Source: Bordetella parapertussis
GTDB lineage: Bacteria; Pseudomonadota; Gammaproteobacteria; Burkholderiales; Burkholderiaceae_B
Direction of reading: 5' to 3'
Length of the DNA stretch: 64,000 nucleotides
Assembly (NCBI GenBank): GCA_945865935.1
Contig: CAMBFI010000011.1
Coordinates: forward strand, 62,001 to 126,000
Below are positions 1 through 64,000 of the stretch, one piece after another. A program made the position numbers and the translations under genes. The notes beneath the pieces are model-generated. The model made no database searches. It had not been told where the DNA came from and saw only the letters and a list, made by a program, of their open reading frames with translations. Every line of letters starts with the position of its first letter. Position 1 is the first letter of the stretch.

Positions 1-2
1 CG

Positions 3-2285
3 CGACTCGCAGCCTGGGCGGATACACAACCCGCGATTCTCTTAAACGTGCAGCGACAGCCTGGCGCCAATGTCATCGATGTGGTCAATCGTATTCAAGC
101 CGTGCTCCCTCAGTTGCGGACTGCTTTGCCTGCGAATCTTGATGTCACGGTGATGTCCGATCGCACGCAGACCATTCGCGCATCGGTTCGAGATGTACAA
201 ATTGAGATGTTTATTGCCATTGGCCTCGTCGTGCTGGTGACGTTTGTGTTCTTGCGCACGCTGACGGCAACCTTGATCCCCAGTGTCGTGGTGCCTCTTT
301 CATTAGTAGGTACGTTTGGCATTATGTATTTGGCGGGCTTTAGTATCAATAACTTGACTTTGATGGCGTTGACGATCGCGACTGGATTTGTTGTAGATGA
401 TGCGATCGTGATGATTGAAAATATTGCCCGCTATCTAGAGAAAGGCGACACGCCCATGCAGGCTGCTCTGAAGGGCGCTTCACAAATTGGCTTTACGCTG
501 GTGTCGCTGACGCTCTCGTTGATTGCGGTTTTAATTCCTCTGCTCTTTATGACAGAGGTGGTAGGACGGTTATTCAGGGAGTTCGCCGTCACGCTCGCAG
601 TTGCAATATTGTTGTCATTGCTCATATCGCTTACCTTGACGCCAATGATGTGCGCGCGTCTGCTGCGTGCAGGCGATCATGATCGTGCTGGCTGGCTGTC
701 TAGAGTTGTTCAGCAGCAGATCGACGGACTGATTGCGCTCTACGGTGTGGCGCTGCGCTGGGTGCTAGCGCGTCAAGGACTGACATTAGTCGTTGCGCTG
801 GGGACCTTCGTACTCACGGCATTGCTGTACATCGGTATACCCAAAGGGTTTTTCCCGATGCAAGATACTGGGCTGATACAGATCGTGACTCAGGCGCCGC
901 AGAATTTGGCATTCGCAGCGATGGCCGAGCGACAGCAAGTGGCGGTGAAGACCATCTTGCAAGATCCCGACGTCAGCAGCGTATCCTCATTTATTGGAAT
1001 TGATGGTGTCAACGAGACCGTTAACACGGGACGTATACAGGTTGCCTTAAAACCGCATGGTCAGCGGCGTGCTGAGATCTCTGAGGTGTTGCAGCGCCTG
1101 CAAAATCAACTTCAGTTGGTGGCAGGCTTGCAGTTTTATTTGCAGCCCGTTCAAGACTTGACGGTCGAGGATCGTGTCAGCCGCACTCAGTACCAACTCA
1201 CGCTGGAAAGTGTCGATCCTGAATTGCTGAGTGTTTGGGTACCTAAGCTAGTGGATGCGTTACGCAATAAGCCGGAACTTGCTGACGTGATTGACGATAT
1301 GCAAGAAGATGGCCTCAATACTTTTATTAACATTGATCGCGATGCTGCTGCAAGACTTGGCGTGTCCGCTGCAGCGATCGACGATGCGTTGTACGACGCG
1401 TTCGGACAACGACAGATTTCGACAGTATTCACACAGTCTAATCAGTATCGGGTTGTGATTGAGGTTCCTGAGCAGTTTCGCCGCGACCCGACATCGCTGT
1501 CGACGGTTTACGTAAAAAGTACGACCGGCAAGCCCATCGCACTGACAAGCGTGGTCAAGGTGACAGAAGGCCGTTCACCGCTGGTGATCAATCGGCTCGA
1601 TCAGTTTCCGTCCGTCACCGTATCGTTCAACTTGAAGCCTGGAGCCTCTCTGTCGAGTGCAGTGGATTCAGTCACGCAAGCGACAAAGGAAATTGGATTG
1701 CCACTGAGTGTGCAGCCGAGGTTCCAGGGCGCTGCACGTGCTTACGAGGCCTCTCTGTCCAGCACCTTGCTGCTTATTTTGGCAGCAGTGATTACGATGT
1801 ATATCGTCCTTGGCGTGTTGTACGAGAGCTTTATTCATCCGATCACGATCTTATCAACCTTGCCTTCAGCCGCGATTGGCGCACTGCTCGCCTTGGAGTT
1901 ATCCGGTCGTGATCTCGATATGATTGGAATTATCGGAATTATTTTGTTGATCGGTATTGTCAAGAAGAATGCAATCATGATGATTGACTTCGCGCTGGAG
2001 GCAGAACGTAAGCTGAAAGTTTCGGCACGTGAAGCAATTGAGCAGGCAGCAATCTTACGGTTTCGTCCAATTTTGATGACGACGCTGGCGGCCTTGTTTG
2101 GGGCTGTTCCGTTAATGTTGTCGACCGGGACAGGATCGGAGCTACGTCAGCCTTTAGGGTTGGTAATGGTGGGTGGACTGATTATGAGCCAAGTGCTGAC
2201 TCTGTTCACTACGCCTGTGATTTACCTTTTCTTTGATCGCCTGCGCGGCCCGCGTGCGACGACGCCTGCAGGGAAGGCGACGTAA
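3..2285 (+). CDS. mdtB: RND multidrug efflux inner-membrane transporter, MdtB-like (5' partial)
   Basis: C-terminal 760 or so residues of a resistance-nodulation-division pump subunit, a proton-driven drug exporter of the inner membrane. The frame is already open at the left edge and the first visible residues ([11 protein letters not shown], then VQRQPGANV) are internal to the family, so the true start lies outside the window. The paired acidic residues of TM4 ([10 protein letters not shown], near base 390) and the TM10-12 region with [14 protein letters not shown] are present. The stop overlaps the start of the next RND gene by one base (TAATG), implying translational coupling. Two adjacent RND subunits followed by an outer-membrane factor match the mdtABC layout, where MdtB and MdtC form a heteromultimer. 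The mdtA adaptor would lie to the left. The exact substrate cannot be read from sequence. Confidence 0.93.
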
Positions 2286-5200
2286 TGAGTGTGTCCGGGC
2301 CCTTCATCGTTCGGCCTGTCGCCACGACGTTGATCTGGCTCGGGGTGGTTCTGGCCGGTTTGTTGGCACATAGTCTTTTGCCTATCGCGCCATTACCGCA
2401 AATTGACTTGCCATCGATTTCGGTGCGCGCTGATATGCCTGGAGCAAGTCCTGAGGTCATGGCTGCCACCGTGGCCACGCCGCTGGAACGTTCCTTAGGT
2501 ACGATTGCCGGCTTAACCGAAATGACCTCGCGCAGTACGACAGGCCAAACGCGCATCACCCTACAGTTCGATTTGAGTCGCGACATCAATCGCGCTGCGA
2601 CCGATGTGCAAGGCGCGATCAACGCGGCGCGTGCAATGATGCCAAGTGGATTGCGCAACAATCCCTCTTACAAAAAGGCCAATCCCTCCGCCGCGCCGAT
2701 TATGACGCTTGCGCTGACCTCGGCAAGCTTGTCTCAGGGGCAGTTGTATGACATCGCGTCAACGACCGTGCAACAAAAACTATCCCAAGTACAGGGGGTC
2801 GGTGAGGTTCAAATCGGCGGCAGCTCGTTGCCTGCAGTCAGAATTGATCTTGATCCGGAAAAGCTGACGCAATACGGCGTGTCGCTCGAAGCGGTGCGCA
2901 CAGCCATTGCAGCGGCAAATTCCACGCGACCCAAGGGCTTTCTAGAAAACGACACATTACGCTGGCAAATCGTAGCCAATGACCAACTTTGGAAGGCGGC
3001 GGATTATCGTCCGCTGATTGTTGCATGGCGAAACGGTGCAGCAGTACGTTTGTCGGACGTCGCGCAGATCGAAGACTCAGTTGAAGACACCCTCAATGTT
3101 GGATATTTCAATGCACAGCAGGCGATCTTAGTGCTGGTGCGCAGTGAGGCAAAGGCCAATATCATTGAGACGGTTGACCAGATTCGTGCGGACTTGCCCG
3201 TGATGCGTGCGATGTTGCCAGCCGATGTCACACTCGATGTGGCGCAGGACCGCACCCCTTCGATTCGAGCCTCTGTGCGCGAAGCAGAGCATACGCTTGT
3301 CATCGCGATTGGTCTTGTGATGCTGGTTGTGCTGGTGTTTCTGCGTAACTGGCGAGCGGCCTTGATCCCGACCGTTGCAGTGCCTGTGTCTTTGATTGGA
3401 ACGTTTGGTGTGATGTATCTGGCGGGCTACTCGTTAAACACCATGTCCTTGATGGCCTTGATTGTGGCCACGGGGTTTGTGGTGGACGATGCGATTGTCG
3501 TACTTGAAAACATCATGCGACACGTTGAGCGTGGCGAGTCCGTTAAGCGCGCTGCACTGCGTGGCACACGGGAAGTTGGCTTCACCGTATTGTCGATGAG
3601 TATTTCCCTTATTGCTGTGTTTATTCCAATTCTGTTGATGGGTGGATTGCCAGGACGTTTATTCCGAGAGTTCGCGGTGACCTTGTCGGTAGCGATTGTG
3701 ATTTCGATGTTTGTTTCACTAACGTTGACACCAATGATGGCCGCTCGGATGTTGCGCCAACAAGAGAAAGCAGGTGCATCGGATCGCAAGCCGGGTTTTG
3801 TTGGACGCATACTCGACGCTGCTTTGAATTCGGTTGTCAATGCATATTCTCTGTCGCTCGATTGGGCACTGCGTCACGGTCGTATCATGATGCTACTTCT
3901 GGCCGCGACAATAGGATTAAATTTCTATTTGTACGGCGTCGTACCAAAAGGGTTTTTCCCGCAACAGGATACGGGAATGATGTTAGGATTTTTTTCAGCA
4001 GATGAGGGGACATCTTTTGAATCGATGAAGCCTAAGTTAGATCGGTTCCGACAAATTTTGTTGCGCGATCCCGCGATCAGCACCGTGACGGCATACGCGA
4101 ACGGACGTGGCGGGAGCAACTTTAGCTTCTTGGCTGTGCAATTAAAGCCTTTCGACGAGCGTAAGGTTTCCGTGCGCGAGGTGATCAACCGCTTACGACC
4201 GCAACTCGGGGGAAATCCTGGTGCCCGACTTTTTCTAGTGCCTCAGCAGGACATTCGAATTGGTGGCCGTCAAAGTAGTTCTCAGTACCAGTTCACCTTG
4301 ATGGCCAGTGAGCTGGCTGACCTGAAAGAGTGGTTACCAAAGGTTCAAGAGGCTTTGGCTAAACTGCCAGAGCTTGTTGATGTGGATACTGATGTCGAAG
4401 ACCGCGGGAGGCAAGTCTCTGTCATAGTAGATAGAGATGCGGCGCAACGCCTCGGTGTGTCGATGGCCGCTATCTCAGCGGTGCTCAATAATTCGTTTAG
4501 CCAACGGCAGATCTCGGTGATGTACGGCTCTCGCAATCAATATCGGGTGGTCATGGGTGTTGCGCCGCGATTTGCGCAGGATCCTGATTCCTTAAACGAC
4601 GTGTATGTGTTGAGTCAGACCGGTCAGCGCGTACCGTTCTCGGCATTTGCGAAGTTTGAGGTGAGCAACGCACCCTTGAGTGTGCGCCACCAGGGCTTGC
4701 TTGCCGCCGACACCATCTCGTTTGATCTGGCGTCAGATATTTCGCTTGGGCAAGCGACTGCAGCGATTGAACGAGCGGTGGCAGAAATCAACTTGCCCAG
4801 TGATCGTATACAGGCGGGCTTTCAAGGGACTGCCAAGGCGTTGCAAAGTGCTTTATCGAATCAGCCTTGGTTGATCTTGGCTGCTTTAGTGACGATGTAT
4901 ATTGTTTTGGGGATGCTGTATGAAAGTACGATCCACCCCTTAACAATCTTATCGACGCTGCCATCGGCAGGCGTTGGCGCTTTATTGGCTTTGTTGGTAC
5001 TTAAAACGGAGTTCACGCTGATTGCGTTAATCGGTGTGTTTCTACTCATTGGGATTGTGAAGAAAAACGCCATCATGATGGTGGACTTTGCCTTGGATGC
5101 GCAACGCAGACTCGGGCTCTCACCCCGTGAGGCGATCCATCAGGCTTGTCTTACCCGGTTTCGTCCGATTCTCATGACAACGGCAGCCGCGATCTTTGGC

Positions 5201-5440
5201 GCGATGCCTTTGGTCTTTGCTTCCGGGGCGGGTGTGGAGTTGCGCAAACCTTTGGGCATTACGATTCTCGGTGGCTTGCTCGTTAGTCAGTTGCTTACGC
5301 TCTACACTACGCCCGTGGTTTATCTCTATCTGGACCGTTTCCGTCTCTGGATGCTTACGCGGCCTTGGGCGAAGCGTCCGGAAGCAGCCGACGCTGTTGC
5401 GCCGACCGCTTCCGCCCCACCTGGGTTGCCTCACCTATGA
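2285..5440 (+). CDS. mdtC: RND multidrug efflux inner-membrane transporter, MdtC-like
   Basis: Complete 1051-residue RND transporter, normal length for the family. It begins [16 protein letters not shown], the typical first membrane helix, and carries the TM4 acidic pair ([12 protein letters not shown], about residues 400-401) needed for proton relay, plus two large periplasmic porter loops and [14 protein letters not shown] near the C-terminus. It closely resembles the preceding subunit, as expected for the MdtB/MdtC pair. The ATG overlaps the previous stop by one base, and its own stop overlaps the start of the outer-membrane factor (ATGA), so the three genes form one tightly coupled operon. 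Inference: it works as the second type of subunit in a mixed trimer. MuxC-type naming would be equally acceptable. Confidence 0.94.
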   Translation: MSVSGPFIVRPVATTLIWLGVVLAGLLAHSLLPIAPLPQIDLPSISVRADMPGASPEVMAATVATPLERSLGTIAGLTEMTSRSTTGQTRITLQFDLSRDINRAATDVQGAINAARAMMPSGLRNNPSYKKANPSAAPIMTLALTSASLSQGQLYDIASTTVQQKLSQVQGVGEVQIGGSSLPAVRIDLDPEKLTQYGVSLEAVRTAIAAANSTRPKGFLENDTLRWQIVANDQLWKAADYRPLIVAWRNGAAVRLSDVAQIEDSVEDTLNVGYFNAQQAILVLVRSEAKANIIETVDQIRADLPVMRAMLPADVTLDVAQDRTPSIRASVREAEHTLVIAIGLVMLVVLVFLRNWRAALIPTVAVPVSLIGTFGVMYLAGYSLNTMSLMALIVATGFVVDDAIVVLENIMRHVERGESVKRAALRGTREVGFTVLSMSISLIAVFIPILLMGGLPGRLFREFAVTLSVAIVISMFVSLTLTPMMAARMLRQQEKAGASDRKPGFVGRILDAALNSVVNAYSLSLDWALRHGRIMMLLLAATIGLNFYLYGVVPKGFFPQQDTGMMLGFFSADEGTSFESMKPKLDRFRQILLRDPAISTVTAYANGRGGSNFSFLAVQLKPFDERKVSVREVINRLRPQLGGNPGARLFLVPQQDIRIGGRQSSSQYQFTLMASELADLKEWLPKVQEALAKLPELVDVDTDVEDRGRQVSVIVDRDAAQRLGVSMAAISAVLNNSFSQRQISVMYGSRNQYRVVMGVAPRFAQDPDSLNDVYVLSQTGQRVPFSAFAKFEVSNAPLSVRHQGLLAADTISFDLASDISLGQATAAIERAVAEINLPSDRIQAGFQGTAKALQSALSNQPWLILAALVTMYIVLGMLYESTIHPLTILSTLPSAGVGALLALLVLKTEFTLIALIGVFLLIGIVKKNAIMMVDFALDAQRRLGLSPREAIHQACLTRFRPILMTTAAAIFGAMPLVFASGAGVELRKPLGITILGGLLVSQLLTLYTTPVVYLYLDRFRLWMLTRPWAKRPEAADAVAPTASAPPGLPHL

Positions 5441-6948
5441 TGAATCGTTTCTTGCCCTTGCGTGTTGCCAACGTTTGGCGGTGTGTGCGCTTGAGCGCTG
5501 CACTGAGCGGACTACTTAGTTTGACCGCATGTATGGTCGGACCAGACTACGTCAGGCCCACTATCGATGTTGGCGTGCAGTTCAAGGAGTCCCCTGGCTG
5601 GAAGCTTGCGCAGCCGGCCCTGGCAAGTGCGTCGCGTGAGCCTTGGTGGTTGATGTATCGCGATCCAACGCTGACCGAATTGATGCAAGCACTCAATGTG
5701 TCGAACCAGAACATAGCGTTAGCAGAGGCGCGCTTTCGTCAAGCTGTTGCCGTCACGCAAGGCGCACGTGCACCGTTGCTGCCAACGCTGACAGCGACTG
5801 GAAGCGCCACGCGCTCGGGTGCGGTGGCTTCTACTTCAGCGCCAAGCGCAAGCTTGACAAGCAACTCTTATGGAGTCGGTGCGCAAGCGGTGTGGCAGTT
5901 AGATATCTGGGGTAGCGTACGCCGAAACATTGAATCGACCGATGCCAGTCAACTTGCCTTGGCAGCTGATGTATCGGGTGCCCGGTTGACTGCTCAAACG
6001 GCCTTGGCCCTGGCATATTTGCAGGTGCGCGTTCTGGATGAACAACGCAGATTGCTGACTGCGACGGTTGATGCCTATCAGCGCGCGCTCAAGCTCACAC
6101 AAAATCGCTATAACGCTGGAATTTCTGGCCAAGGCGATGTGTCGGTTGCGCGGACTCAGCTAGAAAGCACGCGTGCACAGTTGATTGATCTTGAGCAGCA
6201 GCGCGCAATTTTCGAAAACGCTGTGGCGGTGCTGCTTGGACAGGCTCCCTCAACATTTGCAATTAAAGCGGAAAAGATCCCGTTGGTACCTCCCGTCGTA
6301 CCTGTCGGTTTGCCCTCAGAGTTACTCGAACGTCGCCCTGACGTGGCGGCCGCAGAAAGACGCACGGCCGCGGCGAATGCGCAGATCGGTGTGGCGACAG
6401 CTGCGTGGTTTCCCAGTCTGACTTTGAATGCGAATGCAGGCTATCGTAGTAATGACTTCACGCAATGGTTTACGGCGCCCGCTCAGTTTTGGGCGCTTGG
6501 GCCGCAGCTTGCCGCATTGATCTTTGATGGGGGAGCGCGTCAGGCTCAGATCAACCAGACACGTGCCCAATTTGATGCGCAAGTAGCGATCTATCGACAA
6601 ACCGTGTTGACCGCTTTGCAGGAAGTTGAGAATGCGATGGTCCAGATGCGCGTGTTTGAGCAGGAAGAGGCCGTGCAGCGGTTGGCTGTGCAGGCCGCTC
6701 AGCAGTCGTTGCGTCTGGCGCGTAACCAATATGACCAAGGCTTGATTGATTATTTAAGTGTGGCGGTGCTGGAGACAACGGCGCTGAACAATGAACGTAC
6801 CTACATCACCTTAGTGGGCAATCGTTTCGCGGCAAGCGTTCGGTTAGTCGCATCATTGGGTGGTGGTTGGTCGGCTGAAGATCTTAAACGCTTGGACGAT
6901 TCAGGTAATCCAACGACGCAGCCCAGCAAAGCCGTGCCCACCAACTGA
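5437..6948 (+). CDS. Outer-membrane efflux lipoprotein, OprM/NodT family
   Basis: 503-residue TolC-like outer-membrane factor that forms the exit duct for the RND pump encoded just upstream. The N-terminus has a signal peptide ending in a lipobox LTAC with the lipidated Cys at residue 32, followed by MVGPDYVRP, a hallmark of the NodT/OprM family. Two OEP repeats follow, with ELLERRPDV at the end of the first. ATG at 5437 was chosen because it gives the signal peptide directly and overlaps the mdtC stop as ATGA; the ATG at 5440 is an alternative, while the longer frame from 5365 lacks a leader. The 3' end overlaps the convergent Nudix/TenI gene by 48 bases. Confidence 0.94.
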   Translation: MMNRFLPLRVANVWRCVRLSAALSGLLSLTACMVGPDYVRPTIDVGVQFKESPGWKLAQPALASASREPWWLMYRDPTLTELMQALNVSNQNIALAEARFRQAVAVTQGARAPLLPTLTATGSATRSGAVASTSAPSASLTSNSYGVGAQAVWQLDIWGSVRRNIESTDASQLALAADVSGARLTAQTALALAYLQVRVLDEQRRLLTATVDAYQRALKLTQNRYNAGISGQGDVSVARTQLESTRAQLIDLEQQRAIFENAVAVLLGQAPSTFAIKAEKIPLVPPVVPVGLPSELLERRPDVAAAERRTAAANAQIGVATAAWFPSLTLNANAGYRSNDFTQWFTAPAQFWALGPQLAALIFDGGARQAQINQTRAQFDAQVAIYRQTVLTALQEVENAMVQMRVFEQEEAVQRLAVQAAQQSLRLARNQYDQGLIDYLSVAVLETTALNNERTYITLVGNRFAASVRLVASLGGGWSAEDLKRLDDSGNPTTQPSKAVPTN

Positions 6949-7866
6949 TTGAGCTTGCCCAAGCGTATCGGCGGATTGCCCGCCGAGCGCGTACACAGGC
7001 AGACCCGCTTGTTGGTTCAGTCTTGCAAACTCGTCCCAGCCGATCCCAGGGTTGCCTGGATGGTTGGCTGTTGGCAGCACGGGCCCGAGCACCGCAAAAT
7101 CAGCCTCTAGTCTGCGAGCATGCTGCAGTTCAGGCAGATTGTGTGTTGAGACGCCGACCAGATGTCCCGAGGGCATCTCTGGACGCACGTTAAGTGATAG
7201 GGCATCAGTTGCCCGCAAGTGCACCCCGTCGCTCTGTGCCCACCACGCAGCAGGATGCACGCTATTGACCAATACACGAGCGCCTGCGGCGTGACACTGC
7301 ACGAGTACTTCTTCAAAAGCTTGTTTAAGACTGGCGCTTGCTGGACCATCGGGCCAACCGGGTTCGCGCCATTGCAGAAGCCTGACCCCCTCTTGCAGGC
7401 CTTGTGTCAGCCGGTGTTTGAACGCGGTCAGGCCTTGCGGGGATCCCGCACTTGAAATCGCATAGACCTCGGGCAAGTTTAGCCAGCGTAGCGGTGGGTA
7501 GGTGGCAGGTAAAAGTTTTGGTACGTCGAGCGCATCGCTCAAAGGCACCCAGCGTAGAAGCTGCCCTTCCAGTCCCTGCGGCTCACCGTCCCACCCTGTG
7601 ACTCGACAGAAGGCGAGCCTGACAGTCGTGGTGGGGTACGCGTGCACGTAGGTCACCCAAGGTGCGGCGGTGTGTATGTGGATGCCGAGCTCTTCATGTA
7701 GCTCGCGCGCCAGTGCTCCCATGACCGATTCGCCCGGCTCGAGTTTGCCGCCGGGCAGTTCCCACCATCCGGGCCAAGGTTTATCTGCAGGACGATTGCC
7801 CAACAGCACAGTGCCATCGGGTCTGAGCAAGACACCCACTGCGACGTCGATAATTTTTTCAGGCAT
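6901..7866 (-). CDS. Nudix hydrolase fused to TenI/ThiE-like domain
   Basis: 321-residue two-domain protein. Residues 4-130 are a MutT-type Nudix hydrolase with a complete Nudix box at about 40-62 (GGKLEPGE...RELHEELGI); such enzymes cleave oxidised nucleotides such as 8-oxo-dGTP. Residues from about 140 to the end are a TenI/thiamine-phosphate-synthase-like barrel (DGVHLRA, VGVSTHN, VLGPVLPT, YALGG). The two-domain architecture recurs in proteobacteria; the function of the second half is not established. Start: ATG at 7866 begins MPEKIIDVAVGVLL and overlaps the stop of the ATPase gene by 8 bases; the frame extends further upstream only inside that gene. It is the last gene of the argJ operon. 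Confidence 0.9.
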   Translation of the reverse strand: MPEKIIDVAVGVLLRPDGTVLLGNRPADKPWPGWWELPGGKLEPGESVMGALARELHEELGIHIHTAAPWVTYVHAYPTTTVRLAFCRVTGWDGEPQGLEGQLLRWVPLSDALDVPKLLPATYPPLRWLNLPEVYAISSAGSPQGLTAFKHRLTQGLQEGVRLLQWREPGWPDGPASASLKQAFEEVLVQCHAAGARVLVNSVHPAAWWAQSDGVHLRATDALSLNVRPEMPSGHLVGVSTHNLPELQHARRLEADFAVLGPVLPTANHPGNPGIGWDEFARLNQQAGLPVYALGGQSADTLGQAQSVGGHGFAGLRRWIT

Positions 7867-8743
7867 GCCGGGCGGCCCAATCGCGCGCAAAGTGCCAGGC
7901 GACGCGACCAGAACGTGAGCCACGCTCAAGCGCCCATTGCAACGCCTCAGTGCGTGCTTCGGCGATACTTTGCTTCGAGCAACCCAGGGTCTCAAGCCAG
8001 TGCGCAACGATATCTAGATAATCGTCTTGCTTAAAGGGATAGAACGATAGCCAAAGACCAAAGCGCTCCGATAGAGATATTTTCTCTTCGACCGTTTCGC
8101 CAGGATGCACTTCGCCATCTGCTTGGTGGCGGGCAGCAAGATTTTCACTCATGTATTCGGGCATTAAGTGCCGGCGGTTTGAGGTGGCGTAGATCAGCAC
8201 ATTATTACCACTCGAGGCGGCAGAGCCGTCGAGCACTGACTTGAGCGCTTTGTAGCCCGACTCGCCTTCTTCAAAGGAGAGGTCATCGCAAAAGACAACA
8301 AACTTTTCTGGGCGTGCGGCGACAAGATCAACGATATCCGCGAGATCGCCGAGATCTGCTTTGTCGACTTCAATCAGCCGCAGACCGCGATCGCCGTAAC
8401 TCGCGAGCATCGCTTTGACGAGAGAGCTTTTGCCCGTACCGCGTGCGCCGGTCATGAGCACATTGTTGGCCGGCTTGCCTTCTACAAAATGGCGTGTGTT
8501 GCGGTCGATGATGTCCTTCTGACGTTCGATGTGTTGCAAATCTTCGGGGTTAATTAACGAAACATTGGCGATCGCGTCAAGCCAGCCATGGGAGGCCCCA
8601 CGTTTGCGCCAACGATAGGCATGGGCTTCCCAAGTGATGGGGGGTGGAGCCGGAGGTAGCCACGCTTCAAGCTGAGCCAAGACGCGCGTGGCGCGTGCCA
8701 GAAGATCGGCCATGGGTAGGTTGTTGTCGGTAGTAGGTTTCAT
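7859..8743 (-). CDS. DUF815-family AAA ATPase
   Basis: 294-residue P-loop ATPase of the DUF815 family. Walker A is GARGTGKSS at residues 99-107 and Walker B is VVFCDDLSFE with the acidic pair at 153-154; TSNRRHLMPE further on is typical of this family. The biological role is not established. It begins six bases after argJ stops and its last 8 bases overlap the Nudix gene, so the three genes are almost certainly cotranscribed. No signal peptide or membrane segment is visible, so the protein is expected to be cytoplasmic. Confidence 0.88.
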   Translation of the reverse strand: MKPTTDNNLPMADLLARATRVLAQLEAWLPPAPPPITWEAHAYRWRKRGASHGWLDAIANVSLINPEDLQHIERQKDIIDRNTRHFVEGKPANNVLMTGARGTGKSSLVKAMLASYGDRGLRLIEVDKADLGDLADIVDLVAARPEKFVVFCDDLSFEEGESGYKALKSVLDGSAASSGNNVLIYATSNRRHLMPEYMSENLAARHQADGEVHPGETVEEKISLSERFGLWLSFYPFKQDDYLDIVAHWLETLGCSKQSIAEARTEALQWALERGSRSGRVAWHFARDWAARHA

Positions 8744-8749
8744 TCTGAA

Positions 8750-9976
8750 TCAGGAGCGGTAATCGGCGTTGATGCTGACGTACTCGTGCGAGAAGTCGCA
8801 GGTGTACACGGTTTCGGTGGTCTTGCCGCGACCAAGCGCGATGCGCACTAGAATCTCGGCTTCTTTCATGATGCGTTGGCCATCGGTTTCTTGATAAGTG
8901 GGGTTGCGACCGCCTTGGGTGGCAACCAAGACATCGCCAAGCCAGAGCTTGACGCCATTGACGTCCAGGTCAGTGATCCCAGCGTAGCCGATGGCAGCCA
9001 AGATACGGCCCAGGTTCGGATCGCTCGCAAAAAAAGCCGTCTTGACCAGAGGGGAGTGCGCGACAGCGTAAGCCACTTGCAGTGCCTCGGCCGATGATTT
9101 GGCCTCTTCAACCTGGATGGTCATGAATTTGGTCGCGCCTTCGCCGTCTCGTACAATTTTCTGTGCCAGGTCGGTCGCTGCCGCGGCAAGTGCCGCCTTG
9201 AGCGGTGCATATTCCGGATGCGTCGTGCTGTCGACCATCAGGCCGCTTTTGCCAGTGGCAATGACGATGAAGGAATCGTTGGTTGAGGTATCCCCATCAA
9301 TGGTGATGCGATTAAATGAAACATCAGCGATTTCACGTGCGAGTTGGGTCAGCAAGGGTTGCGCAATACCAGCGTCGGTGGCGAGATAGCTCAGCATGGT
9401 CGCCATGTTCGGGCGAATCATGCCGGCCCCTTTACTGATGCCGGTGAGGGTGATTGTTTTGCCGCCCAAGGTGACTCGTTGCGAATGAATCTTGGGTAAG
9501 GTGTCGGTGGTCATGATTCCGTGTGCAGCGGACACCCAATTATTTGCGCTCAGGCTCTTTAACGCGGCTGGCAATCCTGCTTTGATGCGGTCAACAGGGA
9601 GAGGTTCAAGAATCACACCTGTTGAGAAAGGCAGGATTTGCTTGCTTTCTAAGCCCATTAGTTTGGCCAGCGCATCGCAGGTCTCATTGGCGGCCTTCAG
9701 GCCTGGCTCGCCTGTGCCGGCGTTTGCATTGCCCGTATTAATGACCAAAGCTTGAATCGCTGCGCCTGCGGCCAAGTGCTCTTGGCAGACGAGTACCGGT
9801 GCTGCGCAAAACCTATTGCGAGTGAATACACCGGCGACCGTTGAGCCAGGGCTTAATTTAAAGACGGTCAAATCACGTCGGTCCGCTTTGCGGATGCCGG
9901 CTTCGGTCACACCGATTTCGACGCCGGGGACGGGGTAGACAGCGTCATCTTTTGGGATATGCAGGTTAACGGCCAT
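8750..9976 (-). CDS. argJ: Bifunctional ornithine acetyltransferase / N-acetylglutamate synthase ArgJ
   Basis: 408-residue ArgJ, which transfers the acetyl group from N-acetylornithine to glutamate in the cyclic arginine pathway. The self-cleavage site is visible as [14 protein letters not shown], where Thr193 becomes the N-terminal nucleophile of the beta chain; the alpha chain carries the conserved NTGNANAGTG segment near residues 80-89. Length is normal. It is the first gene of a minus-strand operon with the DUF815 ATPase and Nudix protein and is divergent from the ABC importer on the other side of a 190-base intergenic region. argC lies elsewhere in this window (53209), so arginine genes are dispersed. 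Confidence 0.97.
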
Positions 9977-10100
9977 GGTGGGTCACAGAATAGAGTCAAC
10001 AAAACGCAATTATGACCTGTTTTGGGACTAGATATGCCTGTCTGCCGTTGGCATGGAATCTTTGACTGGGGATGGCAAAAGGTAACTCACCTGCTACTAT

Positions 10101-10111
10101 TTGCAGTGCAA
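10101..10111. promoter_or_regulatory. Palindrome upstream of ABC importer operon
   Basis: Perfect 11-base inverted repeat TTGCAGTGCAA in the divergent argJ / importer intergenic region, 56 bases before the importer start. Position and symmetry fit an operator or a regulator half-site. No regulator family can be assigned from this alone, and a palindrome of this length can occur by chance. Confidence 0.3.
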
Positions 10112-10124
10112 ATTTTGCCCGCGC

Positions 10125-10145
10125 AAGGTCCGTTTGACGGACCTT
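10125..10145 (+). promoter_or_regulatory. Leader hairpin upstream of ABC importer operon
   Basis: Perfect 9-base-pair stem (AAGGTCCGT / ACGGACCTT) with a TTG loop, ending 8 bases before the Shine-Dalgarno AGGAG at 10154-10158. There is no T-run, so it is not a classic intrinsic terminator. It could stabilise the 5' end of the message, modulate ribosome access, or be an operator read as DNA. Confidence 0.45.
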
Positions 10146-10166
10146 AAACCCCTAGGAGACCCAAAG

Positions 10167-11333
10167 ATGCGCCTAATTCTAAAACTGTTCGCAGCCGCTG
10201 CGTTGTTGCCTTGCCTAGTCATGGCTCAGACCCCTATTAAAGTCGGGATTGCAAACGACCTCTCGGGCCCGTTTGCCGCTTTGGGCGCTGAGGCGCGTGA
10301 CGGATTCAACTTGGCGATCAAACAGTTAGGCGGCAAACTTGGCGGGCAGCCCGCCGAGTTCATCCAGGCAGACATGGGCGGTAACCCCGACCAAGCCCGC
10401 CAATTAGTGAGTCGTTATATACAACGCGACAAAATCGATTTTTTTACCGGACCGATTGGCTCGAACGTGGCGCTTGCCGTCGGCCCAGCGCTCTTTGCCG
10501 CGAAAGTCCCCTACCTGTCGAACAACCCAGGTCCCAGCCAGTTCGCGGGCGCCCAGTGTAATGACTATTTTTTCGGCGTGTCCTATCAGAACGATGCGTT
10601 TCACGAGGCTGCCGGCAAGGTCGCTGCAGACCGTGGCTTTAAGAAAATGGTCATCATGGCCCCTGATTATCCAGCTGGCAAGGATGCGTTGAACGGCTTC
10701 AAGCGGGGGTACAAGACGGCTGTGAGCCAGGAGGTTTACACCAAACTCGGGCAAATCGACTATGCCGCAGAGCTTGCACAGATTCGTGATGCAAAGCCTG
10801 ATGCGATTTATATTTTCTTGCCCGGTGGCATGGGCATCAACTTTATTAAGCAATTTGTCTCAGCTGGCCTAAATCAAAGTATCAAAATCGTGGGGCCTGG
10901 ATTCTCGGCAGACGAGGATGTGATTCGCGCTGTGGGTGAGCCAATGATCGGCATGTTTAACACCTCGCAATGGGCTCACGATTTGGATAATGCGCGAAAT
11001 AAAGCGTTTGTTGCTGCTTTCCGTAAGGAATACAACAATCGTCAGCCCACCGTTTATGCCGCCCAAGCCTACGACACAATGATGGCGATTGACGCTGCGG
11101 TTAAGGCCGTCGGCGGAAAAGTGGCTGATCGCGCTGCGGTGCTCGCTGCGCTCAAAAAGGCTGACTTCTCCTCGGTGCGTGGTCCCTTTAAGTATGGCGT
11201 GAACAACTTCCCGATCCAGCCCTACTATGTTCGCGTCATTGAAAAAGCTGCAGATGGCAGCATCACGAACAAACTGGTAGGTAAAGTGTTTGATTCCTAC
11301 CAGGACGTCTACGTTGGCGAGTGCAAGAAATAA
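10167..11333 (+). CDS. Periplasmic substrate-binding protein of branched-chain amino-acid-type ABC transporter
   Basis: 388-residue LivJ/LivK-family (type I periplasmic binding) protein with a Sec signal peptide of about 20 residues ending LVMA-Q. The mature protein starts TPIKVGIANDLSGPFA, typical of the family, and TDMGG/NPDQA-like lobes follow. ATG at 10167 was chosen because AGGAG lies 8 bases upstream and it gives a clean signal peptide; the longer frame from 10101 would run through the leader hairpin. It is followed by two permease and two ATPase genes. The ligand may be leucine-type amino acids, but homologues also bind amides, urea or aromatic acids, so specificity is open. Confidence 0.92.
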   Translation: MRLILKLFAAAALLPCLVMAQTPIKVGIANDLSGPFAALGAEARDGFNLAIKQLGGKLGGQPAEFIQADMGGNPDQARQLVSRYIQRDKIDFFTGPIGSNVALAVGPALFAAKVPYLSNNPGPSQFAGAQCNDYFFGVSYQNDAFHEAAGKVAADRGFKKMVIMAPDYPAGKDALNGFKRGYKTAVSQEVYTKLGQIDYAAELAQIRDAKPDAIYIFLPGGMGINFIKQFVSAGLNQSIKIVGPGFSADEDVIRAVGEPMIGMFNTSQWAHDLDNARNKAFVAAFRKEYNNRQPTVYAAQAYDTMMAIDAAVKAVGGKVADRAAVLAALKKADFSSVRGPFKYGVNNFPIQPYYVRVIEKAADGSITNKLVGKVFDSYQDVYVGECKK

Positions 11334-11361
11334 GCAAACGTGACCCGACTGCCGTCCTGAC

Positions 11362-12282
11362 ATGAGCGCAACGCTGATCGCCGAGCAACTGCTAAATGGA
11401 TTGCAGTTCGGGCTAATGCTGTTTTTGATTGCTGCGGGCCTGACGCTCGTGTTCGGCATTCTGGATATCTTGAATGTGGCGCATGGCTCGCTGTACATGG
11501 CGGGCGCCTATGTGGCCGCCCAGACCATGCAGGCCACACAATCTTTTTTGTTAGCGGTTGTGGTGTCCGCGGTGGTCACGGGCCTCGTCGGTTTGATTAT
11601 TGAGCTCGTATTAGTGCGACGGTTGGTCGTCCGTGATCATTTGGCGCAAGTGCTGGGTACGTTTGCCATTATTCTTATTGCGAATGATGTGGTGAAAATG
11701 ATTTGGGGTCCAGCCCCCGTCATGATGAGTATGCCCGCGGCACTTTCAGGTCCTGTGCATATTCTGCCCAATATGTTGTACCCAGCCTATCGACTGTTGA
11801 TCATTGCTGTCGGTCTGGCTGCAGCGCTTGGTTTATATCTATTTGTGACGCGCACCCGGGCAGGAGTCTTAGTGCGGGCCGGCGCATCAAATAGGCAAAT
11901 GGCCACTCTGATGGGGGTGCGCGTTCCTTTGTTGTTTTTGGGTGTATTTGTTTTGGGTGCAATGCTCGCAGCCCTGGCGGGCGCCATGCTAGGTCCCGTC
12001 ACCGCTATTCAGGCAGGCATGGGCGAACAAATTCTGATTCTGGTGCTGGTGTGTATCGTGATCGGCGGCATCGGTTCGATACGTGGCGCCTTTGTCGGTG
12101 CGCTGCTAGTGGGCTTTGTAGACACGGCAGGGCGCGCTTTTTTGCCGACGTTATTGAAAATATTTTTTTCACCAGCGGTAGCCTCGAGCGTCGGCCCAAC
12201 CTTGGCGGCCCTTTCAATCTATATTTTGATGGCGGTTGTACTGGTGTTTAGACCTGCCGGCTTATTTCCGGCGCGCGGGTGA
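11362..12282 (+). CDS. livH: Branched-chain amino-acid ABC transporter permease LivH-like
   Basis: 306-residue inner-membrane permease with about eight hydrophobic helices. The opening LLNGLQFGLMLFLIAAGLTLVFGILDILNVAHGSLYMAGAY is the LivH signature region, and the EAA-like segment ILVLVCIVIGGIGSIRGAF is conserved. It forms the translocation pore with the LivM-type subunit downstream, energised by the two ATPases. The stop overlaps the next gene by four bases (GTGA). Confidence 0.93.
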   Translation: MSATLIAEQLLNGLQFGLMLFLIAAGLTLVFGILDILNVAHGSLYMAGAYVAAQTMQATQSFLLAVVVSAVVTGLVGLIIELVLVRRLVVRDHLAQVLGTFAIILIANDVVKMIWGPAPVMMSMPAALSGPVHILPNMLYPAYRLLIIAVGLAAALGLYLFVTRTRAGVLVRAGASNRQMATLMGVRVPLLFLGVFVLGAMLAALAGAMLGPVTAIQAGMGEQILILVLVCIVIGGIGSIRGAFVGALLVGFVDTAGRAFLPTLLKIFFSPAVASSVGPTLAALSIYILMAVVLVFRPAGLFPARG

Positions 12283-13244
12283 GTATGCAATCGCTCTGCG
12301 CGCGCCTACCCTGGCTATGCCTTGTGTTGTTGATTGCTTTTCCGCTCGTCGCACCTGCGCTGAATCTTGATTTTTATGTTTCCTTTGTTCGACGCGTGCT
12401 GATTTTCGCACTGGCGGCGACTAGCCTGAACTTTATTCTTGGGTATGGTGGAATGGTGGCGCTTGGGCATGCAGCCTTCTTTGGTGCGGGCGCGTATGTT
12501 GCTGCAATTCTTTCGACACAGGGGTTGCAACAGGCATGGTTGGGTTGGCCGATCGCTATGCTGGTCTCTGCGGCATTAGCCTTGATCGTGGGCGTCGTGT
12601 CGTTGCGTACGCGTGGGGTCTACTTCATTATGATCACCCTCGCATTTGCGCAGATGGTGTTCTATTTGTTTATCTCGCTACGCCAGTACGGTGGAGAAGA
12701 TGGCATCAACTTGTCGGCACCCCTGCAGTTACCAGGGCTGAATCTTGCAGACAGTACGACGTCCTATTATGTCGTGCTAGCGGTTGTGGTGGGATGCCTT
12801 TGGCTAATGAATCGCGTGATTCACGCGCGTTTTGGGCAGGCGCTACAAGGTATCCGTGAGAACGAGGCGCGTATGGAGGCCTTGGGATACCCCGTATTCA
12901 AAATAAAATTATTGGCGTTTGTTCTTGCCGGTGCTGTGGCCGGCCTGGCCGGGGCGCTGCTCGCCAATCACAATTTGTTTGTGTCTCCGAGTTTGATGCA
13001 CTGGACCGCCTCAGCGAGCTTGATCATTATGGTGATTGTAGGTGGAGTCGGATTGCGTTATGGCGGAGTGATTGGCGCTGTGGTGATGCTTTGGCTAGAA
13101 GAGATCTTACGTCTGTATACCGATTACTGGCACATGCCGTTGGGCTTGTTGCTGTTAGCGATCGTATTGTTTGCACCGCGCGGACTCGCGGGGACGTGGA
13201 CTAGTTTTGCCGCACGCTTTTCCAAGCAAGGCGGTCCATCATGA
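12279..13244 (+). CDS. livM: Branched-chain amino-acid ABC transporter permease LivM-like
   Basis: 321-residue multi-helix permease, partner of the LivH-type subunit. Family features include LNFILGYGGMVALGHAAFFGAGAY and the cytoplasmic coupling loop GQALQGIRENEARMEALGY that contacts the ATPases. A GTG start at 12279 gives the four-base overlap with livH; ATG at 12285 is an alternative that removes only two residues. The 3' end overlaps livG by four bases (ATGA). Confidence 0.93.
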   Translation: MSMQSLCARLPWLCLVLLIAFPLVAPALNLDFYVSFVRRVLIFALAATSLNFILGYGGMVALGHAAFFGAGAYVAAILSTQGLQQAWLGWPIAMLVSAALALIVGVVSLRTRGVYFIMITLAFAQMVFYLFISLRQYGGEDGINLSAPLQLPGLNLADSTTSYYVVLAVVVGCLWLMNRVIHARFGQALQGIRENEARMEALGYPVFKIKLLAFVLAGAVAGLAGALLANHNLFVSPSLMHWTASASLIIMVIVGGVGLRYGGVIGAVVMLWLEEILRLYTDYWHMPLGLLLLAIVLFAPRGLAGTWTSFAARFSKQGGPS

Positions 13245-13993
13245 CTGTTGCTTTGCAGGCCCATCATCTGACCAAGCGATACGGTGCGTTGGTCGCTTGT
13301 GATCAGGTATCGCTTTCGGTGCTGCCAGGTGAAATACACGCGCTCATTGGACCAAACGGGGCAGGGAAGTCGACACTGATTCATTTGCTTTCCGGCACGA
13401 TTGCACCGGACGCAGGAAAACTGCTGATGGGAGATCGTGATTTGACACGCCTTTCACCGCACGCTCGCGTGAGTGCGGGGCTTTCCAGGTCTTATCAAAT
13501 TACAAATATTTTTAAGCAACTCTCGGTCTTTGATAACTTGATGCTTGCTGTGCAAGCGCATGCTGGCAGCAGTTTTGAGTTTTGGCGGCCCCGCAATGCT
13601 GATCATGTTCTACACGAGGCCGCTATTCAGTTGGCTGATCAGTGCGCAATCGAAGAAGGCCTCTGGCCGCAGGCCGCGGGTGTGTTGCCGCACGGGGAGC
13701 AGCGCAAATTAGAGTTTGCGTTAGCGCTTGCGGGACAGCCCAGTGTGCTGTTGCTCGATGAGCCCATGGCTGGCATGGGTCCCGATGAGACGATTCGGTT
13801 GACGGAATTGATCGCCTCTCTGCGTGGCCACGTTGCGATACTTCTTGTTGAGCACGATATGCAAGCGGTGTTTCGCCTCGCAGATCGTATTTCGGTGTTG
13901 GTATATGGGCGCGTGATTGCGACCGGCACGCCTGAGGAGATCCGTGCGAATGCAGCGGTGCGACAAGCTTACCTTGGCGAGGAGTCGACGTGA
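13241..13993 (+). CDS. livG: Branched-chain amino-acid ABC transporter ATPase LivG-like
   Basis: 250-residue ABC ATPase. Walker A is GPNGAGKST (residues 37-45), the signature motif is the variant LPHGEQRKLE rather than LSGGQ, Walker B is VLLLDEPMAGM (about 168-178) and the switch His is in VEHDMQAVF. The LPHGEQ/LSHGEQ form is common in LivG. Coupled by overlapping ends to livM upstream and livF downstream, giving a standard five-gene importer operon. Confidence 0.94.
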   Translation: MTVALQAHHLTKRYGALVACDQVSLSVLPGEIHALIGPNGAGKSTLIHLLSGTIAPDAGKLLMGDRDLTRLSPHARVSAGLSRSYQITNIFKQLSVFDNLMLAVQAHAGSSFEFWRPRNADHVLHEAAIQLADQCAIEEGLWPQAAGVLPHGEQRKLEFALALAGQPSVLLLDEPMAGMGPDETIRLTELIASLRGHVAILLVEHDMQAVFRLADRISVLVYGRVIATGTPEEIRANAAVRQAYLGEEST

Positions 13994-14697
13994 TGTTGCA
14001 GGCGCAGAATATCCAAAGTGGTTATGGTCTGAGTCAGGTGCTGTTCGATGTGTCGTTCGAAATCACTGCAGGAGAGGTAGTGGCCTTACTGGGGCGTAAC
14101 GGCATGGGTAAGTCGACGCTCGTACGCACAATTTTTGGTCAACTCCCCTTGCAAGCAGGTCGCTTGAGCTTTGGAGGAGAGGATATTTCGGGATGGACGC
14201 CAGACCGTATTGCACGACTCGGTTTGGCGATCGTACCGGAGGGGCGACAGTGCTTTCCCAACCTTTCAGTGCGAGAGCATCTCACCGCGTTCGCCGCGCA
14301 GCGCAATGCTTTTGCGAATCAGCACTGGGATCTTGAGCGTGTCTTTGAGATGTTTCCACGTTTGCGCGAGCGGCAGAGCAACATGGGGAATCAATTGTCG
14401 GGCGGCGAGCAACAAATGCTGGCAATAGGGCGCGCCTTAGTTACCAATCCGCGATTGTTAATTTTGGATGAGGCCACCGAAGGGTTGGCACCTTTAGTCC
14501 GCGAAGAGATATGGCAATGTCTGGCGCGCTTACGCGAGGCGGGCCAAACGATTTTGGTCATTGATAAATATGTCGAACGTCTGATTAAGCTTGCCGACCG
14601 CCACATCATTCTCGAGCGTGGACGCATCGTTTGGCAGGGCAGCTCGGCCGCCCTGGACGCCGATCGTTCTCTTTGGACGCGCTATCTAGGTGTTTAA
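13990..14697 (+). CDS. livF: Branched-chain amino-acid ABC transporter ATPase LivF-like
   Basis: 235-residue ABC ATPase with Walker [10 protein letters not shown] (about residues 35-43), the signature LSGGEQQML near residue 136 and Walker [14 protein letters not shown]. The D-loop EATEGL and the switch region [10 protein letters not shown] (Asp-Lys in place of the usual Glu-Gln and His) are slightly unusual for the family. GTG at 13990 overlaps the livG stop; ATG at 13993 is an equally good start. The 3' end overlaps the convergent hemL gene by 12 bases. Confidence 0.93.
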
Positions 14698-15969
14698 CTT
14701 CGCAAACACTTTGTCAGCCGCTGCAATGGTGGCCGCGATTACGCTGTCGTCATGTGTGCTTGAGACAAAACCTGCCTCGTAGGCCGACGGGGCGAAGTAC
14801 ACTCCCTCATCAAGCATCGCGTGAAAAAACACCTTGAACATTTCGATGTTGCTCGCTGATACCTCGGCGAGGCTGCTCGGAATTTTGTCTGAGAAGTAGA
14901 CGCCAAACATACCGCCGACACAGTCTGCACTAAAGGCAATCTTGTGCGCGCGGGCGCGCTCGACAAGTCCGTCGCACAGCGTACGGGTGCGTTTGCCGAG
15001 GTCTTCATAAAAGCCTGGCTTGGCCAAGAGCTTGAGTGTGGTGATGCCGGCAGCCACCGCAACTGGATTGCCTGAGAGCGTGCCTGCTTGATAGACGCCG
15101 CCCAGGGGGGCGATGTTACTCATGATCTTGGCGCTTGCGCCGAACGCACCGATGGGCATGCCGCCACCAATGACTTTTGCGAGGGTCGTGATGTCTGGCT
15201 TGATTCCTGTGAGTCCTTGCACGCCTTGCGGTCCGACACGAAAGCCCGTCATGACTTCGTCGAATATCAACAGCGCGCCGTGCGCCGTACATTCGCTGCG
15301 CAGCGTTTCAAGAAAGCCAGCGACGGGCTTGATCATGTTCATATTACCGGCGATGGGCTCAACGATGATGCACGCGATATCTTTGCCATGTTGTGTGAAA
15401 GCTGCTTTGACACCGGCGATGTCGTTGTAGTCCAAGACAATGGTGTGTGCAACGAACTCTGGCGGGACGCCCGCTGAAGTTGGGTTGCCAAAGGTAAGCA
15501 GGCCCGAACCTGCTTTGACCAATAAGCTATCCGCATGGCCGTGATAACAGCCCTCGAACTTAATGATCTTGCTGCGACCCGTTGCGCCGCGAGCCAAGCG
15601 AATCGCCGTCATGGTGGCCTCTGTGCCAGAGCTGACCAAACGCACTTGCTCGATGGAAGGCATGCGCGCGATCAGCATTTCGGCGATCTCAATCTCTGCT
15701 TCGGTTGGAGCGCCGTAAGACAGACCATGGACCGCGGCCTCTTGCACCGCACGTACGACTTCCGGATGTGCGTGCCCCAGAATAGCTGGACCCCACGAGC
15801 CGATGTAGTCGATGTAGCGCTTGTCTTCCGCATCCCAAAAATAAGGTCCTTGAGCGCGGGTGACAAAGCGTGGTGTGCCACCCACCGAGCGAAAAGCCCG
15901 GACCGGGGAGTTGACACCACCAGGAATACTGCGACTGGCGCGTGCAAAGAGTTCAGCGTTAGTTGGCAT
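14686..15969 (-). CDS. hemL: Glutamate-1-semialdehyde 2,1-aminomutase
   Basis: 427-residue PLP enzyme that converts glutamate-1-semialdehyde to 5-aminolevulinate in the C5 route to heme. The PLP lysine is Lys265 in [17 protein letters not shown], and [11 protein letters not shown] (about 137-146) and FDEVMTGFR (236-244) are conserved. Length and start are normal. It lies downstream of thiD and thiE on the same strand with a 31-base gap, a gene order common in betaproteobacteria, although the pathways are unrelated. Confidence 0.97.
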
Positions 15970-16000
15970 AGGAAATGCTCCGGTTAATCAGGAGAAAGGA

Positions 16001-16663
16001 TCAGGTTTTTGTTTGAACGTCTTGAAACTTCGCGCTGAATGCGCGAGCAGTTTCTTCAATGTCTGGTGTCGCAAAGAGTCCACCAACGACTGCAAGAGAG
16101 TCTGCGCCTGCCTGGATAACCGATGAGGCCTGGGCGATGCGAATACCGCCAATCGCGACGACAGCCGGTCGTGGCGTGCCCATCGATTGACAGAGCGTGC
16201 GGCCGATTTCCAGTACAGACAGGGGGGCGGGTGGCGCAAGTGGTTTGGTTTGTGATGCAAACATAGCGCCGAAGGCAATGTAGTCAACCTGATGGGCTAA
16301 GTGTTTGATGGCCAGAGCAGTATCAGCATAGCAAGACACACCGAGCAATAGGTTTTGTGCGATTGCTCGCCGGACAAGCTCAGGGGCGTCGTCTTCACGC
16401 CCGACATGCACGCCATCGGCTCCGATTTCCAAAGCAAGACGCCAGTCATCGTTGATCATGAATACGACACCGACTTCGCGGCAAGTGTCCCGTAACCGGA
16501 GGGCGAGGGCTTTACGCCAAGCTGGTGTTGCGGTCTTGATGCGCAATTGCAAGGCTGTCATGCCGCCTCGGGCGGCTGCGCGCACAGCATGATCGAGTTT
16601 GTCTGCATCGGACCATTCTGGGGTGACGCCGTAGAGGCCACGTGGGAACCTGAGGTCGTTCAT
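16001..16663 (-). CDS. thiE: Thiamine-phosphate synthase ThiE
   Basis: 220-residue TIM-barrel enzyme that joins HMP pyrophosphate and thiazole phosphate to thiamine phosphate. Family segments are visible in order: RGLYGVTPEW near the N-terminus, INDDW (pyrimidine site), GVHVGREDD, GVSCYAD, IAFGAMFASQTKP (phosphate loop) and VAIGGI. The start codon shares one base with the stop of thiD (TGATG). A second ThiE-like domain is present in the Nudix fusion at 6901-7866, but this stand-alone copy carries the classical catalytic motifs. Confidence 0.95.
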   Translation of the reverse strand: MNDLRFPRGLYGVTPEWSDADKLDHAVRAAARGGMTALQLRIKTATPAWRKALALRLRDTCREVGVVFMINDDWRLALEIGADGVHVGREDDAPELVRRAIAQNLLLGVSCYADTALAIKHLAHQVDYIAFGAMFASQTKPLAPPAPLSVLEIGRTLCQSMGTPRPAVVAIGGIRIAQASSVIQAGADSLAVVGGLFATPDIEETARAFSAKFQDVQTKT

Positions 16664-17484
16664 CAGGATGCGCGAGGGTGACGCCGCGCAATGCGTCGCC
16701 CCATGCCTGGTTGAAAAGATTGGCTAAGTGCTTGCTCCGCGTGCGCACAGGCCTGCTTGGCTGCCTCCGCAACGTCGAGGCCTTGAGCCAGCATGGCTGC
16801 AAGCGCGGCCGCAACCAGTCCGCCAGAGTCGCGTAGCCGCTCTGGGGGAGCAACCCATGGCCAGGTGAGTGTTTCATTGTCAGGACCAAGCAATATGTTG
16901 ACGAGGTGGCCAGGGCGCTGCTGACTGCCCGTCACCAAGACCCAGTCAGCACCAATGGCCTGCAGCGCTTGTGGGCCCGCTGTCAGCCCTGACGCTTCCA
17001 AAACGTCCTCCGTGATCCATTGGGTCAGGCGGCGCGCTTCAATCACCACCACATGTGCTTGTGGCACAAGTAGTTCAAGCACCGATCCGACAAGATCTTC
17101 GACCTCCTCCTCTTCTTCCTCTTCGGGTTGTTCGGTGGTGATCTCTGGCGCCCCCAGGTGAAGCACTAATGGGACTTCGCTGTAATCAGCGGCGATTTGT
17201 GCCACCGCGCTCACCGCCTCGGCTGAGTTCAACGCCCCTACTTTGATTGCCCCGACGGAAATATCTTCGAGCAGACAACGGGCCTGATCGTCAATTTGTT
17301 CGGCCGGACAGGGGAAAACCGACTCGCTTTCTGCCGTATCTTGAATAGTGATGGCGGTCAGTGCCGCGAGGGCATGCCCGCCCAGCGCGGCGCACGTCAC
17401 GGCGTCGGCCGGTAAACCGTCTGAACCAGTAGGATCAAACGGGCCAAAAATGAGCGTAATTGGGGTTGAAATAGGTAAATTCAT
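16663..17484 (-). CDS. thiD: Divergent hydroxymethylpyrimidine kinase-like protein (ThiD family)
   Basis: 273 residues, ribokinase-like fold of the ThiD/PdxK type, which phosphorylates HMP and HMP phosphate for thiamine synthesis. The N-terminal loop reads FGPFDPTGSDGLPAD (residues 13-27) instead of the usual GSDSGGGAGIQAD, and the GTGC loop near the C-terminus is replaced by RDSGGLVAAA (218-227), so the usual catalytic Cys is absent. An acidic stretch with seven consecutive Glu occupies residues 121-127. VLVTGSQQRPG (182-192) retains the nucleotide-site region. ATG at 17484 is preferred; the frame opens further upstream without family similarity. Context next to thiE supports a thiamine role, but kinase activity is uncertain. 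Similar divergent copies probably occur in relatives. Confidence 0.8.
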   Translation of the reverse strand: MNLPISTPITLIFGPFDPTGSDGLPADAVTCAALGGHALAALTAITIQDTAESESVFPCPAEQIDDQARCLLEDISVGAIKVGALNSAEAVSAVAQIAADYSEVPLVLHLGAPEITTEQPEEEEEEEVEDLVGSVLELLVPQAHVVVIEARRLTQWITEDVLEASGLTAGPQALQAIGADWVLVTGSQQRPGHLVNILLGPDNETLTWPWVAPPERLRDSGGLVAAALAAMLAQGLDVAEAAKQACAHAEQALSQSFQPGMGRRIARRHPRAS

Positions 17485-17616
17485 GTCAAAAAGACAAGCG
17501 ATCGGCAGGCAAAGCGTTGTTGGTTTCGGTAAGATTGACCCCATTGTAAGAGATGAGCCGTTTTATCCGCCTAAAATTCCTTGCGGAGCGGTTAATCCTC
17601 AGACGAAGAGAAAAAA

Positions 17617-17781
17617 ATGCGTACTTGGATGTGTTTGATTTGTGGTTGGATTTACGATGAAGAGACCGGCGTCCCCGAAGAGGGAATTGCCCCGGGTACC
17701 CGCTGGGAAGACGTGCCACCAAACTGGGTATGTCCAGAATGCGGCGCACGCAAAGAAGACTTTGAACTCATGGAGATCTAA
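17617..17781 (+). CDS. Rubredoxin
   Basis: 54-residue small iron protein. The four iron-ligating cysteines are in the classic arrangement: CLICGW (C6, C9) and CPECGA (C39, C42). Conserved aromatic and Gly-Pro elements (WIYDEETG, PGTRWEDVP) are present, and the length is typical. It shuttles single electrons, often to alkane or oxidative-stress enzymes; the partner here is unknown. A purine-rich GAAGAG sequence lies 8-13 bases upstream of the ATG. It is divergent from thiD and ends nine bases before algH. Confidence 0.97.
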   Translation: MRTWMCLICGWIYDEETGVPEEGIAPGTRWEDVPPNWVCPECGARKEDFELMEI

Positions 17782-17790
17782 GCCAGACCT

Positions 17791-18372
17791 ATGACCCAAC
17801 ACCCTACGTCGGCCGCAGAGCCAATCGATCTGTCCAATCAGTTTTTGATGGCCATGCCGGGCATGGTTGACGGCGAGTTTGCTGGTACGGTGATTTATCT
17901 GTGCGAGCACAGTCCAAAAGGTGCCCTCGGTTTAGTGATCAACCGTCCCACCGACCTGAGCGTTGCCGGCTTGCTCGAAAAAATCGATCTAAAACTTGAA
18001 ATCGCACTACCCCAGAATGCAGCAGTGTATTTTGGTGGGCCGGTGCATACGGATCGAGGCTTTGTGTTGCACTCGCCTGCGGGTAGTTTTAGTTCCAGTA
18101 TTCAACTCGGCCAGCTTGCCTTGACGACTTCTCGCGATGTGCTTCAGGCCGTCGCGCAGGGCAATGGGCCCGAAAAACTGCTTGTCACGCTGGGATATTC
18201 GGGCTGGGGCGCGGGACAGCTTGAGAGCGAAATCGCTCAAAACGCCTGGTTGACGGTTCCTGCAAGCGCGGAGGTCATTTTTGCCACCCCTCCTGAGGAC
18301 CGCTACGCGGCCGCACTCAAACTTCTTGGCATCGATCCTGCAATGTTGTCTGGTGTGGCGGGGCATGCCTGA
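17791..18372 (+). CDS. YqgE/AlgH family protein (DUF179)
   Basis: 193-residue member of the YqgE/AlgH family. The N-terminal LSNQFLMAMPGMVDGEFAGTVIYLCEH and GALGLVINRP are the diagnostic segments; GGPVHTDRGFVLH follows. The family is widely conserved next to ruvX and pyrimidine genes; the molecular role is not settled (AlgH was linked to alginate regulation in Pseudomonas). The 3' end overlaps ruvX by eight bases. Confidence 0.93.
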   Translation: MTQHPTSAAEPIDLSNQFLMAMPGMVDGEFAGTVIYLCEHSPKGALGLVINRPTDLSVAGLLEKIDLKLEIALPQNAAVYFGGPVHTDRGFVLHSPAGSFSSSIQLGQLALTTSRDVLQAVAQGNGPEKLLVTLGYSGWGAGQLESEIAQNAWLTVPASAEVIFATPPEDRYAAALKLLGIDPAMLSGVAGHA

Positions 18373-18757
18373 GGAAACGCTTCTCGCCTTTGATTACGGC
18401 GTCAAGAAATTAGGCGTTGCTCTCGGAAATTCTTTGCTCAGGCAGGCCAGGCCGCTCGAAATCATCGAGACCGTTACGCGCGATGCTCGCTTCGCTCGGA
18501 TCGAGGCCTTATTAAAGCTTTGGCAGCCAGAACGCCTGGTGGTCGGGCTCGCACTGAATACGGATGGTTCTGACCAAGAGGCGACCGCACGCTGCAGACG
18601 CTTTGCGCACCAGTTAGAGGGCCGTTTCAAGCTACCTGTTGCGCTTGTCGATGAGCGAGGCTCGAGCATGGAGGCGCAGAAAATTACTGGCAATGCCCCT
18701 GATGACGCCGTCGCAGCGGCTATTATTCTCCAACGCTACTTTGATGCGCTGACTTGA
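18365..18757 (+). CDS. ruvX: Putative Holliday junction resolvase RuvX/YqgF
   Basis: 130-residue RNase H-like fold protein. Catalytic acidic residues lie in LAFDYGVKKLGVALGN at the N-terminus and in the C-terminal DERGSSMEA and DDAVAAAIILQRY segments. The family is implicated in pre-16S rRNA 5' end maturation as well as junction processing. ATG at 18365 overlaps the algH stop by eight bases; the frame to the left of it is inside algH and has no family similarity. Confidence 0.93.
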   Translation: MPEETLLAFDYGVKKLGVALGNSLLRQARPLEIIETVTRDARFARIEALLKLWQPERLVVGLALNTDGSDQEATARCRRFAHQLEGRFKLPVALVDERGSSMEAQKITGNAPDDAVAAAIILQRYFDALT

Positions 18758-18767
18758 GGCTCGACCA

Positions 18768-19310
18768 ATGGCCACTAAAACACCCGCATACACCTCCGCG
18801 ACCTTGCCGGATGCTGAAACGCTCTACGGCAACCTCTTGGTTGCCGTGCGTCATGCAATCGAACAGCTACCCCCTGAGCGCGTGCACTTGGTTGGTATTC
18901 ATTCCGGTGGCGCGTGGCTTGCGCAACGCCTTCACAAAGATCTCGGGCTCGCTCAGCCGATGGGGACGTTGGATATTAGTTTTTATCGTGACGATTTCGA
19001 CAAGATCGGCCTGCATTCGCAGGTGATGCCTTCAGAGATATCTTTCTCTGTTGCAGGTAAGCATTTGGTTCTTGTCGATGACGTGCTCTACACAGGTAGG
19101 ACAATTCGAGCAGCCATGAACGAGCTGTTTGACTACGGCCGACCGGCCTCAATACGCCTAGCCGTGCTGATCGACCGGGGGGGACGCGAATTGCCGATTA
19201 CGGCGGTTGCGGTCGGTGGATTTATAGACCCGACGCCTGCGGCCAGTTTTGTGCTGTCGCAAACGCAGGCGGGTGCGTTTGTTCTCACTATTGAATCCAA
19301 GGAGCATTGA
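18768..19310 (+). CDS. pyrR: PyrR-type regulator / uracil phosphoribosyltransferase
   Basis: 180-residue type I phosphoribosyltransferase fold. The PRPP-binding loop [12 protein letters not shown] is at residues 101-112, and [11 protein letters not shown] and [11 protein letters not shown] are PyrR-type segments. In Bacillus the protein is an RNA-binding attenuation regulator; in Gram-negative bacteria with pyrR-pyrB-pyrC' clusters its regulatory role is less clear. No attenuator is visible between pyrR and pyrB because the genes overlap by one base. Confidence 0.93.
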
Positions 19311-20263
19311 TGCGCAATCCTCAACTCAATCGACATGGTGAGCTGACGCATCTGATAACGACCGAAGGTTTGTCTCGCGACATCCTGACATATATCCTGG
19401 ATACCGCGCAGACCTTTGTGCCACTTGCGGATCGTGATGTTAAAAAAGTGCCGCTGCTACGTGGCAAGAGTGTATTCAATCTTTTTTTTGAGAACTCGAC
19501 ACGCACGCGGACTACGTTTGAGATCGCGGCAAAAAGACTGTCGGCGGATGTGTTCAATTTGAATATCAATGTCTCCTCTGCTGCCAAGGGCGAAACCCTT
19601 CTTGACACGATTGCAAACTTGTCGGCGATGCAGGCCGATTTATTTGTGGTGCGTCACCAAGCAAGCGGAGCGCCATACTTGATCGCGCAACACGTTGCGC
19701 CACATGTACATGTGATCAATGCAGGTGACGGGCGTCATGCGCATCCGACTCAAGGTCTGCTTGATATGTACACAATCAGACATTTCAAAAAAGATTTTTC
19801 TAATTTAACGGTTGCGGTGGTGGGCGATATCCTGCACTCGCGCGTCGCGCGTTCGAACATTCATGCACTCACAACCCTCGGTGTGGCAGAGGTGCGTGCG
19901 GTCGGGCCCTTGACCTTGTTGCCCTCGGGGCTTGATCAGATGGGTGTTCGCGTCTTCACCGATATGAACGAAGGCATAAAAGGTGCAGATGTCATCATTA
20001 TGCTGCGACTACAAAATGAACGGATGGGGGGTGCTTTAATTCCTTCATCGCATGAATATTTCAAGCACTATGGGCTGACCCAAGAAAAACTCGCGCTGGC
20101 TAAACCTGACTGTATTGTGATGCATCCGGGCCCCATGAATCGTGGCGTAGAAATTGATTCGGCAGTCGCCGATGGCCCACACTCAGTGATCTTGAATCAA
20201 GTGACCTTTGGGATAGCGGTGCGTATGGCTGTTATGAGTATCGTCGCGGGGGCATCAGCATGA
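19310..20263 (+). CDS. pyrB: Aspartate carbamoyltransferase catalytic subunit
   Basis: 317-residue ATCase, the first committed enzyme of pyrimidine synthesis. The carbamoyl-phosphate loop [11 protein letters not shown] is at about residues 61-71, and the later HPTQGLLD and MHPGPMNRG segments are intact. ATG at 19310 is chosen because AAGGAG lies five bases upstream and it overlaps the pyrR stop by one base; an in-frame TTG lies just before. It overlaps the following inactive dihydroorotase homologue by four bases, matching the class A ATCase arrangement in which PyrB and a pseudo-DHOase form a large complex. Confidence 0.96.
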
Positions 20264-21558
20264 AGCTTCAAATAAAAAATGGTCGTGTCATTGATCCGGC
20301 CAATAAAGTAGACCAACAAACGGATGTGTTTATTGCGGATGGGAGAGTTTTAACGTTTGGTCAGACACCCGCTGGCTTTAAAGCAGATCGTGTGATCGAT
20401 GCCGCAGGAAAGTTAGTCGTCCCTGGACTTGTTGATTTAGCTGCGCGCCTGCGCGAGCCCGGCTTTGAGTATCGTGGCACACTCGAGAGTGAAATGCGGG
20501 CAGCACTGGCTGGTGGCATTACAAGCCTCGTCTTGCCGCCGGACACAGACCCAACGCTCGATGAGCCAGGCCTGGTTGAAATGCTCAAACACCGCGCGCG
20601 ACAACTCGCGCAGGTGAATTTGTATCCGCTTGGGGCGATGACAGTGGACCTGAAGGGAGAGACCCTGACAGAGATGGCCGAGCTCACTGACGCTGGGTGC
20701 ATCGCGTTTTCGCAAGCAGATGCCCCTGTGCTCGACACCACAGTATTGCTTCGCGCGATGCAGTACGCGCGTACGTTTGATTTCATGTTGTGGCTGCGTG
20801 CGCAAGATCCTTGGCTATCTAAGGGGGGCGTTGCGGCGAGTGGCGCCTATGCTTCGCGCCTTGGGTTGTCAGGTATTCCACAACAAGCCGAAACGATTGC
20901 ACTCAATACCTTGTTTGATCTACAGCGGACAACAGGCGTTCGCCTACATCTTTGTCGCTTGTCTTCGGCGGCAGGCATTGATCTGGTGCGTGCTGCCAAA
21001 CGTGAAGGTCTGGCGGTCACGTGTGACGTGTCTGCGAATCACGTACATTTAACCGATATCGATATTGGTTATTACGACAGCAACTTCCGACTCGATCCGC
21101 CCTTGCGTGGGCAGCGTGATCGGGATGCAATTCGTGCCGGGCTCGCCGATGGCACGATTGATGTCGTCTGTTCGGATCACACCCCGGTTGATGACGAAGG
21201 CAAGATGCTACCTTTTGCAGAAGCGGAGCCCGGTTCGACCGGTCTTGAGCTTCTTTTGTCCTTGACACTGAAGTGGGCACACGAGGCGAAGGTGCCCCTT
21301 GTTGATGCGTTGGCACGTGTGACGAGTGGCCCAGGTCGTGTGTTAGGCGCATGTTCACCCGCTGTGTCCTCGGCTGGGCAGCTTGGCGTGGGTGCTCCCG
21401 CCGACTTGTGTATCGTTGACCCCAACGCCTATTGGAAAGTGAGCCGTCAGAGCCTGTTGAGTCAAAGCAAGCATACGCCCTTCTTGGACAGGGACTTGCC
21501 AGGCCGCGTGCAGGCAACAATTGTGCGCGGGCAGGTCGCTTGGGAGTTGGCTGGTTGA
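20260..21558 (+). CDS. pyrX: Non-catalytic dihydroorotase homologue (PyrC'/PyrX)
   Basis: 432-residue amidohydrolase-fold protein of the type I dihydroorotase family. In active enzymes the metal motif is D-x-H-x-H before LREPG; here the same place reads [11 protein letters not shown] (residues 58-68), so both histidines are replaced (Ala61, Arg63). The [12 protein letters not shown] segment survives. Loss of the HxH pair should abolish zinc binding and catalysis. In Pseudomonas-type operons such a pseudo-DHOase is required to hold ATCase together, and the direct four-base overlap with pyrB supports that role here. An active PyrC should be encoded elsewhere. Confidence 0.92.
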
Positions 21559-22304
21559 GTTTACTGCGCTTTGTTTGCAGGCTCACTGCATTAACTATTT
21601 GGGTTGTCGCTGGGTTGTGCGTCATCCTTTTGGCTCATCCGTTCATTGGCAAACAAGGTCGTGGCTGGACGAAGCGACATTGGTCTCGCCTCCTGTTGGT
21701 ATTGTGTGGAATTAAAACCCTGCGCACCGGTGCACCCCCGACAACAGGAGCTGTCCTGCTGGTTTCCAACCACGTGTCTTGGCTAGACATCTTTTTACTC
21801 AATGCGGCGCGTCCGACAGTATTTGTGGCAAAGAGTGAGATTCGTCGCTGGCCTTTACTGGGTTGGTTGGTGGCCGGAGCCGATACCATTTTTATTGAGC
21901 GTGCTTCGCGTCATGCCGTGCATAAAGCGGGGCATGCGATGCAAGAGCGTTTCGCACGAGGACAGGCAGTGGGTTTGTTCCCCGAAGGGACGACGTCACC
22001 TGGCTACGATTTGCTGCCGTTTTATGCCAACTTGTTTGAGCCTGCACGCAAAGCTGACGCGCCCATACAGCCAATCGCACTGATTTTTTATCACCAAGGA
22101 AAGCGCAGCGACTTTGCTGCGTTTGTCGGGGAAGAAACCCTCGCCAAAAACTTGTGGAAAGTGCTTGGCGGTCACGGTATCAGCGTGGAGGTTGAGTTTT
22201 TGGCGCCGATCTGGGAGCCCGATGGCAACGAGGCACCGCCTCGTGCAGAGCTAGGTCACCGCGCTCGGCAGTCCATACAACAGGCATTGTCCCGCCGCAA
22301 TTAA
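21555..22304 (+). CDS. plsC: 1-acyl-sn-glycerol-3-phosphate acyltransferase-like (PlsC family)
   Basis: 249-residue membrane acyltransferase that makes phosphatidic acid from lysophosphatidate. The catalytic NHVSWLD (His73, Asp78) and the FPEGTT block (142-147) are complete, and a hydrophobic helix at residues 10-30 anchors it to the inner membrane. Start: the frame is open upstream into pyrX but family similarity begins here; a TTG at 21555 overlaps the previous stop as TTGA with GGGAG nearby, so it is the preferred start although rare. The gene converges on ligJ. Confidence 0.9.
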   Translation: MSLLRFVCRLTALTIWVVAGLCVILLAHPFIGKQGRGWTKRHWSRLLLVLCGIKTLRTGAPPTTGAVLLVSNHVSWLDIFLLNAARPTVFVAKSEIRRWPLLGWLVAGADTIFIERASRHAVHKAGHAMQERFARGQAVGLFPEGTTSPGYDLLPFYANLFEPARKADAPIQPIALIFYHQGKRSDFAAFVGEETLAKNLWKVLGGHGISVEVEFLAPIWEPDGNEAPPRAELGHRARQSIQQALSRRN

Positions 22305-22343
22305 GCGGCGAAGACCCCTTCTTGCACAGAGGCCGGACTTGAA

Positions 22344-23378
22344 CTAACAGTTTTGGCAGCGAGGGTGTGCGCGCAAACGTGGATAAACGCCCAGAGCGTT
22401 ACGCGCAAACATTTGTTGCTTCTGCTGCAGGTCGGCAGACGGGGATGCATCAATGTAGCGCTTCGTGTCGTCGTAGTAGCAGTTGGTCAAAGGATCGATG
22501 CCTTGTACGGCTCCGACGGTCTCTGATGCGAACAAAATGTTTTTAGTGGGTAGCACGCGCAACAACAGATCGATGCCTGGCTGGTGATAGACGCAAGTGT
22601 CAAAAAAAACATTGTTGAGCACTTTCTCTTCAAGTGGCGGCAAGCCCATGTCTTGCGCGATCCCACGGTATCGTCCCCAATGGTAGGGCGCTGCGCCGCC
22701 GCCATGCGGAATAATAAATTTGAGCGTTGGGAAATCTTTAAAAATGTCGGAGGTCATGAACTGCACAAAAGCGGTCGTATCCCCGTTGATATAGTGGGTG
22801 GCTACGGCGTTGAAGTGTGGGTTGCACGAGCCGCTGACGTGAATCATCGCAGGGACATCAAGCTCGACCATTTTTTCATAAAGTGGATACCACCATTTTT
22901 TATCCCATAGCGGTGGGTCGCTCCAGTGACCGCCGCTCGGATCCGGATTGAGGTTGGCGCCAATGAAGCCAAACTCATTGACGCAACGTTCGAGCTCTGC
23001 GATGACGCGTGCGCCAGGCGCCACACCACTGGCCTGCGGCAATTGGCATACGCCAACAAAGTGATCGGGATAGAGCTTACACACGCGGTGAATCAGCTCG
23101 TTATTAAAGCGGGCCCAAGCAACGTTGGTGTCCTCATTGCCCATGTGGTGGTCCATTGCGACCGCTTTGGGCGAGAAGATTGTCATGTCAATCCCGCGCT
23201 CGCGCATGATGCGTAACTGATTTTGATCGATACCTGCACGGATTTCGTCGTCAGTCACTGCAGGTGGCGCTGCGGGTGGTGCTATGCCAGTGCGTTGGAA
23301 TGCGGCAATCTGCTCAGTACGAAATTTCGCGACCTGAGCGGGGGCGGTCGTGAAATGACCGTGGCAATCGATAATCAT
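22344..23378 (-). CDS. ligJ: 4-oxalomesaconate hydratase-like amidohydrolase (LigJ type)
   Basis: 344-residue metal-dependent amidohydrolase-superfamily protein. MIIDCHGHF carries the HxH pair (His6, His8); GFIGANLNPDPSGGHW, MIHVSGSCNP, FIIPHGGGA and FFDTCVYHQPG are segments shared with LigJ, which hydrates 4-oxalomesaconate in protocatechuate 4,5-cleavage/gallate degradation. The similarity is extensive by eye along the full length. No other genes of that pathway are present nearby, so it is an orphan in this window apart from the divergent hydrolase. A different beta-keto-acid decarboxylase of the same superfamily is a weaker alternative. Confidence 0.82.
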   Translation of the reverse strand: MIIDCHGHFTTAPAQVAKFRTEQIAAFQRTGIAPPAAPPAVTDDEIRAGIDQNQLRIMRERGIDMTIFSPKAVAMDHHMGNEDTNVAWARFNNELIHRVCKLYPDHFVGVCQLPQASGVAPGARVIAELERCVNEFGFIGANLNPDPSGGHWSDPPLWDKKWWYPLYEKMVELDVPAMIHVSGSCNPHFNAVATHYINGDTTAFVQFMTSDIFKDFPTLKFIIPHGGGAAPYHWGRYRGIAQDMGLPPLEEKVLNNVFFDTCVYHQPGIDLLLRVLPTKNILFASETVGAVQGIDPLTNCYYDDTKRYIDASPSADLQQKQQMFARNALGVYPRLRAHPRCQNC

Positions 23379-23460
23379 GGCTGGCCTTTGTGAAAAGGAA
23401 GTTAGGCATAACCGCCAATTTACACAATTTCACAGCTGTTGAGCGGTTGTCCTTGCGATA

Positions 23461-23481
23461 CTATTTACAAACTTTAAATAG
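23461..23481. promoter_or_regulatory. A/T-rich inverted repeat between ligJ and hydrolase
   Basis: CTATTTA and TAAATAG, 7-base arms separated by 7 bases, centred about 38 bases before the hydrolase start in the 130-base divergent intergenic region. Dyads of this size are typical operators of catabolic regulators, but no regulator gene is adjacent. Assignment is tentative. Confidence 0.3.
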
Positions 23482-23508
23482 CATTGCAATGTTTGAGGAT
23501 TTCCCGTG

Positions 23509-24348
23509 ATGACAACTCCTGTCAATCAGCTCACCCTCGATTGGATGGCTGAATACGAAAAAAAGTGCCAGCGTCATTTGGTCGATGTAGCAGGGCAGCA
23601 AGTGATGTGGCGTCAGTTTGGTCAAGGCGAGCCGTTACTGCTCATCCATGGTGGACATGGCAGTTGGTTGCATTGGGCGCGTAATATCGATGCGTTGTCG
23701 AAGCACTTCACGCTCTATATCGCCGATCTGGCAGGCTATGGGGACTCGAGCGCGCCTGCCTTTGACGATTTTGAGAGCATGGTTCAAGTCACTGCTGCCT
23801 CAATACGAACGCTGTTAGGGCCCACGACTCCCTTCAATCTTGCTGGTTTTTCTTTCGGAGGACTCGTGTCCGCCAATGTGGCCGCCGAGGGGTTGGCGGT
23901 TAAGCGACTAGCATTGTTAGGGCCGGGGGGGCATGGTGGGCCAAGGCGCGAGCGTGGCAAGCTTGTGAACTGGAAGCGTGCGTTAACGGATGAAGAATTG
24001 TTTGAGGCAATGCGTTTCAATTTGTGGGCGCATATGATCTATGCCGATGAACAGCTGGATCCTTTTGCGATCGGGATTCACACTCATTCTTGCATCCATA
24101 CACTCTTCCGTAGTCGGGGGATTTCTGGTCGGGGGTTGCTTGGGCCTGCGCTCGATGTGTACACCGGGCCGACCTTAATCGTGTGGGGCGAGCATGACGT
24201 CACGTGCACCCCTGAATATTTGATGACACATATGATTGAGGGACACGCGAATCGTCGAGGTGTGATTCTGCCCGATGTCGGACATTGGGTGAACTATGAG
24301 GATGCCGCGCGAGTCGACCCAATTTTGATCGATTGGTTTTGCGCTTAG
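23509..24348 (+). CDS. Alpha/beta-hydrolase fold protein
   Basis: 279-residue serine hydrolase. The nucleophile elbow is GFSFGG (Ser at about 115), the oxyanion region [14 protein letters not shown] precedes it, the acidic member is in [11 protein letters not shown] and the His in [12 protein letters not shown]. This is the architecture of C-C bond hydrolases and esterases of aromatic degradation; the substrate cannot be told. The ATG at 23509 has GAGGA nine bases upstream, with a GTG at 23506 as alternative. It is divergent from ligJ, suggesting joint control, and its stop overlaps the convergent apaH stop by four bases. Confidence 0.85.
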
Positions 24349-25181
24349 TCAAGCAAGGGATCAATGCTCTGATCGCAAGCAATTTGTACGACGAATTGGT
24401 CTTGCAATCTCACTGCACTCAGTTGCCCCCCCCAGACACAGCCCGTGTCTAGCGAGATCAAGTCCGGCTTAAGTGTTAAGCCCAAAGTTGACCAATGACC
24501 AAAGACCACCGTGACATCGCGAGTCATACGCTTGGGCATATTGAACCAGGGCGTCAGTCCTGGTTGCACGACGTCGGGACCGGTCTTAACAGAGAGCATC
24601 ATCCGACCCTCTTTGTTGCAAAGACGGATTCGCGTCAAGGTATTAATAATGGCACGCATGCGCTCCGGCCCACGAAACGCATCATCCCAGTAGTCTGGTT
24701 CATTGCCGTACATCGTTAGAAGAGACTGCTGCCACGCGTCACTGCGCAACTGCGCGTGCACCTCATCAGCAAGCGCTACGGTCTTTTCTGCCGACCACTC
24801 TGGGAGCACGCCAGCGTGAACCAGGAGGTGTCCATATTCAAAGTGAGCCAGTGGACAGCGACGCAACCAGTCCAGTATCTCGGGGGCATCATGGGCCTCG
24901 AGAACTTCGGTCAAGGTGTCACGCTTGCTCGGCCGCCTGGCGCCAGCCGCCATCGCAAGCAGATGCAGATCGTGATTGCCCAACACAGATAAGGCGCGGT
25001 TACCCATCGCCATAATCCGTCTGAGCGTTGCGAGCGAGCGAGGGCCGCGGTTGACCAAATCGCCCGCGAACCAGAAGCGTGCATTGGGGTCGTCTGCGAT
25101 TTTTGGTTGTTCAAGCAAGTGATTCAGACTGTCGCAACAGCCTTGTACATCCCCAATCATCCAGATGCTACCAATGCTCAT
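24345..25181 (-). CDS. apaH: Symmetrical bis(5'-nucleosyl)-tetraphosphatase ApaH
   Basis: 278-residue metallophosphatase that splits Ap4A to two ADP and also removes dinucleoside caps from RNA. Metal-binding motifs are in order: GDVQGC (10-15), GDLVNRGP (40-47), GNHD (68-71), and VHAGVLPEW later; FGHWSTLG and [10 protein letters not shown] close the active site. ATG at 25181 overlaps the lptG stop by four bases; the frame extends six codons further without need. It is the last gene of the mpl-to-apaH minus-strand run. Confidence 0.96.
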
Positions 25182-26356
25182 AGGACCGATTTTTTCCAAA
25201 AGAAAAATCCACCTTTACGCTGAGCGAGAGCGTTTCTGTTTTCCATCATGAACACCGCAGTCAGGGCAAGAATCATGGCAACGATGTTTGGCAGAAGCGC
25301 GGTCACGACGGGCGGCCACTTAAACAGCAAGCTGACGTTCAGGGCCAGTTGATTGATCATAAAAAAGCCCGTACCAAGTAAGATGCCTAAAAAAACCTTC
25401 GCGCCAACACCGCCACGGCGCGTCTGCATAAAGCTAATCGGCGCAGCAATGGTGAGCATGACCAGCAACGTAAAGGGATACGCCATCTTCCTCCAGACCG
25501 CTACGATTTGCCGATCGGCTTGCAATTGATTGCGGTTCAGATAGTCGATGTAGTCGTTCAGCGCCACCAGGGACATCCTTTCGGGTGTCAGGATACGCGC
25601 AACGAGGCGTTCGCTGCTTAAGGTTGTATCAATGGTTTGTTGAGGTAGGTGTTTGACTGTAGCAGCGGGTTTTCCTGTGACCTTGGCGTCTGCCAACACA
25701 CTCTTGATATCTGCGGCGAGATGAGTTTCAACGACATCCTGCATGTCAAGCTTGCCTTTGACGAACCTTCCCGATTTCGCTTGGGTCATCACCGACAGAG
25801 TGAGCCCATCTGGAAACTCATAAATCGACAGATTTTCGACATTTCCAGAAGTGAGCAATTTTCCGACGTTGACGACGCGCATCCCGCCGTTCGGGGTTGG
25901 TTCTTTAAACCAGTAGCCGCTTGCTAGTCTTCCCCCTTCGACACGGCCGCGCAACAATAGGTTGACCTCGCTACTTTTTATTTCGGCCAGCGGTGTTAAA
26001 AACTCAGACAAGATGAGCGCGCCCAGGATGATCGGAATAGAGACGGTCCAGAGCATGCCCAATAGCCCCATCCCGCTCACGCCGGAGACTCGCAGAATCA
26101 CGAGCTCATTGCGTTGCGCTAAGCCAGAGAGTGCGAGGATGGCGCCAATCAGTAAGCCAATCGGCAGTAAATCGTAGAGACGTGTAGGTAGTGATAGTCC
26201 TTGTAAGTAGAACAAGGCCGTCAATGGAAATCGTGCGCTCACAGTATCAAGTTCATCGACCAGCGTGAAGAACGTAAACAGGCCGAGCAACGCAATCAGC
26301 ACCACTGAGGTGGATCGATAGATTTCGCGGGCGAGGTAACGACGTGCGGTTTGCAT
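25178..26356 (-). CDS. lptG: Lipopolysaccharide export permease LptG
   Basis: 392-residue YjgP/YjgQ-family permease, half of the LptB2FG extractor that drives LPS out of the inner membrane. It has N- and C-terminal membrane bundles with a periplasmic jelly-roll domain between. [32 protein letters not shown] matches LptG better than LptF. lptF, usually adjacent, is not in this window. The start lies 17 bases downstream of the aroE stop, and the stop overlaps apaH by four bases. Confidence 0.9.
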
Positions 26357-26373
26357 AAGTTCTAGTGTAATGC

Positions 26374-27237
26374 CTAGCGTGCGTTAGACAGGGCGGCGCG
26401 CAGACTGGTCAGCACGGGGGCGATATCTGGACGCACACCGTGCCAGATATAGAAGCTTTCGGCTGCTTGCCCGACTAGCATGCCTAGCCCATCGCTCGCG
26501 TTTCCAGCGCCATCGCGCTGTGCTTGCAACATAAAGGGCGTAGCCGTTGCGCCGTACATCATGTCATAGGCCCAAGCATTTTTAGCGTACAGTTCAGAAG
26601 CCACCGCAGGAGCCTCGCCTCCAAGGCTGCTGGAACTTGCGTTGATGACCAGATCCCAGCTGCGGGGTGCGCCGACTTCCTTTAAGCTACCTGCGGTCAG
26701 TCTCTGCGACGCAATGGAGGATATCGCTTGGTGTTGCGCGATCAGTTCGTGCGCGCGCGCGGCGGTTCGATTGACCAAGTGCAGTGTTGCGCAACCCGCA
26801 TCCAAGAGCGGCCCGAGCACGCCGCGCGCAGCGCCTCCTGCGCCGATTAACAGGATGCGTGAGTCTGGCGTCAGCGCGCCGAGTCGCTGCAGATCAAGAA
26901 CCAGGCCGACGCCGTCAGTATTACAGCCATGTAGCGCACCCTTGTCCTGCCAAAGGGTGTTGACCGCTTGCGCTAGGGTCGCGCGTGGGCTTAAGTTTGC
27001 GCCAGCGAGCTTCCATGCCTCAAGCTTGAAGGGCACCGTGACATTCAGTCCGTGTCCTCCTGCCTCAAAAAAATTGCGGACTGTGATTGCGAAGCCGTCC
27101 AGCGGCGCGAGGAGTCGGTCATAAACCAGCTTGACGCCCATTTGCGCAGCGAATTGCCGGTGAATGGCTGGCGAACGACTATGTTCAATAGGGTTGCCGA
27201 TCACGGCACAGCGGGCGGGAGCTTGAGTTGATGTCAT
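26374..27237 (-). CDS. aroE: Shikimate 5-dehydrogenase
   Basis: 287-residue NADP-dependent enzyme of the shikimate pathway. GNPIEHSRSPAIHR (14-27) binds shikimate, Lys71 in NVTVPFKLEAW and Asp108 in CNTDGVG are the catalytic pair, and LLIGAGGAARG is the nucleotide-binding loop. ATG at 27237 is chosen because it overlaps the stop of the TonB-like gene as ATGA; the longer frame adds eleven residues from inside that gene. Confidence 0.96.
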   Translation of the reverse strand: MTSTQAPARCAVIGNPIEHSRSPAIHRQFAAQMGVKLVYDRLLAPLDGFAITVRNFFEAGGHGLNVTVPFKLEAWKLAGANLSPRATLAQAVNTLWQDKGALHGCNTDGVGLVLDLQRLGALTPDSRILLIGAGGAARGVLGPLLDAGCATLHLVNRTAARAHELIAQHQAISSIASQRLTAGSLKEVGAPRSWDLVINASSSSLGGEAPAVASELYAKNAWAYDMMYGATATPFMLQAQRDGAGNASDGLGMLVGQAAESFYIWHGVRPDIAPVLTSLRAALSNAR

Positions 27238-28121
27238 TTTGTCGTGACTGATCCGTTTACAAAGTGCCAAGTCCGCGTTAAGACCAGCTCATCGATTTGG
27301 CTGGCCATATCCTGAGGGAAAGCCGCGAAGGGCGCCGCGAGTTGGGCAATACGCCGCACCGCTTGGTTGAGTAAAGCCTTGTCAGACGGACGGTTAATTT
27401 GAATATCTGCTAGCGAGCCATCCGCACGAATCGTGAGTGTGGCCTGCACACTGCCATACACCTTGTCCCCCACGCCCTTTGGATAGTGCTGAGTACCGAT
27501 CTGCTCCACCCTAAGGCGCCATTGATCAATGTAGGGCGCAAATTGCATTTGGCGCGCGGAGGGGGCGTCGAAGTGTTTACGGGGGCGTTCGCTGTACTGT
27601 TCGATTTGATGCGTCAGGACGGCAATGCGGTTGTTACGCAGAATTGCCTCTTGATCGTCTTGGTCTGGGCCGTTGCGATCGGTATCCTTCAAAAAATGCT
27701 CATTTGGCCGACCTTCTTGCGCGGTTTGCTGAGCCTTTAAGAGCGTGAGTAATTCTTGCTGCTGCGTTTCGAGTTGTAGTCGTTTTTTTACAAGCGCCTC
27801 GAGCGTGAGATCGTCGGGTGAATGACCCCCATGTGCGAGTCGGTTTGAGGAGTAACCCTTTGGGGCGTCTCCCCCCCCATCTACATTGGATTGCGCGAGC
27901 AAGTGCGCGACAGCCGGTGTGCTCTCTGTTTGCGCATTGACCATCACCACTTCCATTTCAGAAGGTAATGGTTGTGCGGATTGCTCGCCAGAGAAATTCC
28001 AAGCGAGAAGCGCAAGGTGTAACAGAGCGGACAGAATAACAGCCCAGTATAAAAAACGACGTTGCCCCGCCGACCACTCGGCCGGTGAAGTCATGGGCAA
28101 GGGCGCTGTATGCGTTGTCAT
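27234..28121 (-). CDS. TonB-like energy transducer
   Basis: 295-residue protein with a short cytoplasmic N-terminus, one membrane helix at about residues 25-42 (FLYWAVILSALLHLALLAW), a polar, partly coiled-coil periplasmic middle with LEALVKKRLQLETQQQELL, and a C-terminal TonB-like domain (YGSVQATLTIRADGSLADIQINRPS). A proline-rich spacer is absent, unlike classical TonB, so it may act in envelope organisation rather than siderophore import. No exbB/exbD are nearby. ATG at 28121 overlaps the RNase stop as ATGA; aroE follows with the same overlap. Confidence 0.82.
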   Translation of the reverse strand: MTTHTAPLPMTSPAEWSAGQRRFLYWAVILSALLHLALLAWNFSGEQSAQPLPSEMEVVMVNAQTESTPAVAHLLAQSNVDGGGDAPKGYSSNRLAHGGHSPDDLTLEALVKKRLQLETQQQELLTLLKAQQTAQEGRPNEHFLKDTDRNGPDQDDQEAILRNNRIAVLTHQIEQYSERPRKHFDAPSARQMQFAPYIDQWRLRVEQIGTQHYPKGVGDKVYGSVQATLTIRADGSLADIQINRPSDKALLNQAVRRIAQLAAPFAAFPQDMASQIDELVLTRTWHFVNGSVTTK

Positions 28122-30004
28122 GTGGTTTGCGCGGCGACGTGTCGGCACTCGACCTCAAGGGTGAGTTCGTCGATCGAAAGAATCTGCAACGTGATAATTT
28201 CACCACGTTCAGACTGCGGTAGTCCATGGACGCGAATCACCAGCGGTGCGTGATCTAAGCGAACAAGGTCCTCCTTGAGTACGGTTGCCGCACACTCTGT
28301 GATTTGCTGTTGTTGCAGCCAGCGCAGACACCAAAAGCGCTCCAGACTGCTCTGGAAATCGTGCCACGCGGTGTACTGAGATTCAAAGCTGCCAATGATG
28401 GCAAACAGGTCCGCATCCTTGGGTTTGAAGGGCGCGACCAGGGGCGCCGAGACGCCGTGCTCAATGGCAGCAATGATCTGCCACTGATTGACTAAGTCTA
28501 CATAGCGCCTTAACGGAGACGTACACCACGCATATTGCGCTACACCGATCGCCTCATGAGGCAGGGCGTGTGTGCTCATGCGTACACGACCACCCTGCTG
28601 CGAACGATAAATACCAGGCAAACCATTAGCCGCGAGCAGCCCACCCCACGTACTGTTGGCCAGAATCATGTATTCCGCGACTAATCGATCCAGTGGGGCG
28701 TTGCGCATGCGCGGCACAATCCGCACGGGGGTATCGGGGTTGTCTGGATCACCATCGACATAAAAGCTGTATTCCACCCGATTGTTGCTCTCTGTCTTAC
28801 CACGAACAATATCGCGCTGTTTGCTCAGCGATAGTGCAAGTGCCCAGAGCGGACGAATCCAATCGTTGTAGGGCAGCGTAATCGACGGGTCAGCAAGTGC
28901 CTCCTCAGTGATGTCCTGATCCAGCGCATGATGGCGAAGATTCTCTCGCACAGCGACGCGCTCGATCTTGCTTTCGTGCGAAAGGATTTCGCCAGTGTCT
29001 GGGTTGGCTGTCACGTAAAGGGATACAGCCGGTGTAGGACGTCCCGCATCGAGTGAATAGGCTGCAATGACGGAGTCTGGCTGCATCGGGATCTTGTCGC
29101 CGGGCATGTATACCGTCGACATTCGCGCACGGGCTAATTTGTCTAAGGCACTGTCGCGCGTGACCGATAAGCCGGGCGCCGCAATATGGATGCCGACTTG
29201 AATGTTGCCATCGGGCAGGACGCGAACCGATAAGGCGTCATCAATTTCTGTCGTGGTGATATCGTCAACTGAATAGGCCACCACATCGGCAAGCGGGAGC
29301 TCACGATCCAAAGAGGGCAAGGCCTCCTCTGCAAATGCGATACCGCGCGGGAAGTGGGTCGCAATGAAGCGACCCTTGTGCAGCGCTAATGCGTGCGGCC
29401 AAGCACCAAGTTCTAGTAGCACCCGTTCAGGCGGTTTTTGTAGGCTGGTCGCCGCGCTATCCAACGCCTTCCATGCCTGAGAGTTTTTGTCTGGTCGTGT
29501 GATGAGCGCCATCGCTGAATCGGCAATCGTTTGTGGTAGCCGGCCTGCAATGAGGTCATCGGCCCACGCGGACATTTCAGCGGCTTGCCGTTGTTTTTTT
29601 TCTTGCGCTGCGAGTGCGGCAGTCAGGATCTCCGGCGGCGCAGGACGGAAGCGGCCTCGTCCGCGACGATGAAAATAAATCGGCGCGCTGTGCAGACGCA
29701 GAAGTAGTGTGGTCTTTTCGAGCGTGTTGACCGGATGACCGAAGTAGTCGATCCCGAGCGTCTCAATATCGAATTCGTCCTGGGGTGCACACTCCCACAA
29801 AAACTGGAGCTCAATTTCTTCCGAGAGTCTTTGTGCTTCGGGCATCAAGATATCTGGCGCAGGGCTTGCAAACGTAAACAAACAATTTGCGCGTTTGATT
29901 TTGCTGCGCTTACCCGATTCAGACTCAACCTGCAGGGCGGCCTCAGACTCGGACATAATATGCCCAGTCTTAAACATCCCTTCTTCTTCAAACAAAACGT
30001 ACAT
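28118..30004 (-). CDS. RNB-domain ribonuclease (RNase II family)
   Basis: 628-residue 3'-5' exoribonuclease with the RNB catalytic domain at roughly 240-560. The metal-site segment reads SVDDITTTEIDDALSV (245-260): the aspartates at 247, 255 and 256 are kept, and the position equivalent to E. coli RNase II Asp207 is Glu253, as in the TTEIDDALSV subfamily. AAPG, DKIPMQPDSV and the late YAWCTSPLRRYVDLVNQ arginine region are present. It is smaller than E. coli RNase R and lacks an obvious C-terminal S1 domain. It starts 32 bases after the mpl stop and overlaps the TonB-like gene. Confidence 0.9.
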   Translation of the reverse strand: MYVLFEEEGMFKTGHIMSESEAALQVESESGKRSKIKRANCLFTFASPAPDILMPEAQRLSEEIELQFLWECAPQDEFDIETLGIDYFGHPVNTLEKTTLLLRLHSAPIYFHRRGRGRFRPAPPEILTAALAAQEKKQRQAAEMSAWADDLIAGRLPQTIADSAMALITRPDKNSQAWKALDSAATSLQKPPERVLLELGAWPHALALHKGRFIATHFPRGIAFAEEALPSLDRELPLADVVAYSVDDITTTEIDDALSVRVLPDGNIQVGIHIAAPGLSVTRDSALDKLARARMSTVYMPGDKIPMQPDSVIAAYSLDAGRPTPAVSLYVTANPDTGEILSHESKIERVAVRENLRHHALDQDITEEALADPSITLPYNDWIRPLWALALSLSKQRDIVRGKTESNNRVEYSFYVDGDPDNPDTPVRIVPRMRNAPLDRLVAEYMILANSTWGGLLAANGLPGIYRSQQGGRVRMSTHALPHEAIGVAQYAWCTSPLRRYVDLVNQWQIIAAIEHGVSAPLVAPFKPKDADLFAIIGSFESQYTAWHDFQSSLERFWCLRWLQQQQITECAATVLKEDLVRLDHAPLVIRVHGLPQSERGEIITLQILSIDELTLEVECRHVAAQTT

Positions 30005-30036
30005 ACGATATCCGGTGATTCGGTTGGCGGTCCGGC

Positions 30037-31404
30037 TTACTGCTTGCCGGATAGTGCGTCGAGCAGGCGGGCGTGTACACCCGCGAAGCCGCCGTTACTC
30101 ATGACTAGGATGTGATCGTTTGGCTGCGCTGTCTTGACGACGGCCTCGACCAGCGAATCGATTTCATGGTGCGCTTGCATACGTGTCCCGAGAGAGCCAA
30201 GCACCTCTGCCGGATCCCAACCTAGGGCTTGTTTGCCGTCACGCTGACCAAAACAAAACACGAGATCGGCGGGCTCAAGCGCTTGCGGCAGCCGAGCCGC
30301 CATCGTGCCAAGCTTCATGGTGTTGGAGCGCGGCTCCAGAACCGCGAGAATCCGCTGTGATCCTACTTGTGCGCGGAGCCCTTCGAGCGTTGTACGAATT
30401 GCAGTGGGGTGATGCGCGAAATCGTCATAGACCGTAACGCCGCGAACGGTGCCGCGCACTTCCATGCGACGTTTTACACCGGCAAATGCCGAGAGTGCCT
30501 CGACGCTTGCGTGTGCATCCACGCCAACATGCGTTGCCGCCGCGATCGCGACTAGCGCGTTGTTGCGGTTATGTGCGCCTGTTAGAGTCCATTGGACGAT
30601 GCCATAAGAGGTGTGACCTCGCTTGACCTCAAAGGCTAACGGACTGACCTCAATCGTGTGCCAGCCGGAGCCCTCGCCTGTACGGACGAGCTCGGCCCAG
30701 CATCCTCGGGCGAGTACGCGGTTAAGCGCCTCTTCCGCGGCGGGCGCAATGACTTGGCCCGAGCGGGCAATGGTGCGTACGAGATGATGGAACTGCGTTT
30801 CGATGGCCGTGAGATCCGGAAAGATATCAGCGTGATCGTATTCCAGATTGTTCAGAATGGCTGTCTTGGGACGATAGTGGACAAACTTTGAGCGCTTGTC
30901 AAAAAAAGCCGTGTCGTACTCGTCCGCTTCAATGACAAAAAGAGGGTGCGCGGGGTCGTATCGGCCTGAAACTTCTAGGCCAGGAGCGACGCCCCCAATT
31001 AAAAAGTTAGGTTGTTTGCCCGCGCAGTGCAGAGCCCATGCCAGCATCGAGCTGGTGGTTGTCTTGCCATGTGTGCCTGCGACCGCAAGAACATGCTGAC
31101 CTTGTAAAACATGCTCGCCAAGCCATTGCGGGCCTGAGGTGTATGGCAGGCCCTCATCCAGAATGGCTTCCATTAAGGGGTTGCCTCGGGTGACGACATT
31201 GCCAATCACGAAGAGGTCAGGCTTGAGCGCGAGTTGATCTGCCTCAAAGCCTTCAATGAGCGCGATACCTTGCTCTTCGAGCTGGGTGCTCATGGGAGGG
31301 TAGACGCCTGCGTCGCAACCCGTGACGCGATGGCCGGCTGCGCGCGCGATAAGCGCCAGGCTGCCCATAAACGTGCCGCAGATTCCTAAAATATGCAGAT
31401 GCAT
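30037..31404 (-). CDS. mpl: UDP-N-acetylmuramate:L-alanyl-gamma-D-glutamyl-meso-diaminopimelate ligase
   Basis: 455-residue Mur-ligase family enzyme that recycles cell-wall tripeptide onto UDP-MurNAc. It opens with MHLHILGICGTFMGSLALIA, typical of Mpl, has the P-loop GTHGKTTTSS at 110-119, the EADEYDTAFFD Mg-binding segment and the DDFAHHPTAI motif of the C-terminal domain. It is the first gene of the minus-strand mpl-rnb-tonB-aroE-lptG-apaH run and is divergent from the TlpA-like gene. Together with anmK (55488) it shows that murein recycling is present. Confidence 0.96.
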   Translation of the reverse strand: MHLHILGICGTFMGSLALIARAAGHRVTGCDAGVYPPMSTQLEEQGIALIEGFEADQLALKPDLFVIGNVVTRGNPLMEAILDEGLPYTSGPQWLGEHVLQGQHVLAVAGTHGKTTTSSMLAWALHCAGKQPNFLIGGVAPGLEVSGRYDPAHPLFVIEADEYDTAFFDKRSKFVHYRPKTAILNNLEYDHADIFPDLTAIETQFHHLVRTIARSGQVIAPAAEEALNRVLARGCWAELVRTGEGSGWHTIEVSPLAFEVKRGHTSYGIVQWTLTGAHNRNNALVAIAAATHVGVDAHASVEALSAFAGVKRRMEVRGTVRGVTVYDDFAHHPTAIRTTLEGLRAQVGSQRILAVLEPRSNTMKLGTMAARLPQALEPADLVFCFGQRDGKQALGWDPAEVLGSLGTRMQAHHEIDSLVEAVVKTAQPNDHILVMSNGGFAGVHARLLDALSGKQ

Positions 31405-31500
31405 GACTAATCTCCTGTGCGCATTGTAGAGGGAGAGTGCATAGCCTTTGAGGTCATTTCTCGCTCGGCATCCATTGGATCTGACGCTATGATGTAGCTT

Positions 31501-32079
31501 ATGAAACGAAGAACAATTCTGTTCGGTGCGGGCGGTCTGGCTGCGATGCTTGGCACCGCCTGGCTTGCCTGGAAATCGTCATCGAGTAGAGCGCCGGCTG
31601 CCAACCGGGCGATCGGGGTACAGGTGCCGAGCGACAGTTCGGCAAAGGCAGATCCAAGCGCATTTTATGGTGCGAGTCTGCCAGACCTAGACGGGAAGTC
31701 CTTCGCGCTGCGTGAGTACTTAGGTCGTCCGACGGTTGTGAATTTTTGGGCAACCTGGTGTGCACCCTGCGTCCAAGAGATGCCTTATCTCGACGCTATC
31801 GCAAAAAACTCACCAAAACTTGGTTTTGTTGGCATCGGTATTGATACAGAGTCTAACATTAAGCAATTTGTCGCTAAAATACCAGTATCTTACAAGTTGC
31901 TTGTTGCAGGCCATGCTGGGATTGCAATGGTCAGAGCCCTCGGAAATGCTGCAGGTGGCTTACCTTTTACCGTTCTTTTAAGCGAAGATGGCACTATATT
32001 CGACACAATTTTGGGTCAGGTAGAGCCTGAAGATTTACAACGTCGAATTAGTAAACTAATAGTGAATTCAAAGACGTAG
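31501..32079 (+). CDS. TlpA-family thiol:disulfide oxidoreductase
   Basis: 192-residue membrane-anchored or exported thioredoxin-like protein. An N-terminal hydrophobic segment (residues 5-24, after MKRR) is followed by a linker and a thioredoxin fold with the active site WATWCAPC (Cys87, Cys90); LPFTVLLSEDG contains the cis-Pro. Such proteins reduce or resupply disulfides in the periplasm, often for cytochrome c or copper-centre assembly. No partner genes are adjacent. It is transcribed alone, divergent from mpl. Confidence 0.9.
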   Translation: MKRRTILFGAGGLAAMLGTAWLAWKSSSSRAPAANRAIGVQVPSDSSAKADPSAFYGASLPDLDGKSFALREYLGRPTVVNFWATWCAPCVQEMPYLDAIAKNSPKLGFVGIGIDTESNIKQFVAKIPVSYKLLVAGHAGIAMVRALGNAAGGLPFTVLLSEDGTIFDTILGQVEPEDLQRRISKLIVNSKT

Positions 32080-32181
32080 ATAGACAAATCGCGGAATTTA
32101 GCCTATAAATACGCACGGCTTGACTGTCTTTGTTGTCGCGTTTTGTGGCATATGAAGCGCTCTGCGCTTGGGCAACCTCTC

Positions 32182-32628
32182 ATGGCAAAAAAAATTCTCG
32201 TTTTGAATGGCCCCAACCTGAACCTGCTCGGGTTGCGTGAGCCTAGTGTTTATGGCCACACCACACTTGCCCAGATCGATGCAAGGCTGCTAGGCCTCGC
32301 CAAAGAGCAAGGAGTGGAGCTCTCTACCTATCAGAGCAATCACGAGGGTGAGTTGGTTGATCGCATTCACTCGGCCCGGACCGATGGCACCGACTTCATT
32401 CTGATCAACGCTGGCGCCTACACGCATACCAGTGTTGCGATTCGTGATGCATTGGCTGCAGTTAAGATTTCCTTTGTCGAGGTGCATCTTTCTAACGTTT
32501 ACAAGCGTGAAGAGTTTCGGCACCACTCGTTCTTATCGGATCTTGCAGTCGGCGTCATTGCCGGATTAGGTCCTGATGGCTATGAGGCGGCGCTTCGCTT
32601 TGCGGTCAACGACCAGACGGCAGCTTAA
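32182..32628 (+). CDS. aroQ: Type II 3-dehydroquinate dehydratase
   Basis: 148-residue dodecameric dehydratase of the shikimate pathway. [17 protein letters not shown] holds the catalytic Tyr and Arg region, [17 protein letters not shown] the substrate loop, and HHSFLSD the catalytic His. ATG at 32182 fits the family N-terminus ([12 protein letters not shown]); an upstream in-frame ATG at 32152 would add ten non-conserved residues. It directly precedes accB, the arrangement seen in many proteobacteria. Confidence 0.96.
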
Positions 32629-32685
32629 CGGGTTGGCAAGCTTGGCCGACCACACCCTTATTTAACAGCACTATACGGAATCACT

Positions 32686-33132
32686 ATGGATTTGCGAAAA
32701 CTAAAAACGTTGATCGATCTCGTCGCGGAGTCAGGCATTGCTGAACTCGAAATCACCGAAGGTGAAGGCAAGGTTAGGATTGTTAAGTTTTCCCAAGCGG
32801 TACAGCCCGTTGCCTACGCACCACCTGCTGCGCCTGCGCCAGCACCTGTCGCGGGTGGTGACGCTGCTGCTGCGCCCGCTGCCGCAGCAGTGGTGCAGGG
32901 GCACACGGTCAAGGCGCCGATGGTGGGAACGTTCTATCGCGCATCCAATCCCGCGTCACCGGTATTTGTAGAGGTTGGTCAGACAGTGAAAGAGGGTGAG
33001 CCGCTCTGCATTATTGAAGCGATGAAGTTGCTCAATGAAATCGAAGCAGATAAATCTGGTGTCATTAAAGAGATCCTCGTGCAAAACGGTGAGCCCGTTG
33101 AATACGGTCAACCCTTGTTTGTGATTGTCTGA
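32686..33132 (+). CDS. accB: Biotin carboxyl carrier protein of acetyl-CoA carboxylase
   Basis: 148-residue carrier. The N-terminal domain (1-35) starts [23 protein letters not shown], followed by an Ala/Pro linker (43-70) and the biotinyl domain with [10 protein letters not shown], biotin attached to Lys114. It carries CO2 between AccC and the carboxyltransferase AccAD in fatty-acid synthesis. accC follows after one base. Confidence 0.97.
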
Positions 33133-33133
33133 T

Positions 33134-34480
33134 ATGTTTGAAAAGATCCTGATCGCTAACCGTGGCGAGATCGCGCTGCGTATTCAGCGCGCCTGCCGCG
33201 AGATGGGTATCAAAACTGTCGTGGTGCACTCCGAGGCAGATCGTGATGCCAAATATGTCCGCTTGGCTGACGAGTCCGTGTGTATCGGACCAGCCGCTTC
33301 GCGTGATAGCTATTTGAATATGCCCGCCATCATTGCAGCGGCTGAAGTGACAGACGCCGAGGCGATCCATCCTGGCTATGGTTTTCTTTCTGAGAACGCA
33401 GATTTCGCAGATCGCGTCGAGAAAAGTGGCTTTGTGTTTATTGGCCCACGTCCTGAGTCGATCCGTTTGATGGGCGATAAAGTCAGCGCCAAGAACGCCA
33501 TGATTGAAGCGGGCGTGCCAGTTGTGCCTGGCTCGCCTGGCGCCTTACCCGACGATCAGCAAGAAATTCTGCGCATCGCACGCGACGTGGGTTATCCAGT
33601 CATTATCAAGGCAGCTGGCGGCGGTGGTGGGCGCGGTATGCGCGTGGTGCACACGGAAGCTGCCTTGTTAAGTTCTGTGGTGATGACCAAGTCGGAAGCA
33701 GGGGCAGCGTTCAATAACCCCGAAGTCTACTTAGAAAAATTTCTGGAAAATCCTCGTCACATCGAAATCCAAGTGCTCGCGGATGGTGGACGTAATGCGG
33801 TGTGGCTCGGTGAGCGCGATTGCTCCATGCAGCGTCGTCATCAAAAAGTGATTGAAGAAGCGCCAGCGACCGGCGTGGACCGGAAGTTGATTGAGCGGAT
33901 CGGTGAGCGCTGCGCAGAGGCATGTCGTAAGATTGAATACCGTGGCGCGGGAACCTTTGAGTTCTTGTTTGAAAACGGCGAGTTTTATTTCATTGAAATG
34001 AATACGCGGATTCAGGTTGAACATCCCGTGACGGAATTAATCACGGGCATTGATTTGGTGCAACAGCAAATACGTGTGGCGGCGGGCGAAAAATTCAGCT
34101 TGCGACAAAAAGACATCGTGTTCAAGGGCCATGCCATTGAATGCCGTATCAACGCAGAAGATCCGTTTACCTTTGTACCGAGTCCGGGGCGTATTACAAA
34201 CTGGCACACGCCAGGTGGGCCTGGTGTGCGTATCGATTCGCACGCCTTCAATGGCTACTTCGTGCCCCCGTACTACGATTCGATGATTGCCAAGGTAATT
34301 ACCTATGGCGATACGCGGGAGCAAGCGGTCGCACGTATGTCTATCGCGCTTTCAGAGATGGTGGTCGAAGGCATCAAAACTAACATCCCTCTACATCGTG
34401 AGTTAATGGTGGACGGTCGTTTTGTTGAAGGCGGCACAAGCATTCATTATCTCGAACATAAGCTTGCCGAGCGTCCTTGA
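33134..34480 (+). CDS. accC: Biotin carboxylase subunit of acetyl-CoA carboxylase
   Basis: 448-residue ATP-grasp enzyme that carboxylates the biotin on AccB. It opens [20 protein letters not shown]; the glycine-rich lid [12 protein letters not shown], the HIEIQVL strand and [14 protein letters not shown] with catalytic Glu/Arg are intact. ATG at 33134 is the family start; a TTG nine bases earlier in frame overlaps accB and is less likely. accB and accC form the usual two-gene unit. Confidence 0.97.
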
Positions 34481-34534
34481 GCGCTCTGGTGAGCTGTCTG
34501 GCCGGGCTGCTTAGCCCGGTTCACGGAAACTGTT

Positions 34535-35437
34535 ATGCGTGAATTGGTATTGTTATGTCCCGGATCTCTGGCTGAGCCGCTGTCTGACGCACTTCTTGAG
34601 GCCGGTGCCCTATCCGTCTCTGTAGAGGATGCGGATCTTGACACCGATGATGAACAACCCCTTTTTGGTGAGCCAGGTAGTGAGCCTAATACGCAAGCTT
34701 GGGCGCGCAATCGCGTGATTGTGCTCCTCGCCGACGGTGCGGATCCCGCGCAGTTGCTGCTCATGGCGCAGCAAGACTTAGTATCGACAGAAGAGTTGTC
34801 GTGGCATTTGCGAGACGTACCGGATGCTGATTGGGTGAGGCTGACGCAGTCGCAGTTTGGCCCGATTCAGGTTGGTGAGCGTATTTTGATCGTGCCGAGT
34901 TGGCATGCGGATCAAATGCCAACAACTCCAGAGCCAGGTTGCATCGCGATTCAACTAGATCCCGGCTTAGCGTTCGGCACAGGCAGTCATCCCACGACGC
35001 ATGTTTGCCTGGAGTGGTTAGCGACCAACTTGCCTCAGACGGCGACCGTATTGGATTATGGATGTGGCTCAGGTATTCTGGCGATTGCTGCCGCGATGCT
35101 CGGTGCAGGGCCTGTGACAGGGGTGGACATTGATGAACAGGCCGTACAAGCCACGCGCGACAATGCAATCGCTAATAGCGTTACGATTCAGGCAATGCTG
35201 CCCGATGGTTTGACTGACGGGCAATTCGATGTGGTGGTTGCTAATATTTTGTCAAATCCGCTCAAGGTACTAGCACCCATGCTTAGCGGGCGTGTGCGTT
35301 CAGGCGGCAGTTTGGTGTTGTCAGGGGTGCTTGAACGTCAAGCGCAAGAGGTTGCTCAGGCGTATGCGCCGTGGTTACCTCTGGTCGTTTGGCAAGCGCG
35401 TGATGGATGGGTGTGTTTGGCGGGCGTCAAGCCCTAG
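34535..35437 (+). CDS. prmA: Ribosomal protein L11 methyltransferase PrmA
   Basis: 300-residue SAM-dependent methyltransferase that trimethylates ribosomal protein L11. The N-terminal substrate-recognition domain is followed by LAFGTGSHPTTHVCLEWL (about 148-165) and the SAM loop VLDYGCGSGILAIAA; NILSNPLKVLAP is the NPPF-like catalytic segment. It lies downstream of accC after a 54-base gap that contains a 7-base-pair GC hairpin at 34502-34519. Confidence 0.95.
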   Translation: MRELVLLCPGSLAEPLSDALLEAGALSVSVEDADLDTDDEQPLFGEPGSEPNTQAWARNRVIVLLADGADPAQLLLMAQQDLVSTEELSWHLRDVPDADWVRLTQSQFGPIQVGERILIVPSWHADQMPTTPEPGCIAIQLDPGLAFGTGSHPTTHVCLEWLATNLPQTATVLDYGCGSGILAIAAAMLGAGPVTGVDIDEQAVQATRDNAIANSVTIQAMLPDGLTDGQFDVVVANILSNPLKVLAPMLSGRVRSGGSLVLSGVLERQAQEVAQAYAPWLPLVVWQARDGWVCLAGVKP

Positions 35438-35446
35438 GGTAGATCG

Positions 35447-36343
35447 ATGAGTCTCGTGACACGTTGTCCAAAATGTCAAAGCGATTTTGTCGTGTCGCTT
35501 GAGCAGTTGCGCGCGCACGAGGGTTTGGTGCGTTGCGGTCAATGTAAACATATCTTTGATGGTGAGACGGCTCTTCTGAGCAATCTTCCGACTCTCACGA
35601 GCTTGGTCAGTACCCCGAGCGTAGTAGCCCAATCGACAACACAACCCGCAGTGTTGCGTTACCGTGAACGCCAGACTTGTGATACGGTTCCGTTCATTCC
35701 AGAGCCTGTGTTGCTTGATCGACCAGAGCCTTCGACCACAGAGCGCCCCGAGCCTGCGATTAGTGTTCAAGGCGAGGCACGACTACGCGGGGATGTCAGT
35801 GCGGTAGGACGGACGCAGCCAGAGTTTCTCTCGGACCATGAAGATACCAGCGGACTTAAAACCTTCATTTGGGGTTTCGCCAGTTTTTTTGCAATGATTG
35901 CTGTGCTGATTCAGCTCGCGTATGTTTACCGTAACGATTTGGCCACGAGTATTCCGAGCCTACAGCCTGCATTAACCACTCTGTGTGAATCGTTGAAATG
36001 TGAGGTGAGCTTGGTCCGGCACCTTGATCGCATCACGATAGATGGGTCCTCACTCGAGCGAGCCAGTGAACCGCAGACCGAAGGGCGCACGACTGTGATG
36101 ACCCTGGCATTTTCAATGCGTAATCGGCTCACCCAGCCTCAGCCTTGGCCGCACTTGTTGGTCGAGCTTAAAGATGCATCGAACACGTCGGTGGTTCGCA
36201 AACGTCTGAGCCCTGTGGACTATTTACCTACGCAATTTAAAGATAAACCATTCCAACCAAATCAAGAGCTCAATTTGCGCTTACCGATCGAGGTCACTGG
36301 TTTACAAATTACCGGATTTCAACTTACTCGTTATTTTCCTTGA
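35447..36343 (+). CDS. Zinc-ribbon, DUF3426 membrane protein
   Basis: 298-residue protein with an N-terminal MJ0042-type zinc ribbon (CPKC at 7-10 and CGQC at 30-33), a low-complexity middle, one membrane helix at about 138-160 and a C-terminal DUF3426 domain that probably lies in the periplasm. The architecture is common downstream of prmA in betaproteobacteria. No function is established. It begins nine bases after prmA and is followed nine bases later by the PfkB kinase, so cotranscription is likely. Confidence 0.87.
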   Translation: MSLVTRCPKCQSDFVVSLEQLRAHEGLVRCGQCKHIFDGETALLSNLPTLTSLVSTPSVVAQSTTQPAVLRYRERQTCDTVPFIPEPVLLDRPEPSTTERPEPAISVQGEARLRGDVSAVGRTQPEFLSDHEDTSGLKTFIWGFASFFAMIAVLIQLAYVYRNDLATSIPSLQPALTTLCESLKCEVSLVRHLDRITIDGSSLERASEPQTEGRTTVMTLAFSMRNRLTQPQPWPHLLVELKDASNTSVVRKRLSPVDYLPTQFKDKPFQPNQELNLRLPIEVTGLQITGFQLTRYFP

Positions 36344-36352
36344 GGCCCACGC

Positions 36353-37294
36353 ATGACATCGCCTGTTTTAATTTGTGGTTCCGTTGCCTTCGACACGATC
36401 GCTGTTTTCGAAGGCCGTTTTAAAGAGCATATTCTCCCGGACCGGATTCATGCACTGAGTGTGTCATTCTTGGTGCCCCGCATGCGCCGCGAATTCGGCG
36501 GGTGTGCTGGCAATATTGCCTACAACCTGCAGCTCTTGGGGGGCAAGCCGATCCCCGTTGCCACGGTAGGTGAAGATGCGAGCGACTACTTACAGCGGTT
36601 TGAGCAATTGGGTATTGACATCAGCCTGTTGCAAAGTCTGCCGGGTACATTGACTGCGCAGTGTTTCATTACGACCGATCTGGATGATAATCAGATTAGT
36701 GCGTTTCATCCTGGTGCGATGGAACGCTCGGCCGAGAACGACTTAACAGGGCGGTCCGCCGCGTGGGCGATTGTTGCGCCCGACTCAAAGGTAGGAATGG
36801 TCACGCACGCTAAGCGTTTGCATGCACAGGGAACACCCTTTATTTTTGATTTAGGTCAGGCGATGCCACTGTATGATGGCAAAGATATTCTCGAGATGTT
36901 GGCGCTGGCCCAGGCCATGACTGTCAACGATTACGAGGCCAGTATTGTTGAGCAGCGTACTGGCAAGTCTATTGAGCAACTCGCCCTAGGGCTCAAGGCC
37001 GTTGTGGTGACACGCGGAGCGAATGGTGCGACCCTCTACACCGAAGGCCATCAGCATCACATTGATCCAGTCACTCCAGCGGGTGTGGTAGACCCAACGG
37101 GCTGTGGTGATGCCCACCGTGGTGGACTATTGTATGGCTTGACGCTTGGTTGGTCCTGGCAGGATGCCTGTAAACTGGGCAACTTGATGGGTTCAATCAA
37201 AATCGCATCGCGTGGGCCGCAAAACCACGCCCCAAGCCGTGCTGAAATCGATGCACAGTTCCATGCCCAGTATGGCTTACGCTTGCCTGCATAA
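36353..37294 (+). CDS. PfkB-family carbohydrate/nucleoside kinase
   Basis: 313-residue ribokinase-fold enzyme. FGGCAGNIAYNLQLLG is the N-terminal substrate motif, and DPTGCGDAHRGG (around 247-258) is the C-terminal anion-hole motif with the catalytic Asp in GCGDAH. The Ala-His after the Asp, instead of Ala-Phe, recalls adenosine-kinase-like members of this family in betaproteobacteria. Substrate could be adenosine or a sugar; sequence alone does not decide. Confidence 0.87.
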   Translation: MTSPVLICGSVAFDTIAVFEGRFKEHILPDRIHALSVSFLVPRMRREFGGCAGNIAYNLQLLGGKPIPVATVGEDASDYLQRFEQLGIDISLLQSLPGTLTAQCFITTDLDDNQISAFHPGAMERSAENDLTGRSAAWAIVAPDSKVGMVTHAKRLHAQGTPFIFDLGQAMPLYDGKDILEMLALAQAMTVNDYEASIVEQRTGKSIEQLALGLKAVVVTRGANGATLYTEGHQHHIDPVTPAGVVDPTGCGDAHRGGLLYGLTLGWSWQDACKLGNLMGSIKIASRGPQNHAPSRAEIDAQFHAQYGLRLPA

Positions 37295-37318
37295 GGTCGT
37301 TTAACAGGAGTCACTGAA

Positions 37319-37822
37319 ATGCGAATGTTTTTTTCTACGGATGCATGCTTAGGTCGTTTGGCCCTAGCGAGTCTGGCACTTTCAACCGTTGTGCTGGTGT
37401 CTGGTTGTGCAAAGCCTTCAGCCTCTGCCAATGTGTACACCTACAATCAAGCGCAACGCGATCAAGTGATGCGTAATGGTACGGTCGTGAATGTTCGTCC
37501 GATTACGATTCAGAAAGAAGGTACCTCTGGCGCTGGAGCCGTAGCCGGTGGCGCAGCAGGCGGTGTATTGGGAAGCACGATAGGCGGGGGCACAGGCCGT
37601 ACTCTCGCAATCCTTGGTGGCGCCGTACTAGGTGCGCTGGCTGGTGACGCAGTAGAAGATCGCGTCGGAAAGAAAGACGGTCTGGAAATCACCGTCAAGC
37701 TTGATAACGGTGAAACGCGAGTGATTGCCCAAGAGGCTGATGTGCCCATCATGCTCAACCAGCGCGTGCAAGTAATTAGTGGCGCTGGGCCAACACGTGT
37801 TGTGCCTGCAGCTCAAAACTAA
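37319..37822 (+). CDS. Glycine-zipper outer-membrane lipoprotein (SlyB/Pcp-like)
   Basis: 167-residue lipoprotein with a signal peptide ending in lipobox LVSGC (Cys30). The centre holds a glycine-zipper 2TM domain (GAVAGGAAGGVLGSTIGGG, then GGAVLGALAGDAVED), and the C-terminal part is a small beta domain. SlyB-like proteins stabilise the outer membrane under stress. AGGAG lies nine bases upstream of the ATG. The gene converges on the mechanosensitive channel gene, with a shared hairpin between them. Confidence 0.88.
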   Translation: MRMFFSTDACLGRLALASLALSTVVLVSGCAKPSASANVYTYNQAQRDQVMRNGTVVNVRPITIQKEGTSGAGAVAGGAAGGVLGSTIGGGTGRTLAILGGAVLGALAGDAVEDRVGKKDGLEITVKLDNGETRVIAQEADVPIMLNQRVQVISGAGPTRVVPAAQN

Positions 37823-37835
37823 TTAGACCTCGTCA

Positions 37836-37866
37836 CACCTCAGCACTTTATGAGAGAGCTGAGGTG
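37836..37866. terminator. Possible bidirectional terminator hairpin
   Basis: CACCTCAGC and GCTGAGGTG form a perfect 9-base-pair stem with a 13-base loop between the convergent lipoprotein and channel genes, overlapping the channel stop codon. There is no long T-run on either side, so termination strength is uncertain. Confidence 0.5.
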
Positions 37867-40211
37867 GGGGAGGACTCTACACGTACGGCGATCGGATTAC
37901 TTTGATCGAACATCACGGCACGTTGCGGAAAAGGCAGTTCGATCCCCGCTTGTGCGAACTCCTCAAGAATACTGACGCGTAAATCACTCAGTATCTGTCC
38001 CGGCTGAATGCCCGCCTGTAATCTGATCCAAAACTGCAAATTAAAGACTAAGCCGTTATCACCGAAGTCTTCCAGAGTGATGATTGGCGCCGGGACTTGC
38101 TTGACTTGCGGGTGATCAGCGCTGACCATTGCCAAAATACGTTGCACCTCTTGAACACTAGATTTATACGACACGGTCACACGGACATCTCTGCGTGCAT
38201 CACGGGTCGAGTAGGTCCAGTTCACCAGCTTTTGTTCAACTAAAACACTATTGGGAATCAAGGCGTCGTTTCCCTGCGCGCCTTGGATAGTCGAGAACCG
38301 AATGCCAATCGAAGTTACTGTACCGGAAATGCCGTCGATCTCGACCAAATCGCCTATACGGATTGGCTTTTCAATCAGTAGCATGACTCCGCTGATCAGA
38401 TTTTTCAGAAGGTTTTGTGTACCAAAGCCAACGCCGATGGCAAGCGCGCCGCCAAAAAATGCGAAGGCACTGAGTGGGATTTCAACGATGTTGAAGGCGG
38501 TCAGTATCAGGGAGAACGCTGCGGCTAAGGTCAGCCAGCGCCCCAATACGACTGATTTGCTGGCACCCAGATTTGCCTTGTTGACTGCGAGCGCGAGTGT
38601 GCGTCGGATTAAACCAGAAATCAGCATAAAGCCGATAATCAGAATAGCCATTGCGCCGGCGGTCTTGCCGACGGTTACGCTACGTTTTGTCTTGATCTCG
38701 CGTCCGTCAACCAGAATGTTGTCGTCGACTGCGAAAATCTCAAATTGCCAAACATCTTTGGCAAGTCTAATGATGCCCGCTTTGAAGCCACTGAAGCGTT
38801 GCGCGAAGGTTTGATTGAGTTGCGCTTGCGTGATCTCCGAGCCAGTAATTTCTAGGTACTGTCGGGCACGCTCAAAGAGCGCGTAGAGGCCCCGCATGTT
38901 GTCTATTTGCTCGGCGAGGGGCGCAAGCATTTCGGACAAAAATGCTTTTTCAGTGCTTGTCGGTGCTTGTCGTAATTGCTCGTTGAGTGCCAGAGTTGAT
39001 TGCGATTTTTCGGCGATCAGCTGGTTCAGGTAATTCAGTCCTAAATTGAGCTGGCGCACCAAGTCCTCATTTGTGGACCTCAATGCAGCAAGTTGCTGGC
39101 TGTTGTCGACGTTCGCGTAAAGATCTCGACGAATCTCCCAGATTTGAATCATCAGTAAATCGAGCTCGATTTGCGCGCGATACCGTTCGCGTTCAGTGCG
39201 CGCAGCCTCGACTCGGCGGTCCGCCAAGAGTTGAGCATTGCGCGCTGCAGCGCGTACCTCTGGCATTACCGTGGCAGTTTGCTCTAGCGCATCGAATTTT
39301 GCTTTGGCTGTCCCCAGCAAATCGAGTGTGCGATTAATGCGCAGGCTTGCTTGTTGCTCCTGCACTCTGAGGCCCTCAATGCGTTGTTGGAGATCCGTTT
39401 TGATTTTTTGGAAATCCTGCTCAGTGAAGGCAAAACGATTGTTATAAAAATCTTTAGTGATCTTTAAGGTGGCAAGACTGATCGCACCTCTTGCCTGCTC
39501 GATATGGAGGGTGTCTTTTTCAATCGAGGCGTCCGTCAACTCTAAATTGATACGATCAAGGCGCCGCTGTACTGTTTCGCCGGCACGCTGTGCATCAGCA
39601 CTCGCACTCGACTGCCGCAGTTCAAGTTCCATCTGACTGCGTGACTTGCGCAAATCTGCAATGAAATCGTTGAGCATATTGATGCGCTGCTTGAGATGCT
39701 GCAATTGAAACTGCAGTCGCAGTATGCTTAATTGCAGATCGTCCGCAACAGAAAGTGGCCAAGGCTCGGTTCCTGTGGGCGGTTGCCAGTTTTCTCTGTC
39801 TTTACGTGCAGTCTCAAGGTTTGTGGTGACACGCCGCAAATTTTTGAGGTTATCGACGATTTGGCTATAGGCTCCTTGCATGTCACGCAAGTGATTGAGT
39901 CGATCTTGCGCGGCTACTCGGGCGGCCGTGTCGAGATTCGCTCCGTCATTGATGGCAGCTTGAGCCTTGATGGTGTCCGCCTGAATGGCTGCCAACCGTT
40001 TCTGCATGTCCTGCTGCTGTGCGTCGATATCCTTGAGCCCACGCTCCGCAGGCTGCGCGGGTGTTTCGCGAGCGGGTGTCGTTTGTCCAGGTGCCGTACT
40101 CAGTAGATTGCTGGCGGGAGAGGGGCTCTGGGCAAAGGAGGGCGTTTGGATCGCAAGGATGAATGCGGCAGTCCAGAAGCCGTGCAACACAGAAGAGAAG
40201 AGCATGTTCAT
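37848..40211 (-). CDS. Large mechanosensitive ion channel, MscS superfamily
   Basis: 787-residue inner-membrane channel that opens on membrane tension. An N-terminal signal peptide (ending SFAQ) leads to a long periplasmic region rich in coiled coil (about 40-480). Membrane helices follow at about 517-538, 556-575 and the glycine-rich pore helix near 580-612 (FFGGALAIGVGFGTQNLLKNL), then the cytoplasmic beta domain beginning PIRIGDLVEIDGISG and the C-terminal alpha/beta domain. ATG at 40211 gives the signal peptide (ATG 40205 is an alternative); the frame stays open for another 141 codons but those lie inside yggT. Larger than MscS (286), closer to the MscK class. Confidence 0.9.
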   Translation of the reverse strand: MNMLFSSVLHGFWTAAFILAIQTPSFAQSPSPASNLLSTAPGQTTPARETPAQPAERGLKDIDAQQQDMQKRLAAIQADTIKAQAAINDGANLDTAARVAAQDRLNHLRDMQGAYSQIVDNLKNLRRVTTNLETARKDRENWQPPTGTEPWPLSVADDLQLSILRLQFQLQHLKQRINMLNDFIADLRKSRSQMELELRQSSASADAQRAGETVQRRLDRINLELTDASIEKDTLHIEQARGAISLATLKITKDFYNNRFAFTEQDFQKIKTDLQQRIEGLRVQEQQASLRINRTLDLLGTAKAKFDALEQTATVMPEVRAAARNAQLLADRRVEAARTERERYRAQIELDLLMIQIWEIRRDLYANVDNSQQLAALRSTNEDLVRQLNLGLNYLNQLIAEKSQSTLALNEQLRQAPTSTEKAFLSEMLAPLAEQIDNMRGLYALFERARQYLEITGSEITQAQLNQTFAQRFSGFKAGIIRLAKDVWQFEIFAVDDNILVDGREIKTKRSVTVGKTAGAMAILIIGFMLISGLIRRTLALAVNKANLGASKSVVLGRWLTLAAAFSLILTAFNIVEIPLSAFAFFGGALAIGVGFGTQNLLKNLISGVMLLIEKPIRIGDLVEIDGISGTVTSIGIRFSTIQGAQGNDALIPNSVLVEQKLVNWTYSTRDARRDVRVTVSYKSSVQEVQRILAMVSADHPQVKQVPAPIITLEDFGDNGLVFNLQFWIRLQAGIQPGQILSDLRVSILEEFAQAGIELPFPQRAVMFDQSNPIAVRVESSPTSALS

Positions 40212-40252
40212 TGCAGAAGACTGAGTAGCCGAGCGGAGCGACAATGGAGACG

Positions 40253-40828
40253 TTATAAAACGAATAAAGGAAATAAGGTAAAGCTGATGCGACCAAGAAC
40301 CATCATTGCGATTTGAGCGAGCACCAACAGAACAAGCGGAGCGAGATCTAGCGCACCAAGCTTGGGTGTGATTCGGCGGATTGGAGCAAGGAGCGGGTCG
40401 GTCAGCGTGGTCAATACCGGCATGATGGTAGCCATCGGATTGACCCAGGACAATACCGCCTGAATAAGCGTCATCCAAACGATTAAGTTCAGTGCCCAGC
40501 GCCCCAGCGTGACAATACTTGCGCCGATGAGCCCCGGAATGAGTTTGGCCGGAAGCATGCTTGAGGTGGACACCAGCCACATCAAGAGTAAATAGGCCAT
40601 TGCCGCCAGCAAGGCTCCGAGTAGGCTGGCCCAATCAAAGAGACCACCGTTGGTAGGAACCACCTTGCGTAAAGGTTCGACTAGCCAGTTAGTGGCTTGG
40701 TGAATTGCCTGAGACATAGGATTAAAGGGGTGCAGCTTGGCGGCATGAATCCATGCGCGTGCCAGCAGGATTGCCCCGACTAAATTGAAGACGATGTCGA
40801 GCAAAAAACGAAGGATCTCACCAATCAT
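40253..40828 (-). CDS. YggT family integral membrane protein
   Basis: 191-residue protein with two copies of the YggT module, each made of paired hydrophobic helices; the NPMSQAIHQATNWLVEPLRKVVP and NPMATIMPVLTTLTDPLLAPIRRITP segments are the repeated motif. Members have been linked to osmotic tolerance and cell-envelope assembly. It precedes the channel gene on the same strand by 41 bases, consistent with a shared osmotic-stress role, which is inference. Confidence 0.9.
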   Translation of the reverse strand: MIGEILRFLLDIVFNLVGAILLARAWIHAAKLHPFNPMSQAIHQATNWLVEPLRKVVPTNGGLFDWASLLGALLAAMAYLLLMWLVSTSSMLPAKLIPGLIGASIVTLGRWALNLIVWMTLIQAVLSWVNPMATIMPVLTTLTDPLLAPIRRITPKLGALDLAPLVLLVLAQIAMMVLGRISFTLFPLFVL

Positions 40829-40950
40829 GCGTCTACTGTTGCCTCGAGTGAAAAGTCATGAACGCTATTGTCGCATGCACATAGGCTCTGCGACCATGTT
40901 GGTTACAAAGTCATAGCGTTACGCAAACGATTTCAATCCGGAGCAAGCAT

Positions 40951-40978
40951 AAAAAAACCGTCCGGCGAACCGGACGGT
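40951..40978 (-). terminator. Intrinsic terminator of histone H1-like gene
   Basis: On the minus strand: 9-base-pair stem ACCGTCCGG / CCGGACGGT with a four-base loop (plus-strand bases 40957-40978), followed by seven T. It lies 28 bases after the stop codon reached by the -1 frame of the histone gene (41007) but about 150 bases after the stop in the zero frame. Confidence 0.93.
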
Positions 40979-41006
40979 CTGGTCATACAAAACCTTAGCT
41001 AAGCGC

Positions 41007-41128
41007 TCAGGGACGGCCACCCGTAGGAAAGGGCCAAGACGCTGCAGGATTCAGGGCGGTTTTTGCACCTGGAGCTGCAGCGGTCGAGGGGGCAGCGGCT
41101 GCCGGCTTCTTAGCAGCAGGCTTTTTAA
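41007..41128 (-). other. Out-of-frame C-terminal tail of the histone H1-like gene
   Basis: Directly after the zero-frame TAG (41131-41129), the -1 frame continues for 41 more codons: IVKKPAAKKPAAAAP, then an Ala/Pro-rich stretch and the ending ALNPAASWPFPTGGRP, stop at 41009-41007. The same AKK/KKPAA repeat unit continues across the shift, and the hydrophobic WPFPTG ending resembles tails I recall from Burkholderiales H1-like proteins. It would be joined to the main frame by one extra A in the ten-A run at 41132-41141, giving 134 residues in all. Confidence 0.8.
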
Positions 41129-41410
41129 CTATTTTTTTTTTGCAACAGGCTTCTTAGCAACTTTTTTAGCAGCTGGCTTCTTAGCTGCTTTTTTAGCTAC
41201 TTTTTTTGCTGCTGGCTTCTTAGCAGCTGCCTTTTTTACAACTTTTTTCGCTGCAGGCTTCTTAGCAGCTACTTTCTTAACAACTTTCTTCGCTACTTTT
41301 TTCGCTGCTGGCTTCTTAGCAACTACTTTTTTTGCGACTTTCTTAGCTGCAGGTTTTTTAGCTGCGGCTTTCTTCACTGCTTTTTTTGCTGCTTTTTTGG
41401 CTGTTGCCAT
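41129..41410 (-). CDS. Histone H1-like DNA-binding protein (zero-frame product)
   Basis: 93-residue, extremely Lys/Ala-rich protein built of imperfect AKKPAAKKVAKK repeats, as in the H1-like nucleoid proteins of Bordetella and relatives; it should bind DNA by charge and compact it. It begins MATAKKAAKKAVKKAA with AGGAG upstream. The zero frame ends PVAKKK-stop inside a run of ten A (41132-41141), while the natural-looking C-terminus is found in the -1 frame just beyond. So the gene is either frameshifted by a sequencing error, or uses ribosomal or transcriptional slippage, or is phase variable. Repeat number in this family varies between strains. Confidence 0.88.
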   Translation of the reverse strand: MATAKKAAKKAVKKAAAKKPAAKKVAKKVVAKKPAAKKVAKKVVKKVAAKKPAAKKVVKKAAAKKPAAKKVAKKAAKKPAAKKVAKKPVAKKK

Positions 41411-41560
41411 GGTAATACTCCTTAGTTCAGGGTCCCAAACATTAAAACCCGTGCTCGACTAGCCCCACCATGAGACGTCGTTTCGCCCGAGTTATTCATC
41501 GGCACAAGCCCCTACTAAACTGCAGTAGCACAGCGGTTTGCGCTAATGAATCCGGCACAG

Positions 41561-41605
41561 CCATTTGAACTGCCTCTCACTGGAGGCGCGAAGCAATTCA
41601 AATGG
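41561..41605. repeat. Nested inverted repeat downstream of nrdB
   Basis: Outer arms CCATTTGAACTGC (41561-41573) and GCAATTCAAATGG (41593-41605) pair over 13 bases with one mismatch, and an inner GCCTC / GAGGC pair lies at 41572-41576 and 41583-41587. A second hairpin GGTGGT / ACCACC follows at 41615-41630. Both lie between the nrdB stop and the histone gene, where a terminator is expected, but neither has a T-run. The rest of 41411-41672 shows only the histone leader. Confidence 0.45.
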
Positions 41606-41672
41606 CACCAGCACGGTGGTATTCACCACCCACTGGCAAGTACTAAAGCGTAACAAGCCTCAAACTTGCGAA

Positions 41673-42857
41673 TTATTCCCAGTTAAGGGCGCCGCCAGTT
41701 TGATACTCGATCACGCGTGTTTCAAAGAAATTACGTTCCTTCTTTAAATCAATCATCTCTGCCATCCAAGGGAAGGGATTTTCTTCCTGGGCGAACAAAG
41801 GCTCGATTCCGATCTGTTGGCATCTACGGTTTGCAATAAAGCGCAGATAAGACTTGAACATCGGCGCATTCAGACCGAGCACGCCGCGTGGCATGGTGTC
41901 TTCAGCGTAGGCATATTCCAAGTCCACCGCTTTGGCAAACAGGGCGCGAATTTCTTCGCGGAAGGCGGGTGTCCAAAGCTGTGGGTTTTCGAGCTTAATC
42001 GTGTTGATCAGGTCAATGCCGAAATTGCAGTGCATGGACTCATCGCGAAGGATGTACATGTACTGTTCGGCGGCCCCTGTCATTTTGTTTTGACGGCCAA
42101 GTGCCAGAATCTGCGTAAAGCCAACATAGAAGAACAAGCCTTCCATCAGACAAGCAAACACGATCAACGACTTCAGCAGGGTCTGATCGGTTTCGAGAGT
42201 GCCCGTTTTGAAGTTGGGGTCAGCGATCGCATCAATGAATGGGATCAAAAACTGATCTTTCGCCCGAATCGAAGGGACTTCGTTGTAGGCATTAAAAATT
42301 TCAGACTCGTCCAAATCCAGGCTCTCAACAATATATTGATAAGCGTGGGTGTGAATTGCCTCTTCAAAGGCTTGACGCAATAAGAACTGGCGGCATTCAG
42401 GCGCTGTGATGTGGCGATAGGTGCCCAACACAATGTTGTTTGCTGCGAGCGAGTCGGCTGTAACAAAAAAGCCAAGGTTGCGTTTGATAATACGTCGCTC
42501 GTCTTCAGTCAGGCCGGTGGGGTTTTTCCACAAGGCGATATCGCGAGACATGTTGATCTCTTGCGGCATCCAGTGGTTGGCGCAAGTGGCGATGTATTTT
42601 TCCCAAGCCCACTTGTACTTGAAGGGGACGAGTTGGTTAACGTCAGTTTGGCCGTTGATGATCCGCTTGTCCGCGACATTCACGCGGGTTGCGGGATCAG
42701 GAGCCTGAGGCTTTTGAGTCAGGCCAGGGGTCGGCAGAGCGGAGTCACCAAAAACGCCCGTCGCGGCACGTGCGGGCATTGAAGCCGGCATCGGCACACC
42801 ACCGGCGGCAATCGGCGCCGCGGTTTGTAGAGAAATTTCGTCGTTCCAGGTCAGCAT
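41673..42857 (-). CDS. nrdB: Class Ia ribonucleotide reductase beta subunit
   Basis: 394-residue diiron-tyrosyl-radical subunit that supplies the radical for deoxynucleotide synthesis. [16 protein letters not shown] (165-180) carries a metal-ligand Glu and His169, with Tyr173 aligning with the radical tyrosine; the second helix pair has [14 protein letters not shown]. About 60 N-terminal residues are Ala/Pro-rich and precede the conserved [15 protein letters not shown]. The gene follows nrdA by 18 bases. Two hairpins lie downstream. Confidence 0.95.
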
Positions 42858-42875
42858 AATTTTTTCCGGTAGCGG

Positions 42876-45791
42876 TTATTGGCAGGCTTCGCACTCTTCG
42901 AAACCTGGATCGCCAGGTTTCATGGTGCACGCCGCTCCGAGAATTTCGGCTTCCGGCAGAACCGGGGCTGTTGATGCGAACGTACCGCTCGTGGAACCAA
43001 TCCCGGCAGAATTCACCGCATTGAGTTCGCCACCGCGGCCCGTTGATTTTTCTGCGCTAGTTGCACCCAAGGTGCGCAGGTAATAGGTAGTTTTGAGGCC
43101 ACGCAACCAGGCGAGCTTGTAGGTGTCATCGAGTTTCTTGCCCGAAGCGCCCGCCATATAGATGTTGAGTGATTGCGCTTGATCGATCCATTTCTGGCGG
43201 CGTGCGGCACACTCGACGATCCAATTAGGCTCAACTTCAAAAGCGGTAGCGTATAGCGTCCGCAGCTCGGCCGGGACACGATCGATGCGAGACAGGCTAC
43301 CGTCGAAGTACTTTAGGTCAGCGACCATGACTTCGTCCCATAGACCTAGTTTCTTGAGGTCGCGAACAAGATGTTCGTTCACCACAGTGAACTCGCCGGA
43401 GAGGTTCGATTTAACGTACAAGTTTTGATATGTTGGTTCGATGCACGCAGACACACCAATAATATTCGATATTGTTGCAGTTGGGGCAATTGCAACGCAA
43501 TTTGAGTTACGCATCCCATGTTGTTTGATGCGTGCGCGCAACGAATCCCAATCCATCGTGCTTGATTCATCGACTTCAACATAGCCACCGCGATTCTCGC
43601 GCAGCAGTGCGATGGAGTCGTGCGGCAAGATGCCACGCGACCACAACGAACCATCAAAGCTTGCGTAACGACCGCGCTCTGCGGCGAGATCGCTCGATGC
43701 ACTGTAGGCGTAATAACAAACTGCTTCCATAGAGCGATCAGCAAATTCAATCGCTGCTTGTGAAGCGTACGGCACGCGCATCACGTGCAGGCAATCCTGG
43801 AAGCCCATAATACCCAGGCCCACTGGACGATGGCGCACGTTCGAGTTACGAGCCTTGTCCACGGCGTAGTAGTTGATGTCGATGACGTTATCCAACATCC
43901 GCATGGCGATCTTGATCGTGCGCTGTAGTTTGTCTTGATCTAGTGATTGGGAACCATCAGCATTGTGCTTGAGGTGCGCCAAGAGATTGACGGAGCCCAG
44001 GTTGCAGACTGCGATTTCAGAGTCATTGGTGTTCAGTGTGATCTCGGTGCACAGGTTTGAGCTGTGCACAACACCCACGTGTTGCTGTGGTGAGCGGATA
44101 TTGCAAGGATCTTTGAACGTAATCCAGGGGTGGCCGGTTTCAAACAGCATGGACAGCATCTTGCGCCACATGTTGATTGCGGGCATCTTTTTGAACAGCG
44201 GTAAATCACCGCGCGCAGCTTTTTCTTCGTAGCCGACATAGGCTTTTTCGAACTCGACACCGACTTTTTCGTGCAGATCTGGGCAGTCCGAGGGTGAGAA
44301 CAGAGTCCAGTCGCCACCTTCGATGACGCGCTTCATGAACAGATCTGGAATCCAGTTGGCTGTGTTCATGTCGTGGGTGCGACGGCGCTCGTCGCCGGTG
44401 TTTTTGCGAAGATCTAGGAATTCTTCTACATCCAAGTGCCAGGTTTCCAAGTAGCAGCAGACTGCGCCCTTGCGCTTACCGCCTTGGTTGACCGCGACCG
44501 CCGTGTCGTTGACGACTTTCAGGAAAGGCACAACACCTTGGCTTTCGCCGTTGGTGCCCTTGATGTGGCTGCGCATGGCCCGCACGGGTGTCCAGTCGTT
44601 ACCGAGCCCGCCGGCATATTTCGCGAGCAGGGCGTTTTCTTTGATGGCCTCGTAGATGCCGTCCAAGTCGTCTGAAACGGTGGTCAGGTAGCAAGACGAC
44701 AGCTGAGAATGCAGGGTGCCTGCATTGAACAGGGTTGGGGTCGAGCTCATGAAATCGAAAGACGACAGAATCTGATAGAACTCAATTGCACGTGTTTCAC
44801 GGTCAATCTCACCAATCGCCAAGCCCATCGCGACGCGCATAAAGAACACCTGGGGTAGTTCAATGCGCTGACCGCGGATGTGCAAGAAGTAGCGGTCATA
44901 CAGAGTTTGTAAACCTAGGTAGTCAAACTGCAGATCGCGACTGGCATCTAGCGCGGCGGCTAAACGTGGCAGGTCATAGCGCGACAGTTCGGAGTTCAGC
45001 AGGCCGGCCTCGACACCACGCTTGATGAACTTTGGAAAGTACGTTGCGTAGCGGGTATTCATGTCCTCTTGTGAGGCTTCCTCGGACAGCACTTCTGTGC
45101 GAATCGTATGCAGCAGCAGGCGTGCGGTCACTTTGCTGTAGGCGGGATCGTTCTCAACCATGGCGCGCGCGGCCAGAATGGCAGATTTGTAGACTTCTTC
45201 GATCGGCACGCCGTCGTACAAGTTCTTGAGGGTTTCTTTTTGGATGGCTGCGGTATCGACGAACTCACCGAGGCCCTGACCTGCGGATTCAATCGTTGCC
45301 TGCAGCTTGGCCATGTCCAGCGGTTTACGTATACCGTTATCGGTTACGTGCAGCGTGCTGGCTTCGACAGGTGCTTGCTCGATATTTGATTTGGCACGCT
45401 CTTGTGAGCGACGCTCGCGATACAGCACGTAGGAACGCGCGACATCGTGCTCACCGGACCGCATGAGCGCTAATTCGACCGCATCTTGAATGTCTTCTAT
45501 ATGGAAGGTCCCACCGTTTGGACGGCTACGCACAAGTGCTTGGACAACTTGGCGTGTCAGGGAGTCAACCAGTTCGCGCACGCGCGCCGAGGCGGCACCT
45601 TGGCCACCGTTCACAGCTAAGAAAGCCTTTGTCAGGGCAATGCCGATTTTGCTGGGTTCAAAATTCACGACTGCGCCGTTGCGGCGGATGATGTGATATT
45701 GGCTCCAGGTCGCTTCGGTGATGGGGGCGGCATTGGTCGCGAATTGCGGTGCAGACTCTTGTCTCAACGCTGTGCTTGTTGTTGTTTGCAT
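42876..45791 (-). CDS. nrdA: Class Ia ribonucleotide reductase alpha subunit, two ATP-cones
   Basis: 971-residue catalytic subunit, longer than the 761-residue E. coli protein because it has two N-terminal ATP-cone domains (about 34-125 and 148-240) before the ten-stranded barrel. Active-site pieces SNLCTEI, ICNLGSVNL-like AVCNLGSVNL and the C-terminal redox pair CEAC (967, 970) are present. Pseudomonas NrdA has a similar double cone. ATG at 45791 is selected because AGGAGG (45798-45803, reverse) lies six bases upstream; the frame runs 13 codons further. Two NrdR-box-like palindromes lie upstream, so NrdR repression is expected. Confidence 0.96.
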   Translation of the reverse strand: MQTTTSTALRQESAPQFATNAAPITEATWSQYHIIRRNGAVVNFEPSKIGIALTKAFLAVNGGQGAASARVRELVDSLTRQVVQALVRSRPNGGTFHIEDIQDAVELALMRSGEHDVARSYVLYRERRSQERAKSNIEQAPVEASTLHVTDNGIRKPLDMAKLQATIESAGQGLGEFVDTAAIQKETLKNLYDGVPIEEVYKSAILAARAMVENDPAYSKVTARLLLHTIRTEVLSEEASQEDMNTRYATYFPKFIKRGVEAGLLNSELSRYDLPRLAAALDASRDLQFDYLGLQTLYDRYFLHIRGQRIELPQVFFMRVAMGLAIGEIDRETRAIEFYQILSSFDFMSSTPTLFNAGTLHSQLSSCYLTTVSDDLDGIYEAIKENALLAKYAGGLGNDWTPVRAMRSHIKGTNGESQGVVPFLKVVNDTAVAVNQGGKRKGAVCCYLETWHLDVEEFLDLRKNTGDERRRTHDMNTANWIPDLFMKRVIEGGDWTLFSPSDCPDLHEKVGVEFEKAYVGYEEKAARGDLPLFKKMPAINMWRKMLSMLFETGHPWITFKDPCNIRSPQQHVGVVHSSNLCTEITLNTNDSEIAVCNLGSVNLLAHLKHNADGSQSLDQDKLQRTIKIAMRMLDNVIDINYYAVDKARNSNVRHRPVGLGIMGFQDCLHVMRVPYASQAAIEFADRSMEAVCYYAYSASSDLAAERGRYASFDGSLWSRGILPHDSIALLRENRGGYVEVDESSTMDWDSLRARIKQHGMRNSNCVAIAPTATISNIIGVSACIEPTYQNLYVKSNLSGEFTVVNEHLVRDLKKLGLWDEVMVADLKYFDGSLSRIDRVPAELRTLYATAFEVEPNWIVECAARRQKWIDQAQSLNIYMAGASGKKLDDTYKLAWLRGLKTTYYLRTLGATSAEKSTGRGGELNAVNSAGIGSTSGTFASTAPVLPEAEILGAACTMKPGDPGFEECEACQ

Positions 45792-45828
45792 AAAAAACCT
45801 CCTGCTCGGTGAATGTGACGCGTGCCGC

Positions 45829-45834
45829 ATTCTA
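45829..45834 (-). promoter_or_regulatory. Candidate -10 element of nrdAB promoter
   Basis: TAGAAT on the minus strand, 37 bases before the nrdA start and lying within the palindrome CATTCTAGAATG (45828-45839). The -35 position at 17-base spacing (TACATG) matches the consensus poorly and falls inside the proximal NrdR box, which would suit repression. Confidence 0.4.
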
Positions 45835-45846
45835 GAATGTGTTTAC

Positions 45847-45860
45847 CACTACATGTAGTG
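45847..45860. promoter_or_regulatory. NrdR box 1 (proximal) upstream of nrdA
   Basis: Perfect 14-base palindrome CACTACATGTAGTG, the CACTA-N4-TAGTG form of NrdR boxes, 56 bases before the nrdA start. It is followed at a centre-to-centre distance of 31 bases by a second copy. NrdR, encoded at 60833-61303, binds such tandem boxes three helical turns apart. Confidence 0.85.
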
Positions 45861-45877
45861 TTTTTCTTTGATCTCGT

Positions 45878-45891
45878 CACTAATTCTAGTA
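45878..45891. promoter_or_regulatory. NrdR box 2 (distal) upstream of nrdA
   Basis: CACTAATTCTAGTA, matching the CACTA-N4-TAGTG pattern except at the last base. Its centre is 31 bases from box 1, the spacing reported for NrdR sites. The rest of the 425-base stretch between nrdA and the next gene (45792-46216) is A/T-rich and shows no convincing gene. Confidence 0.8.
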
Positions 45892-46216
45892 GGTCTAATC
45901 AATCGAGGCAATAGTAAAAAATCAAATAATAGTGAAAATTTAAATTTACTTACTATTCTTAAGCCTTGATCTGAAACGAGTAATATTTCTGTCATCTTTG
46001 TGCAGTGAGCGCTTCGGCGCAGAGCATTGTGGCGCTTGGGTTTGCGACGATTGATTGTTGTTATGTCGCCCAAAGCTGGGTTTGGGCGATGTGCACCATA
46101 GCAACAAATGAAAGTAATACTTTGTTTCAATTGTCGAAAACTCTTAGCTGAATCTGTCGTTTTGTTGCAATATGACGATAGTAAAAAACTGACTAAAACA
46201 ATGGTGGGAGTTGGGA

Positions 46217-46732
46217 ATGGGTCCTTTAAGTATTCGGCAAGCGCGTTTGAGTGTGATGTGTGCCGTGACGACTGTGGCCCTGGCGGGATGCGCCATTCCT
46301 CGACCCGAGGGCTCTGCTGTGATTGCGGCCCCTCAACATCTGACTGAGCCCGTCTGTATTGCCCCGCCCGCGGACAATATGCTGGTGGGCGCGTGGTACA
46401 TCCTGCGCAAACAGACGGGAGTGGTGGGTGAAATACAAACCCTGCTGACCTTGAGTCCCGATGGAAAGATGACGCACCAGACGCGCGTCAAGCAGGGGCG
46501 CAACATTCGGTCTGAGTTACGTGAAGCCGGATGCTGGGATGCGCCCGCAGGCAAGCTCGTGCTGCGTACCCATCGCTCGAATGGCGAATTGGTTGATTAT
46601 CGCGACCCCATTTACGTATCGACCTACCTAATTGATCGCAACGACGCCAAGCGCGCTGTCTTTCGGGAAGATAAAGCCGACAGTCGTCCGATGACGGCTC
46701 AAAAGGTGCACGCGAGCTTTAGGCTGCAGTAG
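46217..46732 (+). CDS. Hypothetical lipoprotein
   Basis: 171 residues with a signal peptide and lipobox ALAGC (Cys25). The mature part contains [33 protein letters not shown], which resembles the lipocalin-like start GxWxxx of small outer-membrane lipoproteins, but I do not recognise a family. ATG at 46217 has GGGAG seven bases upstream; an in-frame TTG at 46211 would add two residues. The last 14 bases overlap the convergent gltX gene. Function unknown. Confidence 0.78.
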
Positions 46733-48125
46733 CGATCCTTGCCAGCACAGTCTGCTTGCCCAGGATCTCCAGTACCGCATCAATGGCTGGAGTCTGGGTA
46801 GTTCCCGCCACAGCGACACGCAAGGGAATCGCTAACTGAGGCATTTTCAGTCCGTGTGTCGCGAGTAGTGATTTGATCAGCGCGGCGATCTCCACCCGAT
46901 TCCAGTCGATTGTTTCCGCTTGCTTGGCGAAATCAGCCAAAGCCTGTCGCGCGCTCTCGGTGAGATGCTGCGTGCGCAAGTCTTCGGTCGCTGGAGTAAA
47001 TGTTCCACAAAACAACATTGCAGCCTCTGCAAGTTGCTCAAGCGTTTCGGCTCTGTCCTTGAGCAGTTTGACCACAGCCACCAGATCAGTGCGTTGAGTG
47101 TCGCCTCCGCGGGCGCTCACGCGCGGTGCAACAAGCGCTGCGAGCTGTTGGTCATCGGCGTGCTTAATGTAATGCGCGTTGACCCAGTTCAGTTTTTTTG
47201 GATCCCACTGAGCAGCCGACTTAGAGAGGTGTTGCGGATCGAACCACGCGACGAGTTGTTCCCGAGAAAATAATTCGTCATCGCCGTGACTCCAGCCGAG
47301 ACGCGCAAGGTAATTAATCATCCCTTCGGGCAAATAACCGTCTCGGTCATATTCCATCACGCTGACTGCGCCATGGCGCTTAGAAAGCTTTTCACCATCG
47401 GGCCCAAGAATCATCGGCACGTGCCCGTACTCAGGGATAGGCGCACCCAAGGCACGCAGAATCGTAATTTGACGAGGCGTGTTGTTCACGTGATCGTCGC
47501 CCCGCAGCACATGGGTGATGCGCATATCCCAGTCGTCGACCACCACACAAAAGTTATACGTTGGCGTCCCATCGGGGCGTGCAATCACCAGGTCATCTAG
47601 CTCGGTGTTGTCAAAGCTAATCGGGCCCTTGACCATATCCACCCACGCCGTCGCACCGTCTTGCGGGCTTTTGAAGCGCACGACAGGTTTGCGATCCGCA
47701 GGGACTGGCGGGAGTTTTTTCCCGGGCTCTGGTCGCCACGTGCCGTCATAGCGTGGCTTTTGTCCGACTGCACGCGCACGCTCGCGCATGGCTTCGACCT
47801 CGTCGGGTGAGCTATAGCAGTGATAAGCCGTACCCGCCGACAACATCTGCGCCACCACGGCGCGATAGCGGTCCATATGTTGCATCTGAAAGAACGGACC
47901 TTCGTCGGGCGTGAGGCCCAGCCAAGTCATGCCATCAAGAATCGCCTGCACGGCCTCAGGTGTTGAGCGTTCTAGGTCCGTGTCTTCAACGCGCAAAATA
48001 AAAGTGCCGCCATAGTGACGTGCGAAGGCCCAGGAGAAAAGCGCCGTGCGTGCGCCGCCTAAATGCAGAAAACCTGTGGGTGAAGGCGCGAAGCGCGTGC
48101 GTACAGGCGTTAAAGCTGCGGTCAT
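46719..48125 (-). CDS. gltX: Glutamyl-tRNA synthetase
   Basis: 468-residue class I synthetase that charges tRNA-Glu, which also feeds the hemL pathway for heme. The HIGH-like motif is [19 protein letters not shown] near the N-terminus and the KMSKS-like motif is KLSKRHG near residue 245. The C-terminal anticodon-binding helices are complete and length is typical. It is followed in the opposite orientation by the lipoprotein gene, whose end it overlaps. Confidence 0.97.
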
Positions 48126-48148
48126 CAGAAAAAAAACCTTTTATAGAT

Positions 48149-48823
48149 TTAAAGCAAGACGCTTTGTAAAAAATTGGAAATATCGTCGATCTCTTGTGCG
48201 CAAACAGAGTGTGGCATCGGGTAGGTGTGCCATTGCACCTGATAGCCAAGATCGACCAGCTTTGCCCGAGAGGCTTCGGCGCGCTCCAGCGTGACGACGG
48301 GATCGTGTGTGCCGTGCGCTAAAAAAATGGGTGTCGCAGCATTCGCTGGCTCGCGCTCATGCGCCGCCATGTCGATTAACGGAAGGTAGCCCGACAAGCC
48401 CATCAGGCCTGCGAGTTTTTCTTTAAAGCGAATGCCGGTGTGCAGTGTCATCGCGCAGCCTTGTGAAAAGCCCGCCAACACGATGCGTGAACTTGGGATA
48501 CCGCGAGCGTTTTCACGAGCAATCAGCGCTTGAATCGCTTGTTCAGAGATACGTATGCCGGTCTCGTCTTCGCGTTTGACGAGTTGAGGTGTCAGGATGT
48601 CGTACCACGAGCGCATCGCCATCCCCCCGTTGATCGTCACGGGTTGGATCGTTGCGTGCGGAAAAACAAAGCGAACGGCGAGCGAAGCGGGTAACTGCAG
48701 CTCTGGCACGATCGGTGCAAAGTCATGGCCGTCCGCGCCGAGTCCGTGCAGCCAGATCACGCAGTGGGTGGGTTGAGGTCCTGTTTCGTGCTCAACACAG
48801 TCGAGTATGGAGGGCGTTGTCAT
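48149..48823 (-). CDS. Carboxylesterase / phospholipase family serine hydrolase
   Basis: 224-residue alpha/beta hydrolase of the carboxylesterase-2 type. The oxyanion region WLHGLGADG, nucleophile GFSQGC (Ser120), acid in AHGTHDPVV (Asp173) and His204 in PMPHSV form a complete triad. Members cleave short-chain acyl esters or lysophospholipids; the physiological substrate is unknown. Cytosolic by sequence. The start overlaps the darP stop as ATGA, and gltX follows 23 bases downstream. Confidence 0.92.
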
Positions 48824-49395
48824 TCTGCGGGTTCCGAATCTTGTGTTTCTGAATCGTGTAAAGACTTAAGCGCCTGAAACAGCGCGCGGTAGTGTTTGCG
48901 TTGTGGTTCTTGACCAGGACGTAATGTCTCGTTAGCCGAGACTTCTTTGCGTCCTTCGCGGATCAAGCTGCGCAAGTGTTGAATATCCGCCTGAGGATAT
49001 TTTTCGAGTAGCGTTGTCAGCGCCGCATCGTCCTTCAGTAACCGATCGCGTAGGGCTTCCAGGCGGTGCATGCTCAGAGTCTGTTCGCGCGATCCGTTTT
49101 TCCAGGTATCAAGCTGCTTGCGGATTTCGTCGGCCTGAGCGTCTCGCATGAGCTTGCCGACGTAATGGACTTGCCGGCGCAATCCCTCTCGGCTGGTTGT
49201 CCGCTGCGCTAGCCGAATCGATTCGTATAGTCGCTCAGAGAGCGGTAGTTGTTTCAGTCGCTCCGGCGACAGGTCGACGAGCTCACGGCCAAGGTCGAGT
49301 AAAGCCAGCATGTCGCGCTTAACTTGCGACTTGCTAGGCCCGTCGTAAACGTTGTCCGGGAGTTCTTCAGGAGATTGAGGTATTTCTTGTGTCAT
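48820..49395 (-). CDS. darP: Ribosome-associated protein DarP/YjgA (DUF615)
   Basis: 191-residue highly charged helical protein of the DUF615 family, which associates with late 50S ribosomal precursors. [28 protein letters not shown] is the family signature region. ATG at 49395 is preferred; the frame continues seven codons upstream. It is divergent from pmbA by 35 bases, an arrangement conserved in many proteobacteria. Confidence 0.93.
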
Positions 49396-49430
49396 GGGGC
49401 TATCATAAAGCTTCACGCTAATGGACCAAT

Positions 49431-50798
49431 ATGGCTACATCACATTCTTTCTTACCAATCGCTAAAAATCGTCCGATTTTTGAAGATTTGGTGACCCGCA
49501 CACTCGATTACGCACGCAGCTTGGGCGCCAGCGACGCCGCCGCCGAGGCGTCTGAAGCCCAAGGGTTGGCAGTTTCCGTTCGCCGAGGCAAAGTCGAAAC
49601 CGTTGAGCAAACACGGGATCGGTCGTTGGACATCACGGTATTTGCCGGACAACGCCGTGGTTCGGCTTCGACCTCAGACTTTTCTGATGAAGCGTTGCGT
49701 CAGACGGTAGAAGCTGCCTGGCATATCGCCCGTTACACCGCTGAGGACCCCGCCGCGGGCTTGCCGGATGCTGATTTGCTGGCAATCGGTGCGCGTCACA
49801 CATTGCAATTACACCATCCTTGGGCGGTCAGCGTTGAGCAGGCGACCGAAATGGCCCTTGAGGCGGAGCATGCTGCCTTGGCGACCGATAAGCGCATCAC
49901 GAATACCGAGGGGGCGTCCATTGATACCCACGAGGGGCATTTTATTCTGGGCAATACCAGAGGGTTCCTTGATGGTTACGCGTTTTCGCGCCACGGTTTA
50001 TCAGTGTCGCCAATCGCTGGGCGCGGCCAGTCCATGCAACATGACTATTGGTCGACGAGTGATCGGTCCGCGAAGCGCTTGGCGAACCCGGCGGCAGTCG
50101 GCCGCTATGCCGCCGAGCGAGCCTTGTCCAGATTGTCTGCACGACGTATCCCGACGGGACACTTTCCCGTGTTGTTTGAAGCGCCATTAGCCCTGGGGCT
50201 GTTAGGTGCGTTGACACAAGCGGTTAACGGCGGGGCGCTTTACCGTAAAACCAGTTTTCTGCTGGACGCGCTCGGGAAAGAGATATTTCCCTCCCATATT
50301 GAGATCGCCGAAGATCCCCACATCAAAGGCGCGATGGGCAGTTCCCCCTTTGATGAAGAGGGTGTTCGCACGCAAGCACGTGAGTTGGTCCGCTCCGGCG
50401 TACTGCAGGGCTATTTTCTCTCAAGCTACACCGCGCGCAAACTTGGAATGATCACGACGGGTAACGCAGGTGGTTCGCATAACTTGGTGATGCGTTCAAC
50501 AGAGACACGCAGGCAGGATAATTTGGATGCGATGTTGCGCAAAATGGGGACGGGGTTGTTGGTCACGGAGTTGATCGGGCAGGGCGTGAACTATGTCACC
50601 GGAGACTATTCGCGTGGTGCTTTTGGTTACTGGGTTCAAAACGGCAAGATTCAGCACGCTGTGGAAGAAATTACCATCGCCGGCAACCTCAAAGAGATGT
50701 TTGCGCAAATCGTAGCGGTTGGCGCGGACACGATCACCCGAGGCAGCAAAACCACCGGTTCAATATTGATTGAACGTATGGCGATCGCCGGAACCTAG
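49431..50798 (+). CDS. pmbA: Metalloprotease-related protein PmbA/TldE
   Basis: 455-residue TldE family protein. In complex with TldD it matures peptides such as microcin B17 and degrades CcdA antitoxin; TldE itself lacks the zinc site. [22 protein letters not shown] near the N-terminus and [22 protein letters not shown] in the C-terminal half are diagnostic. tldD is not in this window, as usual. No obvious Shine-Dalgarno precedes the start. Confidence 0.95.
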
Positions 50799-50863
50799 GG
50801 AATGCCCGAGCTTGGCTCTGATTGGGGTACTTCCTAGCTCTCAGCGGTGTAATATTACCGCAA

Positions 50864-50885
50864 TCAGGCGTCTCGATACGCCTGA
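50864..50885 (+). promoter_or_regulatory. Leader hairpin upstream of TRAP binding protein gene
   Basis: TCAGGCGT and ACGCCTGA form a perfect 8-base-pair stem with a six-base loop, ending 24 bases before the ATG and about 10 bases before the Shine-Dalgarno. There is no T-run. It may stabilise the transcript or be an operator. It recalls the leader hairpin before the ABC importer at 10125, although the sequences differ. Confidence 0.35.
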
Positions 50886-50909
50886 ATAAACTTCCCGAGG
50901 AGACCTCGT

Positions 50910-52010
50910 ATGCAACGTCGTTCGTTTTTAAAGAAAGCTAGTGTCGGCGCAGTCGCCGGCAGCGCGGCAGTTGCCGCACCTGTATTCGCTCAAGATATGC
51001 CCACCCTCAACTGGCGGTTGGCTTCGAGCTTTACTCGCGGTTTGGATACGCTGTGGGGTACCGGCGAGTTGTTCTCGCGTTACGTGCGTGAAGGCACGAA
51101 CGGCAAGTTCAATATCCGTAATTTTCCCGGTGGCGAAATTGTTCCGCCGTTGCAAGTGTTGGATGCTGTGCAAAAGAACACCGTCGAGATGGGCAACTCC
51201 AGTGGCTACTATTACCACGGCAAAGACCCTTCGCTTAGCTTCGATACGGCAGTTCCATTTGGCCTGAACGTGCGCCAGATGAACGCCTGGATGTGGGAAG
51301 CCGATGGCATGAAACTCATGCGCGAAGTCTATGGTGACTACAACATCATCAACTTTCCTCTCGGAAATACGGGCACTCAGATGGGCGGCTGGTATCGCAA
51401 AGAAATTAAATCCGTTGATGACCTCAAAGGCCTCAAGATGCGGACGGCCGGTTTTGCCGGCGAAGTTCTCTCAGTGCTAGGTGTCGTACCCCAACAGTTG
51501 CCCGCAGGTGATATTTATCCTGCTCTTGAAAAAGGTACGCTCGACGCGGTTGAATTCGTCGGCCCTTACGATGACGAGAAACTCGGTTTCGCTAAAGTCG
51601 CCAAGTTCTACTATTACCCAGGCTGGTGGGAGGGCGGTGCTCAGACGTCGCTCTACATCAACAAGGGCGAGTGGGAAAAGCTACCCAAGAGCTACCAGTC
51701 GATCATTGAAGCGGCCAGCCGTGCGGCGACCGTCACCATGACGGCACGCTACGACAACCTAAACCCGACTGCGCTTCGTCGTTTGCTGTCGCAAGGTACG
51801 CAGTTGCGCCCCTTCCCCCGTGCAGTGATGGATGCATGTTGGGATGCGACGCAAAAGGTTTACGAGCAAACCTCGGCTAAAAACGAGCGATTCAAGCGAA
51901 TCTTAGCGAACTATATGGGTTATCGCGACGACCTAGTACCTTGGTTCCGCACCGCTGAGGCTTCTTACGACCAATACGTTGGTGCGGCGCTGTCGCGTGC
52001 TAAGAAGTAA
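50910..52010 (+). CDS. TRAP transporter substrate-binding protein, DctP/TakP-like
   Basis: 366-residue periplasmic binding protein. The N-terminus has a twin-arginine-like signal (MQRRSFLKKA, hydrophobic core, cleavage near VFA-Q at residue 27). The mature part has FPGGEIVPPLQVLDAVQ, KGLKMRTAGFAGEVL and DAVEFVGPYDDEKLGF, the carboxylate-binding regions of the TakP group that takes up 2-oxo acids. The membrane subunits (DctQ/DctM) are absent on both sides, so it is an orphan. A Shine-Dalgarno GAGGAG lies upstream and a strong terminator follows. Confidence 0.9.
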   Translation: MQRRSFLKKASVGAVAGSAAVAAPVFAQDMPTLNWRLASSFTRGLDTLWGTGELFSRYVREGTNGKFNIRNFPGGEIVPPLQVLDAVQKNTVEMGNSSGYYYHGKDPSLSFDTAVPFGLNVRQMNAWMWEADGMKLMREVYGDYNIINFPLGNTGTQMGGWYRKEIKSVDDLKGLKMRTAGFAGEVLSVLGVVPQQLPAGDIYPALEKGTLDAVEFVGPYDDEKLGFAKVAKFYYYPGWWEGGAQTSLYINKGEWEKLPKSYQSIIEAASRAATVTMTARYDNLNPTALRRLLSQGTQLRPFPRAVMDACWDATQKVYEQTSAKNERFKRILANYMGYRDDLVPWFRTAEASYDQYVGAALSRAKK

Positions 52011-52052
52011 TTTTTAGTCCGTTCGGGTCGCCTAGCGGCGACTTGAGCCTCA

Positions 52053-52087
52053 AACGGGTGCTGCCATTTGGCTTGCACCCGTTTTTT
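52053..52087 (+). terminator. Intrinsic terminator after TRAP binding protein gene
   Basis: AACGGGTGC / GCACCCGTT, nine base pairs with a 13-base loop, followed by a T-rich tail (TTTTTT). It ends 43 bases after the stop codon region and about 130 bases before rplM. Confidence 0.93.
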
Positions 52088-52216
52088 ATTGTAGAATCAA
52101 AGGCTTTCCTCGATCTGTAGTGTTTTTAGCACGGGCGGCACATAACGCTTTGGCAAAAATCAATTGACCGAGGGTCTTTCCGGGATGGTCCCAGAGAGAA
52201 TTTTTAGGATCCAATC

Positions 52217-52645
52217 ATGAAGACATTTGTGGCTAAGCCGCATGAAGTCAAGCGTGACTGGTTCGTGATTGACGCGAAGGGCAAAGTCCTCGGTCGTGTG
52301 GCCAGCGAAGTCGCACGTCGTTTGCGCGGTAAACACAAGCCAGAGTTCACGCCCCACGTTGATACGGGCGATTACATCGTCATTATCAATGCAGCTGATA
52401 TCGTCGTAACCGGTAACAAGTCGCAAGACAAGAAGTACTTCCGTCATACGACCTACCCAGGCGGTATTCGTGAAACGAACTTTGCGAAGTTGCAAGAGCG
52501 TTTTCCGGGTCGTGCAATTCAAAAGGCCGTTAAGGGCATGTTGCCTAAAGGTCCTTTGGGTTACGCGATGATTAAAAAGCTGAAGGTGTATGCCGGTGCC
52601 GAGCACCCGCACTCTGCCCAACAGCCACAGACCCTCGAATTTTAA
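52217..52645 (+). CDS. rplM: 50S ribosomal protein L13
   Basis: 142-residue L13, an early-assembly protein of the large subunit. It opens [20 protein letters not shown] and has [27 protein letters not shown] and [12 protein letters not shown], all typical. Length is normal. rpsI follows after nine bases in the universal rplM-rpsI pair. The 129-base leader after the preceding terminator holds the promoter, not otherwise resolved. Confidence 0.98.
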
Positions 52646-52654
52646 GGATAGGCC

Positions 52655-53047
52655 ATGATCGGTAATTGGAATTACGGAACCGGCCGCCGCAAGACTTCGG
52701 TGGCTCGTGTCTTCATGAAAAAAGGTGCAGGCAAAATCGTCGTGAACGGCAAACCCGTTGACGAATATTTCGCTCGCGAAACAGGCCGTATGGTCGTGCG
52801 TCAGCCGCTTGAGCTGACCGGACACACCGGTTCATTTGATTTTCATATCAACGTGCATGGCGGCGGCGAAAGCGGCCAAGCTGGCGCGGTGCGTCACGGT
52901 ATAACCCGTGCGCTGATTGATTACGATGCAACGCTTAAACCAGCTCTGTCGAAAGCAGGTCTGGTCACGCGTGATGCCCGTGAAGTCGAACGTAAGAAAG
53001 TCGGTTTCCACAAGGCGCGTCGTCGCAAGCAGTTCAGCAAGCGCTAA
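52655..53047 (+). CDS. rpsI: 30S ribosomal protein S9
   Basis: 130-residue S9. [13 protein letters not shown] near the N-terminus, [19 protein letters not shown] in the centre and the basic tail [17 protein letters not shown], which reaches the P-site tRNA, are complete. It is the second gene of the rplM-rpsI operon and is followed by a strong terminator. Confidence 0.98.
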
Positions 53048-53085
53048 GCATTGCATGTCAGAGACCAGAGCATCGGTCTCAACGC

Positions 53086-53116
53086 AAACGGGCCGCGCAA
53101 GCGGCCTGTTTTTTTT
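53086..53116 (+). terminator. Intrinsic terminator after rpsI
   Basis: Stem AAACG-GGCCGC / GCGGCC-TGTTT with GCAA loop followed by a run of eight T. A smaller hairpin, GAGACC / GGTCTC (53061-53080), precedes it. Confidence 0.95.
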
Positions 53117-53208
53117 CTTGCTTCGTTTTTATCTAGCGGGCTTCTACCAGACCTCCTCTGCGTGGGATAATTAGCCGTTACCTAAGCACACATCATGGCG
53201 AATTGAAC

Positions 53209-54270
53209 ATGGCAAACACTTCAACGAAACGAATCAAAGTTGGCATTGTTGGCGGCACGGGATACACCGGCGTCGAGCTATTGCGCATGCTTGCACAACA
53301 CCCAGGTGTTGAGTTGGCAGCCATCACTTCGCGCAAAGAAGATGGGATGCCTGTTGCTGAGATGTTCCCTAACTTGCGGGGGCACGTAAAGCTTGCGTTT
53401 TCGACACCTGAAAAAGCACCCCTCAATGGTTGTGATGTCGTATTTTTTGCGACGCCGCATGGTGTGGCCATGAGTCAAGCCAAAGAGTTGTTGTCCGCAG
53501 GCGTGCGCATCATTGATTTAGCGTCGGACTTCCGCTTGAAAGACATTAAGACGTTCGAGCATTGGTACAAGATTCCTCACACATGTCCCGAGATCTTGGA
53601 TGAGGCGGTGTATGGTTTGGTTGAGCTCAATCGCCCCGCTTTAGCTAAGGCGCGCGTGGTCGGAAACCCAGGCTGTTACCCCACAACGATTCTGTTGGGG
53701 CTTGCCCCCTTGCTTGGTGGCAAACCTCTGATTGATACAAGCGACATCATTGCCGATTCAAAGTCTGGCGTCAGTGGAGCAGGGCGCAAGGCGGAGGTTG
53801 GTAGCCTGTTCTCTGAAGCCAGTGACAACTTCAAGGCATACGGAGTGGCCGGCCATCGTCATCATCCAGAAATTAAAGCGCAACTCGATCAGTTGGCGGG
53901 GCATCCTGTTGGCCTGACCTTTGTTCCACACCTTGTACCCATGATTCGGGGGATGCTGAGCACGATTTATGTGCGTATCTTGCCTGAGGCGCGCGATACA
54001 GATTTCCAAGCGCTTTTTGAAAGTCGCTACGCAACTGAGACCTTTGTCGATGTGTTGCCCGCAGGCAGCTTGCCCGATACGCGTTCGGTGCGTGCTTCGA
54101 ATACGTTACGTATTGCATTACATCGCCCGGGCAATGGTGATCGTCTGATTATTTTGGTGGTGCAAGACAATCTGGTGAAAGGTGCTGCTGGTCAGGCTAT
54201 ACAGAACATGAACTTGATGTTCGGCTTACCTGAAAGCATGGGCCTGAATCAGGTCGCGATTCTTCCGTAA
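53209..54270 (+). CDS. argC: N-acetyl-gamma-glutamyl-phosphate reductase
   Basis: 353-residue NADPH-dependent enzyme of arginine synthesis. [18 protein letters not shown] (11-28) is the nucleotide-binding loop, and Cys156 in GNPGCYPT is the catalytic thiol; HRHHPEI is the conserved His region. ATG at 53209 gives the family start; a TTG two codons earlier is less likely. It is followed three bases later by the DUF6776 gene. Confidence 0.96.
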
Positions 54271-54273
54271 CGC

Positions 54274-54993
54274 ATGCTAAAAAGCGCAGGCCGAACGTTT
54301 GTTTTCTGGAGTGTCGGCGCGTTGCTGCTCATCGCAGCCGGCGCGGCCGCCGGAATTTTTTTTACACAACGGCCTAGTGCGCAAGATGTGGCCTTGCACT
54401 TGCGTACCGAGAGGCTCGCCCAAGCTGCGATTCGAGGCGAACTCGAGACGCAAATCCGCGACGCTCAGACCCGCCTTGAGCAATTGCGCAGCGAACTAAC
54501 GATTGAGCGCGCTGCACGCACCGAGTTTGAAAAAAACCTCAGCCAGCTTCAAGCTGAATGGAGTCGCCTCAAGGATCACCTAGCGTTCTACGAGCAATTG
54601 CTTCCCCCCGGCCCCCAGGGCTCGATTGCCTTGCGTGCCGTCGAACTGGAGCGTAACGGCCAAAATCTGAACTATCGCGCTTTATTGATGCGCAGCGGTA
54701 AGCCCGGCGAGCGCGTCAGTGCCCGGCTGCAGTTCGTCGCTTCTGGGGTAGTCGGCGACAAAGAGGTGGAAGTAGCTTTGCTCCCTTTGCAGGCAGTCCC
54801 AGATCAAAACGTTGCATCGACGGCTGCGTCCAGAGGCATCACAGACGTAGCGGACAGCTTGAAACTCAGTTTTGAGCAGTTTCAACGTAGTCAGGGTGTT
54901 TTGGCGGTGCCCAGCAACATGACGGTGAGGTTTGTGACTGTGCAGGTTTTAGACGGCGATATTGTCCTTGCATCGCGCAGGGTTGATCTCTAG
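54274..54993 (+). CDS. DUF6776 membrane-anchored coiled-coil protein
   Basis: 239-residue protein with one N-terminal membrane helix (8-30), a coiled coil of about 60 residues (around 45-110, e.g. TRLEQLRSELTIERAARTEF) and a beta-rich C-terminal domain. It fits the DUF6776 family often found between argC and erpA in betaproteobacteria. A bactofilin gene, which I recall beside it in some relatives, is absent. No function is established; the topology suggests a periplasmic scaffolding role, which is inference. Confidence 0.8.
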   Translation: MLKSAGRTFVFWSVGALLLIAAGAAAGIFFTQRPSAQDVALHLRTERLAQAAIRGELETQIRDAQTRLEQLRSELTIERAARTEFEKNLSQLQAEWSRLKDHLAFYEQLLPPGPQGSIALRAVELERNGQNLNYRALLMRSGKPGERVSARLQFVASGVVGDKEVEVALLPLQAVPDQNVASTAASRGITDVADSLKLSFEQFQRSQGVLAVPSNMTVRFVTVQVLDGDIVLASRRVDL

Positions 54994-55013
54994 GTGCCTC
55001 AAGGGTTTGCGTT

Positions 55014-55038
55014 ATAGTTGACCATCCTAGTCGGGTAT
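55014..55038. promoter_or_regulatory. Type-1 IscR-binding site upstream of erpA
   Basis: The 25-base sequence begins ATAGTTGACC and ends TAGTCGGGTAT. It agrees with the published type-1 IscR consensus (ATASYYGACT-RWWW-YAGTCRRSTAT) at 22 of 25 positions; the differences are one C in the left half and two C in the central A/T region. It lies 49 bases before the erpA start, where IscR controls Fe-S assembly genes in enterobacteria. Confidence 0.8.
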
Positions 55039-55059
55039 CGTTTTTAGTATTAGTCAGTC

Positions 55060-55074
55060 GCCCTTCAGAAGGGC
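55060..55074 (+). promoter_or_regulatory. Small hairpin adjoining erpA Shine-Dalgarno
   Basis: GCCCTT / AAGGGC with loop CAG, six base pairs, immediately before the AGGAG of erpA. It could influence ribosome access, but it is short. Confidence 0.3.
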
Positions 55075-55086
55075 AGGAGCTACACC

Positions 55087-55455
55087 ATGAGCACAATTAC
55101 TCAGACCGTTGATTTGCAGGCACCACCCACTCCGATTCTTTTTACAGATTCGGCTGCGGCGAAAGTCAAAGATTTGTTGATTGAAGAAGGCAATGCCAAC
55201 CTCAAGTTGCGTGTGTTCGTTCAAGGTGGCGGTTGCTCGGGCTTTCAGTACGGCTTCACCTTTGATGAAGACGTCAATGAAGACGACACTACGTTAGAAA
55301 AAAATGGTGTGTCGTTACTTGTCGACCCGATGAGTTTTCAATATTTGGTCGGTGCTGAGATCGACTACAAAGAAGACATCGAAGGCTCGCAGTTTGTGAT
55401 TCGCAATCCGAATGCGACCACAACCTGTGGTTGCGGTTCGTCCTTCTCTGTTTAA
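55087..55455 (+). CDS. erpA: Iron-sulfur cluster insertion protein ErpA
   Basis: 122-residue A-type carrier that delivers Fe-S clusters to apo-enzymes. The three ligands are Cys50 in GGGCSGF and Cys114/Cys116 in CGCGSSF at the C-terminus. [13 protein letters not shown] and FQYGFTFD are family segments. AGGAG lies seven bases before the ATG. A type-1 IscR site lies upstream, so Fe-S status probably controls expression. Confidence 0.96.
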
Positions 55456-55487
55456 TTGCGTTGAAGGCCGGCGCCGCATCTGAGCGG

Positions 55488-56612
55488 CTAGGCCGGCCAG
55501 CAGGCGCCTAAAATACGATTCCCACGTGCTCCTGTGACAGCAGGGCGGCTCACTGCAATACGCTTTTGATGCGCCCACGCTAGCCACGCGAACGCAAGTG
55601 GTTCAACATCTTGCGTGCCAATCCCAAGCTTGTCAGTTGGCTCCACCGCGTATCCGAGTAGATCACGCAAATCAGCCATCAACGCCCCGTTGCGCGCACC
55701 ACCACCACACACAAATACTTCTCTCGCATCCTGCGCGTACTTACGGATTGCGTTGGCAACCGTTTGTGCGGTCAGAGATCGCAGCGTTGCTTGGACGTCC
55801 TGCGCACGCGCGTGATCCGGGACGCCAATGTCGCATTGCTTTAATCGGTGTTCTAACCAAGCTTGATTAAAGAGATCACGCCCAGTCGATTTTGGTGGAG
55901 GAGTTGCGAACCACGGCTCGCCCTCTAAGAGGAGTTCAAGTAAGCCCTGATCAATCGTGCCACCCGCACCCCACAGTCCGTTTGCGTCATAAGGGTCACC
56001 GGTATGCAACTGGCACCACAGATCCATTAGCGTATTTGCAGGGCCCGTATCGAACCCCTGCGGTTCGGCCTGAGGACGCAGGATTGTGATGTTCGCAATA
56101 CCACCGAGATTGAGAACTACGCGGGTGTGCGATGTGGCAAAGACGCCCGCGTGAAACATCGGGACAAGGGGCGCGCCTTGTCCTCCGGCTGCGACATCAC
56201 GGCTCCGAAAATCGGCAATGACGTTGATTCCAGTGAGTTCGGCCAATCTAGCGGGGGCGTTTAGTTGAAGGGTGTATCCGTCCTGCGGGCAATGCCGGAC
56301 GGTTTGCCCATGCGCACCGATCGCCATGACTTCTTCGCGTGCGAGGCTGGCTTGTGTGAGTGCTTGCTCAACTGCTTGGGCATAGAGATCAACGAGTGCA
56401 TTGGACGCTTTTGCGGCGCGTGCGAGCTCATCGTGACCGCTCGTATTCAAAGCAAGGAGTTCTTCTTTTAGGTTCGGCGTAAAACCAACGCTGGCTCTAG
56501 ACAGTATCGTTGGGTGACCTGTCGTGTCAAAACGGGCAAGCACTGCATCAATGCCGTCCAAGCTCGTGCCTGACATTAAACCGATATAGCAGGAGCTCGG
56601 GCAGGTGGTCAC
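55488..56612 (-). CDS. anmK: Anhydro-N-acetylmuramic acid kinase
   Basis: 374-residue sugar kinase of murein recycling that opens and phosphorylates 1,6-anhydroMurNAc. YIGLMSGTSLDGIDAVL is the N-terminal ATP-binding signature, and GAHGQTVRH, LNLGGIANIT, FDTGPANTLMD and CGGGARNG follow in order. Length is typical. It starts eight bases after the M23 peptidase gene on the same strand; that peptidase probably acts on the same polymer. Confidence 0.96.
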   Translation of the reverse strand: MTTCPSSCYIGLMSGTSLDGIDAVLARFDTTGHPTILSRASVGFTPNLKEELLALNTSGHDELARAAKASNALVDLYAQAVEQALTQASLAREEVMAIGAHGQTVRHCPQDGYTLQLNAPARLAELTGINVIADFRSRDVAAGGQGAPLVPMFHAGVFATSHTRVVLNLGGIANITILRPQAEPQGFDTGPANTLMDLWCQLHTGDPYDANGLWGAGGTIDQGLLELLLEGEPWFATPPPKSTGRDLFNQAWLEHRLKQCDIGVPDHARAQDVQATLRSLTAQTVANAIRKYAQDAREVFVCGGGARNGALMADLRDLLGYAVEPTDKLGIGTQDVEPLAFAWLAWAHQKRIAVSRPAVTGARGNRILGACWPA

Positions 56613-56620
56613 CGTGAAGC

Positions 56621-58060
56621 TTAACGACTGGCGACGTTGCTGCTTTCTGGGATTGCCTCTTGGTACTTAGCAAGCACCTGAAGCTGTTGTTGATACGGAG
56701 CGATGACCTTGGCGAATAGCGCAAGGTGTTCCGGCTCAAGCGGCTTGGATGTCGGCATGTTGGCGGTGGCCTGGAGCGGATCAATGGGTTTGCCCGCGAC
56801 ACGGAACTCATAGTGCAAGTGCGGTCCGGTTGACCAACCGGTCGAGCCAACGTAGCCGATTAACTGGCCTTGCGAAACTTTGGATCCAGCTTTGATGCCA
56901 TCAGCGAAACGACTTTGGTGCGCATAGAGCGTCGTGATCTTGCTGTGGTGACGTAAAACGATGGTGTTGCCATAGCCGTCACGCCAACCAACAAAATCTA
57001 CGGTGCCATCCGCTGTTGCATGGATAGGGGTGCCCATGGGGGCTGCATAGTCAACGCCGGGATGAAAGCCCGACCAAGCCTGTACACCGCGAATCGTGCG
57101 CATCCCGAACGTGGAGCTCACACGAGAAAACTTCAGTGAGTTACGTAAAAATGCACCCCGCAGGCTCTCGCCCTCAAGGTTGTAGTAGCTGCCCGTTTCA
57201 CCATCTGGACTAAACCATACTGCGTTATAGGATTTGCCACCGTTTACAAACTCAAGCGCCAAGACCCGACCGGCCCCTGCGACACGACCACCGATGCTTC
57301 GAGTTTCGTAGACAACGCGAAATTGATCTCCCGGGCGTAGGCCTCGCAGGAAGTCGACCTTACTGCTTAGGACTTCGGCCATCTGCGAGGTGATTCCGTC
57401 CGGAATACCAGCGATATCGGTTGCGGCAAACAAGGAGCTACGAATCGTGCCAACGGCTACTTCTGTATGTGACTCGAGTGGCAGTTCAAGTTCTTCCGCT
57501 TTGAAGCCTGACTCGGTGGTCGAGATTTGAAGTGTTTTGGCGATGCCCTGGCCGTTGATTTCATTGTTTGGACTGTAGATGTAGCGGACCCAAAGTAGCT
57601 CGCCATTGTGGTCCGACGCGGCTTGCACGGTACGGCCAGCAAATAACTTGTAGATCGAGCGTGCTTTAGGTTCACGCGCTAAAAAATTCAGTAAATCAGC
57701 GTTCGCCACATCCACACGCTTGAGTACCGAGGCCAGAGTATCCCCGGCGCGTATCCGCGTCTCGGTAATATAAGGGGTTTCGGTGGCGGTGTGCTCGGCC
57801 GGAGTCGGGTCGGCTGGAAGCGGGAAAGGCACTACATTCTGCACCAGTCGTTGTTCAGGGACTGGCTGCTCAATGAGGTCAGTTCGTTCGGTTTGCGGCG
57901 GATGCACGACACCTAGCGCAACCGCAGCCAAGCCAGCTAGCAGCACCAGGCTGATGATCACGCCAGGGATAAGACTCGAACGCCGCTCGGTAGGGGGCGC
58001 TGCGGTCTGGTCTGTCGCCGGGGAGGTCCCCTGCAAGGCGGTATCTGAAACTGAATGCAT
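56621..58060 (-). CDS. mepM: M23-family murein DD-endopeptidase, MepM-like
   Basis: 479-residue membrane-anchored periplasmic hydrolase that cuts peptidoglycan cross-links. One membrane helix lies at about 31-50, followed by a LysM-like/OapA-type region (TRIRAGDTLASVLKRV) and a C-terminal LytM domain with the zinc motifs HPGVDYAAP and HLHYEF. The ATG at 58060 is preferred; the frame runs 16 codons further. It is divergent from tyrS and coupled with anmK, a conserved trio in betaproteobacteria. Confidence 0.93.
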   Translation of the reverse strand: MHSVSDTALQGTSPATDQTAAPPTERRSSLIPGVIISLVLLAGLAAVALGVVHPPQTERTDLIEQPVPEQRLVQNVVPFPLPADPTPAEHTATETPYITETRIRAGDTLASVLKRVDVANADLLNFLAREPKARSIYKLFAGRTVQAASDHNGELLWVRYIYSPNNEINGQGIAKTLQISTTESGFKAEELELPLESHTEVAVGTIRSSLFAATDIAGIPDGITSQMAEVLSSKVDFLRGLRPGDQFRVVYETRSIGGRVAGAGRVLALEFVNGGKSYNAVWFSPDGETGSYYNLEGESLRGAFLRNSLKFSRVSSTFGMRTIRGVQAWSGFHPGVDYAAPMGTPIHATADGTVDFVGWRDGYGNTIVLRHHSKITTLYAHQSRFADGIKAGSKVSQGQLIGYVGSTGWSTGPHLHYEFRVAGKPIDPLQATANMPTSKPLEPEHLALFAKVIAPYQQQLQVLAKYQEAIPESSNVASR

Positions 58061-58227
58061 GTAGCGTAAATCCTGAAGTAAAAAAATGAAAGCCAACGCC
58101 CTTCGCATGGCGGCTAACCGCTAGTTTGCGTATGATGTCGGCTTATCTATAAAGAATGTTAGCCGATTTCAGCAGGTCGGACACATTTTTTTATGTTTTA
58201 TAGTGCACTTTTACGCTTACTTCTGTT

Positions 58228-59463
58228 ATGTCTACGATAAAACATCCTATAACTCCTGCAATTGAGTCTAACTTACGGATAGTCGAGCGCGGCTGCGACG
58301 AGCTTTTGGTTAAAACCGAATTCGCTCAAAAACTGGCCCGTAGCCATGCGACAGGGGTGCCATTGCGTGTCAAGCTCGGACTGGACCCAACCGCACCAGA
58401 TATTCACCTTGGCCATACCGTCGTATTGAATAAGATGCGCCAGCTTCAAGATCTCGGCCATACGGTGATCTTTTTGATTGGTGACTTTACGTCCATGATC
58501 GGTGATCCGTCTGGGCGTAACAGCACACGCCCGCCACTCACACGCGAACAAATTGAAGCCAACGCCAAGACCTACTACGCCCAAGCAAGCTTGGTGCTGG
58601 ATCCCGCGCGTACCGAGATTCGCTACAACTCGGAATGGTGCGATCCGCTTGGCGCCCGTGGAATGATCCAACTGGCTTCACGCTATACCGTCGCAAGGAT
58701 GATGGAGCGCGACGATTTCACCAAGCGGTTTAAATCTGGCGTGCCAATTTCGGTGCACGAGTTCTTGTACCCCCTGATGCAGGGCTACGACTCGGTGGCA
58801 CTTAAGGCAGACCTCGAGCTTGGCGGTACCGATCAGAAGTTCAATCTGCTCGTGGGTCGTGAATTACAAAAAGAATATGGGCAAGAACCCCAGTGCATCT
58901 TGACGATGCCCTTACTAGAGGGGACTGACGGCGTTGAAAAAATGTCAAAGTCCAAAAACAACTATATCGGTATCGGGGAGACTCCCGAATCTATGTTTGG
59001 CAAGATTATGTCGATTTCTGACACCTTGATGTGGAAGTATTTCGAACTCTTATCATTCCGCAGCCTCGAAGACATTGCTGCGCTGCGACAAGAGACTGAA
59101 GCAGGGCGCAACCCCCGCGACGCTAAAGTGGCCCTCGCACAAGAAATCGTTGCGCGGTTTCACTCTCAGCAGGCAGCTGAGGCCGCTTTGGCTGCGTTCG
59201 AGGCGCGTTTTCGCGACGGTGCTATTCCAGACAATATTCCCGAAGTCACCATCGCGGGCGCACCAGTCGGGGTACTAAAATTGTTGCGCGAGGCAGGGTT
59301 GGTCGCCTCGGGTGCTGAGGCCCAGCGCAATATTGAGCAAGGTGGCGTGCGCATTGACGGTGACCGAATCGAAGACAAAGCACTTCAGCTTGCAGCCGGG
59401 ACCTATGTTGTTCAAGTTGGCAAGCGCAAGTTTGCTCGCGTGACCATCACCCCAGTGGCCTGA
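58228..59463 (+). CDS. tyrS: Tyrosyl-tRNA synthetase
   Basis: 411-residue class I synthetase of the TyrRZ-like type. HIGH-like HLGH is at residues 60-63, KMSKSKNN begins near 237, and the C-terminal S4 RNA-binding domain spans about 345-405. No good Shine-Dalgarno precedes the ATG; a TATAGT hexamer at 58199-58204 might be a -10 element giving a short leader of about 17 bases, but its -35 match is weak. Confidence 0.96.
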
Positions 59464-59536
59464 AGGGAATGCCCTGCTCGGGGCGCAGTACACTAGCGCT
59501 ATTCATTATTTCGCCATTATTTCGTCAGGATTTCCT

Positions 59537-60781
59537 ATGTTTGACCGCAAACTTACCCTTGATCGCGTAGACCCCGATGTTTGGGCAGCCATCCAAAAAG
59601 AAGATAAGCGCCAAGAGCAACACATTGAGCTGATCGCGTCTGAGAACTACGCAAGCCCGGCTGTCATGCAGGCTCAGGGCACACAGATGACGAACAAGTA
59701 CGCCGAAGGCTATCCCGGCAAGCGTTATTACGGTGGTTGTGAGTATGTCGATATTGTTGAGCAGCTCGCGATCGATCGCCTCAAAGCACTCTTTGGTGCC
59801 GAAGCGGCTAACGTGCAACCAAACTCTGGCTCGCAAGCGAACCAGGCGGTTTACCTAGCCTTTCTTAAGCCGGGTGATTCTGTCTTAGGGATGAGCCTTG
59901 CTGAAGGTGGTCACTTGACCCACGGCGCCTCGGTTAACGCCTCAGGCAAGCTCTACAACTTCCACCAGTACGGACTGGATGCGAATGAAGTTCTTGATTA
60001 TGACAAAGTCGAGCAGTTGGCCAAAGCGCAAAAGCCTAAGATGATTGTGGCTGGGGCGTCGGCTTACTCTTTGCATATTGATTTTGAGCGCTTGGCTCGC
60101 ATCGCCAAAGAAAATGGCGCGCTGTTGTTGGTGGACGTTGCACACTACTCGGGTCTGGTTGCGGGCGGTGCGTATCCAAACCCCGTCCCTCATGCTGACT
60201 TCGTGACCTCCACAACCCACAAGTCGTTGCGTGGTCCACGTGGTGGCGTCATTATGATGAAAGCTGAGCATGAAAAAGCAATCAACTCGGCGATCTTCCC
60301 TGGCATCCAGGGTGGTCCATTGATGCACGTCATTGCTGCGAAAGCGGTTGCTTTCCGCGAAGCAGCGACACCAGAATTTAAGGCCTACGCCGCTCAAGTT
60401 GTTAAAAACGCGCAGGTCATGGCGCAGACGTTGGTTAAGCGCGGTCTGCGCATTGTGTCCGGTCGTACCGAAAGCCATGTCATGCTGGTGGATCTGCGCT
60501 CAAAAGGCATCACCGGTAAAGAAGCCGAGGCAGTGCTTGGCCAGGCGCACATCACTGTCAACAAGAACAGCATTCCCAATGATCCAGAAAAACCTTTCGT
60601 CACCAGCGGTGTGCGTTTAGGTACCCCAGCAATGACGACGCGTGGTTTTAACGAAGCCGAGGCCGAGCTCACTGGTAATCTGATTGCAGATGTTCTGGAT
60701 AAGCCACGCGACGAAGCAAACATTGCCTCCGTGCGCGAGCGTGTGAATGCCTTGACGGCATCTTTTCCAGTCTATCGTTAA
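59537..60781 (+). CDS. glyA: Serine hydroxymethyltransferase
   Basis: 414-residue PLP enzyme that interconverts serine and glycine and feeds one-carbon units to folate. The PLP lysine is Lys229 in [13 protein letters not shown], and [21 protein letters not shown] and [17 protein letters not shown] are conserved. It is followed 51 bases downstream by nrdR; both serve nucleotide synthesis. Confidence 0.98.
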
Positions 60782-60832
60782 GCGTTGAGCGGCGCAGTTA
60801 GTCGCTCACGCAGTTCTTGATCAAGGCGATCC

Positions 60833-61303
60833 ATGAAGTGTCCCTTTTGCGGGCATCCTGATACGCAGGTGGTTGACTCTCGTGGAGCAGACGAGGGCGA
60901 CTTCATTCGCCGTCGCAGACGTTGTACATCTTGTGATCGTCGCTTCACGACCTACGAGCGCGCCGAATTAGCGATGCCAGCAATCGTCAAGCGCAACGGC
61001 AGTCGAAACGACTATGAAGCGGTCAAGTTGCGCGCGAGCTTATCGTTGGCCTTGCGCAAGAGACCTGTCAGTACCGAAGAAGTTGATGCGGTCGTCATGC
61101 GGATTGAAGACAATCTTCTCACCTCCGGTCAGCGAGAAATCACAACCGAATATTTAGGCGGTCTTGTGATGGCCGAACTAAAAAAACTCGACAAGGTGGC
61201 CTACGTGCGCTTTGCCTCGGTCTACAAAAGTTTTGAAGATATCGGCGAGTTTGTCGAAGCGATCCGCGAGATGCAAGGCCCACCGTCGCAGCGCAAGGGC
61301 TAA
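60833..61303 (+). CDS. nrdR: Transcriptional repressor NrdR
   Basis: 156-residue regulator of ribonucleotide reductase genes. An N-terminal zinc ribbon (CPFC at 3-6 and CTSC near 31-34) is followed by an ATP-cone ([22 protein letters not shown]) that senses dATP/ATP. The probable targets, two boxes before nrdA, lie in this window at 45847-45891. It lies between glyA and ribD, its usual neighbours in proteobacteria. Confidence 0.97.
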
Positions 61304-61308
61304 CGCAC

Positions 61309-62511
61309 GTGAACGCAAATTCTTTTTCCCCACGCAACCTTGATCAAGACGTATTTTTTATGCGTCAGGCGCTCGCCTTAGCCGAAGGGGCTTTGTATGT
61401 GCCGTCGCCTAATCCGCGCGTCGGATGTGTGTTGGTGCGTGATGCAAAAGTGATTGGTGCGGGGGCGACCCAGCGCGTGGGTAGTCATCACGCAGAGGTC
61501 ATGGCATTAAAAGATATGGCTGCGCGTGGCAATGATGCGAGTGGTGCGACGATGTACATCACACTCGAGCCGTGTAGCCATCATGGTCGCACGCCACCTT
61601 GTGTAGATGCAATTATTGCGGTACGACCCACGCGTGTCGTATTCGCACATTTTGATCCGAACCCAAGCGTAGCTGGCCGCGGTATGCGCCGTCTGCGCGA
61701 TGCCGGGATTGTTGTGGATATCGGTGTTTGTGCTGACGAAGCGTTGGCAATTAATCCAGGCTTTGTCTCGCGGATGACGCGTGGCTTGCCCTACGTCTGG
61801 ATGAAAATCGCTGCATCGCTTGATGGCAAAACCGGGTTGACGAACGGCGTGTCGCAGTGGATCACGGGCCCCGAGGCGCGTGCAGATGGACATCATTGGC
61901 GTGCACGCAGCTGTGTGGTCTTGACTGGTATCGGTACTGTCAGAGCAGATAATCCGAAGATGACGGTGCGTCACGTCGTGACAGCGCGACAACCCCGCCG
62001 TGCCGTGATTGATCCAGGCTTTGAGATTAACGATGATGCCGCTGTCTTAAGCGGTGAAGGCGCAATTGTTTTTACCGGTGATCAAAACGCAGAGAAAGCA
62101 GCGCGTTTTGCTGACCGTGGAATTGCTGTGGTGAACGTGCCTGAAGATTCACCAGCGCCTGCTGGGCAAGCGCGTCGTCGCATCGACATGCGCGCGATGA
62201 TGCGCTGGTTGGCTGAACATGATACGAATGAAGTACACGTCGAAGCGGGTTCAGGTTTGAACGGCGCTCTGTTGCAGGCAGACTGTGTGGACGAGTTGCT
62301 GGTTTATATGGCACCCATGTTGTTAGGAGAGGGCTTGAGTATGGCGCAGTTGCCCTCACTGACCAAACTTGAGGGTGTGCAGCGTTTTGAGTTCACGGAT
62401 GTGACACGCTTCGGTGCGGATGTACGATTGCGTGCACGGATTGCATCCCATTGGCAAGAGCTGATGCAAAAAATACATTTAACCCAACCGGGCTTAGATA
62501 AGGCGCTTTAA
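61309..62511 (+). CDS. ribD: Bifunctional riboflavin biosynthesis deaminase/reductase RibD
   Basis: 400-residue enzyme for two steps of riboflavin synthesis. The N-terminal deaminase has the zinc motifs HHAEVMAL (His61, Glu63) and PCSHHGRTPPC (Cys89, Cys98); the C-terminal reductase has MKIAASLDGKTG, VLTGIGTVRADNP and VHVEAGSGLNGALL. The GTG start at 61309 gives a family-like N-terminus; an internal ATG at 61360 would cut into the first helix. ribE follows without a gap. Confidence 0.95.
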   Translation: MNANSFSPRNLDQDVFFMRQALALAEGALYVPSPNPRVGCVLVRDAKVIGAGATQRVGSHHAEVMALKDMAARGNDASGATMYITLEPCSHHGRTPPCVDAIIAVRPTRVVFAHFDPNPSVAGRGMRRLRDAGIVVDIGVCADEALAINPGFVSRMTRGLPYVWMKIAASLDGKTGLTNGVSQWITGPEARADGHHWRARSCVVLTGIGTVRADNPKMTVRHVVTARQPRRAVIDPGFEINDDAAVLSGEGAIVFTGDQNAEKAARFADRGIAVVNVPEDSPAPAGQARRRIDMRAMMRWLAEHDTNEVHVEAGSGLNGALLQADCVDELLVYMAPMLLGEGLSMAQLPSLTKLEGVQRFEFTDVTRFGADVRLRARIASHWQELMQKIHLTQPGLDKAL

Positions 62512-63129
62512 ATGTTTACCGGAATTGTCGCGGCCGTTGGTCGTATTCAGAAAATTGAGCCGCTGGACGGTGGTCACGCGTATGCGGGTGTCCATCTGAC
62601 GATTCACGCTGGTGGCTTGGATTTGAACGATGTTGGGTTAGGCGATTCCATCGCGATTCAGGGCGCATGCATGACGGTTGTGTCTAAACATGCTGATGGG
62701 TTTGCTGTGGATGTATCGCGCGAGAGTTTGCGCTTGACTATGGGTCTGGACAAAGAGGGTGAAGTCAACCTCGAGAAGTCCCTGCGGGTGGGCGATCAAA
62801 TCGGTGGGCATATCGTCTCGGGCCATGTCGACGGCGTGGGCGAGGTAGTGAAGTTTGAGCCTGTGGGCGAGTCCTGGGAGTTGATCGTCCAGGCGCCTAA
62901 AGCGTTGGCGGCTTTTTTGGCTTACAAGGGCTCAATTACAGTCAATGGCGTCAGTTTGACCGTGAATCGGGTGCAAGATGTGGCCGACGGCTGCCAGTTC
63001 AGTATCAACCTGATCCCCCACACGATCTCGGTGACGACACTCAAACACCTTGTTCCTGGGCAAAAAGTAAACCTTGAGGTCGACACGATTGCCCGGTACG
63101 TCCAGCGGATGCTGTCGCTCGAGCGGTGA
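62512..63129 (+). CDS. ribE: Riboflavin synthase alpha chain
   Basis: 205-residue enzyme that makes riboflavin from two lumazines. The two tandem lumazine-binding halves each begin with MFTGIV-type and GGHIVSGHVDGVG-type segments (residues 1-97 and 98-195). The ATG directly follows the ribD stop, so coupling is expected. ribBA and ribH are not in the window, and no FMN riboswitch is seen before ribD. Confidence 0.95.
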   Translation: MFTGIVAAVGRIQKIEPLDGGHAYAGVHLTIHAGGLDLNDVGLGDSIAIQGACMTVVSKHADGFAVDVSRESLRLTMGLDKEGEVNLEKSLRVGDQIGGHIVSGHVDGVGEVVKFEPVGESWELIVQAPKALAAFLAYKGSITVNGVSLTVNRVQDVADGCQFSINLIPHTISVTTLKHLVPGQKVNLEVDTIARYVQRMLSLER

Positions 63130-63173
63130 TGCTAGAATAGAGGGCTGTTGTTTTTCTTTAGAAATGACACAGC

Positions 63174-63264
63174 GGACAGGTGGCCGAGCGGTTGAAGGCG
63201 CACGCCTGGAAAGCGTGTATACGTTCAAAGCGTATCGGGGGTTCGAATCCCCCTCTGTCCGCCA
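63174..63264 (+). tRNA. tRNA-Ser (anticodon GGA)
   Basis: 91-base tRNA with a seven-base-pair acceptor stem (GGACAGG with TCTGTCC), anticodon stem CACGC/GCGTG, loop CTGGAAA with anticodon GGA at 63208-63210, a long class II variable arm, the T-arm GGGGGTTCGAATCCCCC and an encoded CCA. It reads UCC and UCU. A TAGAAT hexamer at 63133-63138 is a candidate -10 element. Confidence 0.98.
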
Positions 63265-63309
63265 AAAATTAAGTTTCGAACCTGCTATGCAGAGGTTCGG
63301 TATGCCACG

Positions 63310-63333
63310 AGCCCCGCACAGTGCGGGGCTTTG
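63310..63333 (+). terminator. Hairpin terminator-like element after tRNA-Ser
   Basis: AGCCCCGCA / TGCGGGGCT, nine base pairs with a three-base loop, followed by TTTG. Strong stem but a short T-tail. The remaining 300-base stretch between the tRNA and the next gene has an inverted repeat CGAACCT / AGGTTCG (63277-63299) and no convincing gene. Confidence 0.7.
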
Positions 63334-63564
63334 CGTTGCTACCTCTTGACTGCGAACTGTGGCCGCGGCCCGTAAAAGTCGTCTCAAACCCCGTTTGTCT
63401 CAAAACCTCCTGACTTTTTGGTCGTCGGTTCAGAGGTTCGTCGTTGGTCAATTTGGCGAGAAAGCTGTGAACTTAGGCGAACAAAAGTTTGTGGTGAGGT
63501 GGTTTTTGGCCTGCATTATTTATTCAAAAAGCACATGCATCTGATTTTGGCAGGAAGACGAAAG

Positions 63565-64000
63565 TCAGGTTCGAAAAATATCTACCTTAGTTTCAAGGCA
63601 CTTTCGCAAGCTCATGTCATTTGCTCCAACTTCAAACCACCCGCCTGGTTTTTGGTAAAAGTCTAAGCCGCGACCAATTTTAACGGTCCAACCGTTGTCG
63701 ATGCGGATCTCACGGTCGTGGATGTTCGTATTCAGCTTGACCTCTAATTCGACGTCCATCTCAAGCAAGCTTTGTTTAAGTTCCTCCATTTTTTCAGCTA
63801 TTTCGGCAAGCTGAGTCTTATCGTCGTAACCAGTGATCAAGCAAATTTTCTTGATGGTTGTAGCTTTCAAAATTGTTTCGCAGAAGCGAACAAAATTTTG
63901 AATCTGATGTTGCATCCGAATGTATGGATCTTCAATGACGACTGCCTTGGCACCTTGCAAATAAGGTCCCATGATTGACTCATAGCTGAAGCCAATATCG
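63565..64000 (-). CDS. MIT_C-domain protein (MITD1 C-terminal, phospholipase D-like), 5' partial
   Basis: Last 144 residues of a gene that continues past the right edge; the frame is open to base 64000, so the ATG at 63972 is internal. The fragment matches the C-terminal domain of human MITD1 segment by segment: GFSYESIMGPYL, IEDPYIRMQHQIQNFVRFCE, NIHDREIRIDNGWTVKIGRGLDF and ETKVDIF. In eukaryotes this PLD-like fold binds membrane at the cytokinetic bridge; bacterial copies are C-terminal modules of larger proteins whose role I cannot tell here. It lies 300 bases beyond tRNA-Ser, oriented towards it, in sequence that looks A/T-richer than the core genes, consistent with an island. Confidence 0.78.
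   Translation of the reverse strand, partial: DIGFSYESIMGPYLQGAKAVVIEDPYIRMQHQIQNFVRFCETILKATTIKKICLITGYDDKTQLAEIAEKMEELKQSLLEMDVELEVKLNTNIHDREIRIDNGWTVKIGRGLDFYQKPGGWFEVGANDMSLRKCLETKVDIFRT

What the first reader, a model, noticed from the sequence alone, without database searches (positions are those of the whole stretch)
41007..41410. Histone H1-like gene interrupted at an A10 tract with a natural tail in the -1 frame
Seen: the zero frame ends PVAKKK-TAG directly after ten consecutive A (41132-41141 on the reverse strand). The -1 frame continues the same KKPAA repeat, ends ALNPAASWPFPTGGRP, and stops 28 bases before a strong intrinsic terminator; one extra A makes a 134-residue product. 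Known: A-AAA-AAA is a classical -1 slippery site, long A-runs cause transcriptional slippage and phase variation, and H1-like proteins of Burkholderiales have comparable tails (recollection). Inference: two forms, with and without the hydrophobic tail, could be made in a ratio set by slippage. A homopolymer sequencing error is the main alternative.
Basis: partly seen in the sequence, partly recalled or inferred. Interest (0 to 1): 0.72.

Follow-up and report, generated by a model that had tools for sequence, protein, structure and literature searches.

The report
Slippage-split bacterial histone H1-like gene
A gene for a DNA-packaging protein carries a run of ten A's just before a stop codon, kept across its bacterial genus and found again in a second genus, so that slipping by one letter apparently lets one gene make a short and a long form of the protein.

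Summary
In detail: on the minus strand the H1-like ORF (41129-41410) ends ..KKK-TAG right after A10 (41132-41141), and the -1 frame runs 41 codons on to ..WPFPTGGRP-TGA (41007), giving 134 residues. It is not a sequencing error. In the window's genus (g1), 21 of 24 readable genomes have this break (19 A10-TAG, 2 A9-G-TAG); the other 3 are open but keep A9-A10. A second genus in another family (g73, probably Polynucleobacter, an inference) has the layout A8-A10, G, TAA with a -1 tail in 93 of 114 genomes read. Of 110 genes sampled from other genera of the family, 102 are open, 7 unscored and 1 broken without a tract. The tail is under purifying selection (pN/pS 0.09 and 0.29). Upstream of the tract no lysine triplet is all-A. 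In 9 of 9 open genomes with the tract, losing one A gives ..KKK-stop. Best reading: a conserved programmed frame change making short and long H1-like forms, like C. rodentium tssM. Whether RNA polymerase or the ribosome slips is nearly even; I lean slightly to polymerase. Expression is untested.

The parts
41129..41410 (-). zero-frame ORF: H1-like K/A/P/V repeat protein, short form, 93 aa, ends ..PVAKKK
   Evidence: Pfam HC2 E=1.5e-5, 25.7 bits, below the cut-off of 40; NCBIfam NF038053 21 bits, cut-off 80
41132..41141 (-). A10 slippery tract (GCA AAA AAA AAA)
   Evidence: A10 in 19 of the 21 broken genes of the genus, A9 then G in 2
41129..41131 (-). zero-frame TAG stop directly after the tract
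   Evidence: TAG at this place in 21 of 21 broken genes of g1
41007..41132 (-). -1-frame tail, 41 codons plus TGA, ends ASWPFPTGGRP; makes the 134-aa long form
   Evidence: tail pN/pS 0.093 over 21 genomes
41418..41423 (-). Shine-Dalgarno-like AAGGAG, 7 nt before the ATG
   Evidence: read
40955..40980 (-). intrinsic terminator-like hairpin with T tail
41673..42857 (-). upstream gene: ribonucleotide reductase small chain (NrdB), used as synteny anchor
   Evidence: Pfam PF00268 E=2.4e-90
40253..40828 (-). downstream gene: YGGT-family protein
   Evidence: Pfam PF02325 E=1.2e-28

Best explanation
The gene codes a Burkholderiales histone H1-like DNA-binding protein and has a programmed frame change near its 3' end. 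Normal decoding stops right after the A-tract and gives a short, lysine-rich protein. A change by one A at the tract gives a long protein with the conserved ..NPAASWPFPTGGRP end. I lean to transcriptional slippage of RNA polymerase on the A10 tract as the main route (some mRNAs gain one A or lose two), with -1 ribosomal shifting on the in-phase A-AAA-AAA as partner or close rival. The conserved frame suggests that a mixture of both forms is selected, as for the two TssM forms. Shown: the sequence layout, its conservation, and selection on tract and tail. Inferred: that slippage happens, its level, the step at which it happens, and that both forms matter.
For: Conservation: 21 of 24 readable g1 genomes broken at the tract, stop-to-tail distance 95 nt in 20 of 21 and 104 in one, while the nrdB end of 20 of them differs at pS 0.68. 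Second lineage: g73, 93 of 114 with the stop at the tract and the tail in -1, found by an order-wide scan in which 8 of 399 genomes matched. Tail coding in the -1 frame: heterozygosity by codon position 0.04/0.03/0.32 in g1 and 0.10/0.08/0.26 in g73; pN/pS 0.093 and 0.291; last 13 codons pN 0.000 and 0.020. Homopolymer selected: upstream of the tract (last four codons left out, tail not counted) 0 of 6 (g1) and 0 of 265 (g73) lysine triplets are all-A and no A run exceeds 7 in 20 and 90 genes; the base just before the lysines is A in 20/20 and 87/90 at the tract against 114/410 and 212/1504 before other lysine runs, and it stays A where the codon is GTA or GAA. Tract kept where it is not needed for the long form: 9 of 9 open genomes with A9-A11 give ..KKK-stop on losing one A, and in the nrdB tree broken G021 is sister to open G011, and open G001 nests among A10-TAG genomes. 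For polymerase in particular: no SD-like stimulator in any of 114 broken genes (motifs as in PMC4066793, passages seen); no downstream structure above control in the A10-TAG set; two A8 genomes need the opposite one-base change. No ATG/GTG/TTG in the tail frame before WPFPTG in 19 of 21 g1 genes.
Against: No RNA or protein data. The direction rule of PMC3711429 section 10 says that one uniform direction means ribosomal frameshifting: here 114 broken genes (21+93) need -1 and only G777 and G750 the opposite, so the rule leans to the ribosome. A-AAA-AAA / A-AAA-AAG is in phase in the broken genes. Hairpins (searched at 3-14 nt after the slip site) are strong in G003 and G021 (-21 and -24 kcal/mol, both starting 10 nt on) and average -16 in g73, moderately above codon-matched controls. 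The extra A before the lysines would also complete a second heptamer, so it does not exclude the ribosome. In the open genomes adding an A also ends translation within a few residues, so the hidden stop is partly a property of the repeat. 3 of 93 broken g73 genes have only A8. 10 of 114 g73 genomes are open without the tract, so the device is dispensable there. G733 has the stop at the tract but its tail in the same frame as the stop, so a shift at the tract would not reach it. The genomes are related, so counts are not independent events.
Confidence: 0.52

Rival explanations
1. -1 programmed ribosomal frameshifting at A-AAA-AAA / A-AAA-AAG next to the stop, helped in some members by a downstream hairpin, with uniform mRNA.
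For: Heptamer in phase in the broken genes; direction -1 in 114 of 116 broken-at-tract genes with a tail reachable by one base, which the rule in PMC3711429 section 10 reads as ribosomal; hairpins in A9-G members, mean z -1.8 and -2.8 (two window lengths) in the two g1 A9-G genes and -1.3 and -1.1 in 67 distinct g73 sequences.
Against: SD-like element in 0 of 114; structure not above control in the A10-TAG set that includes the window (17 sequences, z -0.85 and 0.06); a run of 9-10 A is kept where 7 would do, and in lineages whose frame is already open.
Confidence: 0.38
2. Slippage only rescues an accidental indel: the long form is the needed protein, the short form is waste, and the tract cannot be lost because it is the rescue (neutral ratchet). 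This is about function and can be combined with either step.
For: The open long form is the common one in other genera, so probably ancestral; use of frameshifting to correct 'savior' indels is stated in the abstract of PMC5009743 (seen).
Against: An indel in a mutable tract would restore the frame, yet 93 of the 104 g73 genomes with a tract of 8 or more A keep the short-default frame (6 open, 5 irregular: G733, G777, G750, G787, G717), and open lineages still keep A9-A11 one A from the same short end.
Confidence: 0.3
3. Replicative phase variation: tract length varies between cells and switches the tail on and off.
For: A8, A9, A10 and A11 occur among species, and G753 (open) and G750 and G777 (A8) sit close to A9 genomes.
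Against: Tract length is nearly uniform: 21 A10 and 3 A9 in 24 g1 genomes; 89 A9, 3 A8, 1 A10 in 93 broken g73 genes. Open states mostly follow clades.
Confidence: 0.06
4. Homopolymer sequencing error in one assembly.
For: Homopolymers are error-prone and many g1 assemblies are fragmented.
Against: Same break in 21 g1 and 93 g73 genomes, several on single contigs near full genome size.
Confidence: 0.01
5. The tail is translated separately by re-initiation after the stop.
For: TTG or GTG codons occur in the tail frame of many g73 genes (71 and 43 of 94).
Against: The window's own tail has no ATG, GTG or TTG codon and at most 2 of 21 g1 genes have one; it would not explain the tract.
Confidence: 0.02

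Closest known systems
Citrobacter rodentium tssM1 (PMC4256274, abstract read)
   Same: Run of A directly before the stop (11 there), the other frame restores the family's usual C-terminus, two length variants
   Different: There transcriptional slippage, the need for both forms and for their ratio were shown by experiment; here the gene is H1-like, the layout is conserved through two genera, and nothing is measured
dnaX tau/gamma (PMC3711429 section 19 part 1 read)
   Same: Two forms from one gene by slipping on A9-A10 (Thermus, transcriptional) or A-AAA-AAG (E. coli, ribosomal); 17 two-ORF dnaX genes are also lengthened by a -1 shift
   Different: Different gene; in E. coli the shift gives the shorter product
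NCBIfam NF038053 histone H1-like DNA-binding protein of Burkholderiales; Bordetella BpH1 (recalled)
   Same: K/A/P repeat protein with a WPFPTG end; the open relative G001 scores 100.8 bits against a cut-off of 80
   Different: Members sampled in other genera are mostly one open frame; the window's short ORF alone scores 21 bits
Pseudomonas AlgP (PMC9239181, passages read)
   Same: H1-like KPAA repeats
   Different: AlgP has a separate N-terminal domain; 'frameshift' has 0 hits in that paper's main text

Membership tests
Programmed transcriptional realignment (poly-A slippage) | Homopolymer of 8 or more A at the frame change, conserved in orthologues | tested here: met
   A9-A10 in 21 of 21 broken g1 genes; A8-A10 in 93 of 93 in g73
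Programmed transcriptional realignment (poly-A slippage) | Frame-change direction not fixed among orthologues (PMC3711429 section 10) | tested here: inconclusive
   114 need -1 and only G777 and G750 the opposite; 9 open genomes keep the tract without needing a shift for the long form. By the published rule this leans to ribosomal shifting
Programmed transcriptional realignment (poly-A slippage) | Heterogeneous mRNA at the tract | not testable with these tools
   No transcriptome available
-1 programmed ribosomal frameshifting | X-XXY-YYZ heptamer in phase | tested here: met
   A-AAA-AAA or A-AAA-AAG directly before the stop in the broken genes
-1 programmed ribosomal frameshifting | Conserved stimulator (SD-like or downstream structure) | tested here: inconclusive
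   SD-like 0 of 114; hairpins moderate in A9-G genes, not above control in A10-TAG genes
Phase-variable homopolymer | Tract length and frame vary among close relatives | tested here: not met
   Nearly uniform between species, with G753, G750 and G777 as exceptions. Variation within a culture was not testable
Histone H1-like DNA-binding protein, Burkholderiales (NF038053) | Score above the curated cut-off over the full-length product | tested here: inconclusive
   Open orthologue G001 passes (100.8 against 80); the window's short ORF does not (21); the window's 134-aa product was not scored
Histone H1-like DNA-binding protein, Burkholderiales (NF038053) | Binds DNA | not testable with these tools
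   No experiment

The most novel reading that the evidence does not exclude
Two bacterial genera in different families independently evolved a poly-A slippage device that makes two isoforms of an H1-like chromatin protein at a set ratio. Selection preserves the pair of products: the default form can flip, but the tract and the stop one A away stay.
Probability: 0.48. Interest if true: 0.75.

Novelty: new member of a known kind. Interest (0 to 1): 0.62.

Why it matters
A-run recoding is predicted for many bacterial genes (146 clusters in PMC3711429), but cases where both products are shown to matter, such as tssM, are few (recalled). This adds a nucleoid-type protein with the layout in 114 genomes of two genera, one of them probably the abundant freshwater Polynucleobacter. 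It makes testable why a bacterium would want two H1-like forms, with and without a C-terminal motif found in most genomes of this family. It also means that gene callers are likely to truncate this protein or mark it broken in these genera (inference).

Tried and rejected
A protein-based scan for the repeat ORF confirmed no relative: 592 stretches matched but none passed, probably because the repeat is low-complexity. DNA similarity in plasmids gave only Pediococcus and Apilactobacillus plasmids at 67-72% identity. The NrdB anchor and the WPFPTG DNA pattern were used instead. Shorter-tract versions elsewhere were sought with A7-R-TAR before the tail: 8 of 399 order genomes matched, namely the window's own, six of g73, and G499, which is in frame. 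G586 and G190 have A9 near the tail but are in frame. L112 (G105) is broken without an A-tract at the break and was not counted as a case. These scans need an exact WPFPTG-type DNA pattern, so lineages with other tails would be missed.

Paper searches for a report of this frameshift showed none among the listed titles and abstract starts: 20 of 24 listed; 1 paper, on Chlamydia Hc2; no paper; 15 of 25 listed; 12 of 76; 4; 3; 8 of 915. 'Histone' has 0 hits in the main text of PMC3711429 and one unrelated hit in the held part of PMC5009743; a translational frameshift in another gene, chlD, is reported with Polynucleobacter duraquae among the genomes discussed (PMC9227772, listing and passages). 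Supplements could not be read.

It also gave 94 broken g73 genomes; one of these (G733) has its tail in the same frame as the stop, so 93 is right.

Rows dropped: 5 g1 genomes cut by contig ends before the tract; 3 of 32 g1 genomes without the tail pattern; 25 of the 139 g73 genomes with a tail not fetched; 12 of 151 without it. Outside g1, 110 of 183 tail-bearing genomes of the family were read; the hit list was cut after G224, so genera g33-g43 were not sampled. One search used 20 of 21 and 90 of the 94 genes with the stop at the tract (start not parsed in the others). The codon-matched control draws codons from the same tails, so it is conservative. The g73 tree used 104 of 114, with many short rows, low support inside and an unsettled bootstrap. 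One row of the g1 tree (G026) was labelled A10-TAG although its contig ends after A10-T.

Full report
What is there. On the minus strand, between nrdB (41673-42857) and a YGGT-family gene (40253-40828), lies a short gene with its own Shine-Dalgarno-like AAGGAG and a terminator-like hairpin. Its zero frame codes 93 residues of K/A/P/V repeats and stops at TAG directly after ten A's. The -1 frame carries on the repeat for a few residues and ends ..TALNPAASWPFPTGGRP. One more A, or two fewer, joins them; one more gives 134 residues.

What the gene is. The WPFPTG-type tail pattern is found in 212 of 268 genomes of the family, at most once per genome. An open relative from the same genus (G001) matches NCBIfam NF038053, histone H1-like DNA-binding protein (100.8 bits, cut-off 80), while the window's short ORF does not reach the cut-off (21 bits).

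Own genus. NrdB was found in 30 of 32 genomes and the tail in 29. Of these 29, five are cut by contig ends, 21 are broken exactly at the tract (19 A10-TAG, 2 A9-G-TAG) and three are open. The open ones still carry A10, A10 and A9 at the same place. By NrdB the nearest named genera are Achromobacter and Pusillimonas.

Elsewhere. Of 110 sampled genes from other genera of the family, 102 read in one frame, 1 is broken away from any tract, and 7 could not be scored by the lysine criterion; the longest A run in the 170 nt before the tail was 9, in one gene. Of 80 named loci 52 are in frame, 27 show no tail and one, a member of the own genus, is broken. An order-wide scan (399 genomes, 159 genera) for A9 upstream of the tail hit 8 genomes: the window's own, G586 (in frame) and six of one other genus, g73. 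That genus was then sampled: 139 of 151 genomes have the tail. Of 114 read, 94 have the stop at the tract, 93 of them with the tail in -1 (89 A9-G-TAA, 3 A8-G-TAA, 1 A10-G-TAA); in the 94th, G733, the tail lies in the frame of the stop. 16 are open (6 of them with A10-A11) and 4 are irregular. The tail ends differ (GGRP in g1; mostly GTRP or GSRP in g73), so I read this as two origins, not transfer; no tree of the tails was made.

Selection. In g1 the tail has pN/pS 0.093 and codon-position heterozygosity 0.04/0.03/0.32; in g73 0.291 and 0.10/0.08/0.26. The last 13 codons show pN 0.000 and 0.020. The tract persists although the neighbouring nrdB end differs at pS 0.68 in g1 (20 genomes). Upstream in the same genes lysine triplets always contain AAG (0 of 6 and 0 of 265 all-A) and no run exceeds 7. 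The base preceding the lysines is A in 20/20 and 87/90 at the tract against 28% and 14% before other lysine runs, and is A also where the codon is GTA or GAA.

Flipping default. In 9 of 9 open genomes with a tract of 9 or more A (G001, G011, G018 in g1; G693, G763, G668, G774, G656, G798 in g73) removing one A yields ..KKK-stop, the short end seen in broken genes; adding one also ends soon, 2 residues later in eight of them and 7 later in G011. The nrdB tree puts broken G021 beside open G011 (100/100) and open G001 with G016 and G020 (100/98) inside the A10-TAG part of the tree, so the default form seems to have changed several times while the tract stayed. In g73 four open A10/A11 genomes form one clade with irregular G787 (100/99), and seven of the tractless open genomes another (99/98); G763 is a long, uncertain branch. 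Part of this has a plain cause: the repeat unit AAA-GTA-GCT, seen in the window too, hides TAG one base off frame. The hidden stop alone is therefore weak evidence; the homopolymer and its frame are the strong evidence.

Which step slips. For polymerase: a long pure homopolymer where a heptamer would do, no SD-like element in any of 114 broken genes, and no structure above codon-matched control in the A10-TAG set (z -0.85 and 0.06). For the ribosome: the heptamer is in phase; 114 broken genes need -1 and only two the opposite, which by the rule in PMC3711429 section 10 suggests ribosomal shifting; and A9-G members have hairpins within 3-14 nt downstream, very strong in G003 and G021. Synonymous variation is only slightly lower in the first nine tail codons of g73 (pS 0.27 against 0.36 in nrdB and 0.31 in the last 13 tail codons), so a structural constraint is not proven. 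Both steps may contribute. In PMC3711429, magnesium chelatase test cassettes with 7, 9 and 11 A gave 10, 40 and 63% frameshifting, so a sizeable long fraction is plausible; this is inference.

Meaning. The nearest precedent is C. rodentium tssM1, where A11 before a stop gives two forms by transcriptional slippage and both, and their ratio, are needed (PMC4256274, abstract). By analogy I expect a mixed pool of short and long H1-like protein. What the C-terminal WPFPTG motif does is unknown; my guess is a contact, with itself or a partner, that the short form lacks. A neutral reading, slippage as a tolerated rescue, is the most serious rival on function.

Noticed in passing
L001 (own genome C7:134615-134627): The only other A10-TAG of the assembly lies at the 3' end of an ORF resembling a RelE/HigB-type toxin (by eye, no search) followed at once by a small ORF; there the run is read in frame (..KKKIVPFAKK).
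   Followed up: partly
L112 (G105): H1-like gene of another genus broken before the tail without an A-tract at the break; error or decay.
   Followed up: partly
L272 (G777), L296 (G750): A8 at the tract: the default end becomes KKSK-stop and losing one A gives the long form.
   Followed up: yes
L261 (G733): Stop at the A9-G tract as in its relatives, but the tail is in the same frame as the stop; a further indel or an assembly error near a contig end.
   Followed up: no
L065 (G003), downstream of the tract: A tail start 9 nt longer than in relatives forms a perfect 12-bp hairpin 10 nt after the slip site, as in insertion-sequence frameshift signals (recalled).
   Followed up: partly
G797 (genus g73): Two copies of the WPFPTG tail pattern in one genome.
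   Followed up: no
L140, L142-L145 (genus g23): The WPFPTGSRP tail sits on a different protein with an RRRRSGAAKPRKLKGATTT stretch instead of KK-rich repeats; the tail may be a module of its own.
   Followed up: no
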